A DNA stretch of 64,000 nucleotides from Paramacrobiotus metropolitanus (lineage: Eukaryota; Tardigrada; Eutardigrada; Parachela; Macrobiotidae): positions 1 through 64,000 of the forward strand of contig NW_026570304.1 in NCBI RefSeq assembly GCF_019649055.1, given 5' to 3'. Made by a program: the position numbers and the translations under genes. Below, piece after piece: positions 1 to 64,000 of the stretch; the first letter of the stretch is position 1; each line of letters opens with the position of its first letter. The notes under the pieces are model-generated. The model did not search any database. It saw nothing but the letters and a program-made list of their open reading frames with translations, and was not told the DNA's origin.

Positions 1-72
1 GTTGTTTGCCTGTTGTCCAGCGTTGTCCACCCCTTTGTCTTGTGTTGTCTGCCCGTTGTCTTGCGTTGGCCT
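1..72 (-). repeat. Left minisatellite array, inverted copy (cut by window edge)
   Basis: The first ~72 bases are the reverse complement of the minisatellite at 3225-6485: the words GTTGTC, CGTTGTCCA and GCCCGTTGTC follow one another with the same 10/11-base spacing. The array ends abruptly in TTGCGTTGGCCTCC. The inner edge of the right array, read on the minus strand, has a matching junction (GCCCGTTGTCTT, four variable bases, TGGCCT). The two arrays therefore look like arms of one inverted repeat. The left arm's length is unknown because it leaves the window. Confidence 0.9.
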
Positions 73-531
73 CCTTAATTAACAGTGTGTAAGTAAATTA
101 ATGTAATCTACCTAACAAATGCTTCCATCTAATGAATGTTGGTGATTCAAGTTAATGTTACTTGCTATGACTTTGGGCAGTAGTGGTTACAGTAATACTG
201 GTGCCGGTAGTGATAAGCGTAGTGCTACTGGTACAGATAATGGTAACGGTGCTAAAAGTGGCTACGATAGTGATAGGGTAAAACCAAACACGATTCTATT
301 ATTTCTCTCAGGTTTTTATTAATAATTTGAATCCCTTTTTCTTGTGTTTTTTATTGTTTGCTTCTGCTTGCTTTTCATGTTTACCACTTATATATTTCCT
401 AATATTTGCGTTTAATTCTTACGGTTCAGAAGTTGCATGCGCAGCTTTTTTATTACTATCTGAACCAATACAAGAACTAGTACCATTAACGGGATTTAGC
501 CATGAATACTGAAGCGTTTCGGTTTATATAG
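73..531. other. Non-coding 5' part of the transposon core
   Basis: AT-rich sequence between the left array and the first usable exon. It holds a GGTA/GTGCTACTGG-like trinucleotide-rich patch near 185-270. A 61-codon hydrophobic open frame at 327-512 has no recognised similarity. A promoter or an additional 5' exon of the transposase gene may lie here, but I could not identify either. Confidence 0.4.
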
Positions 532-2626
532 ACTTCACTCTCACTGTACATTTCAAGCCTTTGCACAAATTATGCGATCGTCTTTTGGATGGAGCACCGG
601 TAAGTTTTCGTTAGCTATGTGCAAAGCGCATTCAGTAATCACCGTACTCTAGCCAATCAAATATGTCTAACTTAACGTTTTTACATAGATTTTAACCGCA
701 AAATGGTCAGCGAAGCGTTCTGGAGCAACGAAATCGAGTCAGAGCTGAGGGAGCAAAAAATCGTTTATGGATTCAGTGGGCGCAAAATAAACTGTGCCGC
801 TGTCAAACAGCATATAGAAACTGTTCGAACATCAAAGCTGTACGATCATAACTGCAGCATGGAGAGTACTTCTGGATGCCAGTTCCTTGACATGATGGAC
901 GGGCTTTGGAAATTCGGGCACAAGCACTGCGCCATGCCAGTCAAGGTAAAGCATACATGAACTGGCAGTACAGAACACATTTGTTATGGCCATCCACGTC
1001 AGCGTAACCATACTCTAATTTCAAAACATGATACAGTTCTTCGTTTCCCATAATATGTAAGTTTCGGTTTATTTGCTATTACTCCCACCGTCTGCTAAGT
1101 TTCCTTTTTATGCTGCCATCTTTAATTAGCTGCGTGCAGCTAAATTTTCTAATAGCAATGTAACATTCATAATCTATCAAAAGGCTATTCTTTCACATCA
1201 GAGACCGCTAGTTACTACGTTGTGAGTTACTGCGTTACGTTTAAAATAGTCTCAAAGAAGTGGTCAAGAAAGCAAACTTTCCTAATCTTCTACATCGTTA
1301 TCAATTTTAGTCAGTTTGTTTTATGCTCGGGGTTTCCAGATGCTTCGGTTTTTCAATGGTTTTATTTGCCTATTTCTAACACAAAATCGGTGGTCCGCTA
1401 ATATCGGTATTGGCGGGCAAACCGTTTTGATATACCAAGAGCTGCAGCTATCTCGTTAGACTTCGGCTCAGCAAGTTAACTGAACTCTGACGGTTTGACA
1501 GTACAAAAACAGTTTCTAGTTAGTCTCTCTTTTTATGAACGGTTCTTAGTAATATCTTAAGTTTAGACTGCTTTTTCTGTGTATAGAAGATTGTGGACAT
1601 CCGTCATATTAACTTGCCCCAAGTGTGTGAAAATCAACCTACAAAAAATTCCAAATTTTGCCTACCACACCATGGCCCTCTTAAAAACCTGGAACAGGCA
1701 ATGAGCAAAGAGGAGTTCAAGTCTTATCTTGCGCAGAAAGAAGCTGCCGTGCGAGTGGTTTCTGATAATTTGTTCCAAGATGAAATGGAAGAAAACGCAG
1801 GGAACGCGCTGACATCTGAGCTAAACTGCAACAACAAAAATGTGGTTGCTCCGTGGTGCCGTAAAAGATCTGGAAGAAAAACTAAAGAGTCTTGGTCCAG
1901 AGGCATATTTGTGTATGTGGCGGCTTGTGGAACAATCCTCAGTTATTCTCCAATATATAAGTAAGGAAACCGTCAAACATAACACTGCTAGTTTATAATT
2001 TTGGTCTATTTCCGCTATTACCGAATATTTCTGAACCGCGGTTTCTTGAACTAGGAGTGAATCACTTAGTCAAGTTCTGGTTCTGACACTGGAGTTCCTG
2101 TACAAAAGGATGCAACTGCTTGCAAATCACTTGTGGTCCAAATACTTTCTGTGTTACGACAACATGTAAAGAACGAGCATTTTTAACACACGCCATATTG
2201 TAAGTAGGCAACTGATTTTCCGGATTTTTTAGGTGCAATTTGTGCCGGTTAAAGGCTCTAAAAGAACCGCTCAATCACGTTCTGCCAGAGGGATACGACA
2301 ATATGTTCAATATCATCAACAAAATTGTTGACGGGCTGCATATGAGCAATCATAGGCGCGAGGATTGTCACGTTCTTTACAATCCCAACAAGTTTTCTGA
2401 TGTTCACCCGGAAGTCAGCCGAAACACCATGGCTGCTGAGCAAACTTTTTCTTGGTTAGGGCGTTATCGCAAACAAGTTAACAGCATGAATAAAACTAAT
2501 CAACATCTTTTTCTCCATCGGGTCATCATTCGTCGAAATTGGTATATAACTCAGTGCATGCAAAACGGGCAAACACCGGTAGTATGTTCTCTCCGGTCAC
2601 GTGAAGAACGCTTTGGTTTTACATAA
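532..2626 (+). CDS. KDZ-type transposase-like protein (spliced, 5' end uncertain)
   Basis: Exon model: 532-599 (tentative), 689-945, 1587-1960, 2055-2165, 2233-2626. All junctions are GT-AG and phases agree, giving roughly 400 residues. The protein shows, in order, FNRK near the start, the motif DGLWKFGHKHC, a cysteine-rich piece ending FCLPHHGPL, then AACG...SYSPIY..ES, YDNMCNLCRLK, NHRREDC, and near the end NTMAAEQTFSWLGRYRKQ followed by RVIIRRNWY. This order is typical of KDZ-superfamily transposases and their relatives in animals. The Asp of DGLWK, the Asp of YDNMC and the Glu of AAEQ are plausible DDE catalytic residues (inference). No stop codon or frameshift is visible within the joined exons, so the copy may be intact or recently active. 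The N terminus is not resolved: the frame upstream of 532 is closed and another exon is likely. Alternatively it is a domesticated, non-mobile relative. Confidence 0.75.
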
Positions 2627-3224
2627 GCTCCTTTCATTTATTTAAATGATTGTTGCATGTTTTGATCGATTGATACCATGTTCTTTAGCATTGCCTATCT
2701 GGTTGGAGAAGTGTTAAAACAACCCCGCACTACAACCACTTTTGCATAAAAATGGGCGTTTGGTAAAAACTAAAAAGCATTTTAAATATATTTATCTTTT
2801 TAATCAGCTGTTTAGACATCTTTTTATTTTTACTGGTTTTTGACATTTTCCTGAGACTTCGTCATACCTTTACTAATTCGATCTTTCAGGCACGTTTACT
2901 CACTGAACAAATAAATTTGCTAAATAACCTTTACCAAGCAAATGGCCGTAGTTCTAATTTTCATATACGAGCATACCGCAATTTAATTTAAACCGTAGAG
3001 AGTCTATGGCTGCTACCTAATGTTTTCTGTACACAACGTAAAGGATGGTTTATTTTCCGTGCACAGCAGCTAGTTTCAAATATGGCTGAACAATACAATT
3101 TAAAATGCTGAATCTTCCAGTTACTCATTTTCGACGAATTTTTGATACCAAAGTCGATACAACGATTTAGGCGAAATCAGCATACCCAGACCCAGGTCAA
3201 GGCCTAAGCGTTATGAAAACTTCC
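2627..3224. other. Transposon core 3' flank, no gene seen
   Basis: About 600 bases of AT-rich non-coding sequence between the stop codon of the KDZ gene and the first degenerate repeat units of the right array. Nothing else is recognised. The last part (about 3199-3235, GCCTAAGCG...AGGCCAGTG) resembles, in inverted orientation, the left array-to-core junction. Confidence 0.5.
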
Positions 3225-6200
3225 TAAAGGCCAGTGAAAGACAACGGGCGTCTTACGAAAGATAACGGGTGGACAAAGCAAGACAGCGAGTGGAAAACGC
3301 AAAGCAACGGTTGGCCCTTGCAAGGCAACGGGTGTACAACGCAATATAACGCGCAAACAACGCAGGACAACGGGTGGGCAACGGGTGGGCAACGCTGGAC
3401 AACGGGCGGACTACGCAATACAACGGGCAAACAACGCAAGGCAACGGGTGGACAACGCAAGAGAACGGGCAAACAACACAAGACAACCGGTGGACAACGC
3501 TGGACAACGGGCAAACAACGCAAGACAACGGGTGGGCAACGCTGGACAACGGGCAGACAACACAAGACAACGGGTGGACAACGCTGGACAACAGGCAAAC
3601 AACGCAGGGCAACGTGTGGACAACGCAAGACAACGGGCAGACAACACAAGACAAGGGGTGGACAACGCTGGACAACAGGCAAACAACGCAGGGCAACGTG
3701 TGGACAACGCAAGACAACGGGCAGACAACACAAGACAAGGGGTGGACAACGCTGGACAACAGGCAAACAACGCAGGGCAACGTGTGGACAACGCAAGACA
3801 ACGGGCAAACAACGCAAGACAACAGGTGGACTACGCAATACAACGGGCAAACAACGCAAGGCAACGGGTGGACAACGCAAGAGAACGGGCAAACAACACA
3901 AGACAACCGGTGGACAACGCTGGACAACGGGCAGACAACACAAGACAACGGGTGGACAACGCTGGACAACGGGCAAACAACGCAGGGCAACGTGTGGACA
4001 ACGCAAGACAACGGGCAAACAACACAAGACAACGGGTGGACAACGCTGGACAACAGGCAAACAACGCAGGGCAACGTGTGGACAACGCAAGACAACGGGC
4101 AAACAACACAAGACAAGGGGTGGACAACGCTGGACAACAGGCAAACAACGCAGGGCAACGTGTGGACAACGCAAGACAACGGGCAAACAACGCAAGACAA
4201 CGGGTGGGCAACGCTGGACAACGGGCAGACAACACAAGACAACGGGTGGACAACGCTGGACAACGGGCAAACAACGCAGGGCAACGTGTGGACAACGCAA
4301 GACAACGGGTGGGCAACGCTGGACAACGGGCAGACAACACAAGACAACGGGTGGACAACGCTGGACAACGGGCAAACAACGCAGGGCAACGTGTGGACAA
4401 CGCTGGACAACAGGCAAACAACGCAGGGCAACGTGTGGACAACGCAAGACAACGGGCAAACAACACAAGACAACGGGCAAACAACGCAAAACAACGGGTG
4501 GGCAACGCTGGACAACGGGCAGACAACACAAGACAACGGGTGGACAACGCTGGACAACGGGCAAACAACGTGTGGACAACGCAAGACAACGGGTGGGCAA
4601 CGCTGGACAACGGGCAGACAACACAAGACAACGGGTGGACAACGCTGGACAACAGGCAAACAACGCAGGGCAACGTGTGGACAACGGGCAAACAACACAA
4701 GACAACGGGCAAACAACGCAAAACAACGGGTGGGCAACGCTGGACAACGGGCAGACAACACAAGACAACGGGTGGACAACGCTGGACAACGGGCAAACAA
4801 CGCAGGGCAACGTGTGGACAACGCAAGACAACGGGTGGGCAACGCTGGACAACGGGCAGACAACACAAGACAACGGGTGGACAACGCTGGACAACGGGCA
4901 AACAACGCAGGGCAACGTGTGGACAACGCTGGACAACAGGCAAACAACGCAGGGCAACGTGTGGACAACGGGCAAACAACACAAGACAACGGGCAAACAA
5001 CGCAAAACAACGGGTGGGCAACGCTGGACAACGGGCAGACAACACAAGACAACGGGTGGACAACGCTGGACAACGGGCAAACAACGCAGGGCAACGTGTG
5101 GACAACGCTGGACAACAGGCAAACAACGCTGGACAACGGGTAAACAACGCAGGGCAACGTGTGGACAACGCAAGACAACGGGCAAACAACGCAAGACAAC
5201 GGGTGGGCAACGCTGGACAACGGGCAGACAACACAAGACAACGGGTGGACAACGCTGGACAACGGGCAAACAACACAAGACAACGGGTGGACAACGCTGG
5301 ACAACAGGCAAACAACGCAAGACAACGGGTGGGCAATGCTGGACAACGGGCAAACAACACAAGACAACGGGTGGACAACGCTGGACAACGGGCAAACAAC
5401 GCAAGACAACGGGTGGACAACGCTGGACAACGGGCAGACAACACAAGACAACGGGTGGACAACGCTGGACAACGGGCAAACAACGCAGGGCAACGTGTGG
5501 ACAACGCAAGACAACGGGCAAACAACGCAAGACAACGGGTGGGCAACGCTGGACAACGGGCAGACAACACAAGACAACGGGTGGACAACGCTGGACAACG
5601 GGCAGACAACACAAGACAACGGGTGGACAACGCTGGACAACGGGCAAACAACGCAGGGCAACGTGTGGACAACGCAAGACAACGGGCAAACAACGCAAGA
5701 CAACGGGTGGGCAACGCTGGACAACGGGCAGACACAAGACAACGGGTGGACAACGCTGGACAACGGGCAGACAACACAAGACAACGGGTGGACAACGCTG
5801 GACAACGGGCAAACAACGCAAGACAACGGGTGGACAACGCTGGACAACGGGCAGACAACACAAGACAACGGGTGGACAACGCTGGACAACGGGCAGACAA
5901 CACAAGACAACGGGTGGACAACGCTGGACAACGGGCAAACAACGCAGGGCAACGTGTGGACAACGCAAGACAACGGGCAAACAACGCAAGACAACGGGTG
6001 GGCAACGGAGGATAACGGGTGGACAACGGAAGACAACCGGTAGACAACGCAAGGCAACGGGTGGACAACGGAAGACAACCGGTAGACAACGCAAGGCAAC
6101 GGGTGGACAACGGAGGACAACGGGTAGACAACGCAAGACAACGGGTGGCCAACGGAGGACAACGGGTGGACAACGCAGGGCAACGTGTGGACAACGCAAG

Positions 6201-6485
6201 ACAACGGGCAAACAACGCAAGACAACGGGTGGGCAACGCTGGACAACGGGCAGACAACACAAGACAACGGGTGGACAACGGAGGATAACGGGTGGACAAC
6301 GGAAGACAACCGGTAGACAACGCAAGGCAACGGGTGGACAACGGAAGACAACCGGTAGACAACGCAAGGCAACGGGTGGACAACGGAGGACAACGGGTAG
6401 ACAACGCAAGACAACGGGTGGCCAACGCAATACAACGGGTGGACAACGCAAAGCAACAGGTTGACAACGGCGGTCAACGCAGACT
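3225..6485 (+). repeat. Right minisatellite array, 21-bp (10+11) unit, ~155 copies
   Basis: The array is built from alternating 10-mers (ACAACGCTGG, ACAACGCAAG, ACAACACAAG) and 11-mers (ACAACGGGTGG, ACAACGGGCAA, ACAACGGGCAG), so the basic period is 21 bp with a frequent 42-bp higher-order unit. A variant ACAACGTGTGG recurs. Copies are nearly identical in the middle and degenerate at both edges (3225-3400, 6430-6485), as expected for unequal exchange. The plus strand is poor in T. Because 21 is a multiple of 3 and the units carry no stop codons, all six frames stay open for hundreds of codons. These open frames are a by-product of the repeat, not evidence of protein. Confidence 0.97.
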
Positions 6486-6886
6486 ACAAGCGTGATTCCG
6501 CGTTCTAAAAAATTGACGTGTAGAAAACGTGCCATACCTAACCAGCATTATCAGATCCCCCATAATTCGGTAACGGACTTTGTCTGGAATACTTGCATTT
6601 GGTGGCGATAATTAGCACACATAAAAATCACGAGTTACTTGTAGTTTAAATATACGTCCAGCGCGCACGTGTGCATTTGATAGTAGGAAGGCCGCGCATA
6701 TGGGCATTAGATGGCGGTGCGCCGGTGACCGACAGACACCACATTTTTCATGAACGCTGAACATCGAGGACCTTCGCTACGCTTCGGTCGACAAGGAAGT
6801 AAATGTCCTTTAATCTTCCCTCCTTCTTTTGGACCCTGATCATTGGATTAGAAATCATCAGCTCCATAACTGTAGACGGAAACGGT
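6486..6886. other. Intergenic, no feature seen
   Basis: Single-copy-looking DNA between the minisatellite edge and the stop codon of the Ly6-type gene. It should contain the 3' untranslated region of that minus-strand gene. No clear polyadenylation signal was recognised. Confidence 0.5.
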
Positions 6887-7642
6887 TTACAACCAACGGA
6901 AAACTACAGCCGCCATAATTCCCAATCCTAACAATGGCATCGCTGTCCGGCGAACTGCAGAATTGCACAAATCGGTATTACAATAGCAGTGCTCATAAAG
7001 CATGTCGTTGACGCCTCCAGATACACATTCCATTCTCAACCTCGCATCGGGATGGATTCTGCAGCCTTTCTTCGTGTCTACATCCAACCATCACATTAAG
7101 ATTGATAATCTGCGTGTTAATTATTCGGCTCGGAAACCGTTTTTCGAGTGAAGTAGTGAATACGGTAAAATCTCTCCTATGCACTTCTGGCATACTTCTA
7201 TCATACAAAGTCGATGGAACCGTGCCTGTATATTGTTGAGAGGTTTTCTGTACGCAGTTATATAAGCCGGGTACACTTTGTTAATGTAAGTAATTCTTCG
7301 ATGCAACATGTGTTTTTACCAGTCTGGGTGAGAAAACGGTCGGCATTATTAGCGTCTTGCACGAAAGTCGTTTTCACGCAGACCATGGTTAACGACCTAT
7401 CAGTCGGCGGTGGACAGGTGACTTCTTTATCGTCCTGCCCCACATTATGCCGTACGTAGCATTTCAGCGCAGAAACTTCCGCTGCAAAAAATCACAACTG
7501 ATTTACGGTAATTAATACGGTACGATGCAAATCTCGCGTAGTGTCTCTTACTGCCTCAGCTGAGTATTAAATCAAACTGCATGTGCAACTTACGGATAGC
7601 CAGCATGCCACAAACAAATAATGCGAAACAGAGGCGTGACAT
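6887..7642 (-). CDS. Ly6/uPAR-type three-finger protein, GPI-anchored (133 aa)
   Basis: Three exons on the minus strand: 7642-7594, 7481-7320, 7077-6887. Splice sites are GT-AG and the sum is exactly 134 codons including stop. The first exon encodes a signal peptide (start MSRLCFALFVCGMLAIP). The mature domain begins LKCYV and ends CYCNTDLCN, the C-terminal signature of Ly6/three-finger domains. Eight cysteines can be counted in the mature domain. After the CN motif comes a hydrophobic tail (PLLGLGIMAAVVFRWL), the expected GPI-attachment signal, so the protein should sit on the outer cell surface. Such proteins modulate channels, receptors or septate junctions in invertebrates; the partner here cannot be told from sequence. 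The gene looks intact. Confidence 0.88.
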
Positions 7643-10315
7643 TCTAGACATTTTTAGCGGGATAGATGCTTAGCAGACAATTTCTTCGTTTATTTCGTAG
7701 GTCGAAAAAATGCCTCACAATATTGCTCGATCCGTCAGTCCCAACAGCACATGTACTTTATATCCGCAGCTTATCTCGTCCACTTACGCTTTGCTCGATT
7801 GGAATGCCTAATGATACGAGATAATTGTAAATGGTTTACTGGGAAATTTTTACCGGGAAAACTCCGATAAGAATTTTCCTTGACAGTTGCCGTTTACATA
7901 CAATATTGGCTTCATTATGTCTCCCAATGGTGATACTTTGAGCCGGCCCTTTGAGCTAACAACATTCAAGACAAACAAAGATAAATGCAGTGGCGACTGC
8001 TCAGTGGGTTCTACAATAATGTTATTGATGCAATGGTGCAATCTACCGATAACTCAAGGCTTACTAAACGTTTCCCGGTGCACGAGTAGAGGGTTCCCAC
8101 TTCCCACTTATCGACCGGAGCGCAGCGAGCCTCTAATTCAACAAAACTAGAAAACTGTCTGTCTGTTACGGGAGTGGAAGGTCACTTCCTTATTGCGTCA
8201 ACCTTCCTTATTATGTCATCCCGTAACTTCCTCATTAGCGTTCCCATACACGGTGCGCCGACATACTTACTGAAAATACGAGTAGCAGCTAACACTACCA
8301 ACCAGAGAGAAGGGTCATAACCCGGGCTGAGACCCGCAGTGTACATACTATATTTGCCAACTGACTCACCATCAGGAAAATGGAAAACAGGTATCAGTTT
8401 GTCCGTAGTGCCTATATCCTTTCTGTAGTCAACAGCAGTATCTCTATCTCCATTTCGTAGTTTATTCGGTTACGTAGTATGTAGCTACAGTTGGCTTCAC
8501 AAGCTGCAGGAAACTTGACAAAACTGCACTTGGTTATCCGAGGATACAGGGACTACCGGTGGCTACATGACCTACAGAAGACTGTACCAGCGACAGAACG
8601 AGCGTACGCAGATGGCCACCGGTGACCAGAGACACTACAGGTAGCCACGGAGACCACATTTGAATACGGTGGACTACAGGACGACAAGCCGAGAATGCTG
8701 ATCCCGAAAAGTAACCGGGCACCAGGACCATTTCTAGCCCGGAGGCATGCCGGGCCAATGGCCGGCCGGGTCGACCAAATACCACACTAGAGCAGTGGTG
8801 CAGCAGTGCAGCAGCGGTGTCGATAAAGATATTGTCCATTCAGTAAGGTTCTATTTATAAGCACGGAAAAGGCCAAAGGGTGTATTACTTACCCATAAAA
8901 AAGTCGCATACGCAAATTGTACTTTTAATGTAGACTTTTCTCGTGGGATTCCAGATCGCTTAATTACCATGTACTGAGTAGCAACACGCTCATGTCTAAG
9001 CTGCAGCTGACTTTAAAACGTCAGGTAGTAGCGACACATTTACACTACATATATCCGCTGTACTCCTGACGGAGTACTACTACAATTCATGCTGTGCATT
9101 TTGTCAGCTCACATCCGCCTCTACGCGGACTCAATCCCACTTTTGAATCCGCTCTTCGGTACCAAAAAACTAGCAAATACCCTTCCAATTCTACATGTGT
9201 TCAGATGCGGGCCGCACTTGTGTTCAGCTACCTGGAAGGAATATGAGCGCAAACAATACTGATTTTGAAGTGTGCCGCACTTACTTGTTCTCACTTACCT
9301 CACTTACTATTTCCATCTCTCCCTTATATGGTCTTCGTTACCCCAAATTTGAAGTTTCATTTAAAGAACAGTTTTGAAACAATACTTCAAGCAACTGGAG
9401 CGATTATTTGGCTTGAAAATAACGCGAAATACTTGCTCAAAATGTATTAAGAGTTATCAAGTTTGAGATTGCAGAGATTTGTTGTGCAGTTTCAAGGTTT
9501 TCGGTTGGAGAGTTACTTCGTTGACTACTGCTGAACTTTTGAAACCACCCTGACAAGACTCAATTTTAAATTGGACGTTGTATAACTTTGATTTGGATAC
9601 AACTGCTTCTCAAAGCAACGGAAAAAGATTCAGTTTGTAGTCCGAGCAGCGGTTTTTCTTTATGGGTTAGCAAAGATTATTCATTTCCACCAAGACGCCG
9701 CCACATTTGCTTAAAATACTGTCTCATCATTCCGATATCCTGGATTCGGTCAATTCCTGTACTTCTTTCTTCCCGAGATAAAGACGAAGAAGCGCACGTT
9801 TTGGTGTGTTAAAAATTCTGTATGCGGCGTTAAAAAACAACCGCCAGTCCTAAAAGCTGCGCTCCGGTCTACTAATGCACGCAAAGTGCATTTTCCTAGT
9901 TAGGTACATACAAATGTCAGATAGCGTAAAGCTACTGATGGTTTATGGTGGTGGGTGACCTTTACTGAATAGCTAACTCAGACACGACGCTAACCCAATC
10001 GTTCTGCTAACGTTGACCTTTATGTAAACTGATTGAAGCTAACACTGCATTGTCACTGCAACACATCAAGGCTAAGAAGACATTCTAGAGAACACTTTCC
10101 AAGACCAGATATTCCAGAGCTGCTAGCCATACAAGATGACATTAACTCATTCACAAGTTCTTCTCCCTCAAGCACTCAACAGTGATTTCTGATGCAAAAA
10201 TATGAAAGATGACAGAGTCAACGATTTATTGATTGTTTTCGGAAAGATCAAGTACACTTAACACAATACTAATTGGCTGATACTTTCTGGCCACTTCCTT
10301 CCATTGCAACGCACA
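7643..10315. other. 2.7 kb intergenic stretch, no supported gene
   Basis: Contains the upstream region of the Ly6-type gene and short open frames below 105 codons (for example 7850-8150 and 8534-8839) with no recognisable motifs or splice structure. No tRNA-like cloverleaf, transposon end or clear repeat was seen. Small unrecognised exons cannot be excluded. Confidence 0.4.
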
Positions 10316-10924
10316 TCACAGTATGACTGTCCATACAGAATGTACTTCTACCAGTCGTACTCGTGACACAAATGAGAAATGATACAAATGGAATTCAAAC
10401 ATCGCCAAGAAGCCTGTCAGCGCTGCCCGCCCCCCAACTGCAGCGTCCCGTAAATTCTCCCGTAGGCTGCAAGTGGTCTCCTGCTGACGGTCTATTACTT
10501 CACCTGCGATTTCGAAAGCAGTGATCAGGGTGGCGCAGTACCGGCTGGCGAAGGGGTCGTCCTTGTTCAGCCAGTAAAACTGCAACTGCCCGGCCTGTCG
10601 GGCCTCAGACAACGACGCCACCTCCTCCACCGGGACACAACGGGAGCGCACGCCGAGGCTGCAGAGTGCAGACTGATTGGCCTTTTAAAGCATTATAACA
10701 TGCAGGCTGTCGCTGTCCCCGACCATAACCCGCTTGCCCAACCCCAACACCTCCCAGACCTGCGACAGCCTGACGCCGCTGGTGCCCGTCTTCGGTGACT
10801 CTACCGCCTCCGCGGAGACGACTAGCAGCCTCCCATCTAAACCCACCCTGGGCAAGGCTAGCACTGCAATGAACAGGTTGTACACGGGCACACTGCGGGC
10901 TTTCGGTCTAGAGGAGGCGCCCAA
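10316..10924 (-). other. Possible two-exon coding fragment, unrecognised
   Basis: Two adjacent GC-richer minus-strand open frames (10924-10685 and 10651-10316). The second reads like globular protein (for example QLQFYWLNKDDPFASRYC). A TGCAG acceptor occurs just before it, but a donor would give an intron of only about 41 bp. The plus strand of 10734-10991 is also open for 85 codons, so the coding strand itself is uncertain. No family is recognised. It could be a decayed gene or a gene fragment belonging to the adjacent unknown gene. Confidence 0.25.
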
Positions 10925-11348
10925 CCGGAAGCGGCCACAAGTCGTCGTCGACCATTTTGCTGTTAATTTGCTGAACCAAACTCTTCGTTGACATGGTTTA
11001 CGCTTTACCGCAGCATACTCGTTTTCTAAGGTTGAACGTTCCTGTTACTGCTGTTTGATCTGTGTACAAAACACTCAACAACACGATGTCGCTATACGCT
11101 TCATCAACTTTTACGCCAACTCATCGACTTAAAAGGAACTAAGCGTAACAAATTGCTCGCTTCTAGGTAGCGCAGAAATTCAGAGCGGCAAAATGACGGG
11201 TTAAAGAAAACCGTAAAAAAGACCAAAATGTGGCATACTCAAGCAAAGAATGCAATAACCAACCGGCCGAGGTACTGACAAGTAATAGACTGAAAAAGTT
11301 GGACAACTAAACCGAATTGTGTGTTGCTCAGATGCTAACACACTCAGT

Positions 11349-12303
11349 CTAAAACTCTTCTTCTTCGGTTTCTGTTTCCGACGGAACATAGTCACTGTCC
11401 GTATCATCCTCAGGTTGGACCGATTCGTGATCAGAATCGTCGACATCCGCCATCTGAACGCCTCCACCGGCGACCGCAACCTGTGGCTGTTGATGTTGGT
11501 GTGGTGGTTGCTGGCGCACGTTGAGACCGTTTTTGTATCCGACCTCCAACAAGCCCAGCTCGTCGACACCGGCCAGTACTTTGGTCTGGCCGAATCCTAC
11601 GATATTTTCCAGCATCTCATCATCAACCTGCAAGTTCCAGTACCTCGTTGGGAACGACTTGGGATTCGCATCCGACAGTTTTTTCAGCAGCTTTCTTTTT
11701 GGTCCTTGAACATCCGATGACACGATGCGGTAGACAGCCCTTTTATCAAAATCCAGTTGCCAAATGCTACACAGCGGACCGACACCGGATGATCCAAACA
11801 ACGCAGTCCAGTCGTAATCATCCATCTGCTTCAGCATGTCGCTGTTAATAAAGCGTTGAAACAACTGCTCGCCAATGCTTCGGCGTCGGGATTCATAGAA
11901 CAGCATGTTGGCCGCCGGTGATGCAGGGTTCTTAACCAGCACTCTCCCGGCCTTGGATTCGTGAATCCAGGCCGGGAGATGCTCCGCTTCCTGCTCAGCG
12001 CCATGGGGAGACACCAGTACGCAGACATCCCGAGTATCTGTCGTTGTAAATCACATGTTAGTCAGTATCTGCAGTTTAGTCTGAAAGTGATGCAATCAGC
12101 GGCGCAGCAGTCTGCTTACTGTAATCGTTCGGCCCATGATGATGTTGCGAGGAGGGCGCCAACAGCGGATGGACGCTTTTGTCGTCCTTCCGAACAAACT
12201 CTTCAAAATAATTCAAGTAAAAGGTGTTGGTGTATTGTTCACGGGTTTCAGTCCTGAGGTTCTTAACGAACGGCAGAGAGTTCTGCGGAACCCGCAGTGG
12301 AAT
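11349..12303 (-). CDS. Unrecognised protein with acidic C-terminal tail (partial model)
   Basis: At least two minus-strand exons: 12303-12120 and 12037-11349, with matching phase across the intron. The upstream acceptor (TTTCTTGCAG) at 12303 shows that one or more 5' exons exist that I could not place. The downstream part gives about 230 residues: a basic to neutral globular region (VLVSPHGAEQEAEH, DYDWTALFG, YWNLQVDDEMLENI), then a His/Gln-rich linker, then an acidic Ser/Thr tail ending ETETEEEEF. The tail resembles those of nuclear or chromatin-associated proteins, but no domain is recognised. The exon contains a strong hairpin (11943-11979). Nothing suggests it is broken. Confidence 0.6.
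11943..11979. repeat. 17-bp imperfect hairpin inside a coding exon
   Basis: Left arm 11943-11960 and right arm 11963-11979 pair over 17 bases with a single bulged base and a 2-base loop (GT). It lies within the open frame of the unknown protein. Confidence 0.85.
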
Positions 12304-12910
12304 CTGCAAGAAACATTCTCTGTCACAAACCGTTCAGATGACCTGTTGCGTGTCAGGGTAATATCTCTGATCTCATGTTACCATTTCTCAGGATCGAAGG
12401 TCTGGAGCTGCTAAGATCAGACAGCTGAACAATGAACAATCAGTGGGGGAATTTAGCAAACTTTTTGCGCACAAACTAGATTAGTGAATCAACTGGTTGT
12501 TACGAGTGTCGACTGGGAAAGCATTGCATGATTTGCATCATCGTTGTCGATTACATCATTACAACAGCCAGTCGCATGAGCAACTGCCGTTACGTGCGGT
12601 TATGCCACCGGTCACACATTCAGTTTCGTGCCCGCCCATGAGTAGCGCTCATCTATTCGTAGCACTTCGAGTTTTCATACCAATTCATGATTATTTTCAT
12701 ACTAATCAAAAAATGCTTACTAGTATCAGAAATTAATAAACTGAATACTGCATAATTACTGTTACTGGCTGTCAACTGGTATGAAATAGTGTGAAAAAAT
12801 AGTTTGTAATAATATTCTCAAATCTCAAGCACTAGTATAGTTGAGGCTAGCCTGGGCAGGCAATTTGTCAGATGCTGCAGTATAAGTAATGAGGTTTTGT
12901 TTTCGTGCAG
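12304..12910. other. Upstream region of the unknown gene and spacer
   Basis: Should hold the missing 5' exon(s) of the minus-strand unknown gene (an AATG|GTAACA donor-like site lies near 12380 on the minus strand). The rest, up to the TRF2 fragment, shows nothing recognisable. Confidence 0.35.
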
Positions 12911-13441
12911 CGGACGCGCGAGATTCAGGAATGCGGCTTCGGCGCCAAGTTCGTGGACTTCAAGATCATCAACTGCCTGGCGGTGGTTTACCTGCCCCTT
13001 CGGCGTCCGCGTCGACCTCCTCAGAGACGCCTACCCTCACGAAGTCCCCGCTATGGCTTTTTATTGTAATTTTATTGTAATTTTTTATACAGCACCGGAA
13101 GTGGTTGATTTTGCGATTAATTTTTTATCAGTTAAATTGATTTTTGGCAGAAATTTGATTTGTAATTAATGGCGGCACTTCAAACTGCAGGTATGAGCCG
13201 GAGCTGCACGGCGGCCTCGTGGAAGCTGCCGGAAGTGGGCGGCCAGATGCAGGTCTTTCAGATGGGCAACACCACCATCACCGGTAAACGCCGTGATGCT
13301 CCGTCGTTGTTGCAACGCTGAATAAGCGTTTGTTTATGCATCATACAGCGCCGAACGCGATGAGTGCGCGCAAGACGCTGCGCCAGCATCTACGCCAAGC
13401 TGTACGAGTTCCGCAAACCCAAGGACAGCGTCGCACGCGGT
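12911..13441 (+). pseudogene. TRF2/TBPL1 fragment 1 (copies of exons 3-5 with introns)
   Basis: Three blocks match the intact TRF2 gene at 25851-28496: an exon-3 copy (12911-13050), an exon-4 copy (about 13192-13286) and a truncated exon-5 copy (about 13350-13441). Intron splice sites and recognisable intron text (TTTTTATTG...CACCGGAAGTG) are retained, so this arose by DNA duplication rather than retroposition. Lesions: about 24 bases missing near the start of the exon-3 copy, an extra base in CTGCCCCTTCGGC, a two-base loss in the exon-4 copy (CTGCACGGCGG for CTGCACCCGGCGG), a change at the CTGGCGAGC site of exon 5, and loss of everything after GACAGCGTCGC. It cannot encode a TBP saddle. Confidence 0.9.
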
Positions 13442-13761
13442 TTAAATAATTTTTGTTCAAATGTAGCAAATCTGACCAACGTCTCAAAAAACAAGCAGGA
13501 AAAAACAACCCGAAACAGTCCGAAAAGCATGGAATTAAACGGACAAAAATCAAACTGCAGTGGCAAAACTATGCAAGAAATAATAAGTCAAAAAGAGAAA
13601 ATGCAGTCTAGTCTGTAGGGAGATTTGTCAGTAGAAAGAATCGATAAAGGAAAACTTTGTCGACGTCGACAAAAACAAATGCACCGTCAACGGACAGGCA
13701 ACTTTTCCAACGTAATTACTGCTGAAAAACCGCGCTGGGATTTATTGGCACGGTTGCGAAA

Positions 13762-14791
13762 TCAGACGGCTCCAGCCCGCGATTCAGCGATCGACTGACG
13801 TTGAGGAAGCGGATCGGGATTCCAGTCCTTCTCGTGGTCGGCGCCAATGTGCCACAGGATGTAGTCGCGCTCGGAGTAACTCACCCGGCAGCCCTGCAAC
13901 GCCGACGAGGAATGCAGTGTTGTTTCGATTAGCGCAACCAAGGCAGGTGAAGGATTACATTACCTGCAGCGGGCAGTTGTAGTTGAAGAGAAAGCGATCC
14001 GGCGAGTCTTCGCTGTCGACGCAGCTGCTCAGCGCCTCCCCGATGCACTGGCCCGCCACCTGGGATTCCAGACGAGCCCGCTCCTGCCACAGGGAAGGAC
14101 TGAACGTTCCACCACGACAGACTGACCAATGAATAATGCGTCGGTAGTGCCCACCTGCTTAGCTTCCTCGGAGAACGCCAGATGCAACAGCTGCGGATGC
14201 ACAGCCTTGATGTGGCGGTCTATCAGGTGGTAAGGCGCGAACACTTGCACCGGGCACTCCTGCAGAAGAACCAGGCTCAACCGGTTGCAGTGGCGATTAA
14301 TTAACCACCCTACTGCCTACGGGTAGCCGTTGCAGGTCAATAAGAAAGGAACGACACGCGTACCGGGTCGGCACAGGCGTGGTAGACCTGGGTGGGCAGC
14401 GCGCAACGCCGCCGGTGCTGCGTCTTCAAGTGCGCCTTCATCAGCCAGGACGAATCCAACAGTCGGCCGCGGCCATCTCCACTTTCTCCAATGGCGGCGC
14501 ACGCGTCGATCGGGCAGACGTACTTCACTTGCTCATCCTGCATAACAGTTTCTCAAGAGTAGCGGGCGTTAAGTTAACTAAACCCAACGTTGCCCTTACT
14601 GACCATCCCACGTGTGCGGATGATGATGTTGTCGGCAGTGATCTGGCTGAGGAGATGCTGGCTGTGGAGCTGTAGTCACTGTGGTGCGATGAGCGGCGAA
14701 CGCGGCCGGGCAGAGGCAGCGAAATGTCGGTGGCGTCCTCCTGCGCGTCCCACGCATCGCCGTCGTCTTCTTCGAGGGCGCGCAGTGCCAT
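13762..14791 (-). pseudogene. Zinc-finger gene copy A (internal deletion, frame broken)
   Basis: Paralogue of the intact gene at 31626-33309. Exons on the minus strand: 14791-14604, 14537-14364, 14259-14155, 14083-13964, 13893-13762. The last four are intact and in phase: a C-x4-C...H-x4-H finger (YVCPIDACAAI...LKTQH), a CPV...HIKAVH finger and a CPL|GC...WHIGADH finger. The first exon starts MALRALEEDDGD and is joined, by a deletion relative to copy B, directly from ASISS to the end of the KHREF-type exon. It thus loses the first finger, and its 188-base length throws the following exons out of frame. A shorter product from an internal start is possible, so calling it dead is an inference. 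Confidence 0.75.
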
Positions 14792-14851
14792 TATTTCCAC
14801 CGCGCTATACAGATTCACAGATCTCTTATTTGAAATAATTATTTCCAACAC

Positions 14852-15269
14852 TGCAGTGTTGAATACTTGCTGTCACTACTGTGGCTCCTTAAAAACACTT
14901 CAGTTGCTATTTAACAGAACGCAGTAGACACCTCTAAAATTAATGAATTCGTTATTACATTGTCAATTTTGTGACATCGTCGGAAGTCGAACTGCGAACG
15001 GCACCGGTAAGCAAGTACTCCTACTGCGATCGCAGCTCTGCTGTCAGCCGCCAAAGGCTACAGCCACAACCAAAAGCCAGATCCTTCTGTTGGTTGCCAG
15101 TCGTGCTTTTAGCACGATACAAAATACTGATCATTTTTACAAAATTAAAATTTGAAAATTATTTTGTGTCGTTCACGCAGTGTGCGATGGTTGCCACTTG
15201 CCAGTTTTACCGTGAATTATTGAACAGTCTTAAACAGACTCCAAAGCACTTAAACCGCATCCTATCAGG
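14852..15269. other. Spacer, no gene seen
   Basis: Divergent intergenic region between zinc-finger copy A (minus) and Tudor-like copy A (plus). Its last ~90 bases (GTTGCCA...GTTTT...GAACAGTC) match the sequence upstream of copy B at 17880-17930, so the duplicated unit includes the 5' flank. Confidence 0.5.
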
Positions 15270-15889
15270 ATGTGCAGCATCTACAACCGTCCCGACGACA
15301 TCTACGCGTGGAACGCGGTGGAGGTGCGCGACGAGCGCACGGGCCTGCTGCAGCACAGGCGCGTTATCAGCGCCGTCAGCAACGGCCTCATCGTCCACTT
15401 CGATTGCGACGGCCGCTGCGCCGAATTACTGCAGCATAGCGCCGCCTTCCGCTGTAATCGCAGCCTCTACGATACATTCTACGACGACGGACCCGGCGTA
15501 ATTCACAGCCGTATTGTGGGCAGAAAATTTCTGCAGGCGCCGCAGCGACAGGTGGTGGAAGTGCTGTACCCGTTGACATCCTGTACCCGCGCCTCTTCTG
15601 GCAACGCTACGTTTTCGTGGCGGGCGGCCACCGGCGCACTGCCGGCGCCCCAATAGTCAGCCGGCAGCGGCTGGCCTTGCGTGACGAAGGAAACGGGCAG
15701 GATGGCGCGTATCTCCGCCTCAGCGGAGGGAGCCAAGTAGCGCCAGCGCACCGGATGCGCCCGCATCATCTGCCTGACGACGCGGCCCTCACCCAGCTGG
15801 ATGGCCTGTGGGAGGCCTGGAAGGCGGCCGTCACCGCGTCCCGGCACAACGTGTGGCCCGTGTGTGTCGTGGGGGGAATGGTGGTGTAA
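15270..15889 (+). pseudogene. Tudor-like/F-box family copy A (frame damaged)
   Basis: ATG at 15270 opens a frame starting MCSIYNRPDDIYAWNAVEVR, followed by LQHRRVISAVSNGLIVHFDC, a pattern with the look of a Tudor-like/chromo-barrel fold. A near-identical start occurs in copy B (17848, minus). The frame runs to about 15575 (VVEVLYP) and then the likely continuation (DILYPRLFWQRYVFVAGGH) moves to another frame; the original frame stops at 15656. A third-frame continuation is open to 15889. I infer a frameshifted member of a lineage-specific family. An unrecognised short intron cannot be excluded. Confidence 0.55.
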
Positions 15890-16670
15890 ATTTCTTCAAG
15901 AAAGGAGTGACCTTTCTTCTTCTCATTCTTTGGAGATATCGGTTGGTGGTTCGAGTTCGCAAATGTGCAAAGCGTATTTATTAAACCGCGTACGTGTTCG
16001 CATTCAATTCATCGTGTGTGAATTTCAAGGATATGGGTCCATAATCAGACTTTTTGGACTCGCGATTGCAATGACCACTTTCGCGTGTGTAATCTGTGTT
16101 TTCCGTTTCTTATGTTTGTTATGGTGCCTCGTTACCTGCATGCAGACTGCAGCTGTAAGTAATTAAACACTGCATATGGCACACGTTTGCGCCTAACGAA
16201 TCAGGACAAGGAAAGGTCAGCGCAGCAATCCGACAGCCACACGTACTGGAGCCTTTGGCAGTTATGCGGCATTGCAAAACAATAACAGATATACGTAGCA
16301 AGTACAGTACTAGTATTCTCATCGTATACAGTAGTCGATCGTGTGAGTGTGTACGTGCTGAAGGTGCTCTAATGGTGCGACCGCAGCTGTCGTGTAAAAG
16401 CCGTAACCTATTATGACGATCGAATCTTGACCGATGTTAGCGTTGGCTGGTTAGGAGCGCGAGTTATTTAGTAAAGGTTTCTTAATCTGAAGAATAAGAT
16501 TACACATGAGCATGGCAAAAACTTTGCGATCCGCATTGCACGTTAACTGTCGCACTGCTGGCCGTGACCTTTAAGACGGACCCCACCAGATCAGCTGCAT
16601 TTCCACAAAATACTAAAGCAAGGTGTGACCTTTGGACTAGCCGCGTATAGATAGCTGTGCAGTGTTGCGA
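15890..16670. other. Spacer, no gene seen
   Basis: Single-copy-looking DNA with only short open frames (<125 codons) and no recognisable motif. A GGTTCGAGTTC word near 15948 is B-box-like, but no tRNA fold surrounds it. Confidence 0.4.
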
Positions 16671-17041
16671 AGCATTGCCGGAAGCTACGTGCAGGTGGCT
16701 GGCTTCCTGCAATCCGCACGCCTCCGGACTGGTCGGCATCTGGCCTTTCAGACGGGCAACACCAGTTACCCCACCATCACCGGTACACGCCGTGACGGTG
16801 ATGCTCCGGCGCTGTTTGGACGCTGATTACGCGACTAGGACGACCAGTGCATAATACAGCGCTCCACGCTATGAGCGCGCGCAAGACCCTGGCCAGCATC
16901 TACGCCAAACTCTATGACTTCCGGCCGCCAACCCAAGGACCGTGGAGCTGCCCTTCCGGCTTCCGGCAGGGGCCTCGCAAAGGCCGCCAACGCGGTCTTT
17001 CGCCGGTGACCGGACGCCACCCAGTTGGACGGCGACGGGAA
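16670..17041 (+). pseudogene. TRF2/TBPL1 fragment 2 (copies of exons 4-5)
   Basis: Degenerate copies of TRF2 exon 4 (16670-16790, containing TTTCAGACGGGCAACACC with a GTTACC-type insertion before ATCACCGGTA) and exon 5 (from about 16861; AMSARKTLASIYAKLY is readable, then DFRPPTQGP instead of EFRKPKDS). The tail is frameshifted and ends in a stop near 17071. Downstream, the words TTTTGTTCAAATG match the flank of fragment 1 but not the flank of the intact gene, so fragments 1 and 2 share a duplication history. Confidence 0.85.
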
Positions 17042-17553
17042 ATTGTAACGTTACACTCGCACGCTATGTAAACTTTTGTTCAAATGCATGTCAGATGGCG
17101 CTGGTTAAGCGCGCATCGACCATCGACGGCGGAACAAAAGCAAACCCTTACAATGAGTAAGGTTGGTCATATTGCTGTATTAATTTGTGAATTGTGAGTA
17201 CACACATACTAGATTATGTCAGGAATTTCCCAGTTAACATTTGATCACAACAAATATTAATCGCATAATATCATTCTTTCTAGAACAGTCGTGGATGCTA
17301 CGTCCGCAAAAGGCGCGTGTTACCAGCTGTTGTGCAGTCGGTTGACTGGACAAGAGAAACAGACTGGCTTTTGATGGAGATCCTGGAACGAACGCCATGG
17401 TCAATGGTCGGGGAAGGGGGAGGACTGGAAGGGGAACCGGTCGACGAAAGGTAGCACGAAGCGGCATTAGGCGGGGTTGGCACCACTGGCCGGAAGTGGA
17501 GCAGGCGCTGCCTTAGCGGCATGCCGCGCCATCATCTCGCGCCCCAGAGCGCA
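17042..17553. other. Spacer, no gene seen
   Basis: Begins with the flank shared with TRF2 fragment 1 (about 17060-17100). The rest shows no supported gene; short open frames on both strands near 17234-17522 overlap each other and have no motif. CCGGAAGTG occurs at about 17497. Confidence 0.4.
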
Positions 17554-17848
17554 TCAGGTCAGCCCCGTCAACTTGCGCAGACCAGTCAGACCCTGCACCA
17601 TCTCCACGCTCCACGCCACCTCGCCGTACTTAAGGACGACGCGCGGATCCTGCTGCTGGCAGCAATGCAAGGTCTTCTCGATCCGCTGCCGCTCCTCGGA
17701 GGTCGGCGGCCTCCGCCAGCCAGTCGGTCAGCACCAGGCCGTTGTGCAGCGCGTTGACGACGCGGCCGTACTCCCAAGAGCCGTCGCTGGCCCGCACGTC
17801 CACGGCGTTCCACGCGTAGATATCGTCACGGCTGTAGATGCTGCGCAT
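17554..17848 (-). pseudogene. Tudor-like/F-box family copy B (internally deleted)
   Basis: The minus strand starts with ATG at 17848 and reads MRSIYSRDDIYAWNAVDVR...YGRVVNALHNGLVLTDW, the same N terminus as copy A. After a frame change it reads DPRVVLKYGEVAWSVEMVQG...GLRKLTGLT and stops at 17554. That C-terminal motif is shared with the F-box copy at 21672-22449 (DPRVLVPYGNVPWQVEDVQG...GLGRLTRLT). The copy therefore joins the N and C ends of one family and has lost its middle, including the F-box. Confidence 0.65.
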
Positions 17849-18227
17849 GCTGATAGACTGCGGGTGAAGCGCTTTGCAGTTTGTTTTCCGACTGTTCAAT
17901 GACTACCGCAAAACTGGCAACCATAAGAATGATAAGATGATAAGAACCTCTATGAGAATAAGGGACTTGGAGATTCAAATTCGAAAAATTCAAGTGAAAA
18001 ATAAAATTTAATTGACAACGTCACAACCAGTTGTAGTCTGGCCGACTCGTCAGTGTAGTGGCCGCCCGGGAGGGGTAGCACTGTCTGGCAGTCTGACAGT
18101 GTCGCCTAGCTTGTTAATAGTTGTTATTGTTGGCCACATTTTAAATTTTATTGTCGGCGTTACTGCATATTGCTGAAGTTTTCTGGGTTTATAATTTGAA
18201 GATAAACTCATTAAACTGTAATAACAA
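17849..18227. other. Spacer between divergent copies
   Basis: The part next to 17848 is the duplicated 5' flank shared with copy A. The remainder, up to zinc-finger copy B, shows nothing recognisable. Confidence 0.45.
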
Positions 18228-19863
18228 ATGAAGGTTTCTTCAGAAGCCGCAGTAGTGACAACAAGTATCTCACTATTGCAGTGCAGTGTTAGAAAGAATT
18301 ACGCAAGTACAGTATCTAAACGTCGGAATTTCCGAATCTCCGTAGCACTGGCACTGCGCGCCATCGAAGACGGCGGCGATCTCTTTCCTCGGGAGTCGCA
18401 GGAGGACGCTGTCGACGTCTCGACGTCGCTGCCAGACCGCAGTCGCCGTTCATCGGTCCACAGCGATTACAACTCCACAGCCAGCATCTCCTCCGAGGAT
18501 ACCTGCCGGAAAAGGGAGCGCCCGCAGCCTCCCAACACCAGCCAGCCGGACGAACTGGTAAATTGCACCTTCTTGGAGTTTGGCCGCTCCGGGTTTTCTC
18601 TCAGCAGCCACATCCACGAGCGCCATGCCCAGTACAAGAAGCGCCTGATGAACGCGCTGACGAAGCAGCGCAAGAAGACTGGCGAGGTGAGTTGCAGCTG
18701 ACAAGTGAATGAGTGATAACGCGCTGCACAACATTGGCGTACAGTTATTATTACCGCAGTACAGCAACCGGATTTCATTAACGGAGATATCTGACCAGAC
18801 TACTGGATAATGCTTTTGGTTCCTTTAGAACTTTTTCTACTTTTTTGGGTTGATTTTCTGAGAATGTTTTGTCCGTTTATTAAGTAATTAAAGGCCGCGA
18901 GATGTAATGTGTTCATCGTGCATGAGCTGCGTCAATTGTACTTGCAGAAGCACCGCGAGTTCATCCTAACGGCCAGGAGCAAGACGTTCCCGGAGTGGAC
19001 CAGTGACGCCACTCGTCTGGGGCCCAGCCAGATCACTGCCGACCAGATCATCATCCGCACACGTGGGCTGGTCAGTGCAGCGTCAGGCTTAGTCAGTCGA
19101 ATGCACGCCCAGCCATGCTGCAATGGGACATGGTTGTGCAGGGCGGTCAAGTGAAGCACGTCTGCCAGATGGACTCGTGTGCGGCCTTTGAAGAAGGGCA
19201 AGGCCGGCTGCTGGACTCGTCCTGGCTGATGAAGGCGCACTTGAAGACGCAGCACCGGCGGCGTTGCGCGCTGCCCACCAAGGTCTACAACGCCTGTGCC
19301 GACCCGGTACTTTACGTGTCTTCTTCATTTCTTATTGGCGTATAACGGCTACAAGCGTAAGTACGGTAGTTAATTAATCTCGAATGCAGCCAGTTAAGCC
19401 GGTCTTCTTCTGCACAAGTGCCTCGTGCAGGTGTTTGCGCCGTACCACCTGATGTACCGGCATATCCAGGCCGTGCATGATCCGCAGCTGTTGGGCGTGG
19501 TCTACTCAGAGGAAGCTCTGCAGGCGGGTCGTTGATGGGGCTGCGTGTCTGTCTGGTTCCGTCTGTCCGTTTGGCAGGAACGTCTGTCCGTCTGGAGGCC
19601 CAAGTGACGGGACAGTGCACCGCGGAGGCGCTGAGCAGCAGCGTCGACAGCCAAGACTCGCCGGATCGCTTTCTCTTCAACTACAACTGCCCGCGGCAGG
19701 TAATCCTTCACCTGTGCTCGTTGCGTTAATTGCAACAGCCCTGCATGCCTCGTCGGCGTTGCAGGACTGTCGGGTGAGTTACTCCGAGCGCGACTACCTC
19801 CTGTGGCACATTGGCGCCGAATGCCGATCACAAGAAGGACTGGAATGTTCGGCCGGTAAATGA
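18228..19863 (+). pseudogene. Zinc-finger gene copy B (several lesions)
   Basis: Exon order matches the intact paralogue at 31626-33309: 18228-18686 (first finger CTFLEFGRSGFSLSSHIHERH), 18948-19070 (KHREF exon, 123 bp as in the parent), 19142-19306 (HVCQMDSC...LKTQH), 19419-19523 (VFAPYHLMYRHIQAVH), 19578-19699 and 19765-19863. Lesions: the start codon aligned with copy A's MALRA is CTG here, so the only ATG is a less convincing one at 18228. The donor after 19523 is GC (CAGGCGGGT). Exon 19578-19699 is 122 bases instead of 120, with an apparent local duplication of CGTCTGTC. The last exon has a short insertion after GGCGCCGA that destroys the conserved HIGADH...DWN end. Each could be survivable alone; together they indicate a decaying gene. 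Confidence 0.75.
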
Positions 19864-21671
19864 TCAGTAAGCGCACCCGTGGGGGACCGCACAGTGGCGC
19901 TAACTATCCTTGCCAACAGCGACTGAGTCTCCACCTGTCGATTCTCAAATTCTCGCTCGCACATTGATGGATTATCCAATTTTTTTTTTTACTTGTACGG
20001 GTAAACCTTTAATAAGTATCATGATACGAGTACAAACTATGTACCAAAACGAAACAGCATTTATAACAGAAATACTTCCTCTATGCTATCTTGATCGGGG
20101 ATCGTACCCATTACACAACGATCGGGGATCGTTGTGTCCATTCTGAGGATTATCCATCCTCAGAATGGACTGCCTTTTCCTTTTGCTGATTATTTTGGTG
20201 TTCCTGTAGCCCGTTATGTGTCGTTGCTTGTCCATTTTTCGTCCAGCTGCTAGCTTCTCGGAGACGCTGCTCAGACTGGTCGAGAATTCGCTACAGATGT
20301 ACTTAAAGTATAGCAAAACAAAACTGATAAAGTATAGCTTTGATAGGCAACGGCGACACAACGTGTCTTACGTCAAGGGTTTATACAATCAACAGAGTGC
20401 AATGTTGTACGGACGTAAGACGCATGTTCTGTGCAAAAACATTATGATGCTTCTCTATTCTGTTTACTTCCAATCTCGTAACTGCATTATTGAATAATTA
20501 ACGACTTTCCAGATTTATTGCGAAACCTCGATTACTCGAGCAATCCCTTTTCGCTACAACTGATAAAGCGACAATCCTGGCTAAAATGTGCACAAAGGTC
20601 ACATCTTGCTGTATATCATTACCTGCCCACTTCCAAAGCAGATGAATACAGTCGATATTGTGGCGACTGGCAGTGCCACATTATAACGCCAAATTCATTT
20701 TAAATATCAATCCATATACCAGCCGTTCAGTTCTGCAGTGCGCCACGTAACTGGAATAGATTCGGGTTGGTGTTTCGCATTACAGGCACTTGAAATCAGT
20801 GCTCTGGACGTGCTAGTGCAGTAATGAACTGCAGTACTGTCACCCATGCCAGTGTGTTCTAAGCGGAATGGTCACATGACTCACATCCACACGTAATCAT
20901 CTTTTCCGGCCAATTAAGTCATTTTTTAAGTGGCAACATATTCAATGCTCACAACATATGACGCGGACGCATGCAACGGAAAACCCGTTGCGCGGGAAAA
21001 CTAGAGCTGTGTGGACAAATCTGCTGACGACGTGTTCATTTAAAACCTGTACTTTTAATTGGCTCACACCGCGACATAACACTCATAAGTCGTACGACTA
21101 CTGCCGACATTTAGCCCGTACCACCTGAGCGACTACTACTACTTCGTATAGTAAGTATATCGTAAGTAGCGGAACTATACTAAGTACAGTTGTGAGCGCT
21201 TCTGCAGGTGTTTTCTTGCAAATTCTTCCAAGCACGCTTTCCTGCCGGTCAGCCTCGTGGGCGATACGCTGGTCTCTTTTACAAGGCCTTCTGGCGGCGC
21301 CGCTACTCGACCAGCACTTGATAGGCCTTCGTTATTCTTCTGCAACAATTATATTCCAAATATTATTCATTTATTTCCAGTTTTTGTCAGTCTTTTTGTC
21401 TTCTGTTTCTTTCTTTGCTGTTGCGTTGAATGTTTCTTATAATATTTCTCATTCCACTGGTTCAGATGGTTCTGCAGGTTTTATTTCTTTTGCTCTTAAT
21501 TACTAGAAGTACTATACGTTCTCGTTATTTTCTAAGGCTATTTCTTTCCATTTTCATACATGTATATTTTTTAATTATTTTGCATTTATTGCTTATTAGT
21601 TAGTTAGTTGATTAATGACCACAGTAATATATTTGAACGATTAATTAATTATTCGTCCGCAGGAAGGGCTG
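19864..21671. other. 1.8 kb spacer with paired hairpins
   Basis: No supported gene. It holds two consecutive perfect hairpins (20113-20170, listed separately) and otherwise AT-rich single-copy-looking DNA. Short open frames (<105 codons) have no motif. Confidence 0.45.
20113..20170. repeat. Two adjoining perfect hairpins
   Basis: Hairpin 1: arms 20113-20123 and 20127-20137 (11 bp, loop GGG). Hairpin 2: arms 20136-20150 and 20156-20170 (15 bp, loop TATCC). The two share two bases (20136-20137). Just upstream, GATCGGGGATCGTA (about 20093-20106) repeats part of hairpin 1. Such compact, mismatch-free stems suggest a small inverted-repeat element end or a structured transcript. Confidence 0.9.
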
Positions 21672-22449
21672 TTGGTGCAGGCCAAAATGAAGCTACAGCA
21701 GTCGCCGGCGGGCGACGTCATGCTGGCGTCGGTGGTGCCCGCGGTTATGGAGACGGACGATGAGGAAGCACGGCTGCTGGTCCTCCCGGCGGAAGTGCAG
21801 CGGGAGGTGCTGGACATGATGGACACCCTGGAGCGCCTCAAGTGTCGCCGGGTGTGTTCGTTGTGGGACGCGCTGATCGGGAGGGAATGGCCGGTCATCT
21901 GGGTATCGTTCGCCCACTCCGAGCATGATCATGCAGCACTTCCACTGGGAGCTGTACGACTTCCTGATGGAGGATGTGCAGTTGCCCGGGGCGGCGGCAG
22001 CGGCGGAGCACTGCCAATGGGACGGCGGCGACGTCCTGAACGCGGATCAGCTGCCGGCCGCCGCGGCGGCGGTGCAGCGCGCGGTGTGGGTGGAGGGGAC
22101 GTTCAGCGGGCCGGTGGAGCACTTCCGCCGGGAGCCGGTCCCGTACGCGGTCAGTTGTCGCAGCGCGGAGCCGGTGGATGTGTACGGGGACGGCGAAGCC
22201 AACTACTGGCACCTGCAGCTGCCGGCGGCGGAGACCCCAGGAGGAGGATCCCCGGGTGCTGGTCCCGTACGGCAACGTGCCCTGGCAAGTGGAGGATGTG
22301 CAGGGGACGGCTGGTCTGGGTAGGCTGACGCGGCTGACCCGCTGCGAGTGCGCGCTGCAGCGCGAAAGGACGGCCACACTGGCCAGCCGTGCCGCTCAGT
22401 CTCCACACTCTCCACCTTCCCAAGCTCCACTTCCGGCCAGCCCCAACTA
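21672..22449 (+). pseudogene. F-box protein copy C (frameshifted or mis-spliced)
   Basis: An F-box is clear at the N-terminal part: LLVLPAEVQREVLDMMDTL then ERLKCRRVCSLWDALI. The reading frame then changes twice: to QHFHWELYDFLMEDVQLP (about 21930) and, near 22235, to EEDPRVLVPYGNVPWQVEDV...GLGRLTRLTRCECALQ. The latter matches the C-terminal motif of copy B. The first change could be spliced out by a GT-AG interval of 34 bases (ending ATGCAG), shorter than the other introns seen here; the second has no such explanation. F-box proteins recruit substrates to SCF ubiquitin ligases. This copy is probably non-functional unless the sequence has errors. Confidence 0.65.
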
Positions 22450-23074
22450 GGCGGCTAGCACGTACTCACCTCCCGATGGGCCGTAATTCCAGCTCTGATT
22501 ATTCGCCCTGGCCCCTGGGGGCCTGGCCGTTGCTCGATGGAGTCCCACCGCGGCGCCCGTTTCTTATCTTGTTCAACAATAAATTTGTTTCTTTTTGGCT
22601 AACAGTCAACAGGTTCGGCGTTGGATAGTCTTACGCCGGTGTTGTTGGACGATTATTTCCTTTATATTTTGATAATTAATAACGTTACCAGAGAAATAGG
22701 TGAAATTCAGCGGCTGCACTTATTCTGTTTGTTTATTTCTCTGCATTTCCTGTACAAGTCAATTGTGTTGTGATTACCAATGCGCCGGAAATTACAGCTG
22801 GGTGGAAAAATCCGTTAATAAATTTCTCTTTGTTACTCTGGCTAAGCAAAGATACTGCGCAGGTGAAGAGGGAATACTACGAGTACAAAGTGAAAAACAA
22901 TAACAATTATCGTTCACTGGCGGTTATTGAGACAACCTGCCTCGCACTGAACGCCACCAGATTACTAGTGCAGTATGCGATGCAACAGCCAACTAACGGT
23001 TAAAGTAACGAGTCCCGTCAGCGACGCGCAACGCGGACAATCATCAATAAGAACGCAGCGGATGGAGCAGTAAA
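22450..23074. other. Spacer, no gene seen
   Basis: Intergenic DNA between convergent copy C and the coiled-coil gene. Only short open frames without motifs. Confidence 0.45.
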
Positions 23075-24777
23075 TCAGCGCTTCGTCATGCGCGCGATGC
23101 GGACGGCCATCTCGCCGCACTGGCGCAGGGCCCCGGCGGCGTCGGCCATGTGGCTGTTCAGCGGCGCCTCCATGCCTGTACAAACAGCACCGGCTTGTCA
23201 CTGCACAGCCAACGAAACATGCGCGTGTTCTTACGGGGCAGGCGGACGCTGGCGGCCTCCTGCAGCGCCTGCGCGGCGCCCAGCTCCAGGTCCAGCTCGG
23301 CCAGCAGGACGTCGAGGGCGGCGTTGTGGGCCTGCAGGTGGGCGGCCTCCTCCTGCTGCGCGCGCAGCGTCTCCAGCTGCTCCTGCACCTGCTCCAGCAG
23401 CGCCTGGTCCAGCGCCGCGCGACTGGCCGTCTCCGTCTCGTCCTCCAACGGATTAATCTCCAGCAGACTGCACAGCTTCTCCTGCAATGCCCCCGCCGAA
23501 ATCACTATTAATCGTACCCAGTCCAGTGCGACTAACGTAAAAACCGCGGATTAAATACATTTATAATTTAAAAAAAAACACAACACCACCTTTCTTCCAT
23601 TTTTAATTATCAATATTATGCTACAAATATAAAATAAGTACAAAATTGCATGGAATATTTCAACTGCCGCCCTTACCCGGAAGGTGAGGATGCACTGCTC
23701 GGCGTTCTTGAGGTACATGTCGTGGAGGGAGCCGGTCATCTGCAGCAGTTGCTCCCGCGGCACCAGCAACGCTTTCCGCTTCCACATGCCGCGCAGCAGC
23801 CGCGACACCGCCTCCACCACCTCCCCGTACACCAGCTTCTCCACTGCGAATACACAACAGCAATATTCTGATATTACGTTCCCCCGCTTATGTAGAAAAT
23901 TTGCCCCAAAATCATCAAACATTAAAAACAATCAAATTATAATTTAAGCAATTAATTCAAATTTTTATCTAAAATTCAGGCAGAATGAATTATTTACTAA
24001 TTGCTAAATAAAGTAAAATAAAATTTTCCATTGTCGCCCTTAAAAAATTATGTCTAGAAATAATTAATTAATCATCAAATTTTAGCTTTGTTTCGGCTGC
24101 GGCATACTAAATCCATAAACTAATAAACTCATACGCAAGACTTTGTACTTCAATAATTTAAATTTGCAAAATGTCCCTTTGAAAATAAAAAAATCGTTTC
24201 GAGTAATCACGATTTGTTTATGAATTTTATAAATTAAATAGAAAAAATTACACTTAAATAAGCTACTACGCAGTAAGTACAGTAATAACGGAAAATAATC
24301 TACGTAAAATTTAAGGTTACAGTAATTTAAATGACTATTACTAAAGCTGCACATTGCCTGCAGATGCTGCAGCAGAAACAGTGCAAGCGCCACCTAACTG
24401 CTCCGGCATTTGTCCTCGAAGAGAAATCCCTCCAGCAGGCCGACGCACTGCGTCCGCTGCTGCTGGCTGGCCGTGGCCGGGCGGAAGGGCAGCGCGGGGA
24501 AGGCCAGCCGGCAGCGCAGCTCCTCGTACTGCTTCTGCTCCACGGCGCTCTTCTTGGCGGTCGTCCTGCCAGTGCCAGGCATGGGCAGGGAGCTGCGGCC
24601 TTCCAAGGCCAGACTGGCGTCCGTGGTGCACGAGCGATCCACCAGGCTGACGCTCTGACTGCTGTCCTGCGCCTGCACCAGCGTGTTCTCCACCAGGCTC
24701 TCCTGCTGCTGCTCCGAGTTCGCAATCCCAGACGACGCAACAGCGTCCTGGCTGCTGCCTCCCTGCATCGCCATCAT
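23075..24777 (-). CDS. Coiled-coil protein, 297 aa, family uncertain
   Basis: Four minus-strand exons: 24777-24399, 23843-23677, 23481-23235, 23175-23075. All splice sites are GT-AG and the sum is 298 codons with stop. The N-terminal ~100 residues are Ser/Gln-rich and probably disordered. They are followed by an alpha-helical stretch (EKLVYGEVVEAVSRLLRGMW, then REQLLQMTGSLHDMYLKN) and a long heptad-like coiled coil (ALLEQVQEQLETLRAQQEEA ... ALDVLLAELDLELGAAQAL). The ATG at 24777 is the first of a run (ATG ATG GCG ATG), preceded by GTGAAG; the frame is also open upstream. Helix-then-coiled-coil organisation and length recall small kinetochore subunits such as Mis12, but the resemblance is weak. 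The gene appears intact. Confidence 0.65.
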
Positions 24778-25850
24778 CTTCACTCCACAAACATCAATGT
24801 CTTTCAGTGCAGCACGATAATTGCCACTTCCTGACAAAAATAAAGATCTCGCAACTTTATCCCTGTCCGACAAGTGGTTTTGCTGAAAAAATATTCCCAG
24901 GAAATTTAAAAATAAAAATTAAAATTACTCAAGTTTACGATTTTAAGTTTTTAACTTCTGCCAGCGCACTACGCCGTCTCCAACTGATACGAACCCAACA
25001 AAGAAATTAAGTAATGCTGCTTTGACAGGGACATGGCCGCTTGCGCATCGAATGCATCGCGTAAAAAATACCTTGCAAAAGTGTCTATTTCACAATTTTC
25101 ATCGATCATCCCTTAAGATTTACCCATCAATCACAAATAATAAATAATGCGATGATTTATTCTGAATTTTGGAAATGAAAAATTGCATTTTAAGATTTAT
25201 AGAGCAGCCGTTGAAAAAATTGAATCTTGCATTTTACTGTTAGGTTACAGTTACAAAGCGGATAGCCTCCACTTCCCTGTAGCCAGCGAAAATGACTCAC
25301 GCCTCATAATAATACAAAACGCAGCAATCGCAGCCGCCTGGAGGCGGAGCATACACATGTGAACGAACTGTACGGTCTTGTCAACGGACCCGCCACGTTT
25401 CGTTCCCAAGCGTCGCAGTGCAAGCAAATGACAATATGAATTAATTTGATCTTTCCGGTTTGTTATCATTTACGGTGACTTTTCACTTTTTATGGCCAAA
25501 AGGTGCAGGAAAGACTAATAGCGAGGACAATTCGAGTGGTAATTAGCCAATGAAAAGGCTGTTGATGAGAAAGTCAGCTGCTGCGGTTCCCTGTATGAAC
25601 TTCCCCAGCACCGTGTCGATGACTGGCTGCGATGCGCCATAAAAGCACGCTGGCATCAGTCTCTCGCTTCACGTGAAGCGAGAGACTGGCTGGCTGCTGC
25701 AACGCGAGACTGCGCGACTTTTCCTGTTTCTCCTCTTTCCTCTCCTACATCCCCGTGTCGTCTTTCGATTTCCATGTTTTTTTAATTATTGACTGTTGCG
25801 CATCCCTTAGCAACTGCTGGACAGCGTGGTCCGTGCGTGGGTGAGGGAAA
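24778..25850. other. Divergent promoter region (coiled-coil gene / TRF2)
   Basis: About 1.07 kb between two divergently transcribed genes. It must contain both promoters and 5' untranslated regions. A perfect 32-bp palindrome lies at 25657-25688. A pyrimidine-rich run (TTTCCTCTCC) near 25730-25745 may mark the TRF2 transcription start, but this is a guess. Confidence 0.5.
25657..25688. promoter_or_regulatory. Perfect 32-bp palindrome with central CACGTG
   Basis: Bases 25657-25672 and 25673-25688 are exact reverse complements with no loop. The centre is CACGTG, an E-box. It lies about 160 bases upstream of the TRF2 ATG, so it is in the promoter or the 5' untranslated region. It could be a binding site for a bHLH dimer or a relic of an inverted duplication; function is inferred from position only. 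Confidence 0.85.
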
Positions 25851-28496
25851 ATGGCCGCGGTGATCTCTGGTGGCACGGTCGTTAACCCGAGCTTCGACAG
25901 CAGCAACGCGACTGCTGTCGTCGTCAACAGCGCCGTCCGTCACGAGCAGACAGCCCCGCTCAGAGCCAACGAGGAGCTGCGCTTCGAGCTGGTCAACGTC
26001 GTCTGCATGTTCAAGACGCACTGCCATCTGGATCTGAAGAAGTTGGCGCGGGAGGGCGCCAATGTCGAGTTCCGTCGTGATCCTCCGGTGAGAAATCAGG
26101 AGGGAAATGAATTATTCGTGACGATGATCGCATCGGGGGTGTAGCGTCACGAGGGTACTGCGGGGTGGCGCCTGCAGTGCTTGGCGTGTTATTTGTCCCT
26201 AGATTATAACCTCGCCTCGCCATTCAACAGACTTTGAGATTTCCTTGTGATTGTTGTGATTTTCGGGTTGTTTGATGCGTTTTCGTTTGGGAATTGCAGA
26301 GTGTGTTGATGAAAATCCGCAATCCGCGAGTGACGGCCAGTATTTGGAGTGCTGGCAAGGTGACTTGTATCGGTGCGAAGAGGTAAGATTGGCTTTTGAG
26401 TTTTAGCAGTGAATAAGGATAATCAGATAATGCAATAATTTGAAATTCCTGTTCTTGTTTGCTGTTTTCTTGAATTTTAATTTTTGAATAATTTAATGTT
26501 AAAATTTTGAGGGGTTTTTTTGCAGTTTTTTATGAAGTTCCCATTTACTGGTAGGATGTATACAGCTTACGTCAATAAAATAATGTAGCCTGACTTTTTA
26601 TCACTTTTATTACTGGTATATGTATGTGTGCATTAACAAGCCTAGCTGCAGTGTCACTTTCTAACGGTATATTCCTTGAGATTCGTTATCGTGCTTCCCT
26701 TTCGCCTTTCATTGCTTAAAGTGGAAGTATCTGGAACGACTAAAGCGACATTTTTCCCCAACTGAGTGGCGACTGCAGGTGCAGACGCGACTAGTTGCAC
26801 GTCAATTTGCTGATTAGAATTTCTCGAATCACTGACTTCCGGTGGCGACAAAAATGCAGTTAGTGCATTTTATACTAGTTCGCAGTATTACTAAAATGCA
26901 GCACACGTTGCAGAATTTTTTCACGGGTAGTACAATGAATTGATGGCTGGGAAAAGGATGGTTGGTTGAATTTGTGTGGGAATTTCGGAAAAAGGCTGGT
27001 GTTGGCGACTTAGTGTTGTTAGCATAGACATTAGACACTAGGCAGTGAGACACTCGCTACTTAACTGTTGGCGTTGCGGTGAGCGAAAGTGGTGTGTGCG
27101 TTGCGGAAAGGTGAATGCACTTGGCTGCGGTGGAATTAAGCGAGAGTGTGTGAGCATTATTCGTACTTCGTCGGCCATTAGCTACGACTACGAGCATGGA
27201 GATTGATTGTGTGTGATTCTGTAGTGGTGTGCGTGAGTCGTCTGACGAGGTTGGTTAACTTGATTTCTTCTCACTGGACACTGAATGACTGAATCAAAAG
27301 AAGTGTCTTTCTGTGGCGCAGTTCAGAATGTGCTTAGTGTTTAACGTTCTGGCCGTTTGGCGGAAACGTACAGAATACAGATACGTTCATGCATTCGGCG
27401 GTGTCGTTCGCCTTGAAAGAGCTGCAAGCGGACGAGCGCTGCCGGCTGTAGAATACTGTAGAAACTAGAATGCAGTTGGCGTCGTTTTGTTTGCTTCGGA
27501 CGTTGCTTGCGCCAACACCGTGTCTTGGCATTTTCGGCAGGGATTTCGATCGGATATTCCGTTCAGTAAATATTCTCATCTCCTTTTCTGACTTAGGTTA
27601 CAAATTAAAAATTTTTTGTAGGGAACAGGTACTCATAAAAAACTTCAGATAAATAACTAATAAATTTTTAGTAATTTTTTTTAATTATTTTAATAGGAAG
27701 AATAGGAAAAATTATAATATTATAAAATTATGGGAGTGGGCATTTGTCAGCAGTCGTATTATTGATCGTTCCGGCTGTTGTAGCGAGGCCGACGCGCATT
27801 TGGGAGCGCGGCGCGTGGCGCGCAAGATTCAGAAGTGCGGCTTTGGCGCCAAGTTCGTGGACTTCAAGATCATCAACTGCCTGGCGGTGGCCTATTTACC
27901 CTTCGGCGTCCGCATCGACCTCCTCAAGGACGCCTACCCGCACGAAGTCCAGTGAGTCAACCTCCGTCTTGGCTTTTTATTGCTGAATTTTATTTTATTT
28001 TTTTATAAAACACCGGAAGTGAGTATTTATTTTATGTATTAAATTGTGGCTGGATTTTAATTGATTTGTAATTAACAGCGGCGTTTTTGTACTGCAGGTA
28101 TGAGCCGGAACTGCACCCGGCGGCCTCGTGGAAGCTGCCGGAAGTGGGCGGCCAGATCCAGGTCTTTCAGACGGGCAACACCACCATCACCGGTAAAGGC
28201 CGTGATGCGCTGTCGTTCTATTGTCGTTAAACCATCATCTGTTAATGTGTCATGCAGCGCCGAACGCGATGAGTGCGCGCAAGACGCTGGCGAGCATCTA
28301 CGCCAAGCTGTACGAGTTCCGCAAGCCCAAGGACAGCGTCGAGCTGTCGCGGACGCCCTCGGGACCGCGGAAGGGGCGCAAACGCGGTCTTTCAGGCGGC
28401 GAGGCGGACGCGGAGGTGGACGAGTTCCAGGCGGAGCTGAAGGCCTTCAAGCTGGACGGCGACGAGGAGGAGGAGGACGAGGACGACGACGAGTGA
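25851..28496 (+). CDS. TBPL1: TBP-related factor 2 / TBP-like protein 1 (273 aa)
   Basis: Five exons: 25851-26087, 26300-26382, 27784-27951, 28098-28192, 28258-28496; phases agree and sum to 274 codons with stop. The protein has the two-repeat TBP saddle. Repeat 1 contains FELVNVVCMFKTHCHLDL, EGANVEFRR and NPRVTASIWSAGKVTCIGA. Repeat 2 contains ARKIQKCGFGAKFVDFKI, YEPELHPAASW, QVFQTGNTTITAPN and IYAKLYEFRKPK. The NVVC, YEPELHP and TGNTTIT variants point to TRF2/TBPL1 rather than TBP. The C terminus carries a basic patch (GPRKGRKRG) and ends in an acidic run of Asp/Glu, an extension not part of the saddle. The protein is expected to act in the nucleus in core-promoter recognition at TATA-less genes. 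Intron 2 is about 1.4 kb, the others 65-210 bp or so. It is the evident parent of three broken copies nearby. Confidence 0.93.
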
Positions 28497-29667
28497 CTGA
28501 CTGACTGTTCAACAGCAGTCGCCTCCAGGTTCCTGCTTGCTCAACCCGGCGCACCGCCCTCCTCTCATCCCGACCTGCACCGCGGCGCCCGGCACTCCTC
28601 GTCCTTGGCCGCCCTCCATCCGAATCCCGATCGCCCGAACGAATCGCCTCCCGGGGCGGCCAGTTGTGATGCTCTCCCGACGCTGACGGGGAATTGCGCC
28701 TGATACACTAACTGATTTGATAACGAGCCTCTGGTTCCATTTTGTTTATATTGTAATCTATCTACCGTCGCTCCTATTTATTGCCGCATTTTATCTAACC
28801 TGTCAACAGATCTGTCGTCGCGCCGGTCCAATGATAATCCGGCGCCCCGATGTAATCGTCCTTTGGTTTCCTCAGAATTAATGCTAACTGTACAGATGGC
28901 CTAATCGTGTATGTTTTCATCGTGCGAGTGAAGAGTGCGGTTTACTGTGGTATTAGATTGCCAACAGGTAATTATACCGCTGCCCGGCTGTTGTCGTTCG
29001 GCAATTCTGCAGAATCCCGCGCGGGATCCTTTCTTACTAATGTTGCATGCCTTTTGTTGTCCTTGCACAAGTTTTTAACCGAATAACCAGCACAGTCACG
29101 GTGTCAGTTGTCGTTGGAATCGGATTTGTACAGGTATTTTTGGTTTCGCAATAAACGCAGAATTAAACGCCAGCTGGCTGTTATATATCTGTAGAAGGAG
29201 AAGTACTTACTCGTATTTTAGATTTTTCTAAGCGCTCGACAAAACGAGTTATTCACACGATATTTATTTTTAAACAGATTTTTGTGCAAGTGTAGCACAA
29301 ACTTCATTCGCGTGAGCAGCGTCGCAAGATACCAGCTGTCGGGCAAAAATGGATTCGCAATCTCATTAATTATAAAATTTCTTAAAGATTAGCTAATTAA
29401 TTGCAAGAGAAATCTTCGACACGTCACACGGCAGTCACGGCGCGCACCTAGGACGTACCGCCACGAGGCGGCAGAAACTCTGTGTGACTGCAGCCTTCGG
29501 CGGTTGGCAGCGCGCGCGGTAAAGCGTTGCGGAGCAGAAAGGAAACATTATTTTTTGCTCACTCATCATTCATGACTCACAATTTTCAGGCACAGTAACA
29601 AGTCAAAGTGGTTCGCATTTATTAGTTTGTATTTCGCTGCATAAATGGTGGCATGGCATGTGTGTAG
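28497..29667. other. TRF2 3' region and spacer
   Basis: Holds the TRF2 3' untranslated region up to a polyadenylation signal at 29150-29155 and then about 500 bases without a gene up to zinc-finger copy C. Confidence 0.6.
29150..29155 (+). terminator. AATAAA polyadenylation signal, TRF2
   Basis: AATAAA about 650 bases after the TRF2 stop codon; it is the first canonical hexamer noticed downstream on this strand. Confidence 0.55.
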
Positions 29668-30411
29668 AACGTGGCGGAAGTGCACTACCTGTGCGGCATC
29701 GCGCCCTGTGTGCAGCACGCGAGTAAAGGTCAAACCCAGCTGCACGATCATTTGCTGGCGGAGCATCTGGCCTTGGTGAGCATCACGACGAAGACCTACC
29801 ACCGCTGCCCGGCCGCTGCACAGGTGCGCGACACATCCGCTGCCTGCTGCTGCCCGCTTTACCCCTTTTTGATGTTCCGCAGGGATGTGCCGTTGTGACG
29901 CGCGCCGCTGACCGCCAGATGGAGGCGCACATCCGGGCCGTGCATCCGCAGCTGCTGGGCCTGGCCAGCGACTACTCGGAGGCAGCCAAAGAGGTGTGAT
30001 GGAAAGAGTAGTTGAATATTTATTTAACATGTAATACAGTCTACTTTGATTTGTATTTTGTAACGGGTGACAGGAGCGAGCGCGGCTGGAGCGTCTGGCG
30101 GTGGAGACGGCCGAGTGCGTCGGCGAGGCGCTGAGCCGCAGCGTCGACACGGAGGACGCCGCGCCAGCAGTCCCTTGCTCTGCGACTACCACTGCCCCGT
30201 CGCGGAGAGTGCAGGTTGGGAGTCGTGCAGTCCCTTCCTCTCCTCACTCCCTGAATCTATGACAATGCGGTTGAATTATCATTTTTCTCCGCAGGGCTGC
30301 CAGGCGGACTATCCCCAGCGCGACTACATGCTGTGGCACACCACCGCGACGACTGGAATCGCCCGGCGAGTGTTGAGTGCTTTCTGGTCGCTGACAGGCA
30401 ACTGTAGCTGA
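29668..30411 (+). pseudogene. Zinc-finger gene copy C (3' half only, frameshift)
   Basis: Matches the last four exons of the intact paralogue: 29668-29823 (YLCGIAPC...HLLAEH), 29883-29993 (GCAVVTRAADRQMEAHIRAVH; 111 bases as in the parent), 30074 to about 30207 (ERARLERLAVETAECVGEAL), and from 30295 (GCQADYPQRDYMLWH). The N-terminal four exons are missing, and no start codon or promoter is recognised. The third exon has lost frame just before its final finger cysteine: the parental DYHCPV is readable only in another frame. The last exon loses the terminal His of the finger (WHTTATT for WHIGADH). Confidence 0.75.
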
Positions 30412-30924
30412 TTAACTGCCGGGACAATTTTGCAGGAGTAATGCAGCGACATCTGCCGCCAGTTGTCCGTCAGTCCGAGTCTCCTCCTGCCCATTCTCAG
30501 TTTCTCGCTCACAGACTGACACTATTTTTCTACAAGTTGCCTTTTCCGTTGGCTGAATGTTTTGTATGTTTTTGCTCCCACTGAGAGCAATATTCTGTTA
30601 TTTGGTTATTGTCCGGTTAACGTTGCGCATCTATCAAGTTGGACTGTTCGTTCTTGTGGCGCTTTTCCAAGTTGCGACGGTAGACAGACAACGGAATTAA
30701 AATACGTACGATATCACTTTGGTAGTGTACAAGTGTACAGTACACATAAAACTCGTAGCACTTGGCGGAACTACATGTACTGAGATATACTGAGATGTAC
30801 TCGTAATATTGGCCAAGGTCTGGCGCACGCTCAACGCGATCGGCGCTGCGAGCGGGCGAGGTACTCACACCATAGAGGATGATTCAGTCTTGCCCCAACG
30901 ATAGATCGTCCGCATATTTACCGA
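30412..30924. other. Spacer, no gene seen
   Basis: About 500 bases between copy C and TRF2 fragment 3. Some text after 30434 (CATCTGCCGCCAGTTGTCC...CTCAGTTTCTCGCTCAC) resembles the flank after copy B (about 19918-19965), so the duplication extends past the coding part. Confidence 0.5.
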
Positions 30925-31010
30925 TGATGGGGGTGTTACCCGTCTGGAAGACCTGGATCTGAGTCATCTGACTGCCCACTTCCGGTAGAGGCGGGGCACT
31001 GCCGGGCGTG
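30925..31010 (-). pseudogene. TRF2/TBPL1 fragment 3 (exon 4 copy)
   Basis: On the minus strand the sequence contains CCGGAAGTGGGC, ATCCAGGTCTTCCAGACGGG and AACACCCCCATCATCGGTAAA, matching the second half of TRF2 exon 4 and its splice donor. A six-base insertion (CAGATGACTCAG for CAG) is present. It is a single exon-sized remnant with no neighbouring exons found. Confidence 0.85.
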
Positions 31011-31625
31011 AGCGCAGCAGTGAATAGGAAGTGAGTTCACAGTGACAAGCTGGACGAACGGGATGATGGGTGCATCATCCCGAGAAGTCAACCAAAGCAA
31101 CATCGTTGACAAGCATTTACTCAACAGGTGCACAAGCAGGACAAGCGGAGCCAGCATCCATTCAAGCCATTCTCTAATGCAACGTGCGTTCCATTCTGTT
31201 AGACATTCAACCGACAAAAGTGTAGAGAAAAGAAGGATGAATCACACCGTTACGCGGTGAGAACAACAACCAGTGAACAGTACAGAATACCAACAACACT
31301 GTGAACAAGGCGGTCATTCGACTACTCTCGTTACAATATTAGCTTCGTGGAAAAGGTCACGGTAGCACTCCATCGTCGTGAGATGTGCAGTTAAGCAAAC
31401 GCCTAATCCGGTTCCAGTGGTTAACGTAGTAACGTAAGCCATCGAGTAAAAGTGCTGAATTTACCGAATTAATTTTATCGGTCTCCACGAAAGGGAAAAC
31501 ACGTTTGTTTTTCTAAAAGGTTAAGACGCCATTTTAAGAAACTTCCCCCGTCCACGCGACAGACCGCTGCAAAACGAATCCTCCCGGCTCCCGGCAATTA
31601 GACGCTGCGTCCCACCGACGAGAAA
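31011..31625. other. Spacer and 3' flank of zinc-finger gene D
   Basis: No gene seen. It contains a perfect 10-bp-stem hairpin with a 4-base loop at 31059-31082. It must include the 3' untranslated region of the minus-strand gene that ends at 31626; no AATAAA was recognised. Confidence 0.45.
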
Positions 31626-33309
31626 CTAACCAACGATCAGTGATTGACTGCCTGTTGCGACGGGATTATTCCATTTATCCCGGTGATCGGCGCCGATGTG
31701 CCAGACAATGTAGTCGCGCTGGTGGTGCTCCACCCGGCATCCCTGCAAGGCAAGGACGGCGGGCATTAGATTTATCAGGCCAGAGAACGGAAATAAGGGT
31801 GTCGGTGAGCAGACACCTACCAGGACGGGACAGTGGTAGTCGAAGATGAAGGGCTCGTTCTCGGCGGCGTCCTCCGTGTCGACGGCGCGGCTGAGCGACT
31901 CACCGACGCACTCGGCCGTCTCCACGGCCAGACGCTCCAGCCGCGCTCGCTCCTGGTATCCGTTAAAACTTAGATTGCATTACATGTTCGATAAACATTC
32001 AACCACTTTTTCCAGCACACCTGTTTGGCCGTCTCCAAGTAGTCAGTGGTCAGACCCAGCAGCTGCGGATGCACCGCCTTGACGTGCACCTCCACCTGGT
32101 GGTCAGGGGCCCAGGTCACCACGCTGCAGTCCTGTAGAAGAGAAAAAGCAGTGAATTTGTTGGGAGGTGGAGCCGTTGGCCGTGTCCTGTCCGGTACCCG
32201 TGCATCCGCCGGGCACCCGTGGAACAATTTGGTCGGCATGCGGAAGAGTCGCCGGTGCGCCGCCAGCAGATGTAGATGCAGATCCATCGGGCCCGCGCTC
32301 TCGTGCCCCGCGCACGGAGGGACGCCGCATACGTAGTACACGGCACTGCCCTGCGCAACACACACAACGGGTTTCACGCGCACGTATACAAATCCTTTGG
32401 CTACAAAATATCATAAAGCAATATATTCATAACGGTGCTGCTTACTTTGATGACGGCGGGGAAGACGATTTTGTCGGGGATGACTTGGCGGGGCCAGAGG
32501 CGCGTCACGTCGCCGGTCCACTGCGGGAAGATGCGGTTCTTTTTATCCCGGATGAACTCCCGATGTCTCTGTAATAAACACCCTGCCACGCTACCACATT
32601 TTCGAAACAACTAGCCGAATAAAGCAACCGCAGAGTACGGCCGAGTTTTTGCACATTATATCAAAAATTCCCAACTGCTTACCTGGCCGGTAATCATCTT
32701 CCAGCGATGGCACAGCGCCTCGCTCATCGCGGCATAATACGCGGGATGTTGGTCGCGGATGTGGTTGCTGAATACAGTTCCGAAGGGGTCGAATTCAACG
32801 AGATCACACGGGGCGCCCTGGTTGAACTCGGCCGGGCAGGGACAGTGGAAATTCAGTTGCACGCTGTGCAGATTGCGACGCCCGCCCTCGAGGTGCGCCT
32901 TCAGATCCTGCGGGTAGCCCGCGCGGAACTTCTTGCAGGCTTCCACGGCGTTCTCCGCGAAACGCAGCGGACACCACAGCGGTTCGATAATCGTCTGAAG
33001 TCGGCAATCATGCGGTTTAGTTGGCGTATAGAACAATAAAGTACCGTAAGAAGCACTCACCACGGTGGTCGCTCGCATCAGCACATGCGTGGCGCGCTCG
33101 GAGACGCGGATGAGGACCAGGTTGTCTTTGCTCAACTCCGAGATGCGCACTTCGCGATCCGGCCGTCCCGTTGCTGCACAAAATGCCTGCAAACGGCAAC
33201 CATCTCATGAGGCATTTAAGGCAGCCATCAGAGTCTCGTTACCCTGCCACTTTCCCACCTGCGCAGAGTCCGCTGCCTCCACGAGCTCCTCGTGTCCCGT
33301 CCGTATCAT
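31626..33309 (-). CDS. Multi-zinc-finger protein, unknown family (intact, 374 aa)
   Basis: Eight minus-strand exons: 33309-33259, 33186-33061, 32994-32683, 32568-32446, 32350-32198, 32131-32021, 31952-31821, 31742-31626. Every exon is a multiple of three and all junctions are GT-AG. The start is MIRTGHEELVEAADSAQ. The N-terminal ~60 residues (VLIRVSERATHVLMRATTV) look like a small alpha/beta domain. Four C/H-rich modules follow: FHCPCPAEF...CDLVEF...HIRDQH; YYVCGVPPC...HLHLLAAH; DCSVV...HVKAVHPQLLG; FDYHCPVLGC...WHIGADH. Each has two Cys then two His with long, irregular spacing, unlike a tandem DNA-binding C2H2 array. A RHREFIRDKKNRIFPQWTGD segment is conserved among paralogues. Function is unknown; zinc-dependent protein or nucleic-acid binding is inferred. 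It is the only intact member of four local copies. Confidence 0.8.
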
Positions 33310-33835
33310 GATGATTAGTCACAGGTTCAACGCAGGTCAAAAAAACGCGATTCGGCCTGGCAAATGTCAAACGGCCAAACGATTATCCAGCCGATGTGTG
33401 GGAGCTATGAAAAGCTCACTTCGTATAAACCACAAGCCGTTGCAAATGTGAAATTTGCAAAGCAGAGAAACGGGAGAAAGATGGAAAAATGAAGTACTAC
33501 GTCGTAAGTTCGTAACTAGGATCTTGATGACAACGACAACGTCACAAGAAAACACGAATCACAGAGAGCAGATTTGACTTTTGGTTGTGGCTGCAGCCTC
33601 TGGCGGCTGGCAGCAGAGCGGAGTGCATCGAGCGCAGCCACCCCTGCGAGCACGATTTATTACACACTACGTACCGCGCTTCACAGTGCGCACAAAGTTT
33701 ATTTTTGAAACTGTAAGAACTTTTTAATCAAAAGTTTTTTTTCCAAGCCACTGTACTACAACACACACATCACAATAAAACCGAGCAAACGACTGGCACG
33801 AAGAAAACTACAAATCCAACTCAGTCCCCGCGGGA
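33310..33835. other. Upstream region of zinc-finger gene D
   Basis: About 520 bases without a gene. It should hold the promoter of the minus-strand zinc-finger gene and the 3' flank of the ALDH7-type remnant. No motif was identified with confidence. Confidence 0.45.
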
Positions 33836-34330
33836 CAGGCGCCACTTGCTGTAATTAATCGTACACGTTCCGCGGCGCATATACAGTACTGCTTCCACGA
33901 ATCACTCCCGCTCTCCCGCCCCCCGCCGGTGTCCCGCAACCTCCGCTCCGGACGTGACGATCCCGCAGTCCGATCCGCCGGCGCCCAGCCGCACGTGCAT
34001 CCGTATTCTGCGTGAAAATGCTGGCGACAGTCCCTAGTCGACCTCGCGGTTCCAGGCGATGGCCTCCTCCAGGGCCCGGCATTTCAGGACGCAGAGGATG
34101 GGGGCGAAGGTCTCCTTGAGGAAGACGGGCGGATTAAGCGGGAGGTCGGTGATGAGGGTCGGTTCGCCCATGCACAAGTTGTCACCGGAAGCCTGGTTGA
34201 TGGGTTCTCCGCCCACGAGGACGCGGCCGCCGGCGATGGTTTGTCGGCTGGTGTAAAGCGACGCCGGCCGCTGTGGGCGTCGGGCCGTTCAGGGTTTTCG
34301 GGTCCAGCGGATCGCCTTTGATTAAATAAC
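33836..34330 (-). pseudogene. ALDH7A1-type aldehyde dehydrogenase, C-terminal remnant
   Basis: On the minus strand, reading frames show GEPTLITDLPLNPPVFLKET, FAPILCVLKCRALEEAIAWN, then SIFTQNT and, in another frame, GSDCGIVTSGAEVAGH, matching the order of the C-terminal third of antiquitin (ALDH7A1). An upstream GDPLDPKTLNGP-type piece is readable in a different frame near 34310. The conserved stretch between the IV and TSGAE motifs has a deletion, and several frame changes and a stop (34034) interrupt the sequence. No catalytic-Cys region is present. It is a decayed gene fragment; the intact gene is not in this window. Confidence 0.85.
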
Positions 34331-36418
34331 AAGTAGTTCAGTATCAAATTCAAAAATTCAATCTACGTTTCTCTTTAGTTTTGAATTCACCGGCTGAATT
34401 AAATTCATCAAGTTAGCAGCTTATTTCTTTACGTAAGTAACTATTCTTTTAATCTGTTATAAATTCTGCGAATCGAAATTAACTTCACATTAGTTTACTT
34501 ATTGAATATTCAACTTAGCTTCTAAATTATCTTCTAATTTAGCAGTCAATTTCTTACATTAGTTTAAATTCTGAAGTATTAATGGGAGAAATTCAATATT
34601 AATTTCTGCGTTTAAGTCGTTTGATCATATAATTAGCAGAGGCAGAACAATAAAATTATAAAGAAACACTGCACTCCTACTGCTGAATTTGTTATTTATC
34701 TAAGCCGCAGCTTCCTGCGGCAGTGCGTGCAGACGGTGCGCTTGACGGCTGGGCCAAAGCCGCCGTCTCCAGCTGCATGCCATGCAGGCCCTCTTCGCGC
34801 GATCGACAATCCCGACGACGACACCTCGATCCCCCTTCTTCAGCGACGTCCTCAGCCACCTCCACCACTTGCCCAGCAGCGCCGACCGGCGGTTGACGCT
34901 ACTCGTTCGGGTCACGGCGGAGCATGCACGCGGAGAGCGGCGATAAATGACATCTCGTCGACTGGCGCCGTCTAGCGCCCGGCTCCGTTGTGAGCCGGTG
35001 ACCAGCACAATGTACATTGTGACGTACTACTGCATGTGTGTTACCCGTGTGCATGTGGTGACGATTGCAACAGAAATTAATGGTGTTCCTATATACTGCT
35101 TACTGGTAACAGGTACTCACCCGCCGCCCGGGCTGGGTGGCACCAGTGCACGCAGTGTCAGCTATACGGCCCGCACGATGCAGTGAAAGGTCAAGCACCT
35201 TCGCGCGTCATTCCGAAAAGACGAGGACGCTGAGAAGGAATTTAATCGGCATCGCAGAATGCACTGACAGCGAATTCTTGGACTGCTGCCCGCCCATCAC
35301 GATGTCCACCAGCGCCATGAAACAGAGGAGCTAGCGGCCGAATCAGACATTTCCCGGCAGGATACCATCGACCGATCTCTAGATCTGCCGGTGCGCCCAA
35401 CAACTCCTCCACGTATTGTACGTACGTCGCCGTAGCAGCGGCCACCCATTGCCGTAGTCAACCAGCGCCGAATGCCGGCTCGGACCCCGGAAATCCATCA
35501 TGCTGTCCCACGCGGCGGAGTGCTGTCGTTTTTAATTTAATTGCGCACTTCTCGCGCAATCCGACGCCGTAGCCGCTGTTATATAGACGTGCCTGCCAAT
35601 CGCCAAGGTGGGTATATACCCATTATGCAATCGCTACATGCACCGCGGTCCCCGTATTTGGCCGTATATATATGCGTCCGCGCCGATCCTTCAGCCTTCT
35701 CGAACGCACATTCATAGCATTCTTGTTACATGTATTAAAATTAATATTGGTAGAGCACGTTTAATCTGACGGACACGAAAAATATGGCATGTACAGTAAG
35801 AACAACACGTAAAAATAAGATACCAGCCTGGTATTACTGTAGCCGCCCGCACAAGTTGCCCCACAGAGTGAGGTATACGGATATTTGGCCTCACATTGCT
35901 CGCTGTTCAGCGCAGTGTGTGCAGGGAGAAGGCAGCGGCCGGATCTGCCAATGGAGCAACTTGTGCGGGCGGCTACAGTACCAGGCTGATTCAACTTCCG
36001 CTTCCAATGGAAATGTTAGGGCTGAGTGTGTTGTGTTGGTATTGGAACTGGAATCGGGTTTCAGTTTTAGTTTTTTAACTTGAAATTTTGATTTTTGATT
36101 GCAATTTTTGCGCCAGCTGCTACAGTAGTGACTAGTCATCTAAAATTATACACTATACAGTTTCAGGTTTCTGGAGAATTTTCTTTTTTGAAATTGAAGT
36201 TTGATTGCAGATTTGCTGTGCATAGCGTCGTTATTCAATATTCATTATTGACGACTGACGAGCAATAAATGGAGGTGTGATGTGTGTGTGACGGTATGAT
36301 CTGTGGTGTGCCACTCTGCGCCAGGAACGGGCTGCGAGATTTTTTTATCATTCTGCATTGGGTTCTTTCGTGATTTTGCTTTCATCAGCTGCTCTGATTA
36401 ATCCGCCATTCCTGGGAA
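34331..36418. other. 2.1 kb intergenic stretch with inverted-repeat element
   Basis: 34331-34690 is very AT-rich with repeated AATTC words. 34700-35520 is GC-richer with overlapping short open frames on both strands but no recognised family; it could be another decayed duplicate. 35824-35988 is an inverted-repeat element (listed separately). The last ~250 bases before 36419 should be the PP5 promoter and 5' untranslated region. Confidence 0.45.
35824..35988. repeat. Inverted-repeat element, ~165 bp (MITE-like)
   Basis: Perfect 25-bp arms at 35835-35859 and 35956-35980, extended outward by 10 more paired bases (CAGCCTGGTA / TACCAGGCTG) after a 3-base bulge on the left side. The loop is about 96 bases. 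No obvious target duplication was found beside it. A miniature inverted-repeat transposon is the simplest reading; a hairpin RNA gene is an alternative. Confidence 0.85.
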
Positions 36419-39400
36419 ATGGAGAGCGCCAATGTTGTGGACCACCAGCACGGGCAGAAACTGGCGGTGGCCAGTGATCCGTCGCTGGCCGAGGTCTCCG
36501 AGGAGAACCGATTGAAGGCCGAACAGCTGAAGGACGAGGGCAACGAGCTCTTCAAGCAGGGCCACTACGAGCAGGCCGTGGAGTTGTACTCGGTAAAGCC
36601 TCTCTTTTCCCCTTGATACAGCATCCGCAGATGTTCGTTTCTTGGCCCTCGTAGCAAGCCATCGACTGGAATCCCTCCGTGGCGGCCTACTACGCCAACC
36701 GCAGTTTCGCTTATCTGCGAGTAAGTGATAAGTCACAGTGAAGAACAGCATTCCACTCAGTCTCTGCATTTTTGCCTGTACGGTCCCATGATTTTTTATA
36801 ATTTTGAGGGCCTTAGTGATTAACCCATTTAGTGCCCGATTATTTGCTGTATTCAGTCGTCTCTGCTTCAAATCTATCAGCATCGTCTGCAAGGATCAGT
36901 CAGTTCATATTTTTATTTGCAAATTTTGAAAAGCATTTGTTGTTGTTTTTATTCTGCTACACGTTATGCTACATCTGTAGAGTATTTAAATTGTCAGCCT
37001 AATTTTTGTAATTTTGTTTGCGGAGTGTGGTTCGAGTTCGGACTAACATTACTGTGCTGGCGTAATTACACGTTATGGTTTGTTCGTTTGCGAAAATTAT
37101 GAAAATTTTCCTTTCGTAATATTATTAATTTTATGGTTTGTATTTGACAAAGGATGGCCGAGAGATATGATAGCCTGTATCGTGTTTGTCGTAGTTTGAA
37201 TTGTTCGGATCAGCGCTGGAAGATGCTTCCAAAGCCGTCAAACTCGATCCCAAATACCTCAAGGTTCGTTCTTCTTCTGCTTTTTGCTCGGTATTCAGTT
37301 GTTTGTTTTGCTCTTCGCAGCATCACTAGTCATTAAATTAACTTGGTGGTCATGCTAAATGATGCAAGTTGAGGAATATCGACACTTCGTAGCTGTGTAG
37401 TCGAATAAATTGATTAGAAATTGATCAGTCGATCGAGTGTGACTTGTGTGAGCGACAGTCACATTTCCGGTGCGGCTGCCGTGAAGCAGCCACCCCGCGA
37501 CAGCACTTACTTTCTCTTTACAAATCTTGCACTGGCGAACTGTAGAAAATTGTAATTTTTATCATTCATCATCAGGCTGACAGGCTCATTTAAGAATCTG
37601 CGAGCTAAGATTTAGCCTAAGAATTACTAATGCCTTTGCGAAGAGTATTGTCATCGAGTATAGGCAGGTATGGCTCACGAGCTTTTTCCTCCTCGCAGGG
37701 CTATTATCGGCGCGCGGCGGCCCAGATGGCGTTGGGCCGTCTGAAGCAGGCCCTGAAGGACTTTGAAACGGTAGGGATGATGAGCAGTGCATTGCCCAAC
37801 GTTGCTTGTTGCAAGAGTATCGTGTAGGTCGCTAAGCGCGTCCCCGGCGACAAGGACGCGGCGCTGAAGCTGTCCGAGTGCCAGAAGCTGCTGCGGCAGC
37901 GGCAGTTCGAGTGGGCCATCCGCTGCGAGGAGAAGAACAGCAGCGCCTTCGACGGCCTCGAGCCCGATGGCATAGGTACGTTGTGGTGCTCGTATTGCTG
38001 GCTGTGATAGAGATGGCTGTTGACGTTGTTCTCGCCGCAGTCGTGGAAGAGTCCTACACCGGCCCGCAGCTGCTCAACGGGCAGGTAACGGCCGCCTTCA
38101 TGGAGGAGCTGCGCGCCTGCTTCCAGCAGCAGAAGAGCCTCCACCGCAAGTTCGTCGTCCAGGTACAATCACTGCAGTACAACCGTCCTGCAGATTGCCC
38201 ACTGTTTATTATTACGGTATTACCGTAGTGACTAGTCAGTGTTTTATATATTACAGTATGTAGGCAAGTAGATATTATGTTATTATAATTTTTTTAGTAA
38301 ATATTTTCTTATTGTAATTATTTTTAATAGTTTGTTTATTGTTGGTTAAATGATTTTTCCCCCTCGTGATCAACAGATCCTGACGCAGATTCGCCAGATC
38401 TTCCTCCGCGCGCCCAGCATGGTGGACGTAACGGTTCCCGACGTAAGTGACGGCAGTTTAATAATTGTTATTCATCAGAACTTATTTTTTCATGGCAGTG
38501 TTTGATTTTAATTTGCTTGTTCTGGTTGTGTATAGAAGTGCAAGTTTACCATTTGCGGTGACATTCACGGGCAGTATTACGATTTGTGCAACATTTTCAA
38601 GCTGAACGGAGAACCCAGCGAAGAGAATCCCTACGTAGGTGTCTCGCTTTTTTGATAAATATGACGTTGGCAGCCTGCGGGATGATTATTAATTATCGGG
38701 ATGTTGCCACTTGTCAGTTGTTTAACGGGGACTTTGTGGACCGCGGCTCCTTCTCCATGGAGTGCATCATGACGCTCTTCGGCTACAAGCTCCTCTATCC
38801 GGACCACTTCTTTCTGGCGCGCGGTCAGTAATTGCAGCTTTTATTCCGTGTTTAGTACGAGTACAGTACCGAGACTGATCATGAGTAAATTTAATAAGAA
38901 AAATTAAAATAATTGAAGAAGTATTCGAATTGAATTTTAAATAATAGATAATTTCAAATTAGCAGCTCCTATTTTCTTTTTGTACTTGCAACTATTTAAC
39001 ACGAAAATAAAAACATAGAACCGATATTTACATGGTTATTATTTGCATTATCACAGATTAATGTAAATGACTAAATGCAAGCAGATTAATATGATAGCGT
39101 GCGATGTTTCTTGATTTTTTATTTCCTTATTTACTGTTTGACCGGATGATGTGATTACCAGGGAATCACGAAACGGACAACATGAACTCGATCTACGGGT
39201 TCCGCGGCGAAGTGAAGGCCAAGTACAACGAGCAGGCCTACCAGCTCTTCACCGAGGTCTTCAACCTGCTGCCGCTGTCGCACCTCATCAACCGCAAGGT
39301 GCTGGTCATGCACGGCGGTCTCTTCAGCCAGCCCGACGTCACTCTCGAGGTATCCACTGCAGTACCAACCTTTTATACGCCCTGTTTAGCACAGAGTTGC

Positions 39401-40706
39401 ATATTTTAATTGCAGTATTATTTCAGGATGTGCCTGAAAACCCTGTATTTCTTTATTTAATTTATCTTGTACTTTTTTGATAATATTTTTTTTGAAATTC
39501 GTCTAACAGTGCCGTAACTAATTGTTAAATTTGTCTGTAGTGACGATACTTGAAATTTTTAATTGGCGTGGCAGTCAAATGAAATTTAATACTACAGTAG
39601 TTGTTCAGCGTTGCATTCTTTTCTCGATTACATTTCTTTAAATTAAATAATTTTCGTTACTGTGGATTCTGTCTCGAAGCCATGCTTTTGATAATTGTAT
39701 CTCGGCATTTTTATAGGATATTCGCTCCATTGAAAGGAACCGCCAACCTCCGGACTCTGGTAAGAAATTCAGTTCAAGGAAAATTGAAAAAAAATTGCCG
39801 ATTACGTAGAAAACGTGCGCCACTTGGCTGGCATCTTGCGAGTTATTTAAAGAATAAATTAAAAACTGCCTGAATACGTCGGAGAAAATTTATTGGGAAT
39901 TCGTAGGAATATATTTACAGTAGTGCTTGCCGCTAAGGTTGTAATTTGTTTGCCCAGGGTTGATGTGCGAAATTCTGTGGAGCGATCCGCAGCAGCAGCT
40001 GGGTCTGCGGCCCAGCAAACGCGGTACGTACATACATACTACATAGACTGCTGGATACTTCTCTCACCTGCAGCGGGCTGTTGTGGTGCCGAAGAATAAA
40101 AGCCACCTGTCGAAGAGATTGTTTTATCGTCTCCAGTATCGTATTGTCAGCCTTGGAATTTTGCGCAGACAGTAAAAAGTTGGCGCCGTACATGTGCTGT
40201 TAATGCATTGGACGGTTGTGCGTAAAATATGCACAGGCGTTGATGTTGTTGTAATGTACACAGGCGTGGCCTTCGAGTTCGGCCCGGACGTGACGGAGAA
40301 CTTCTGCAAGACCAACGACGTGGCCTACGTCGTGCGCAGTCACGAGGTGAAGCCGGAGGGCTACGAGGTGGCGCACGGCGGCCGCTGCATCACCGTCTTC
40401 AGGTGAGGCGAGAATCAGCTCCGTCTGGTGCAGTTGACAGGTTCCTTGATCGTTGTTGCAGTGCTCCCAACTATTGTGATACCATTGGCAACCTGGGCGC
40501 CCTCATCAACATCCGCGGCGACGACCTCACGCCCAAATTCGTCACATTCGCCGCCGTGGTCAGTGCAGTCTGCAGCATAGTTACATTTGAACACTGCGTT
40601 GCTTTGTCAGCTGACACCGTGCTTGACTGAGTGCCCTTTGCAGCCGCACCCCAACGTGGCCGCCATGTCCTACGCCAGCTCCATGTTCCGGATGCTCGGC
40701 GGATAG
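36419..40706 (+). CDS. PPP5C: Serine/threonine protein phosphatase 5 (505 aa, 15 exons)
   Basis: Exons: 36419-36592, 36655-36720, 37195-37263, 37699-37770, 37828-37975, 38041-38162, 38377-38442, 38536-38634, 38718-38823, 39162-39349, 39717-39759, 39958-40023, 40264-40402, 40462-40558, 40644-40706. All are GT-AG and in phase, giving 505 residues (human PP5 has 499). Three TPR repeats come first ([49 protein letters not shown]). The PPP catalytic domain follows with GDIHGQ, GDFVDRG, GNHE, the HGG metal-ligand motif and [16 protein letters not shown], all metal- and phosphate-binding residues in place. The TPRs bind HSP90 and inhibit the phosphatase until released. The protein acts in the cytosol and nucleus on HSP90 clients. 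It ends [15 protein letters not shown], equivalent to the autoinhibitory C-terminal helix. Introns range from about 60 bp to 480 bp. Confidence 0.97.
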
Positions 40707-41069
40707 GGATAGCGCGAGCGCCTGGAGGCCCTGGATAGTTAGCGCCGAGTGGGGCGCCAGTCGTCGAGTGTGTTAACTGTTACAGTAGCGATGCTAGCTA
40801 ATTTATCAGTCTCTCAATTATACACGTCCACTGTTAATGCTGCCAAGAATGTCCAGTGCCGGGGACTGGATGGCCGGGCCGGGCCCCGTCACCCTGCTGC
40901 AGCCTGCGATTGTTGCGTATGTTGCAGTATATACGCTGGTTGATTTGATTTGTGAAGGGTGAGGGATCCGAGCTGGTTTGTTGGCGTGATCGTTGTGATG
41001 GTGGTTGATTCAAGTCGTGCGTTAACTGTTTCAAGACACCAACGATGCTTACTGTACCTGGATGGTTAC

Positions 41070-41075
41070 AATAAA
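41070..41075 (+). terminator. AATAAA polyadenylation signal, PP5
   Basis: First clear AATAAA after the PP5 stop codon, 364 bases downstream, in a plausible 3' untranslated region. Confidence 0.65.
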
Positions 41076-42440
41076 AAGAATGCCCAGCATTTACAAATAT
41101 TCAGCGTTAATTGTTTCCAATGTTCTATAAAAAACTCATTGACATTTAATTACTCGATGGAATGTGGTACAAGCGGCAAGCACAATACCGTAATCTGCTC
41201 CGTGTTTACGCCCTTACACTACGTTTCCCGTCTTCCGATCCAATCAGACAACTCGTGCCATTCGCTCGATATTAGTAGCACTTATCAGCCTGCGTGTACT
41301 ACCCTAGTATGAGTAGTACTCTACACAAAAATTAATTGAACAAATACTTTTTTCTTTAGATTATCTTACCATTTGAACACCTTTTATGGATGATACTTTA
41401 CAAAATAAAATGTATGAACGTTTTAAAAAAAAATATGGACAGTCTAACAGAATTCTCTTGACAAATACATCCAACTGCAATGAAAAATGGTACAATTATT
41501 GCAAATAATAGTCAGTAGTTTCAGGTCATCATTTATTTCTGATTGATTATACGGAGCATAACTCTGTAGCATTATTTAAGTAACCACATTAAGCGTTTGC
41601 ACCAGGTATAATTACTTATTTAGATTTAGGTATGGTATATTAATTAATTTTCAATAATTTTCTTATTAATTTTGTCGTCACTCTTCAACACAACACGGTA
41701 CTGTATCAACACGTCGTTTAATGATTTAATCGTAGCCGCACATTGGATCAGAACTTGAGCTTCACAGTAGAAACCCGTTAGGAGAGGTCAAAGAATGCCA
41801 TTGCGGCAGACTTTCATCGTTGCAACTTGCAGGCATATTAAATCACGTTGTGTTTGTATAAGGAAATCTGCCCATTTGTTCGGCCAATCAGAGCGGCTGT
41901 TGTTGCACTGAGTACCACGCGGCGGCGGTTTGTTTACAACGTGATCAGCGAGTGTGAATGAGCGTGGCTGGCGTATTCGGCGTCGTGCACTGTACAGACT
42001 GTACTCTGGCCGTCGTCGATCGATCGCGATCGGTGGGTGTGACCGTGTGACGAATCGGGTACGCCCCACACCGCCGTCGTCTGCCAGTGCCAACAGGAAA
42101 TGTATACAACATGATTACATTTTTATTAAATTTATAGTTATGATGGATGTTCTTGTCTTACTCACCCAGCTGCTGAAAATAAATAAATGTGAACTGAAAT
42201 ATTAAACGCTTTTTTTGTAACTATAAGGTTGTAGCGTGGCCAGTAAATTTAGGAAGTGTATTTTTCAAGTTTTAAATTGAAACTTACTACAATAAATATG
42301 TTATTAAGAAGTGGCAGACATTCAGTAGCTGAAACTGTACGCATAAATACTGCGCTGACGCAGCAGCTGCTGCTGTGGCAGCCTATAGACTATACAGCGG
42401 GCTGCATTGTGCTGCAGCCTGAACCTGCGGTGAATGGTTA

Positions 42441-42674
42441 TTGAATGGCGGCGCGTGGTGCACGCGTGATCCCCGCGCCGGAGCCAATCAGTGCGGCGTG
42501 CTGACGGCGTGTCCAGCTGCTGCAGTCATGGTCGATGATCATTCCGTCAAACACCCGTGTGAAGAGACGCTGTGCCACTGGCCAGGCCACACAATTCAAT
42601 TCCGCGCCAACTGGAATATTGTTGCTAAACACTTGCGCAGTCACTATACAAGTACATGCAGCAAAGTCTTCTAA
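42441..42674 (+). CDS. Possible orphan Cys/His-rich small ORF or exon
   Basis: A 77-codon open frame whose last part reads HPCEETLCHWPG followed by FRANWNIVAKHLRSHY, a C-x4-C...H-x3-H pattern like a single C2H2-type finger. A CTGCTGCAG acceptor-like site precedes the finger part (about 42525), so it could be an exon or a fragment of a zinc-finger gene. No partner exons were found, and the antisense strand is also open for 109 codons. Confidence 0.25.
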   Translation: MNGGAWCTRDPRAGANQCGVLTACPAAAVMVDDHSVKHPCEETLCHWPGHTIQFRANWNIVAKHLRSHYTSTCSKVF

Positions 42675-43209
42675 AATCTTTTTTCCGTCTTTTCGATTGT
42701 GAACTGCGCTGAGGATAAGCAGCTTCATGTTATAGCGGCATAACGCAACACGTGTTGGACGCTTCAACGTCAGGCGTAATTCCAGTGTACTGACTTCAAT
42801 TTAGGATTCGGAGTTATTGTGACTTCACTCGGATTTTAAAATTAATAGAATATCTGGTTGCTGCGAGAAAATCTCGTCGACATCGTCTTCATTTCAAAGA
42901 GGTAAGGGCATATCAGTTGACAGCGGATGACAACAATAATTATAAGTAATACGAGTCGGAGTAATAATCCTGCTTTACGTGATAGTCATAACAGTACGTT
43001 CGTTATTGGCACCCTCCTGCGGAGGACGGTTGCCTGCTTTGCGTGTATCTGTTGTATGGTCATACATATATATGGTACTGCGCAATAATGTGACTAATAC
43101 TAATCACATTGTGTTGAGGGGAATAACTTACTGTGCCGCCTCCGAATTTGTGTTTACTGTACAAGAATTTGTGTAACCCGGAAAGGAATTACTCGCAGGA
43201 GACAGGGAA

Positions 43210-45043
43210 ATGCTGAAGCGCGCGGCCAGCCCCGCGTTGGCAGCCGGCGGAAGTGGCGTTGAGCCGGGGCAGTGGATGGTGCGCAGTGAGTCAGACGAGC
43301 AGTGGGCCAGCACGTGCACGCTCAATGCCGCGGCGCGCACCGTCGGCGTGTCGGAGTGGGCCGTTGCGCAGGCGTTGCTGTCGATGAGTCAGCTGCAGTC
43401 CACCACGCAGACGCAGCGGCTTCCGCTGCCACGAAACGACCAGCACAAGCAAGCACTGGATGACTGCAGCAAGGCAACGGAAGCCGCGTCGGTGTCCGAG
43501 AAGGTCGGCAGCTGCCAGCCGCCCGCGGACGCCGACTACGAGCCAGCGGCCACGCGGGAGCCCGGTAACGGGGCTTGCCGCTCTGCGGATGTAAACAGCG
43601 GTCTGCCCTCTGGACTCGGTGAACTGTCTGGAGTTTGTGCTTTGGCCGACCTGCGTGTGCCTCCGCGCAAGCGCCTGGCTCTCCGGACTCGCCCGGGGCC
43701 AAGCACTTCGCGCGCCGTTGCTGTCAACCTCAAGGTACGTGCACTTTAGTATTTACAGTACGACTGCACGAGCTATACAAACTTACAGGCTGATACAGCA
43801 ACACGGTTCAGTAACTGTACACAGTATTGTAGTATAGATATACCTTCATACTTGTACCATGATGAACTGGTATTATCTACGTACGTATTCTGAGTTTTAC
43901 TTGAGATGGCATCAATTCGTTTAACTATTTGTAAGGCTAATAGAGCCTGCAGTCCGAGGAAATGTATAAATTAGTTTGTATTGCTCGCCTGATATTACGT
44001 TAAACCAAATTAGTAGTCATTTGCTTACTGCTAGCATACATCATTAGTGCACTTCATTATATGGATGCGAGCTCTATATTAAGTATATTAAAAATTTGTA
44101 GACCTGTTTAATAACAATTGCACTTTTTGATGGTTAAAATACGGCTAATTTATTGAAGTTGCTGGCCTGATGTAATCGATATCATTTTTGACAGGTTCCG
44201 TCAACAGTAAACGAAGCTGCTGGTACTGTGGATAACCTCGTATCCAGCGGCCACGCTTCGCGATCGGCTTCCCCTGCAGTCTCCGACAAAGAAAATCCCA
44301 GCTCCACCTGCAGCGACACAAGCAGCACCTGCGATCCGCGGGCTGCTCCTGCCGCCTGCCCCTCACCACTTCCGGCGCCGGCCTCCCCGGCTACGAGTGC
44401 CTCATCCACGCCCCCGCCCAGCGCCAGCTACGTGCCCTTTTTGCCGGTGACCCTGCTGTCGCCCAACAACCTGCTGCACCTGGTCGTGGCCACCAACAGC
44501 GACGCCGGCGGCGCCACCGTCGCCTGCCGGACGCCCATCCGCATCCAGCTGCAGACGCCGCACTCCCTGCAGCCGCTCCTCGTGCCGCTGCGGCCGCTGT
44601 GCCGGGCGTCGCCGTCGCAGTCCCGGCCGCCGGAAATGCCCAGCCTGTCCATCCGGCAGCGCAACTTCAAGTGCGACTCCTGCGAGAAGACCTACTACAA
44701 GAGCTCGCATTTGAAGGCCCACGTGCGGACGCACACCGGCGAGAAGCCCTATGTCTGTGATTACGAGGCGTGTGACAAGCGTTTCGCACGCTCCGACGAG
44801 CTGTCGCGCCACCGGCGCACCCACACGAACGAGCGCAACTTTGCGTGTGACCACTGCGGGAAGCGGTTCATGCGCAGCGACCACTTGCGGAAGCACATGA
44901 AGCGGCATGCCAAACTGGCGCCGGCCGCCAGCAGCGCCACGCGGCACATCCTCAGCAAACCCTTCGCCGCTGCCAGCAGTCCGCCGCTGGCCATCTCGCT
45001 CGGCGTGCCGGTGACCGGCTTCCCGCCCGTTCCCTCCCGCTGA
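43210..45043 (+). CDS. Krueppel-like factor, KLF10/11 (TIEG)-like (457 aa)
   Basis: Two exons, 43210-43734 and 44195-45043, in phase. Three C2H2 fingers lie at the C-terminal side: CDSC...[15 protein letters not shown]...ELSRHRRTH and CDHC...HLRKHMKRH, with TGEKPY and TNERNF linkers. This is the KLF/SP layout, and [12 protein letters not shown] with RSDHLRKH is typical of KLF. Finger 1 has a short C-x2-C instead of the usual C-x4-C. The N-terminal part contains [12 protein letters not shown], resembling the Sin3-interaction helix of TIEG proteins, and [12 protein letters not shown], as in TIEG-type factors. The middle is Pro/Ser/Ala-rich. A nuclear, GC-box-binding repressor or activator is expected. 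Three-finger KLFs of other groups (KLF9/13/16) also carry a Sin3 helix and are the alternative. Confidence 0.9.
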
Positions 45044-45838
45044 CTGTCCCAACTGCCCGCAATTTGTACGGCGGAGAAAGGGGCGCAATAGCGACAGTTT
45101 AAGGCCGGCAGTCACTGTTTTGTTGTGAATAATGATGCTTTATAAAATCTGTACATCCTCTACTTCCGGTGTGGTGCGGTACTTGCCTTTCTTCTTGTAA
45201 TTCTCGGCCGCGCTCACCGGCACTGTTTCCACTACTTGTTGTCATTTGTACATTTTGTATTTCATTCATATAGTGTTGCAAGGAGTCAGTAATAAAGCCT
45301 GTACAGACGTTAACCAGAAATTTCTTTCGAATGCGTTCCACTGTTTTGCAGAGTTATACTTCCACCCAAAGGCACAAGTAGCGGTTGACTCAGACAGTCA
45401 GCCAGAAATACGTCAAAAATGATTCGTGGCCATGTGGAAACTTTGCTGGAAATTTCATCACTATTTTGTGCGATATATGAGTTGCTATTCAAATAATTCA
45501 ATATAGTTGTTGATAGAACTGCATGCTGTACAGTCTTACTTCAGTCTTGCAGTTGTGATGCTGCTACAGATGGAAGAGCATTACGCAGCCCTGTCGAAAT
45601 ACCGCATTTAAGCATTAATGTCCATTGTTCAAGCGTAGGTGCTTAAACTTGTTCTTCATATACTGTATGTTATATACACCAGAAGCCGGCAAAGATAACA
45701 TAAATTGTACATTCCGCCTGCCCTGGCGAATATTTACGTAGAATTTTTATATACAAGAATACAAATAACACAATATTATCATTCTTTTACTCTTAGTGTC
45801 TGTATCGCTCAGTGGAATTAACATCTCAACGGCTGTGG
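45044..45838. other. Convergent 3' regions of KLF and ANKRD33B-like genes
   Basis: Holds the 3' untranslated regions of two convergent genes, including the KLF polyadenylation signal at 45291-45296. No other gene is seen. Confidence 0.6.
45291..45296 (+). terminator. AATAAA polyadenylation signal, KLF
   Basis: AATAAA 248 bases after the KLF stop codon, followed within 30 bases by a GT-rich stretch (GTACAGACGTT). Confidence 0.65.
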
Positions 45839-48800
45839 CTAAATCTTCTTCAGTTTGCTGCTGCTGGCACTGCGCTTGCGGAACATCATGACCTTCTTGA
45901 AGTTCAGTTTGTGCTTCTTCTCGGGCACTTCCGGCGGCGCCGTGTCGCACTCGCTGTCGGAATGGTAGACCTTCACTTTGGGCACCACCATCGCCGCCTT
46001 GGAACGCAGGTTGTCGCTGGAACCGTGCGCACGCTGGCCGGTGCTGTAGCAGGCAAAGGGAGCGCTACGAAAGGTCACTCTGTTTATATAAGACAGCAAC
46101 GGACTTACAACGTATACAGATTAACGCGGAAAACATTTTTCAAGTGTATAATTAAGCTTTCTCTTTAGTTTCTAGTAATTCATAATTGATGTAATCGTAA
46201 CTGCTTTGATACGATTAAGATGTGCTCACTTGTGTGCCAGGCCCTGCAGACTAGGCGAGGAAGCGTACTTGAGCTGTTCGGAGAGCACCGCCGGGTGCAG
46301 CGAGGCCGAGCGGCGTTCCTTGAAGGTCTCCTGCTCGTCGCGCCGGCCCGTGGCCTGCCCGAAGGCCTTGGCCAATTTCCGGCGGATCCAGTTAGGCTTG
46401 CCGCTGTTCGGTGCCGGCTGCAGCAGCTCCAGCTGCAGCGACTTGCGGCTCTGCAGGTTGGGCTCGCTGGCCGCCCGCTGCGTGCGCCGCACCATGAGTG
46501 ACGCCGATACGGGGCTGCCCGCGCCGCTGTCGCCGTCCCGCGCCGGTTGGCTGCCGTTGCTGGTCGGTGTGCGGCGGGCGCTCTGCGGGGTGCGGCTGCC
46601 GGCTTTCGCAGAGTACGCCGCTTGATTGGGGCCGCCGCGGGCGGACCGCTCGCCGTATAAACCCGCGGACTGGTTGTGCGGGTGGCCGTGGCCGGGCGGG
46701 GCCACCGGGTGCAGGAGGCAGCTGGTGTGCGGGAATCGGTCGATGATCTCCGCCGCCGTGTGGCGGCCGCACAGCCGCGCCCACTCCGACGCGCACAGGC
46801 ACCGCCCGCCGTCGCGCAGCGCCGGACACGCTCCTAGCGCATTCAGTTTGCTGTAGTAAAACCACCTTCGCATTCTGTTTATAGCTTACCGGCAAAAAGG
46901 AGAATTTTCGCGCAGTTTGTGCGTCCTTGGATCGCCGCCTTCATTAGAGGAGTCAGACCTGCAATAATTGACGTAACCTTCAATCACGGTACATATTAAC
47001 ATGCCTGCTTGTAGTCAACTGCATACGGTAAATGCACATTAAAGGTTATGCGCGGTAATTATGATAACTGTTCATATATAATTTTTGTATATAGATATAT
47101 GCTGTATATGCAACTGTTAGTAGAACGCGGTATAAGTGAGTAAGGAGTTCTAAAGGATTTAAACGCCGGCTGTAAAGATGTCATTTTGCATGCACTAACC
47201 GTAAATGTACGGGCATTCATTCTACGTATGTAACCTGTGGATATTAATAAATATTTCCAGAAATGACGAGCTATTCCGCGCCCGACCGGTGGTTGGTGTC
47301 ACTTACCGCTGTGGTTTCTGGCGTCAATCTGCACATCGCGGAAGAACGCCAGCAGGTTGCTCAGCACATCCGCATGACCTTTAATGTTGAAGTTTAAGGT
47401 TAGGTTAGCCTAGTTTAATCTGCATAATGGAATGGAGTGGAGCATCGGGCAAATTCTTGTAATCACTTTTGGCATTTCTCAGAAGCGGCAAAAGCCGATC
47501 CGATGCCGCGTATATACATGTATCTCTATTGCAAACTTCGCGATTTTTTATATATGTAAATTTCCTCTGTTACTGAATCTGAATAGTACTAGTACACAAA
47601 ACTGTATGTACCAGTATACGTATATATATTCACGAAAGCCGATTTGCGAATCTTTATTGATTGTAATGCAAAATTATTGCGTACTTATAAATTATAAAAC
47701 ATATGTAGTCAATAACTTGTGATACTGCGAGTCATTTTTGAAACTGCAGCACATTAGTAGTTAGTATACACTATATGCATCAATTCAATACACCAGGTAC
47801 TTATCTATTAATTAAAATCATTCTAATCAAATATTTGTTAGGCGTTTAGCATTGACGCGTTAGGGCAATGCATTTTGCACTTTTACTGAAAGCATTATGT
47901 ACTTGCAATTCGCTTTACGTTGCCTTCCTTATGATTACGCACGCTGTACATTACCTGCTTCGGCGGCCAAGTGCAGCGGCGTGTTTCCTTCGTTATCTAC
48001 AAGATCCATTGAAGAACGCTTGCATTAACAATTCCGATGACAAAAAGCAAGCGCTCTACGGTAATACGATAATGTGGACGAGCTGGCAAAGGATAAGGTG
48101 CGAACTGCGAAATAGACACATATCTATCTTGTTCGACCAGACTTGAACTCCCCTTGGGGTTGTCTGCTCTTGTGCCGTAATAATAATAATAATAACAATA
48201 ATTCTACTCCTCTAATGCTACTTCACAAGTCCGCTAGTTGCAGAGCATATTGTTCGTCATCAAGAAGCAAAAGGTCGACGAGGACGATGTCAACGTCAGC
48301 GCTAGAGGTAAGTACAGCGCATGCAGACGAAGCCGTGTCAAGCAAATTTCAAAGCTAAGAAAATTAATCATTGTCGTCGATGGAATTAGTGTTCAGCGGG
48401 TACGCAGTTATGATTTGCTCATGTGCACCGAGTGTACATTGTCATTATCTGGAAAACATAATTATATTCACAGCGGAAGTGAAGTGGAATAAATGCCGTA
48501 ATGCCGGATATATGGATACATCATACATGTACAGCAAGTACAGATGTGCGCGCAGTCTATCTGGCCATGTATCCGCTGCAGGATGCAGGGATGCAGGAGA
48601 TATCTATTCCTGCGAATTGAATTAGGAGGATCTGCATGGAATTTAATAGGGACAGGGGCGGTGCCTCACTGCCTGCGCTCCTGCAGTGCGTAGCTGAGCG
48701 GCAGACGGATGTCGTTGGCGCGTTCGGCCAACACGTACACAACGGCTGCGTGCCGGGATGCATGTGCATAACGTGTGCAGATGGATGTACGGTATAGTGC

Positions 48801-51800
48801 AACCGGAAACGCCAGATCGCCTGTCCTGCATCATCAGTCTATTCCTGCCTATACATGCGACGGCTCTCGGCCAAATTTAGCACAACCTGTCCCATTCAGC
48901 TGCACATGTCAGGGCCCCGCTCTTCTCCACGCAGCCGGATAAATAGCTAATTAATTTGACTGTCTGATAATAGGTACAGAGTACAGACTGCACAGCCAAC
49001 CAGGACGCCGAAGATCCGCTACGTTACCCATCAACACATTTCCAATATGTACATGCGTACTAATATTAAGTATTATTATTTTTGTATACATGTAATAATT
49101 AAAGGCATGAGATTAGTTTTCCTACTATGCTAAAGATGCTGATATGGAGAAGCTGTCTGCTTTGTGCCGGAATTTAAGCATCACTGCAGCATGCAAGCGG
49201 TTCTCTCTGGACTAGAGACCGGAAGTAAATTAGCCGGCATTATGGCCACTTCCAACGGTGCTGCTTATTGTGGCCATATCACTTTACCGGGCTAAGAAAC
49301 CTGGCTAACCAACGTCGCCCCAGTTCTCCCAGCGATCGCGAAGAAAGAGTACACGCTCCACATTCCCGTCGACCGGAAACCGCGGAACACTTTCCCTCCA
49401 GGTCGGTTTATACGTTTCGGCGACTGCGCCCTCGGAAACGCTGCACTTGAGTCTTGGTAAACGAGCAGTGTGGTGCCGTCACAAAAGGCGGTGTTAGAAA
49501 GGCGCGCAAAGCCACAGGGAATATCTGCTGACATCTCCGCTATATCATGCTTGTTTGCAAACAAGTGTACAGGTTGAATTTCATTCCACAGAGTCAACAA
49601 CCCAAGGTGCTGCAAGTACTTAAGTATTATATAACGGGTAGCAGGCTGTGTGGCCGGTCACACTGTAGTGTTTCACAGAGATGACCGGAAGTTGTCGTAG
49701 TGCAGAGGACTTGCACTCGAGCCAACTCTATGGTGCAAATACCGCATATTTCAATGTGCTGTATGTGTGCTATGCGAAGTATATACGAGTATACCCGTGT
49801 TAACGATAAGTAGCCTGTAGCTACATGTACATGTAATCATCTAATCGGGCTTGACAGGAGCAAATGGCTGTCTAATGGCTGCTCAACGTAACCCAACCGG
49901 CGGGCCTTCACTTTCCATGCACTGACCAGCATTAGCCAATTTAGCCCAGCAGCGACAACCCTAATATTCCCTGACGTTTGGCTGTGTCGCTTCGCGGTTT
50001 CGCACGTCAACATCTTATTGCCGACGCCCGTACAAAGTACTCTATAGTCAAACGGCCAAACGCCAGAATTCAACATGCGTGTAATCCGCAGCCGTCGCGC
50101 TACGACGACGTACGTATTGTACACCACTTCATCTTCGGCTGTAGGATCACGAAATGCCCAACTGACAGTATTTTGTAGGAATATGCCGTGCGCCGTACGA
50201 GAAGCCAGCCAGCGAAGAGGGATAAACAGCGGAAATGCTCTTGAAGCCAACTTCCGGCTTATTCCATTCTTATCCGATTAAAATAGCCAGCTTATTTATG
50301 CATTTATACATTTAGACATTTACAACGACAGTCAACTGCTATGAGTGCAGTTGCAATATACGAGTACCTGCATATAATATACACGATGTTAACACAGCAC
50401 GTTGCAGCGAGGGAAAGATCGGCTCGGCAACAGTGCAGCTGTACAACTACCTGTGCTGTGCAGATGATAATTAAACTGTACAGTTATACGAGTACGCTAT
50501 AACTGTCGCATCCGGCAGATGTCCTTTATCGCCAGCTCGATATTTGCTACATACGATTAGAGTACAACTATGTTGTACTGTACAATAACAACCAGGACAG
50601 TTACAATTGATATCACACGGTGCAGGCCGCTTATAATTACCGGCAGCGTTGACGTCCAGGATGGGCACCATGCCGACGAGAATGTCCAGGATGCCCAGGT
50701 AGCCCTGGGCGCACGCGTACGCCAGACCGGTCTGCAAGCAAAACACTGCTATTACAATTGTACATACAAGCATCCAACGCTGTCCTGTCTCGGCGCGTCA
50801 TTTCTACACTACAAGTACGAGTATACAGAGTTACTAAGGTCAACCAGCAACGGATACAATTAATGCACTTAATTATCGCCGAAATTACCGCAATCATGAG
50901 CAAGATGCGGAATATTCCATCTACTTAAAAAACATTAGTTTGTTTAGCGATTACTGTACAAGTACTGTTGCTGGTCAATGCTGTGGATGACTACGGAATT
51001 CTTAACATACAGATAACTGATGAATGCAGGGGCCAATTACCAAGCCATTGCACAGTAATTACTTACTATACTGTACGTAGAAGTATACAAGTATATATAG
51101 ATATATATATTGGCAGTGTTAACGTTATTGGTCATCTTGTGCATTTATGCAGAAAAAAACAGGTAATTGCAGACTATACAGTCAACTAAAAATTCCGCAT
51201 TCAACCGCCAAACCCGGCGGCTTGCATATCCCAGATAACTTAATTCAGTAATGGTACGGTGTAACGAGTAACCAGCTCCTACTGCTTTGCAGTATTATGT
51301 ACCTGTACTCCCACCGTCTATACAGATATAATTTCGTGTATATAGTATATAATTATATACGGTGTTTCGTATTTCTGTGTATTTGAATAACCTATGGTAA
51401 GGCGTAATAGACATTAATAAAGAACAACACGATCGTTGTTTCTTGTATATATATATATATATACATAATTGTTATACGAGTACATGTTTATATGATGCCT
51501 TCATTCTTCAGACCGTCCCGACACGCTCCTGCATGACTGTCCTGGCCCTGGCCGTGTTAACGTGCTCACCTGCGTGACGTCCTAGGGTGTAACATTACAT
51601 GTCCTGCTGCTTAACCGGTCTGTTCTCTGTACGTGCACAGAATCCTCTGTTCATGTATCCAGCGGAAGCGCCGGACCGGCGTGCCAGTCTTGTTCCGGCC
51701 CGTCGCTTCGCCAGCTTCCGTCTGCCGGCGCTGTGACTGTGCCTGTGCCGGGCCGGGTGTACTCTGTAATTTGTCGGGCTTCAAAGGGCGATATGCGGTT

Positions 51801-53391
51801 GCGGTGGCTGCATGGCACGCGATCTGGCTGCTATTGTTGTTGCTGCACACCTGAAGGGTACCTGCAGATACTCATCGACGTACAGGGCAGGCATCTCCTA
51901 GCTCGGAGGCAGAGGAAGCCTTTTCTAGCTCTCCCTCCATTCCCATTCCCACCTGCATCTGCACACTTCCGGCGCTCGGCAGCCCTGTATGACGCAGGTC
52001 ACGGGAAGCTGGCTTTGTCAATAACAATTCCTTTTCCTCTGTCTGTAATCTGTCTATATACTGTAGGTGCAATAACAAGAGCTAGTGTCAGCGCACTCTG
52101 CATCATGACCCTGGATTATCTGTCCATCTCCAGTCAACAACTGTGCTCCTCTTCTTTCCGACACTGCACACTACCGACACCTGTACACGCTGTACACATA
52201 GTGCTCATTTTGCACTTTCATCTGGCTAATCTGCATCTGCTTCCGATCGATTTAATTAGCAATTTTGCTCTGTACGATACAATGCCCAAGGCACGTGAAT
52301 ACGGCGGTTGTAACCTGTATGCACTTGCAGCGACTGGATTAGCGTCTTTCACACGGAACCATTTGCCTATTAAGGGCATAAATAAATTATTCAGTGTTTT
52401 GATTGGGCTCGTATCGTGCATGTAGATAGCCAATTAAACAGATGAACTGACTAATGAATATGCAATGCCACGTCAGCCGTAGCTGTCCACCGGCTTTATA
52501 AAACAAGTTAAGTAAGTATTACTGTACGGTTGTCAGTCCTCATAAAGCCGAAATGTTAACGCCGGCGTTAATAAATAACTAACTAGTTAATGATAAATGT
52601 GTATACTGTAAGTAATACAAAAACTGCAAAACGAAGCCGTAGGAAAATATTGACGGCGTCGAAGAAGCTGGTGCGATCTATGCACGTACCCGGCCGGTCT
52701 TGGTGTCGCGGCGGTTCAGTGCGGCGCGCGTGACGCCCTTCTTGAGGATGTCGCAGAGGCCCTCCTCGTCGCAGAGGAGACAGGCGTCCAGCACGCTGTG
52801 GGGCGGCTGGTACAGCGGCGAGCGCCGGTCCGGCAGCCGGCTGACGAAGCACTCGGGAAAGCCGAAATCGTCGTCCAGCTCCATCTCCAGCTCGGCGCCG
52901 GCGCCGGTCCCGGCCTCGGACTGGCCGGTCACGGCGTTAACGTGCTGGCTGTGGACGTGGTCGTAGCCGTGGGCGGGGGCGTGGGCGGGCACGTGCCGGC
53001 TGTAGTTGCCGGCGCGGCTGGGACTGGCCGGCAGTTGGTCCGCCGCCTGCGCGCGGCGCGGTGGATGACGTGCGGTGGACGGCACGGCCGAGCTGCTCTT
53101 GTGGCTGGCTACAGTACTGGTGTTGTTGGCGGGGTGCGCGTGGCCCGCGGTGGCGCTGCTGCTGGAGCTGCGCATCCCGCGGGCCAGGATCTTCTCCAGA
53201 TGGGTCATCTTCTCCGGGATGCAGTGGCCAGAGAACGACGACCAGGGGGCATTAGCGGCGCGTGACCTTTGCGCTGCAGCGGGCGTATCACAGGCGGGAG
53301 GGGGACGGTGTCTCGGACTAGGTGGGCGGCTGCGATGATGGTGGTTGGAACACATGTAGCGATTAAGCTGGCTGCTGGCGTTGACCTTCAC
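45839..53391 (-). CDS. Ankyrin-repeat protein, ANKRD33/33B-like (~601 aa)
   Basis: Seven minus-strand exons: 53391-52690, 50731-50641, 47996-47955, 47378-47307, 46958-46890, 46833-46230, 46064-45839. Phases agree throughout. The N-terminal 200 residues are His/Pro/Ser-rich and disordered; the true ATG could be 53391 or a later one (MTHLEKIL, near 53210). Ankyrin repeats follow, one per small exon: TGLAYACAQGYLGILDILVG; DNEGNTPLHLAAEAG; HADVLSNLLAFFRDVQIDAR; GLTPLMKAAIQGRTNCAKIL; then CASEWARLCGRHTAAEIIDRF. Repeat order and the GLTPLMKAAIQGRT and SEWARLCGR motifs are those of ANKRD33/ANKRD33B. The C-terminal part is Ser/Arg-rich with PNWIRRKLAKAFG and ends in a basic SASSSKLKKI. The protein may be a nuclear or cytosolic regulator, but the function of this family in invertebrates is not known. 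Introns 1 and 2 are 2-2.6 kb; the last but one is 56 bp. Confidence 0.88.
48178..48202 (+). repeat. (TAA)n microsatellite
   Basis: About seven TAA units with one interruption, in intron 2 of the ANKRD33B-like gene. Confidence 0.9.
51445..51463 (+). repeat. (TA)n microsatellite
   Basis: Nine or so TA units in intron 1 of the ANKRD33B-like gene. Confidence 0.9.
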
Positions 53392-56300
53392 CCGCTGCCA
53401 GCCTCGTCATTATTAAGAAACGCTGCACCAACAAGTAACAGGCCAGTCGGCTATCCGGAGTCTGTGCACTTATGATACAGGTGGCGGCAGCACGATCCGC
53501 TCTCGCTACGCGTATTTGTATGGCCCGGGCCTTCCCAGACCACAGTCCAGTTGTAGGTCAGGAACAAAAGGTCATGTCAAGACGGCACTTCGAGAACTAA
53601 TTCTTCGCTTTCATTGACCCGCTTGCGCAGATTCCCAACATGCCATAGGATGATATTTCGCACAATCGGCCAAGGTCATCAACTGCAAGTAAATTCAAGT
53701 CACCGCACCCTTCTTTGTACACACGTAATATTATAAACTTGCAAATCGTTCAGGTGCATTAGCTCTTTATGTAAAACATGTACGAAGTAATGCTTCTACA
53801 ACTTCTACAAATTCTACTACTGATTAGATTAGCTGTGTAATTTGCAATTGTATGGATAGACAAACTCGGAGTTAAGTACTGATCAAGTATCTGTAGTTGT
53901 TGATGTGTTGAACAGGCTGTATTTGTACAGATGCAGTATATGTACAAGTACAGTACATGTACATGTATGTATCAGGTCGCTGCCAGCTGTCCCCTTTGTA
54001 ATTTCAACAAGTTTAACTGCGCTAAAACCATATGACATATTGCATTATTAGTTAATGTAATAATAAAATTACAAATAAATGACTGCTCCTTTTGAAACAC
54101 TCGGGTACCGTATCATGCACTGCTACCGTATCATCTTTATACATGCACAACAATCGCATAAGTAATTATTACAGCATACATTCATATTGATTTTGATAGT
54201 TTGTGTATGAAATATAAACTCTGTACATGCCAATTCTGGACCGGTTAGCGTGGAAATAAAAAACAACACATAACATACAGTTGTAAAAGTAAAAATCGTT
54301 GCAATAGTTTTTATTGTAATGTTTTGAAGTTCAGAATTATTACTGGTCCATCATAGTGGTATACCGGTCAGTATTGAAATTTTTCAACGCAAGAGTCGGG
54401 CTGCTAAAGTAACGTCTGCATCAACGTTCAAAAGAAGCCATTTTGGATGCGGGGATTTTCAAGGAACCCGTGTGTGCTTGAAAGTAACGGCCAGGTACAA
54501 TATACATAAGTGCTAAAGTTCACAGGATGACTTTATGCTGAAAAAACATGGAAAATGTAGTGTTGTGGCTCCGATATGCTCAGCCTGCAACTGCGGTGTG
54601 GTACTGTTCAGTTGGCAATTCAAATGCCGAAATTAGCAGAGTAATTCAGCATTACTTTTGGGAATTTTCGCAGTGATACGTTGTGCTTTGGAGCCGACTC
54701 GAAATGCGTCATGATAAAACGAAAAATACAGTACACCGACTGACTGGAGATGTACAAGAAACCAATATAAAAACAGTACGTACAATTTATGTATCTATAC
54801 GTATTGTGACTGAAGCGGTGGAGAGTGAAATTATAAATTTTAAATAGGAAATAACTTGTACTTATCCTGTTATGGTCGCTGTTAACGGTAGATGTTAATC
54901 GCTGGTGGCATACCCGATCTGTCACCATAATTAACTAATTTTTAGTGCGATACGCAGGCAAAATTTGCATTCGATTTATATTACTTGTAGCTACAAGTGA
55001 GATTTGCATAATTGCATGAGGACTTGCATACGACTGATACGAGGATATACTTGTCTGGGAATTCTTGCCGGAATCGAAAGCGAACTAACGAAATAAATCT
55101 AACTAGTGACTTGTGAGTGGCAGTTGATCGTTTTTTCTTATTAATTATGCAGAAAGCATACAATTGTTGGCTACTCTGTACTCTGTGCATTCACTGCACG
55201 TGCATAAATCCGTTAATGCATAAATAAATCAGCAGTTGACTCAATAATGGGATTAAGCAAGTTTACAAGTCACATAATTATCTAAAGATATCTGTAAATA
55301 AATAAGCATAGTGTTAACAAGTACTTGTACAGTCAGTGGTGATTCAAATGGATCGCGAAGTAAATATGGACTATTATCCGGTAATTTAGTATGCATGAGT
55401 GAAACAGTAGAGCAGCTGATTTGTGTGGAATGATTGGATTAGCCGTTAGCGGAGAAATACATCTGACGTACACTTTTTTCCCCGGCATCAATGGACGCAG
55501 AGCAGCAGGAAAAAACTGTAATCGATAATAGCTCGTCCGCTGACAAACAGCGCCCGGCACAATAATAATACATGGATGACTACAACAACGAATACATACA
55601 TATGTATTGGCAAGATGCAGGATGAGAATGTAAAGAGCAACGTCTTCGTCTGCAAGCTGATGCGGGATGATTGGCGTGCGGGGCGTAATGTTGATGTGTG
55701 TGCAAAAAGGTAACTACTAATTACCGCGCCGACAAATCCCGGCAATCAGCGGCGGCAGAAGCGGGACCGGCGTTTCACGCGCGCGTGCCAAGGCGCGCTA
55801 ACACCGACCGGAAACGGCCTGCGCGCTGTATACGTATATGTATCTACTGTATATATGCAGAAAGCGGCTTTGTCATTGTCAGCTCTAGTAGATGATACAG
55901 CCTGGATGCCGGGTCACACAACAAGTGCCATTTGACATGAGGGCTTATTATCGGCCTTCCCTTTGAAACTGAAATCAATCCCGGCAAAACAAGCTGTGCC
56001 TGCGTGTGCAGCGGTAGATGCAGTACTCGTATAGAGAATATAACACAGCTGCAAACGAAGTGGATCCTCGTCAAGTGCCCAATAACCTGCGGAGTCGTTG
56101 GGCCAGGAGTGATCCACTCTACGTGTACATGTACGTGTACACAATCCATTATGACACTGCACATAACACAGCATAACGGGCAACTTGTCAGAGGAGCGAT
56201 AAACAAATCTCTGCCCGCTCTGCCTATCTGTCTCTAACCCGGCGCGAATGCAAATGCCAAATGGATGAGCGCGCTAATTGTCGCCCGGGGAGGCCCTCGC

Positions 56301-58756
56301 ACATCATCTCATAACTCACTTCCCCGCTCTCCACCACCACTAAACCAACATCCCTCTACTTCATCCCACTTAGCTTAACTTTCCCCGACCGCGATCGCCA
56401 TGTCGCCGCAAGAACATGTTCAGCTGCAACGCAATTCCATCCGCTACGTGTGTCACCGTTGAAAACGCTCCACCTTGCACTTGAGAGATGGGAGAAGTGG
56501 TCTGCGGTTACGAATGCAGATACCGGCACAGGTATCGATAGTGACCTTTTCCCTTCTCCTACATCTTTTTTAATAAACACCCGGCAACTCGCAACTACAT
56601 GCGTCATACCTTTTAATCAACTACCTTCTTATACGCAAAACTGGGATAATGTAAACAGGCTGTCTCTTACTGTACCAGCAAAACTATTTTTGACTGTATA
56701 AACAGAAGGCCGCACCGGCAATGAAAACCGAGAAATTCCTGGTTGCTTATGTAAACAGTCATTAATAATTATTGCTTCTATTTGTCATCAAGCAACAGAT
56801 ACTGTATTTATTCAGCGGAATCTCGGCACTTACCTTAATGTTTTCAGAATATAGAGGTGCACGCTGGCTACTTCAAGTATTAAGCACGCATTTCAGAATG
56901 ACCGCATAACATATCGGCATGAACGCTCCGGCGCCGCACAATGGGCGCTCCAAATCGCATTACATATTGTCGGGGTTTTTTAAAGAGAATGCAATCCCGG
57001 GAGACGCGGAAATAATCCACGGCATTATGCCGGTTGGTCGACGACGCTCAAAAGTCGGAAAAATAACTAGTTGGCAATTGCAGCGGGACAGTGGAACTGC
57101 AAGTGGAAGGATGCGCAGTGAGTGGCGTATTTTGTAGACAAACGGGGATTTGTGTTATTAATGCCGATTAAGGACTGTTGTCGCTCGCTAGTACGCACTG
57201 GCGCTGCACTTGAATATATAAGTTGTACGGGAGGCAGTGGAGCGCGGAGAAACGTCGATAACGACAATGCGGCGTAAGCGCTGCTCTGCGCCGGTATATG
57301 TGCGGATGAGCAGTTTGGCGGAAGAGATACAAAGGATTTTCTAATTGGATAACGGCGTCGTTAGCTGTACATGCACTGGCAGCGATGCAGTCAAAGTTGG
57401 CTGCGACCAGCGCAATTATGGCCGTGCTCCCTCAAAAGACGTACACACGGTTAGATGTAACATAACTCTACAGAAACAGCCGGAAAATGTGTGTCAGAAC
57501 AGCCATTAAGAGGCGCACGCACGGCGCAAGCACGTACTCTACTAATGCAGCAGCATGCAAATGGAGGCGAAGAAAGAAACAGAAGAGAGCGGTCAACGCC
57601 GACCGATGACATGTACAGGCGTTGTCGTGCGGGAACGTTAAGGCACGGGCCCGCTGTGCCGGAGCAGCGTTGCTGGCGTGCCGGCTTGACGGGGCTGTAA
57701 ATCAGTTTCACGAGTGAAAGGCCGTGAAAAAGACGGGGCGTGTGCCGGCTGGAGCCGTGGAGCGGCACAATGCCCGGCTAATGCGCCCATCCATCGCCCA
57801 TTCGGCAGCGGTCGCGGCTGAATGCGCGTGCCGGCATGTGTATGCCGTAGCGGCATATACACTTGTATACGTACAGTCATCAGCCAACGTCCCGGCCCGG
57901 CCGCCTGCCGGGCTGTTCTGTCCTGTTCTCTTGCTCCCTGCCCGCTCCTTCATTTGGCAATCATTCACGGCATTGTCATCGCTCGCGCAACGGAAGCGAT
58001 CACGAAGGCCGGTGCCAGCGCTAGCGAAGCAAAGCAGGCAGTTCAGCGACCGCCCCGCCGATCGCGGCGATGATTAGGGCAGGTCGGTGGACGACTGCTT
58101 GCCTGTACGGCGCTGAGAGCGAGAGGGCGGGAGCTGCCAGCGCTGACGTCGCCGATTAAGCAGCGCTAATTAGGCGCTGACAGCTTCATTCCGCGCCGGT
58201 CGCGACCGGCGCAGCTGGGCGGAATAATCAGACTACGCTGCGTCTCACTCGCGGCCGCTGGGCTCGATCATTCGGCGCCGGCAATTACTTCCGCTCCTGC
58301 TTCTTACACTTATTTCAGGACACCGGCTTCCACTGATCACCTGACTCGCTGATTGACTAACGATCTCCCGCCACGCTCACTTTCCTCTTTTTTTATTACA
58401 CCGAATTCAACCAACGCATACGCCGTTGGCCAGTGTGTTCCTTCGTTAAAACAAATAACAAACCCATTTCTAACGCACCCCAATAAAAGCAACGGTAACA
58501 AGTAACAAAATTCAGAGAATAACTGCGTGAGCAATCCGACGCTGCTGACCTTTGGCAAATCCGCAGATCCGGCTACAAATCACTGCGCAGAACGCACCGG
58601 GATCCGCTCCGTCGCCGGCAGCCGCGCAATTAGCGGCGCATCCGGTCAGTAAGCCGATTGAGTGGATGACAGGAAGGTAGGGCGGACGGATAATCCGCTT
58701 TACTCTCATCCCTGCGCGATCGTCAACCGGCCTGGCTTTTCCATCACGAACATCCG
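53392..58756. other. 5.4 kb intergenic, GTAC-rich, no supported gene
   Basis: Upstream region of the ANKRD33B-like gene and 3' flank of ECHDC1. Open frames are all under 120 codons and overlap on both strands. The DNA is AT-rich to 57.3 kb and GC-richer from about 57.5 to 58.3 kb. TGTAC/GTACA words are dense (around 53930-53970 and 56120-56141). A TTTATT at about 58390, the reverse complement of AATAAA, is a candidate polyadenylation signal for ECHDC1. No tRNA, repeat family or conserved protein was recognised. Confidence 0.45.
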
Positions 58757-60298
58757 CTAACTGCCGGGCTGTGTGGCAGCGGAGCTAAGCGGGGCTTTGT
58801 CGAGGACGGCGGCGATGGCGTCCAAGTGCTGCGCCGAGCCCCACGTCGTGCTGAAGGCCTGCGTCTCCAGCTCGTAGGCCTCCAGCAGGCGCGATGAATC
58901 CACGCGCGACAGCAGCGTCTTGTAGGCGCGCACCACCGGCGCCGGCACTTTCAGGATGTTGTCCGCCAGCCACAACCGGCTCATGTCCACCGCTGCCAAC
59001 AGAGCCAACACAATTTCCCTTGTCGAACGATGTTGCCAGTAAAAATAAAGCGTACCTTCGGCGTTGTTGAAGATCAGTTGCGCGAAGCCGGTGCCGCGGG
59101 CCAGCGAGTGCGGAATGGGCTCGGAGGATAGGAGATAAGCCAGGGCGACGTGCGGGCCGACAATCTTGGCTAGTCGCGAAGCACCTAAGCAAAATAATTA
59201 CAGTTCATTTCCCGCTATTTCTTTTTTTTTATTCTTCTTTTATTAATTTATTTCCCGATTCCCGCTATCAGTTAATGTATTTTTTATTTATTATTTGTTA
59301 TTTAAAAAATCATTAAAAAGAAATAAATGCGGACGCACCGCCCCAGCCCGTGGTGATGCCGAGTTTGGCCTGGACGAAGCGGACGTCGCTGGACTTGGTG
59401 AGCATGCGGTAGTCGCAGGCGGTGCACAGCTCGGCGCCGCCGCCGTGCGCCGCCCCGCGCAGCACGGCCAGCGACACCACCGGCAGGTTGGATAAACGGT
59501 GCAGCGTGTGCTGCATGAAATAGGACATTTGCGCGCCCAGCTCCGGCGTGGCGATGCGCCGCACAAAGTGCAGGTCGCCGCCCGAGCAGAAGCAGTCGCG
59601 CTCGCCGTACAGCATCAGCGCTTTCCCCGTCTTCCACGACTCCAGTTCCGTCACGATCCGCTCCAGCTCTAGCATCATTTTGCCTGTAAAATCAAGCACA
59701 CTTCAAAAATGAATTTATTAATTTTGATGCTAACAAGAACGCAATATTTGCAACTAGAAGACACAGTTTCAAAGTACAACGCCGTGTCTACAAACCAACC
59801 GCCCACTTTCCGCAAGTAATCGCCCGGTCTACACTTCTACCGCCCCAGGCTACGGCACAGACTGCAGCCAGCCTGAACGGAGCACGTCAGCGTTGCATTT
59901 TCTGCTAAACTGTCAAATTCAACGTCTCGCATTCTAGTCTCTGTGACATCCAAGTACGGAATATTACGGAGAGGTTAAAGTGAAGTAGTGAGCAGACAGC
60001 CACAGCAGTACAGAGGAATCCAAGACTCACCCGAGAGTGCATTGCGCTTGGTGTAGTTGTTGATTTTGATCTCGGCCAGCGAGTCGTCGCAGCTGAACGA
60101 CAAGTCCAGGGAGCCCTCCCCGCCGTCCTCGCGGCAGATGCGCAGAAAGTCCCCGCAGCGCTTCTGCAGCTCCGCCGAGTCCATGCACAGTTTGGGCAGC
60201 GCGGCGGCCGGTGGCGAGCTGGAGACGGCGCGCAAGGGGAACGGGACGCCGCTTCTCGCAGCTGCTGTGGACCGACACATGCTGCTCCACGGAAACAT
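58757..60298 (-). CDS. ECHDC1: Ethylmalonyl-CoA decarboxylase (ECHDC1-like, 325 aa)
   Basis: Four minus-strand exons: 60298-60031, 59683-59339, 59184-59056, 58992-58757; the sum is 326 codons with stop. A crotonase fold is clear: EIKINNYTKRNALSGKMMLE at the substrate pocket, FCSGGDLHFV (the A/S-G-x-D-L oxyanion strand), then LRGAAHGGGAELCTACDYRM and KLGITTGWGGASRLAKIVG. GGGAEL followed by GWGGASRL with LGITTGW is the pattern of ethylmalonyl-CoA decarboxylase, a metabolite-repair enzyme that removes ethylmalonyl-CoA formed by side reactions of acyl-CoA carboxylases. Human ECHDC1 has about 307 residues. The first 40 residues are Ser/Ala/Arg-rich and could be a targeting peptide, although human ECHDC1 is cytosolic. 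The gene looks intact. Confidence 0.9.
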
Positions 60299-61593
60299 TA
60301 CTCACACAACACGGGCGCTAACCAAAAAACAACTTCAGCTAGCCAAAACAGTACTCGTTCTCGTGATTAACTCAATTTAACTGGAACAAGAAAATTCTAC
60401 AACTCGTAAACGGTAAACACTTTCAAAAACTCATAAACACAAGGTGACATGTTATCAAACTGACTGGAAACAGTGGAAAGAGTACTTAACTGCACAGCGT
60501 GCACGCCTCTGGTAGCCTTCTCTGGGTGGTTGCCCGAGCGGCGCGTTTGTGAGCGGCAGTAAAGCACTTCCGGTTCTTATTATTCTTATCAAAATTATAA
60601 TACATATTGATATTGATCGTTGTTCTTTTGTCCCACTACCTTCCATGGCTAGCTTTGTGAAATATTTGGTGCTCTGGGCACGTCTGTTAATTTTTGATGG
60701 AGAAGGGCAGAAAGTTTCACGTTAGATTTAGAACTGGAAAAAGCCGCTTGAATTGTTGCCTTTTTCGGAGATGTGTTGCAAAGCTCAGTTGATCCTTTAC
60801 ATGTCAACGATAACGCATTCTTCGTCCAGGTTCAGATGATAATTGTCAAGCAGGGTGTAGTTATTGTGGAATTTGCTGAACAAAAATTTGTTACTCTAGA
60901 GAAACGCGAAACTTCCGTTTTCACAAGAAGGGAAATTTGAAAGTACTTAATATTATACCTTGCTGCTGTTGTAACTGTTGTTGAAAGTATTTATGGCCGG
61001 CTGCAGGCACGAATTTTGATATTGTAACCGCACAACCAGTGCCCGTATTGCACTGTGTAATATTAACAGCAACATTCGAGATTGGAGATGTTTAATAACC
61101 TTTCAGGATCCATTTATGTAAATATCAGAGGATGTATACTCGTACTCGTACTGTGCCTAACAATCAATGTAGGTACAGTATTGTGCATGTACTAATCATG
61201 TACATGTATTGTACTCGGTGCTCCTGCGACAACTTCCGGTTGAATGCATTGCGATGCCTCTAACCAGCTAAACGCGCCAAAACATCCAAGAATAAATAAT
61301 CATCGATAATAATTTTTGTTTTCTCGATGACAAAGAGGCGTATTGGTAGTTTTGGTGCAACTGTACGAGTATAATTATAAAGTATTCGAGCGCGTATTGG
61401 CACGTGGCACTGTCAATGTACTTAATTGAGTGCAGCCTGCAAACAACTCGGCCGTGATACGAATTTCGAGGAGCATGCATCACAGGCACAGGCGTCACTT
61501 GTACAATACTATAACAAGAGGTCAGAGCACGGCAGTGCAAGTCTCGATACAGCAAGAGGTGCGCTGGAAACGTCTTAATTACTCTGTGGAGTA
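60299..61593. other. 1.3 kb intergenic, no gene seen
   Basis: ECHDC1 upstream region and 3' flank of the glycosyltransferase. Two ACTTCCGG words lie here (about 60566 and 61234). A TGGTTGCCCGAGCGG word near 60527 looks like the start of a tRNA D-arm, but no matching anticodon or T-arm follows. Confidence 0.5.
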
Positions 61594-63087
61594 TTACGAG
61601 CCCTTAATCTGCGGTCGGCGCCGGTGGGCCTCATCGAGGATGGAGGTGAGCAGTTCGGCGAAGCCGGTGTCCATGCGGGTGGCGTTGGTGCGGTTGTACT
61701 GGCAGTCGTGGAAGAGGGAGTGGAAGGCCGGCTTGCGGCGCCAGTCGACGCTGCGGTCCTGGCCCCGGATGAAGCGCAGCACCGTCTCCGGGCCCGGGTT
61801 GTTGATGATCTCGTCGTCCACGTACACTGTCCGGTTGTAGACGGCGCTACTGTGGTGAATATTCCACGGCACCATTCCCGAATTGTACACCTGCCAGGAA
61901 ATGGTATTTATGTAGAACCGGGATACACGTTTTCCCTGTCTCTTCATATGTTCATTTTCTACCGACTACCTGACTCTTCATAAAAATGTATATGTAGAAA
62001 TCAACACGCACCCATTCCTTAGCGCGGTAGTCGTTGCGGTAGGACTGCAGAATGTCGGCGATGTAGGCGGCGCCGCGGTGGCAAGCGATGAAGCCGTGGT
62101 TCATTTTCTTCATAAAGGTCTCTTCCTTCGACACCAGGCAGTCGTAGCCACGGCCCAGAAGCCCCAGGACACCTGTGATCAGCGGTTAGATGTTAGATGG
62201 AGTGAATAGTAACTACCGGCCTAATAAAGTCTGGCTTTTAATTGTCTTACTTATATATATAATACATCTTCGGTATTTATAGGTAAAAGTTTTATATATA
62301 GTGCCCTCGTGAATACCTTCGTATATTTATTGCCTTGCTTATATACATCTTCGGTATATGTATATAAATATATATATATTTATATATAGTGACCTCATAA
62401 ATATCTTTCGTATATTTCGCATACCTATCTTATATATATGTCATAATTTTATATGTATACATATGTCATATATATGCGCGGTATCTCTCAGTGCCCCTTA
62501 CTGGTTATATTGGGCAGGAAGAAGACGTCAAAGTCGGAGGTGATCCCGCCGTACTTGTGCAGCGTGACCAGCTTGGCGACGTCGGCTTCGTGCGCGATGA
62601 ACTTGTCGGTGGAGTTGAGGCGCTTGCCGTTGACGACGAAGCGGCGCCGCCTGTAGACCAGTTTGACGCTGCTCCAGTCGTCGATGAGGCCGTCGCAGGA
62701 GTCGAAGGGCCAGAAGTCGGGGTGGTTGGTGTGGACGTAGATGGCGGGCGGTCGTATATACAGCATGATGGACAACAGACTGACGCACTCCAGCCAGCAC
62801 AGGTTGTCGTCGGGCCGGACGGGGCTCTTCTTGTAGAAGCGCACCAAGTGCACGGGGAAGCTGTTGGCCGTCGCCGGCAGCACGACGTCGTCGATGTTGT
62901 TGGGCAGGATGTCGGTGTAGCCGGCGCCGCCGGGCGGGGCGCTGGCGGCCGGCGGGGGCGTCGGCTCGGAGGGGGGTCCGGACAGGGGCACGCGGTCGAA
63001 GGGGCCGTTGAAGTTGACGCTGAGGAGGAAGAAGACCAGCAGCGCCACCAACAGCAGGGACGTCAACGCGCTCACCGAGAGCGCCAT
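61594..63087 (-). CDS. GT32/A4GALT-type glycosyltransferase, Golgi type II (347 aa)
   Basis: Three minus-strand exons: 63087-62502, 62172-62012, 61890-61594; the sum is 348 codons with stop. A single N-terminal membrane anchor (LTSLLLVALLVFFLLSV) is followed by a Pro-rich stem. The catalytic domain has CWLECVSLLSIM, YVHTNHPDFWPF, KFIAHEADVAKLVTLHKYGG and SDFDVFFLPN; the DFD is the DXD metal-binding motif of the sugar-binding region (Gly_transf_sug, GT32). The last exon encodes MNHGF...YRNDYRAKEW and a C-terminal region with HHSSAVYNRTVYVDDEIINN. N-glycosylation sequons (NRT, NAT, NST) are present. It should be a Golgi enzyme transferring a hexose or HexNAc; relatives include lactosylceramide 4-alpha-galactosyltransferase, but the donor and acceptor cannot be told. 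ATG 63087 follows directly after GTG. Confidence 0.85.
62250..62430. repeat. Imperfect ~88-bp tandem duplication, AT-rich, intronic
   Basis: Two consecutive units begin CTTATATA and share CATCTTCGGTAT, TATATATAGTG and CTTCGTATATTT in the same order. They lie within intron 1 of the glycosyltransferase gene. Confidence 0.8.
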
Positions 63088-64000
63088 CACAGGCGAATGG
63101 CGGTCCTAACTTCACTTTAATCGCTTACGCATCTCCAACTCAAACGAGTATATACCTGTCGACCGCCCACGAATCGCGCTTAAAATGTCAATTTTAACGG
63201 GCGAATATAATTAATCAAAATTTCCCAAGGTGAAAGTGAAATTAACGGCATATATAACAGGCAGATTACACTGTATCCGTCGCAGTTAGTGAAGGAATTC
63301 AGTGTCACTAAATTCCCAGCCAAAACGTTTAGACAAGGTAATCATGTATCGTGCTAAAGTAGGTCATTTAGTTAGGGACAACAGAGAAAGAATAATCTGG
63401 ATGAGGTGTGAAAGACTGGATATATAATGTCACAATGCAAGTCAGGGTGTATCTAAATAACTAATCTGGCATTCCAGATATATGTACTACGGTAGGATAG
63501 CGCATTCTTTAGTCTGCATATATGAAATTGGACAGCAGCAAGCGAGACAGCTGCGGCTGTTGGTCAGCGAGTGAAGCTAACCACGCCGAGATGCTCTCTA
63601 TTCTCGGGGCCTTCTGGGCGTCAGATTGCATATGGTATATATCTGTATGTACTGCAGCTGGCCACTCTCTGCACACGTGCGCATCAAGGACAAGTTATTA
63701 AACGTTATTGTTATTAGCGCATTCTTGCCTGGCCATGCTGTTAGTTGTTAGCGTTGGCTATTCACGGCGTTTCGCGTTAGCCAAAATTTCCCCGGTTGAT
63801 ACTTGCAATATATGTATCGACGGCAGCAATGTTTCCCTAGCATTGCCTCAGGCAACCACTGGCCAGACTGGTCACTGACCACTGCGTTACTGTACATATA
63901 GCCGACTACAACTGAGCATATATAGGTAGCCGTCGTGTCTGCTGGTAAATTTTGGACATCTTAGAATAAAATCAATTTTATTCGTTTGTACATGTCATGC
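63088..64000. other. Upstream region of the glycosyltransferase, no gene seen
   Basis: About 900 bases to the window end, with no open frame of note. It should hold the promoter of the minus-strand glycosyltransferase. TATATA-containing stretches are common but none is clearly a TATA box. Confidence 0.45.

Follow-up and report, generated by a model that had tools for sequence, protein, structure and literature searches.

Bases 1 to 6540 of the window (the whole 64,000-bp stretch analyzed, which is bases 1-64000 of contig C84 from its first base) very probably belong to a DNA transposon of the KDZ superfamily that is built like a Foldback/Galileo element, and make up its right-hand part. The foldback-like architecture itself was observed: long inverted tandem-repeat arms, conserved tips, and a variable core, with the second tip of the window element lying off the contig. 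From one tip inward would come a short subterminal stretch, 71 bp long in the window element, then a long arm of minisatellite, the transposase core, the minisatellite again in inverted orientation, and finally the second tip. A KDZ element with foldback-like array arms had been proposed in an earlier sequence-only reading, and the proposal gained weight from the searched genome (170 Mb, 533 contigs), in which inverted arrays enclosed six further KDZ loci, and perfect 8-bp target-site duplications (TSDs) were present at five of the six.

Inverted minisatellite arms around a single-copy core

The first base of the window is a contig end and lies within a minisatellite of 21-bp unit, of which a 71-bp stub is present. 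The features of the element, with the basis of each call, were as follows:

1..71, minus strand: inner stub of the left arm, 21-bp minisatellite in orientation opposite to the right arm (array detection, pairing with the right arm, and a 26-mer common only to the right arm)
72..3240, plus strand: single-copy core with the KDZ-type transposase gene (genome comparison and gene model)
3241..6469, plus strand: right arm, 21-bp minisatellite with a higher-order 42-bp unit (array detection and pairing)
6470..6540, plus strand: end A, subterminal region and tip, reading inward TAGGTATGGCACGTTTTCTACACG (tip recurs on other elements)
6541..6548, plus strand: ACCAGCAT, expected right copy of an 8-bp TSD whose left end is off the contig (predicted from the elements at C281, C65, C129, C43, C53, and C4)

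The left array was detected at 1-68 (21 bp, 3.2 copies) and the right array, about 3.2 kb long, at 3320-6469 (period 42, score 3450, with period 21 across part of it); the core between them measures 3.17 kb. The left array is just 71 bp long because the contig begins there. The sequence-only reading had described one 21-bp minisatellite in opposite orientations on the two sides of the core, with core/array junctions that match when inverted, and both descriptions were reproduced: bases 31-71 (or 31-74) pair with the right array over 41-44 nt at up to 95% identity, the best partner of 31-71 being 3618-3658 (41 nt, 95%), and the junctions compared in inverted orientation were identical at 19 of 22 bases. 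Its element span of 1-6490 needed correction, as the conserved tip outside the array moves the end to 6540. A KDZ element nested in a pre-existing array was considered and rejected: nesting would give the same orientation on both sides, and the opposite orientation was observed.

The left stub contains a 26-mer, GACAACGGGCAGACAACACAAGACAA, of which the 170-Mb genome has 20 occurrences: the right arm accounts for 19, and the remaining one is the inverted copy in the stub itself. Since it is confined to these two places, the left stub and the right array belong together, and the left array is not the unrelated one that the earlier reading had allowed for. The two arms of the window element, both containing this private 26-mer, may be mutual copies. 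The sharing of a private word does not reflect a general rule, because 24-mers common to both arms of one element showed no clear excess over those common to different elements (mean 0.147, n = 6, versus 0.132 for the same side, n = 42, and 0.112 for opposite sides, n = 43).

A stub of 71 bp at a contig end, with a private word found otherwise only in the right arm, is also what a fold-back read would give, and the contigs C77, C84, C265, and C335 all break in these arrays. The stub could then be an assembly or read chimaera, and the array next to the KDZ gene would really be one-sided. We consider this highly improbable: the stub matches no stretch of the right arm exactly (best local score 66 of 71), an argument against a fold-back artefact; 3 of the 22 junction bases are not the same on the two sides; and sibling elements that lie within contigs are flanked by inverted arms left and right.

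A KDZ-type gene in the core

The spliced KDZ-type gene that had been placed in a core of about 3.15 kb was recovered: its five exons join into a single 409-codon open frame, and each of the four introns is bounded by GT..AG. The exons were as follows:

506..599, plus strand: most upstream recognizable exon, start undefined (tblastn to C74 at 67% over 33 aa, E 1.9e-11, and to C9 at 65% over 23 aa; GT donor)
689..945, plus strand: exon with the first presumed catalytic D, MMDGLW (match to relatives and splice sites)
1587..1960, plus strand: exon (46% to C74 over 125 aa; splice sites)
2055..2165, plus strand: exon with the presumed second catalytic D, YDNM (splice sites and open frame)
2233..2626, plus strand: last exon with the presumed catalytic E, AAEQTFSW, and stop (53 genome matches at E 0.01; profile link to Pfam-KDZ ORFs)

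The D, D, and E in these three motifs are what we take to be the catalytic residues. A Pfam scan of the window's own exons returned no KDZ match (PF18758), and the assignment was made through a profile of the last exon together with its relatives at C74 (61% identical) and C104 (56% identical). This profile detected ORFs at C129 (E 3e-32) and C65 (E 3e-21), both of which exceed the Pfam KDZ cut-off; scores of the relatives at C104 and C53 fell below it, and the C43 ORF, with no Pfam match, was tied to KDZ by the profile only. The KDZ label of the window gene thus holds only indirectly, by way of the profile-linked ORFs at C129 and C65.

An N-terminal cysteine-cluster/PHD region is typical of KDZ transposases. 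An upstream cysteine-cluster exon was present in C65 and C74, with matches in C9, C50, and C171, and a Pfam PHD finger was found in C65; in the window, the cysteine-cluster exon had no match at E 0.1. The window copy is probably 5'-incomplete, or its upstream exons lie left of the contig end, and, lacking this exon, it probably depends on transposase from elsewhere. Near one KDZ locus, an astacin-like ORF (E 2.7e-32) was also noted, which would fit an animal as host.

Tips and target-site duplications of the 21-bp-arm family

Outside the right array lies a conserved tip, for which a genome search with up to 3 mismatches gave 13 matches, the window's included. Conserved tips were located on C39, C51, C77, C88, C241, C265, C281, and C335 as well as in the window, in two main versions with variants at C19: A (TAG.., inward TAGGTATGGCACG..) and B (CAC.., inward CACCTATGGCACG..), the B kind reading CAC..TATGGCAC. 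The two versions have TATGGCACGTTTTCTACACG in common and so represent the terminal inverted repeats of this family; the window contains the A tip only, which ends at 6540, its B tip being off the contig. One A tip and one B tip each were found at C39, C88, C281, and C51. The arrangement of the window, with a minus array on the left and a plus array on the right, recurred at C39, C51, C77, C88, and C281, and also at C241, where no A tip was found. Arm lengths may be unequal, as at C51 (4.4 versus 0.9 kb).

A clean TSD was seen in one of the four two-tipped copies: C281 has the perfect 8-bp duplication CTCAGTGC and a tip match of 21/22. At C39, TTCTTGTG flanks the element left and right, but five additional bases intervene on the B side; C88 has the 7-base ATTTTTT in place of an 8-bp TSD; and C51, with both tips present, showed none. 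The flanks of the orphan B ends at C335, C265, C241, and C77, compared by eye, do not match ACCAGCAT.

The 21-bp unit as a genome-wide minisatellite was a candidate that we rejected: an exact 24-base dimer of the unit occurred 73 times in the genome and another unit word 20 times, all in the arrays of this family, and the matches listed for a looser unit word (100 of 701) all fell in C39, C51, C77, C84, and C88. The earlier reading had asked whether the repeat exists without the KDZ core, and here the answer was divided. The repeat proved private to the family's arrays, but the other elements read carry no KDZ gene: none of six loci (C39, C51, C77, C88, C241, and C281) gave a KDZ match, the best tblastn hit having an E value of 0.45. 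The link of the 21-bp-arm family to KDZ rests for this reason on the window core and on tip similarity. Of the other cores, that of C281 contains a DDE_1 (pogo-type) ORF and that of C39 an ORF for a LINE-type endonuclease.

Other KDZ loci between inverted arrays

The window core is single-copy; besides itself, it found two partial 69% matches in the genome, C74 and C104, both KDZ-type genes. Further copies of core plus arrays, for which the earlier reading had suggested a search, were not recovered, but other KDZ genes were found between unrelated inverted arrays. Six such loci, with five unrelated units among them, were as follows (unit, length from tip to tip, flanks):

C65: 30-bp unit, 10.0 kb, perfect 8-bp TSD CTCATTCG
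C129: 20/30-bp unit, 4.0 kb, perfect 8-bp TSD GGTAAAGA
C43: 116-bp unit, 4.2 kb, perfect 8-bp TSD CTTCTAAC
C53: 49-bp unit, 6.4 kb, perfect 8-bp TSD TCAGATTG
C4: 84-bp unit, 26.8 kb, perfect 8-bp TSD GTTTTGTC
C50: 84-bp unit, 26.2 kb, only 5 matching bases at the flanks

Perfect 8-bp TSDs thus flank five of the six other array-armed KDZ elements with both tips read, all but C50. C4 was noticed through the unit that it has in common with C50, and the reading of C4 covered its ends and not its interior; all 37 occurrences of the 84-bp unit among the matches listed fall in these two loci. When flanks were mispaired between loci with an exact 8-mer required, the best tip match was 13/22 (20 pairings), versus 16-22 in the true pairs. 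The tip pair of C53 (16/22) tied with another pair and was chosen for likeness to the window tip, and that of C4 (15/22) scored below within-array pairs and was chosen for lying outside the arrays. TSD scans at C74, C104, C50, C171, C515, and C9 gave nothing clear (the best tips scored 13-15 of 22, and in most the 8-mer was imperfect), and the scan at C121 gave no candidate.

Inverted arms were present at 7 of 13 loci examined on both sides (the window, C65, C129, C43, C53, C50, and C4), a sample in which C50, C43, C171, C53, and C121 had been chosen for an already-seen 3' array. Another 4 of the 13 had a one-sided array in the stretches read: C74, for which the repeat unit was placed for 100 of 140 matches listed; C171 and C121, judged from those stretches; and C515. 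In the stretches read at C104 and C9 (2 of 13), there were no arrays. Among the 53 last-exon matches, 26 loci were read on the 3' side; 12 of these 26 KDZ genes had a tandem array within 1.9 kb 3', compared with 1 of 51 control pieces (p 2.7e-6, Fisher test). Not every one of the 26 counts as independent, C515 being a 98% copy of C129 and several others near-identical, and the control pieces (29 from the window, 22 from near KDZ genes or inside C39) were not drawn at random from the genome. None of the 27 window pieces in an earlier control contained an array. The inverted-array loci fell in separate branches of a last-exon tree, with uneven support values. A repeated origin of arrays on KDZ elements appears likely from these sequence comparisons.

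Do the tips belong to KDZ elements?

Across the array-armed elements, two tip classes were distinguished: TAG.. with CAC.. or CAG.. (window family, C4, C50, and C53) and CAT.. with GAG.. (C65, C129, and C43). The window A tip matched the TAG tip of C4 at 17/24 positions and that of C53 at 18/24, a resemblance that for C53 is partly selected; the best match in 57 kb of the window was 15. The second tips of C53 and C4 (13 and 12 of 24) and the tips of C65, C129, and C43 (4-9 of 24) resembled the window A tip no more than expected by chance.

These comparisons bear on an alternative in which the 21-bp-arm family is a different transposon with 8-bp TSDs (e.g., hAT- or P-like) and the window copy captured a KDZ gene fragment as cargo. 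Such a capture would fit a KDZ gene that is seen in the window copy only among the 21-bp-arm loci read and is 5'-incomplete there, and it would fit the unrelated material in the other cores (the pogo-type and LINE-type ORFs at C281 and C39). A further point in its favor is that likeness to the window tip is limited to the TAG tips of C53 and C4, the tips of C65, C129, and C43 being unlike it. The capture is nonetheless unlikely. The TAG tips of C53 and C4, whose arrays are unrelated, match the window tip better than anything in the 57 kb; the TAG../CAC.. pair is also found at C4 and C50, and each of the four TAG-tip KDZ loci (window, C53, C4, and C50) has its gene with the 3' end toward the TAG tip. 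In addition, KDZ genes lie repeatedly between inverted arrays in this genome, and the frame of the window gene is open across five exons.

How the arms may arise and serve

Taking the window element as a KDZ transposon, a KDZ RNase H-fold D-D-E transposase would pair the A tip with the B tip, excise the element, and insert it with an 8-bp stagger by cut-and-paste. By analogy with Galileo, the arms may provide numerous weak binding sites in subterminal positions, and copying from one arm to the other may keep the two similar. In the selection of ORFs scanned, Pfam showed no THAP or P-element match.

The arms may also be without a role, a reading compatible with the anatomy favored here: ordinary minisatellite expansion near element ends would suffice. 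This is possible, if less probable than not. Units are wholly different between lineages (21, 30, 20/30, 49, 84, and 116 bp), array lengths differ between arms of one element, arms of one element have no general excess of shared words, and some KDZ loci are free of arrays in the stretches read. Weighing on the other side, inverted partner arms occur in seven KDZ loci, arrays are enriched beside KDZ genes, and in the six elements measured the arrays start 71-282 bp inside the tips.

More tentatively still, and rather doubtful at present, KDZ transposition or the ensuing repair might itself build the inverted minisatellite arms and keep them alike: in each lineage a new minisatellite would appear inside the tips, grow to as much as 4 kb, and be copied between arms. 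If so, KDZ elements, among them short palindromic derivatives and giant forms of 26-27 kb, would generate new minisatellites. An origin of the arms as by-product minisatellites is possible.

Comparison with known systems

Foldback-like arms are best known from Drosophila, in Foldback and in Galileo of the P superfamily. The KDZ (Kyakuja-Dileera-Zisupton) DNA transposons have been described, in the parts of the sources available to us, as KDZ1-KDZ3 of Cryptococcus (PMC12810828), as Dileera and Kyakuja elements of fungi (PMC12730594), and as Zisupton of Pristionchus, with a KDZ transposase of many exons (PMC9297572). The same portions give TSDs of 8 bp for Zisupton, Zisupton-1_PGr, and KDZ1 and of 4-8 bp for KDZ2/3 (PMC12810828, PMC12730594, PMC9297572); terminal inverted repeats of 139 bp for KDZ2, 169 bp for KDZ3, and 241 bp for KDZ1 (PMC12810828); and none for Kyakuja-1_LB and -2_LB (PMC12730594). 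As far as these texts go, the elements reported here are like known KDZ transposons in the transposase domain (above the Pfam cut-off at C129 and C65), the many exons (as in Pristionchus Zisupton), the terminal inverted repeats, and the 8-bp TSDs (at C281 and at five KDZ loci with other arms), and unlike them in that the known inverted repeats are not described as minisatellite arrays, whereas the arms here consist of tandem repeats over about 0.1 to 4.4 kb. The open literature searched, as far as its texts were accessible (including PMC12730594, PMC12810828, PMC9297572, PMC8226300, and PMC4022104), contained no KDZ element with array arms; the founding Zisupton/KDZ papers may describe one.

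Among foldback elements, Tetris of D. virilis likewise has terminal inverted repeats with internal tandem repeats, which can expand into arrays; it differs in being apparently non-autonomous, in its unit of about 220 bp, and in that a KDZ gene goes unmentioned in the portion of the source available (PMC4079207). Galileo and Foldback of Drosophila share with the elements described here the long inverted, internally tandem-repeated ends and the variable cores (PMC3688188, PMC4022104, available in part). The THAP domain of the Galileo transposase (P superfamily) binds about 70 bp from the tip, with further sites in the tandem repeats (PMC3688188). Galileo differs in its transposase superfamily, and the arm binding suggested here is by analogy only (PMC3688188, PMC4022104, as above).

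A further difference from Galileo/Foldback, as far as those partial accounts allow, is that different KDZ lineages here have unrelated repeat units. That a single genome has such arms on several KDZ lineages, made of six unrelated units in all, suggests that they arise repeatedly on one transposase type, and the old question of whether such arrays serve the transposase or are by-products of repair becomes a comparison of natural replicates. Array-armed KDZ elements would also be a source of new minisatellites and explain some assembly breaks.

Arms, tips and flanks of the 21-bp-arm elements, and a further tip family

Four contigs (C77, C265, C335 and C84, the last being that of the window) end inside arrays of the 21-bp minisatellite; these arms are therefore assembly gaps, and the number of copies carrying them is a lower bound. 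A second family of tips, TATGGCACGGTTAGTACACGT, is close to the window tip and was found in about a dozen copies genome-wide, including the following:

C44:154508, TATGGCACGGTTAGTACACGT tip
C81:138852, TATGGCACGGTTAGTACACGT tip

At C19:893089-893815, a stretch of about 700 bp holds three variants of the window-family tip, separated by array units; this group is a degenerate or nested cluster. Both tip versions also occur on the following element:

C51:992965-1004774, element with one A tip and one B tip

Its flanks do not match each other, as expected for ectopic recombination between copies.

Cores of the other elements and the remainder of the window

When the cores of the non-window elements bearing 21-bp arms (C51, C77, C39, C88, C281 and C241) were compared, common stretches were seen, as were internal 9-bp minisatellites of the AACCTAAGA type in several of them. 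ORF content varied; by eye, ORFs in the C281 and C88 cores resembled tyrosine recombinase and RNase H, with no Pfam match. The C39 element spans 33.5 kb from tip to tip.

C281 core, DDE_1 ORF
C39 core, LINE-type endonuclease ORF
Window 44192-45043, + strand, ORF that by eye has three KLF-like C2H2 zinc fingers

Short inverted arrays of the 28-bp unit

The 28-bp unit adjoining the KDZ gene of C74, a locus related to the window gene, also forms short inverted array pairs with scant space for a gene between them:

C39:790500-792300, short inverted pair
C19:848000-849200, short inverted pair
C98:437900-439600, short inverted pair

A search for target-site duplications at these three pairs yielded none that was convincing. 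The pairs are possibly non-autonomous foldback derivatives.
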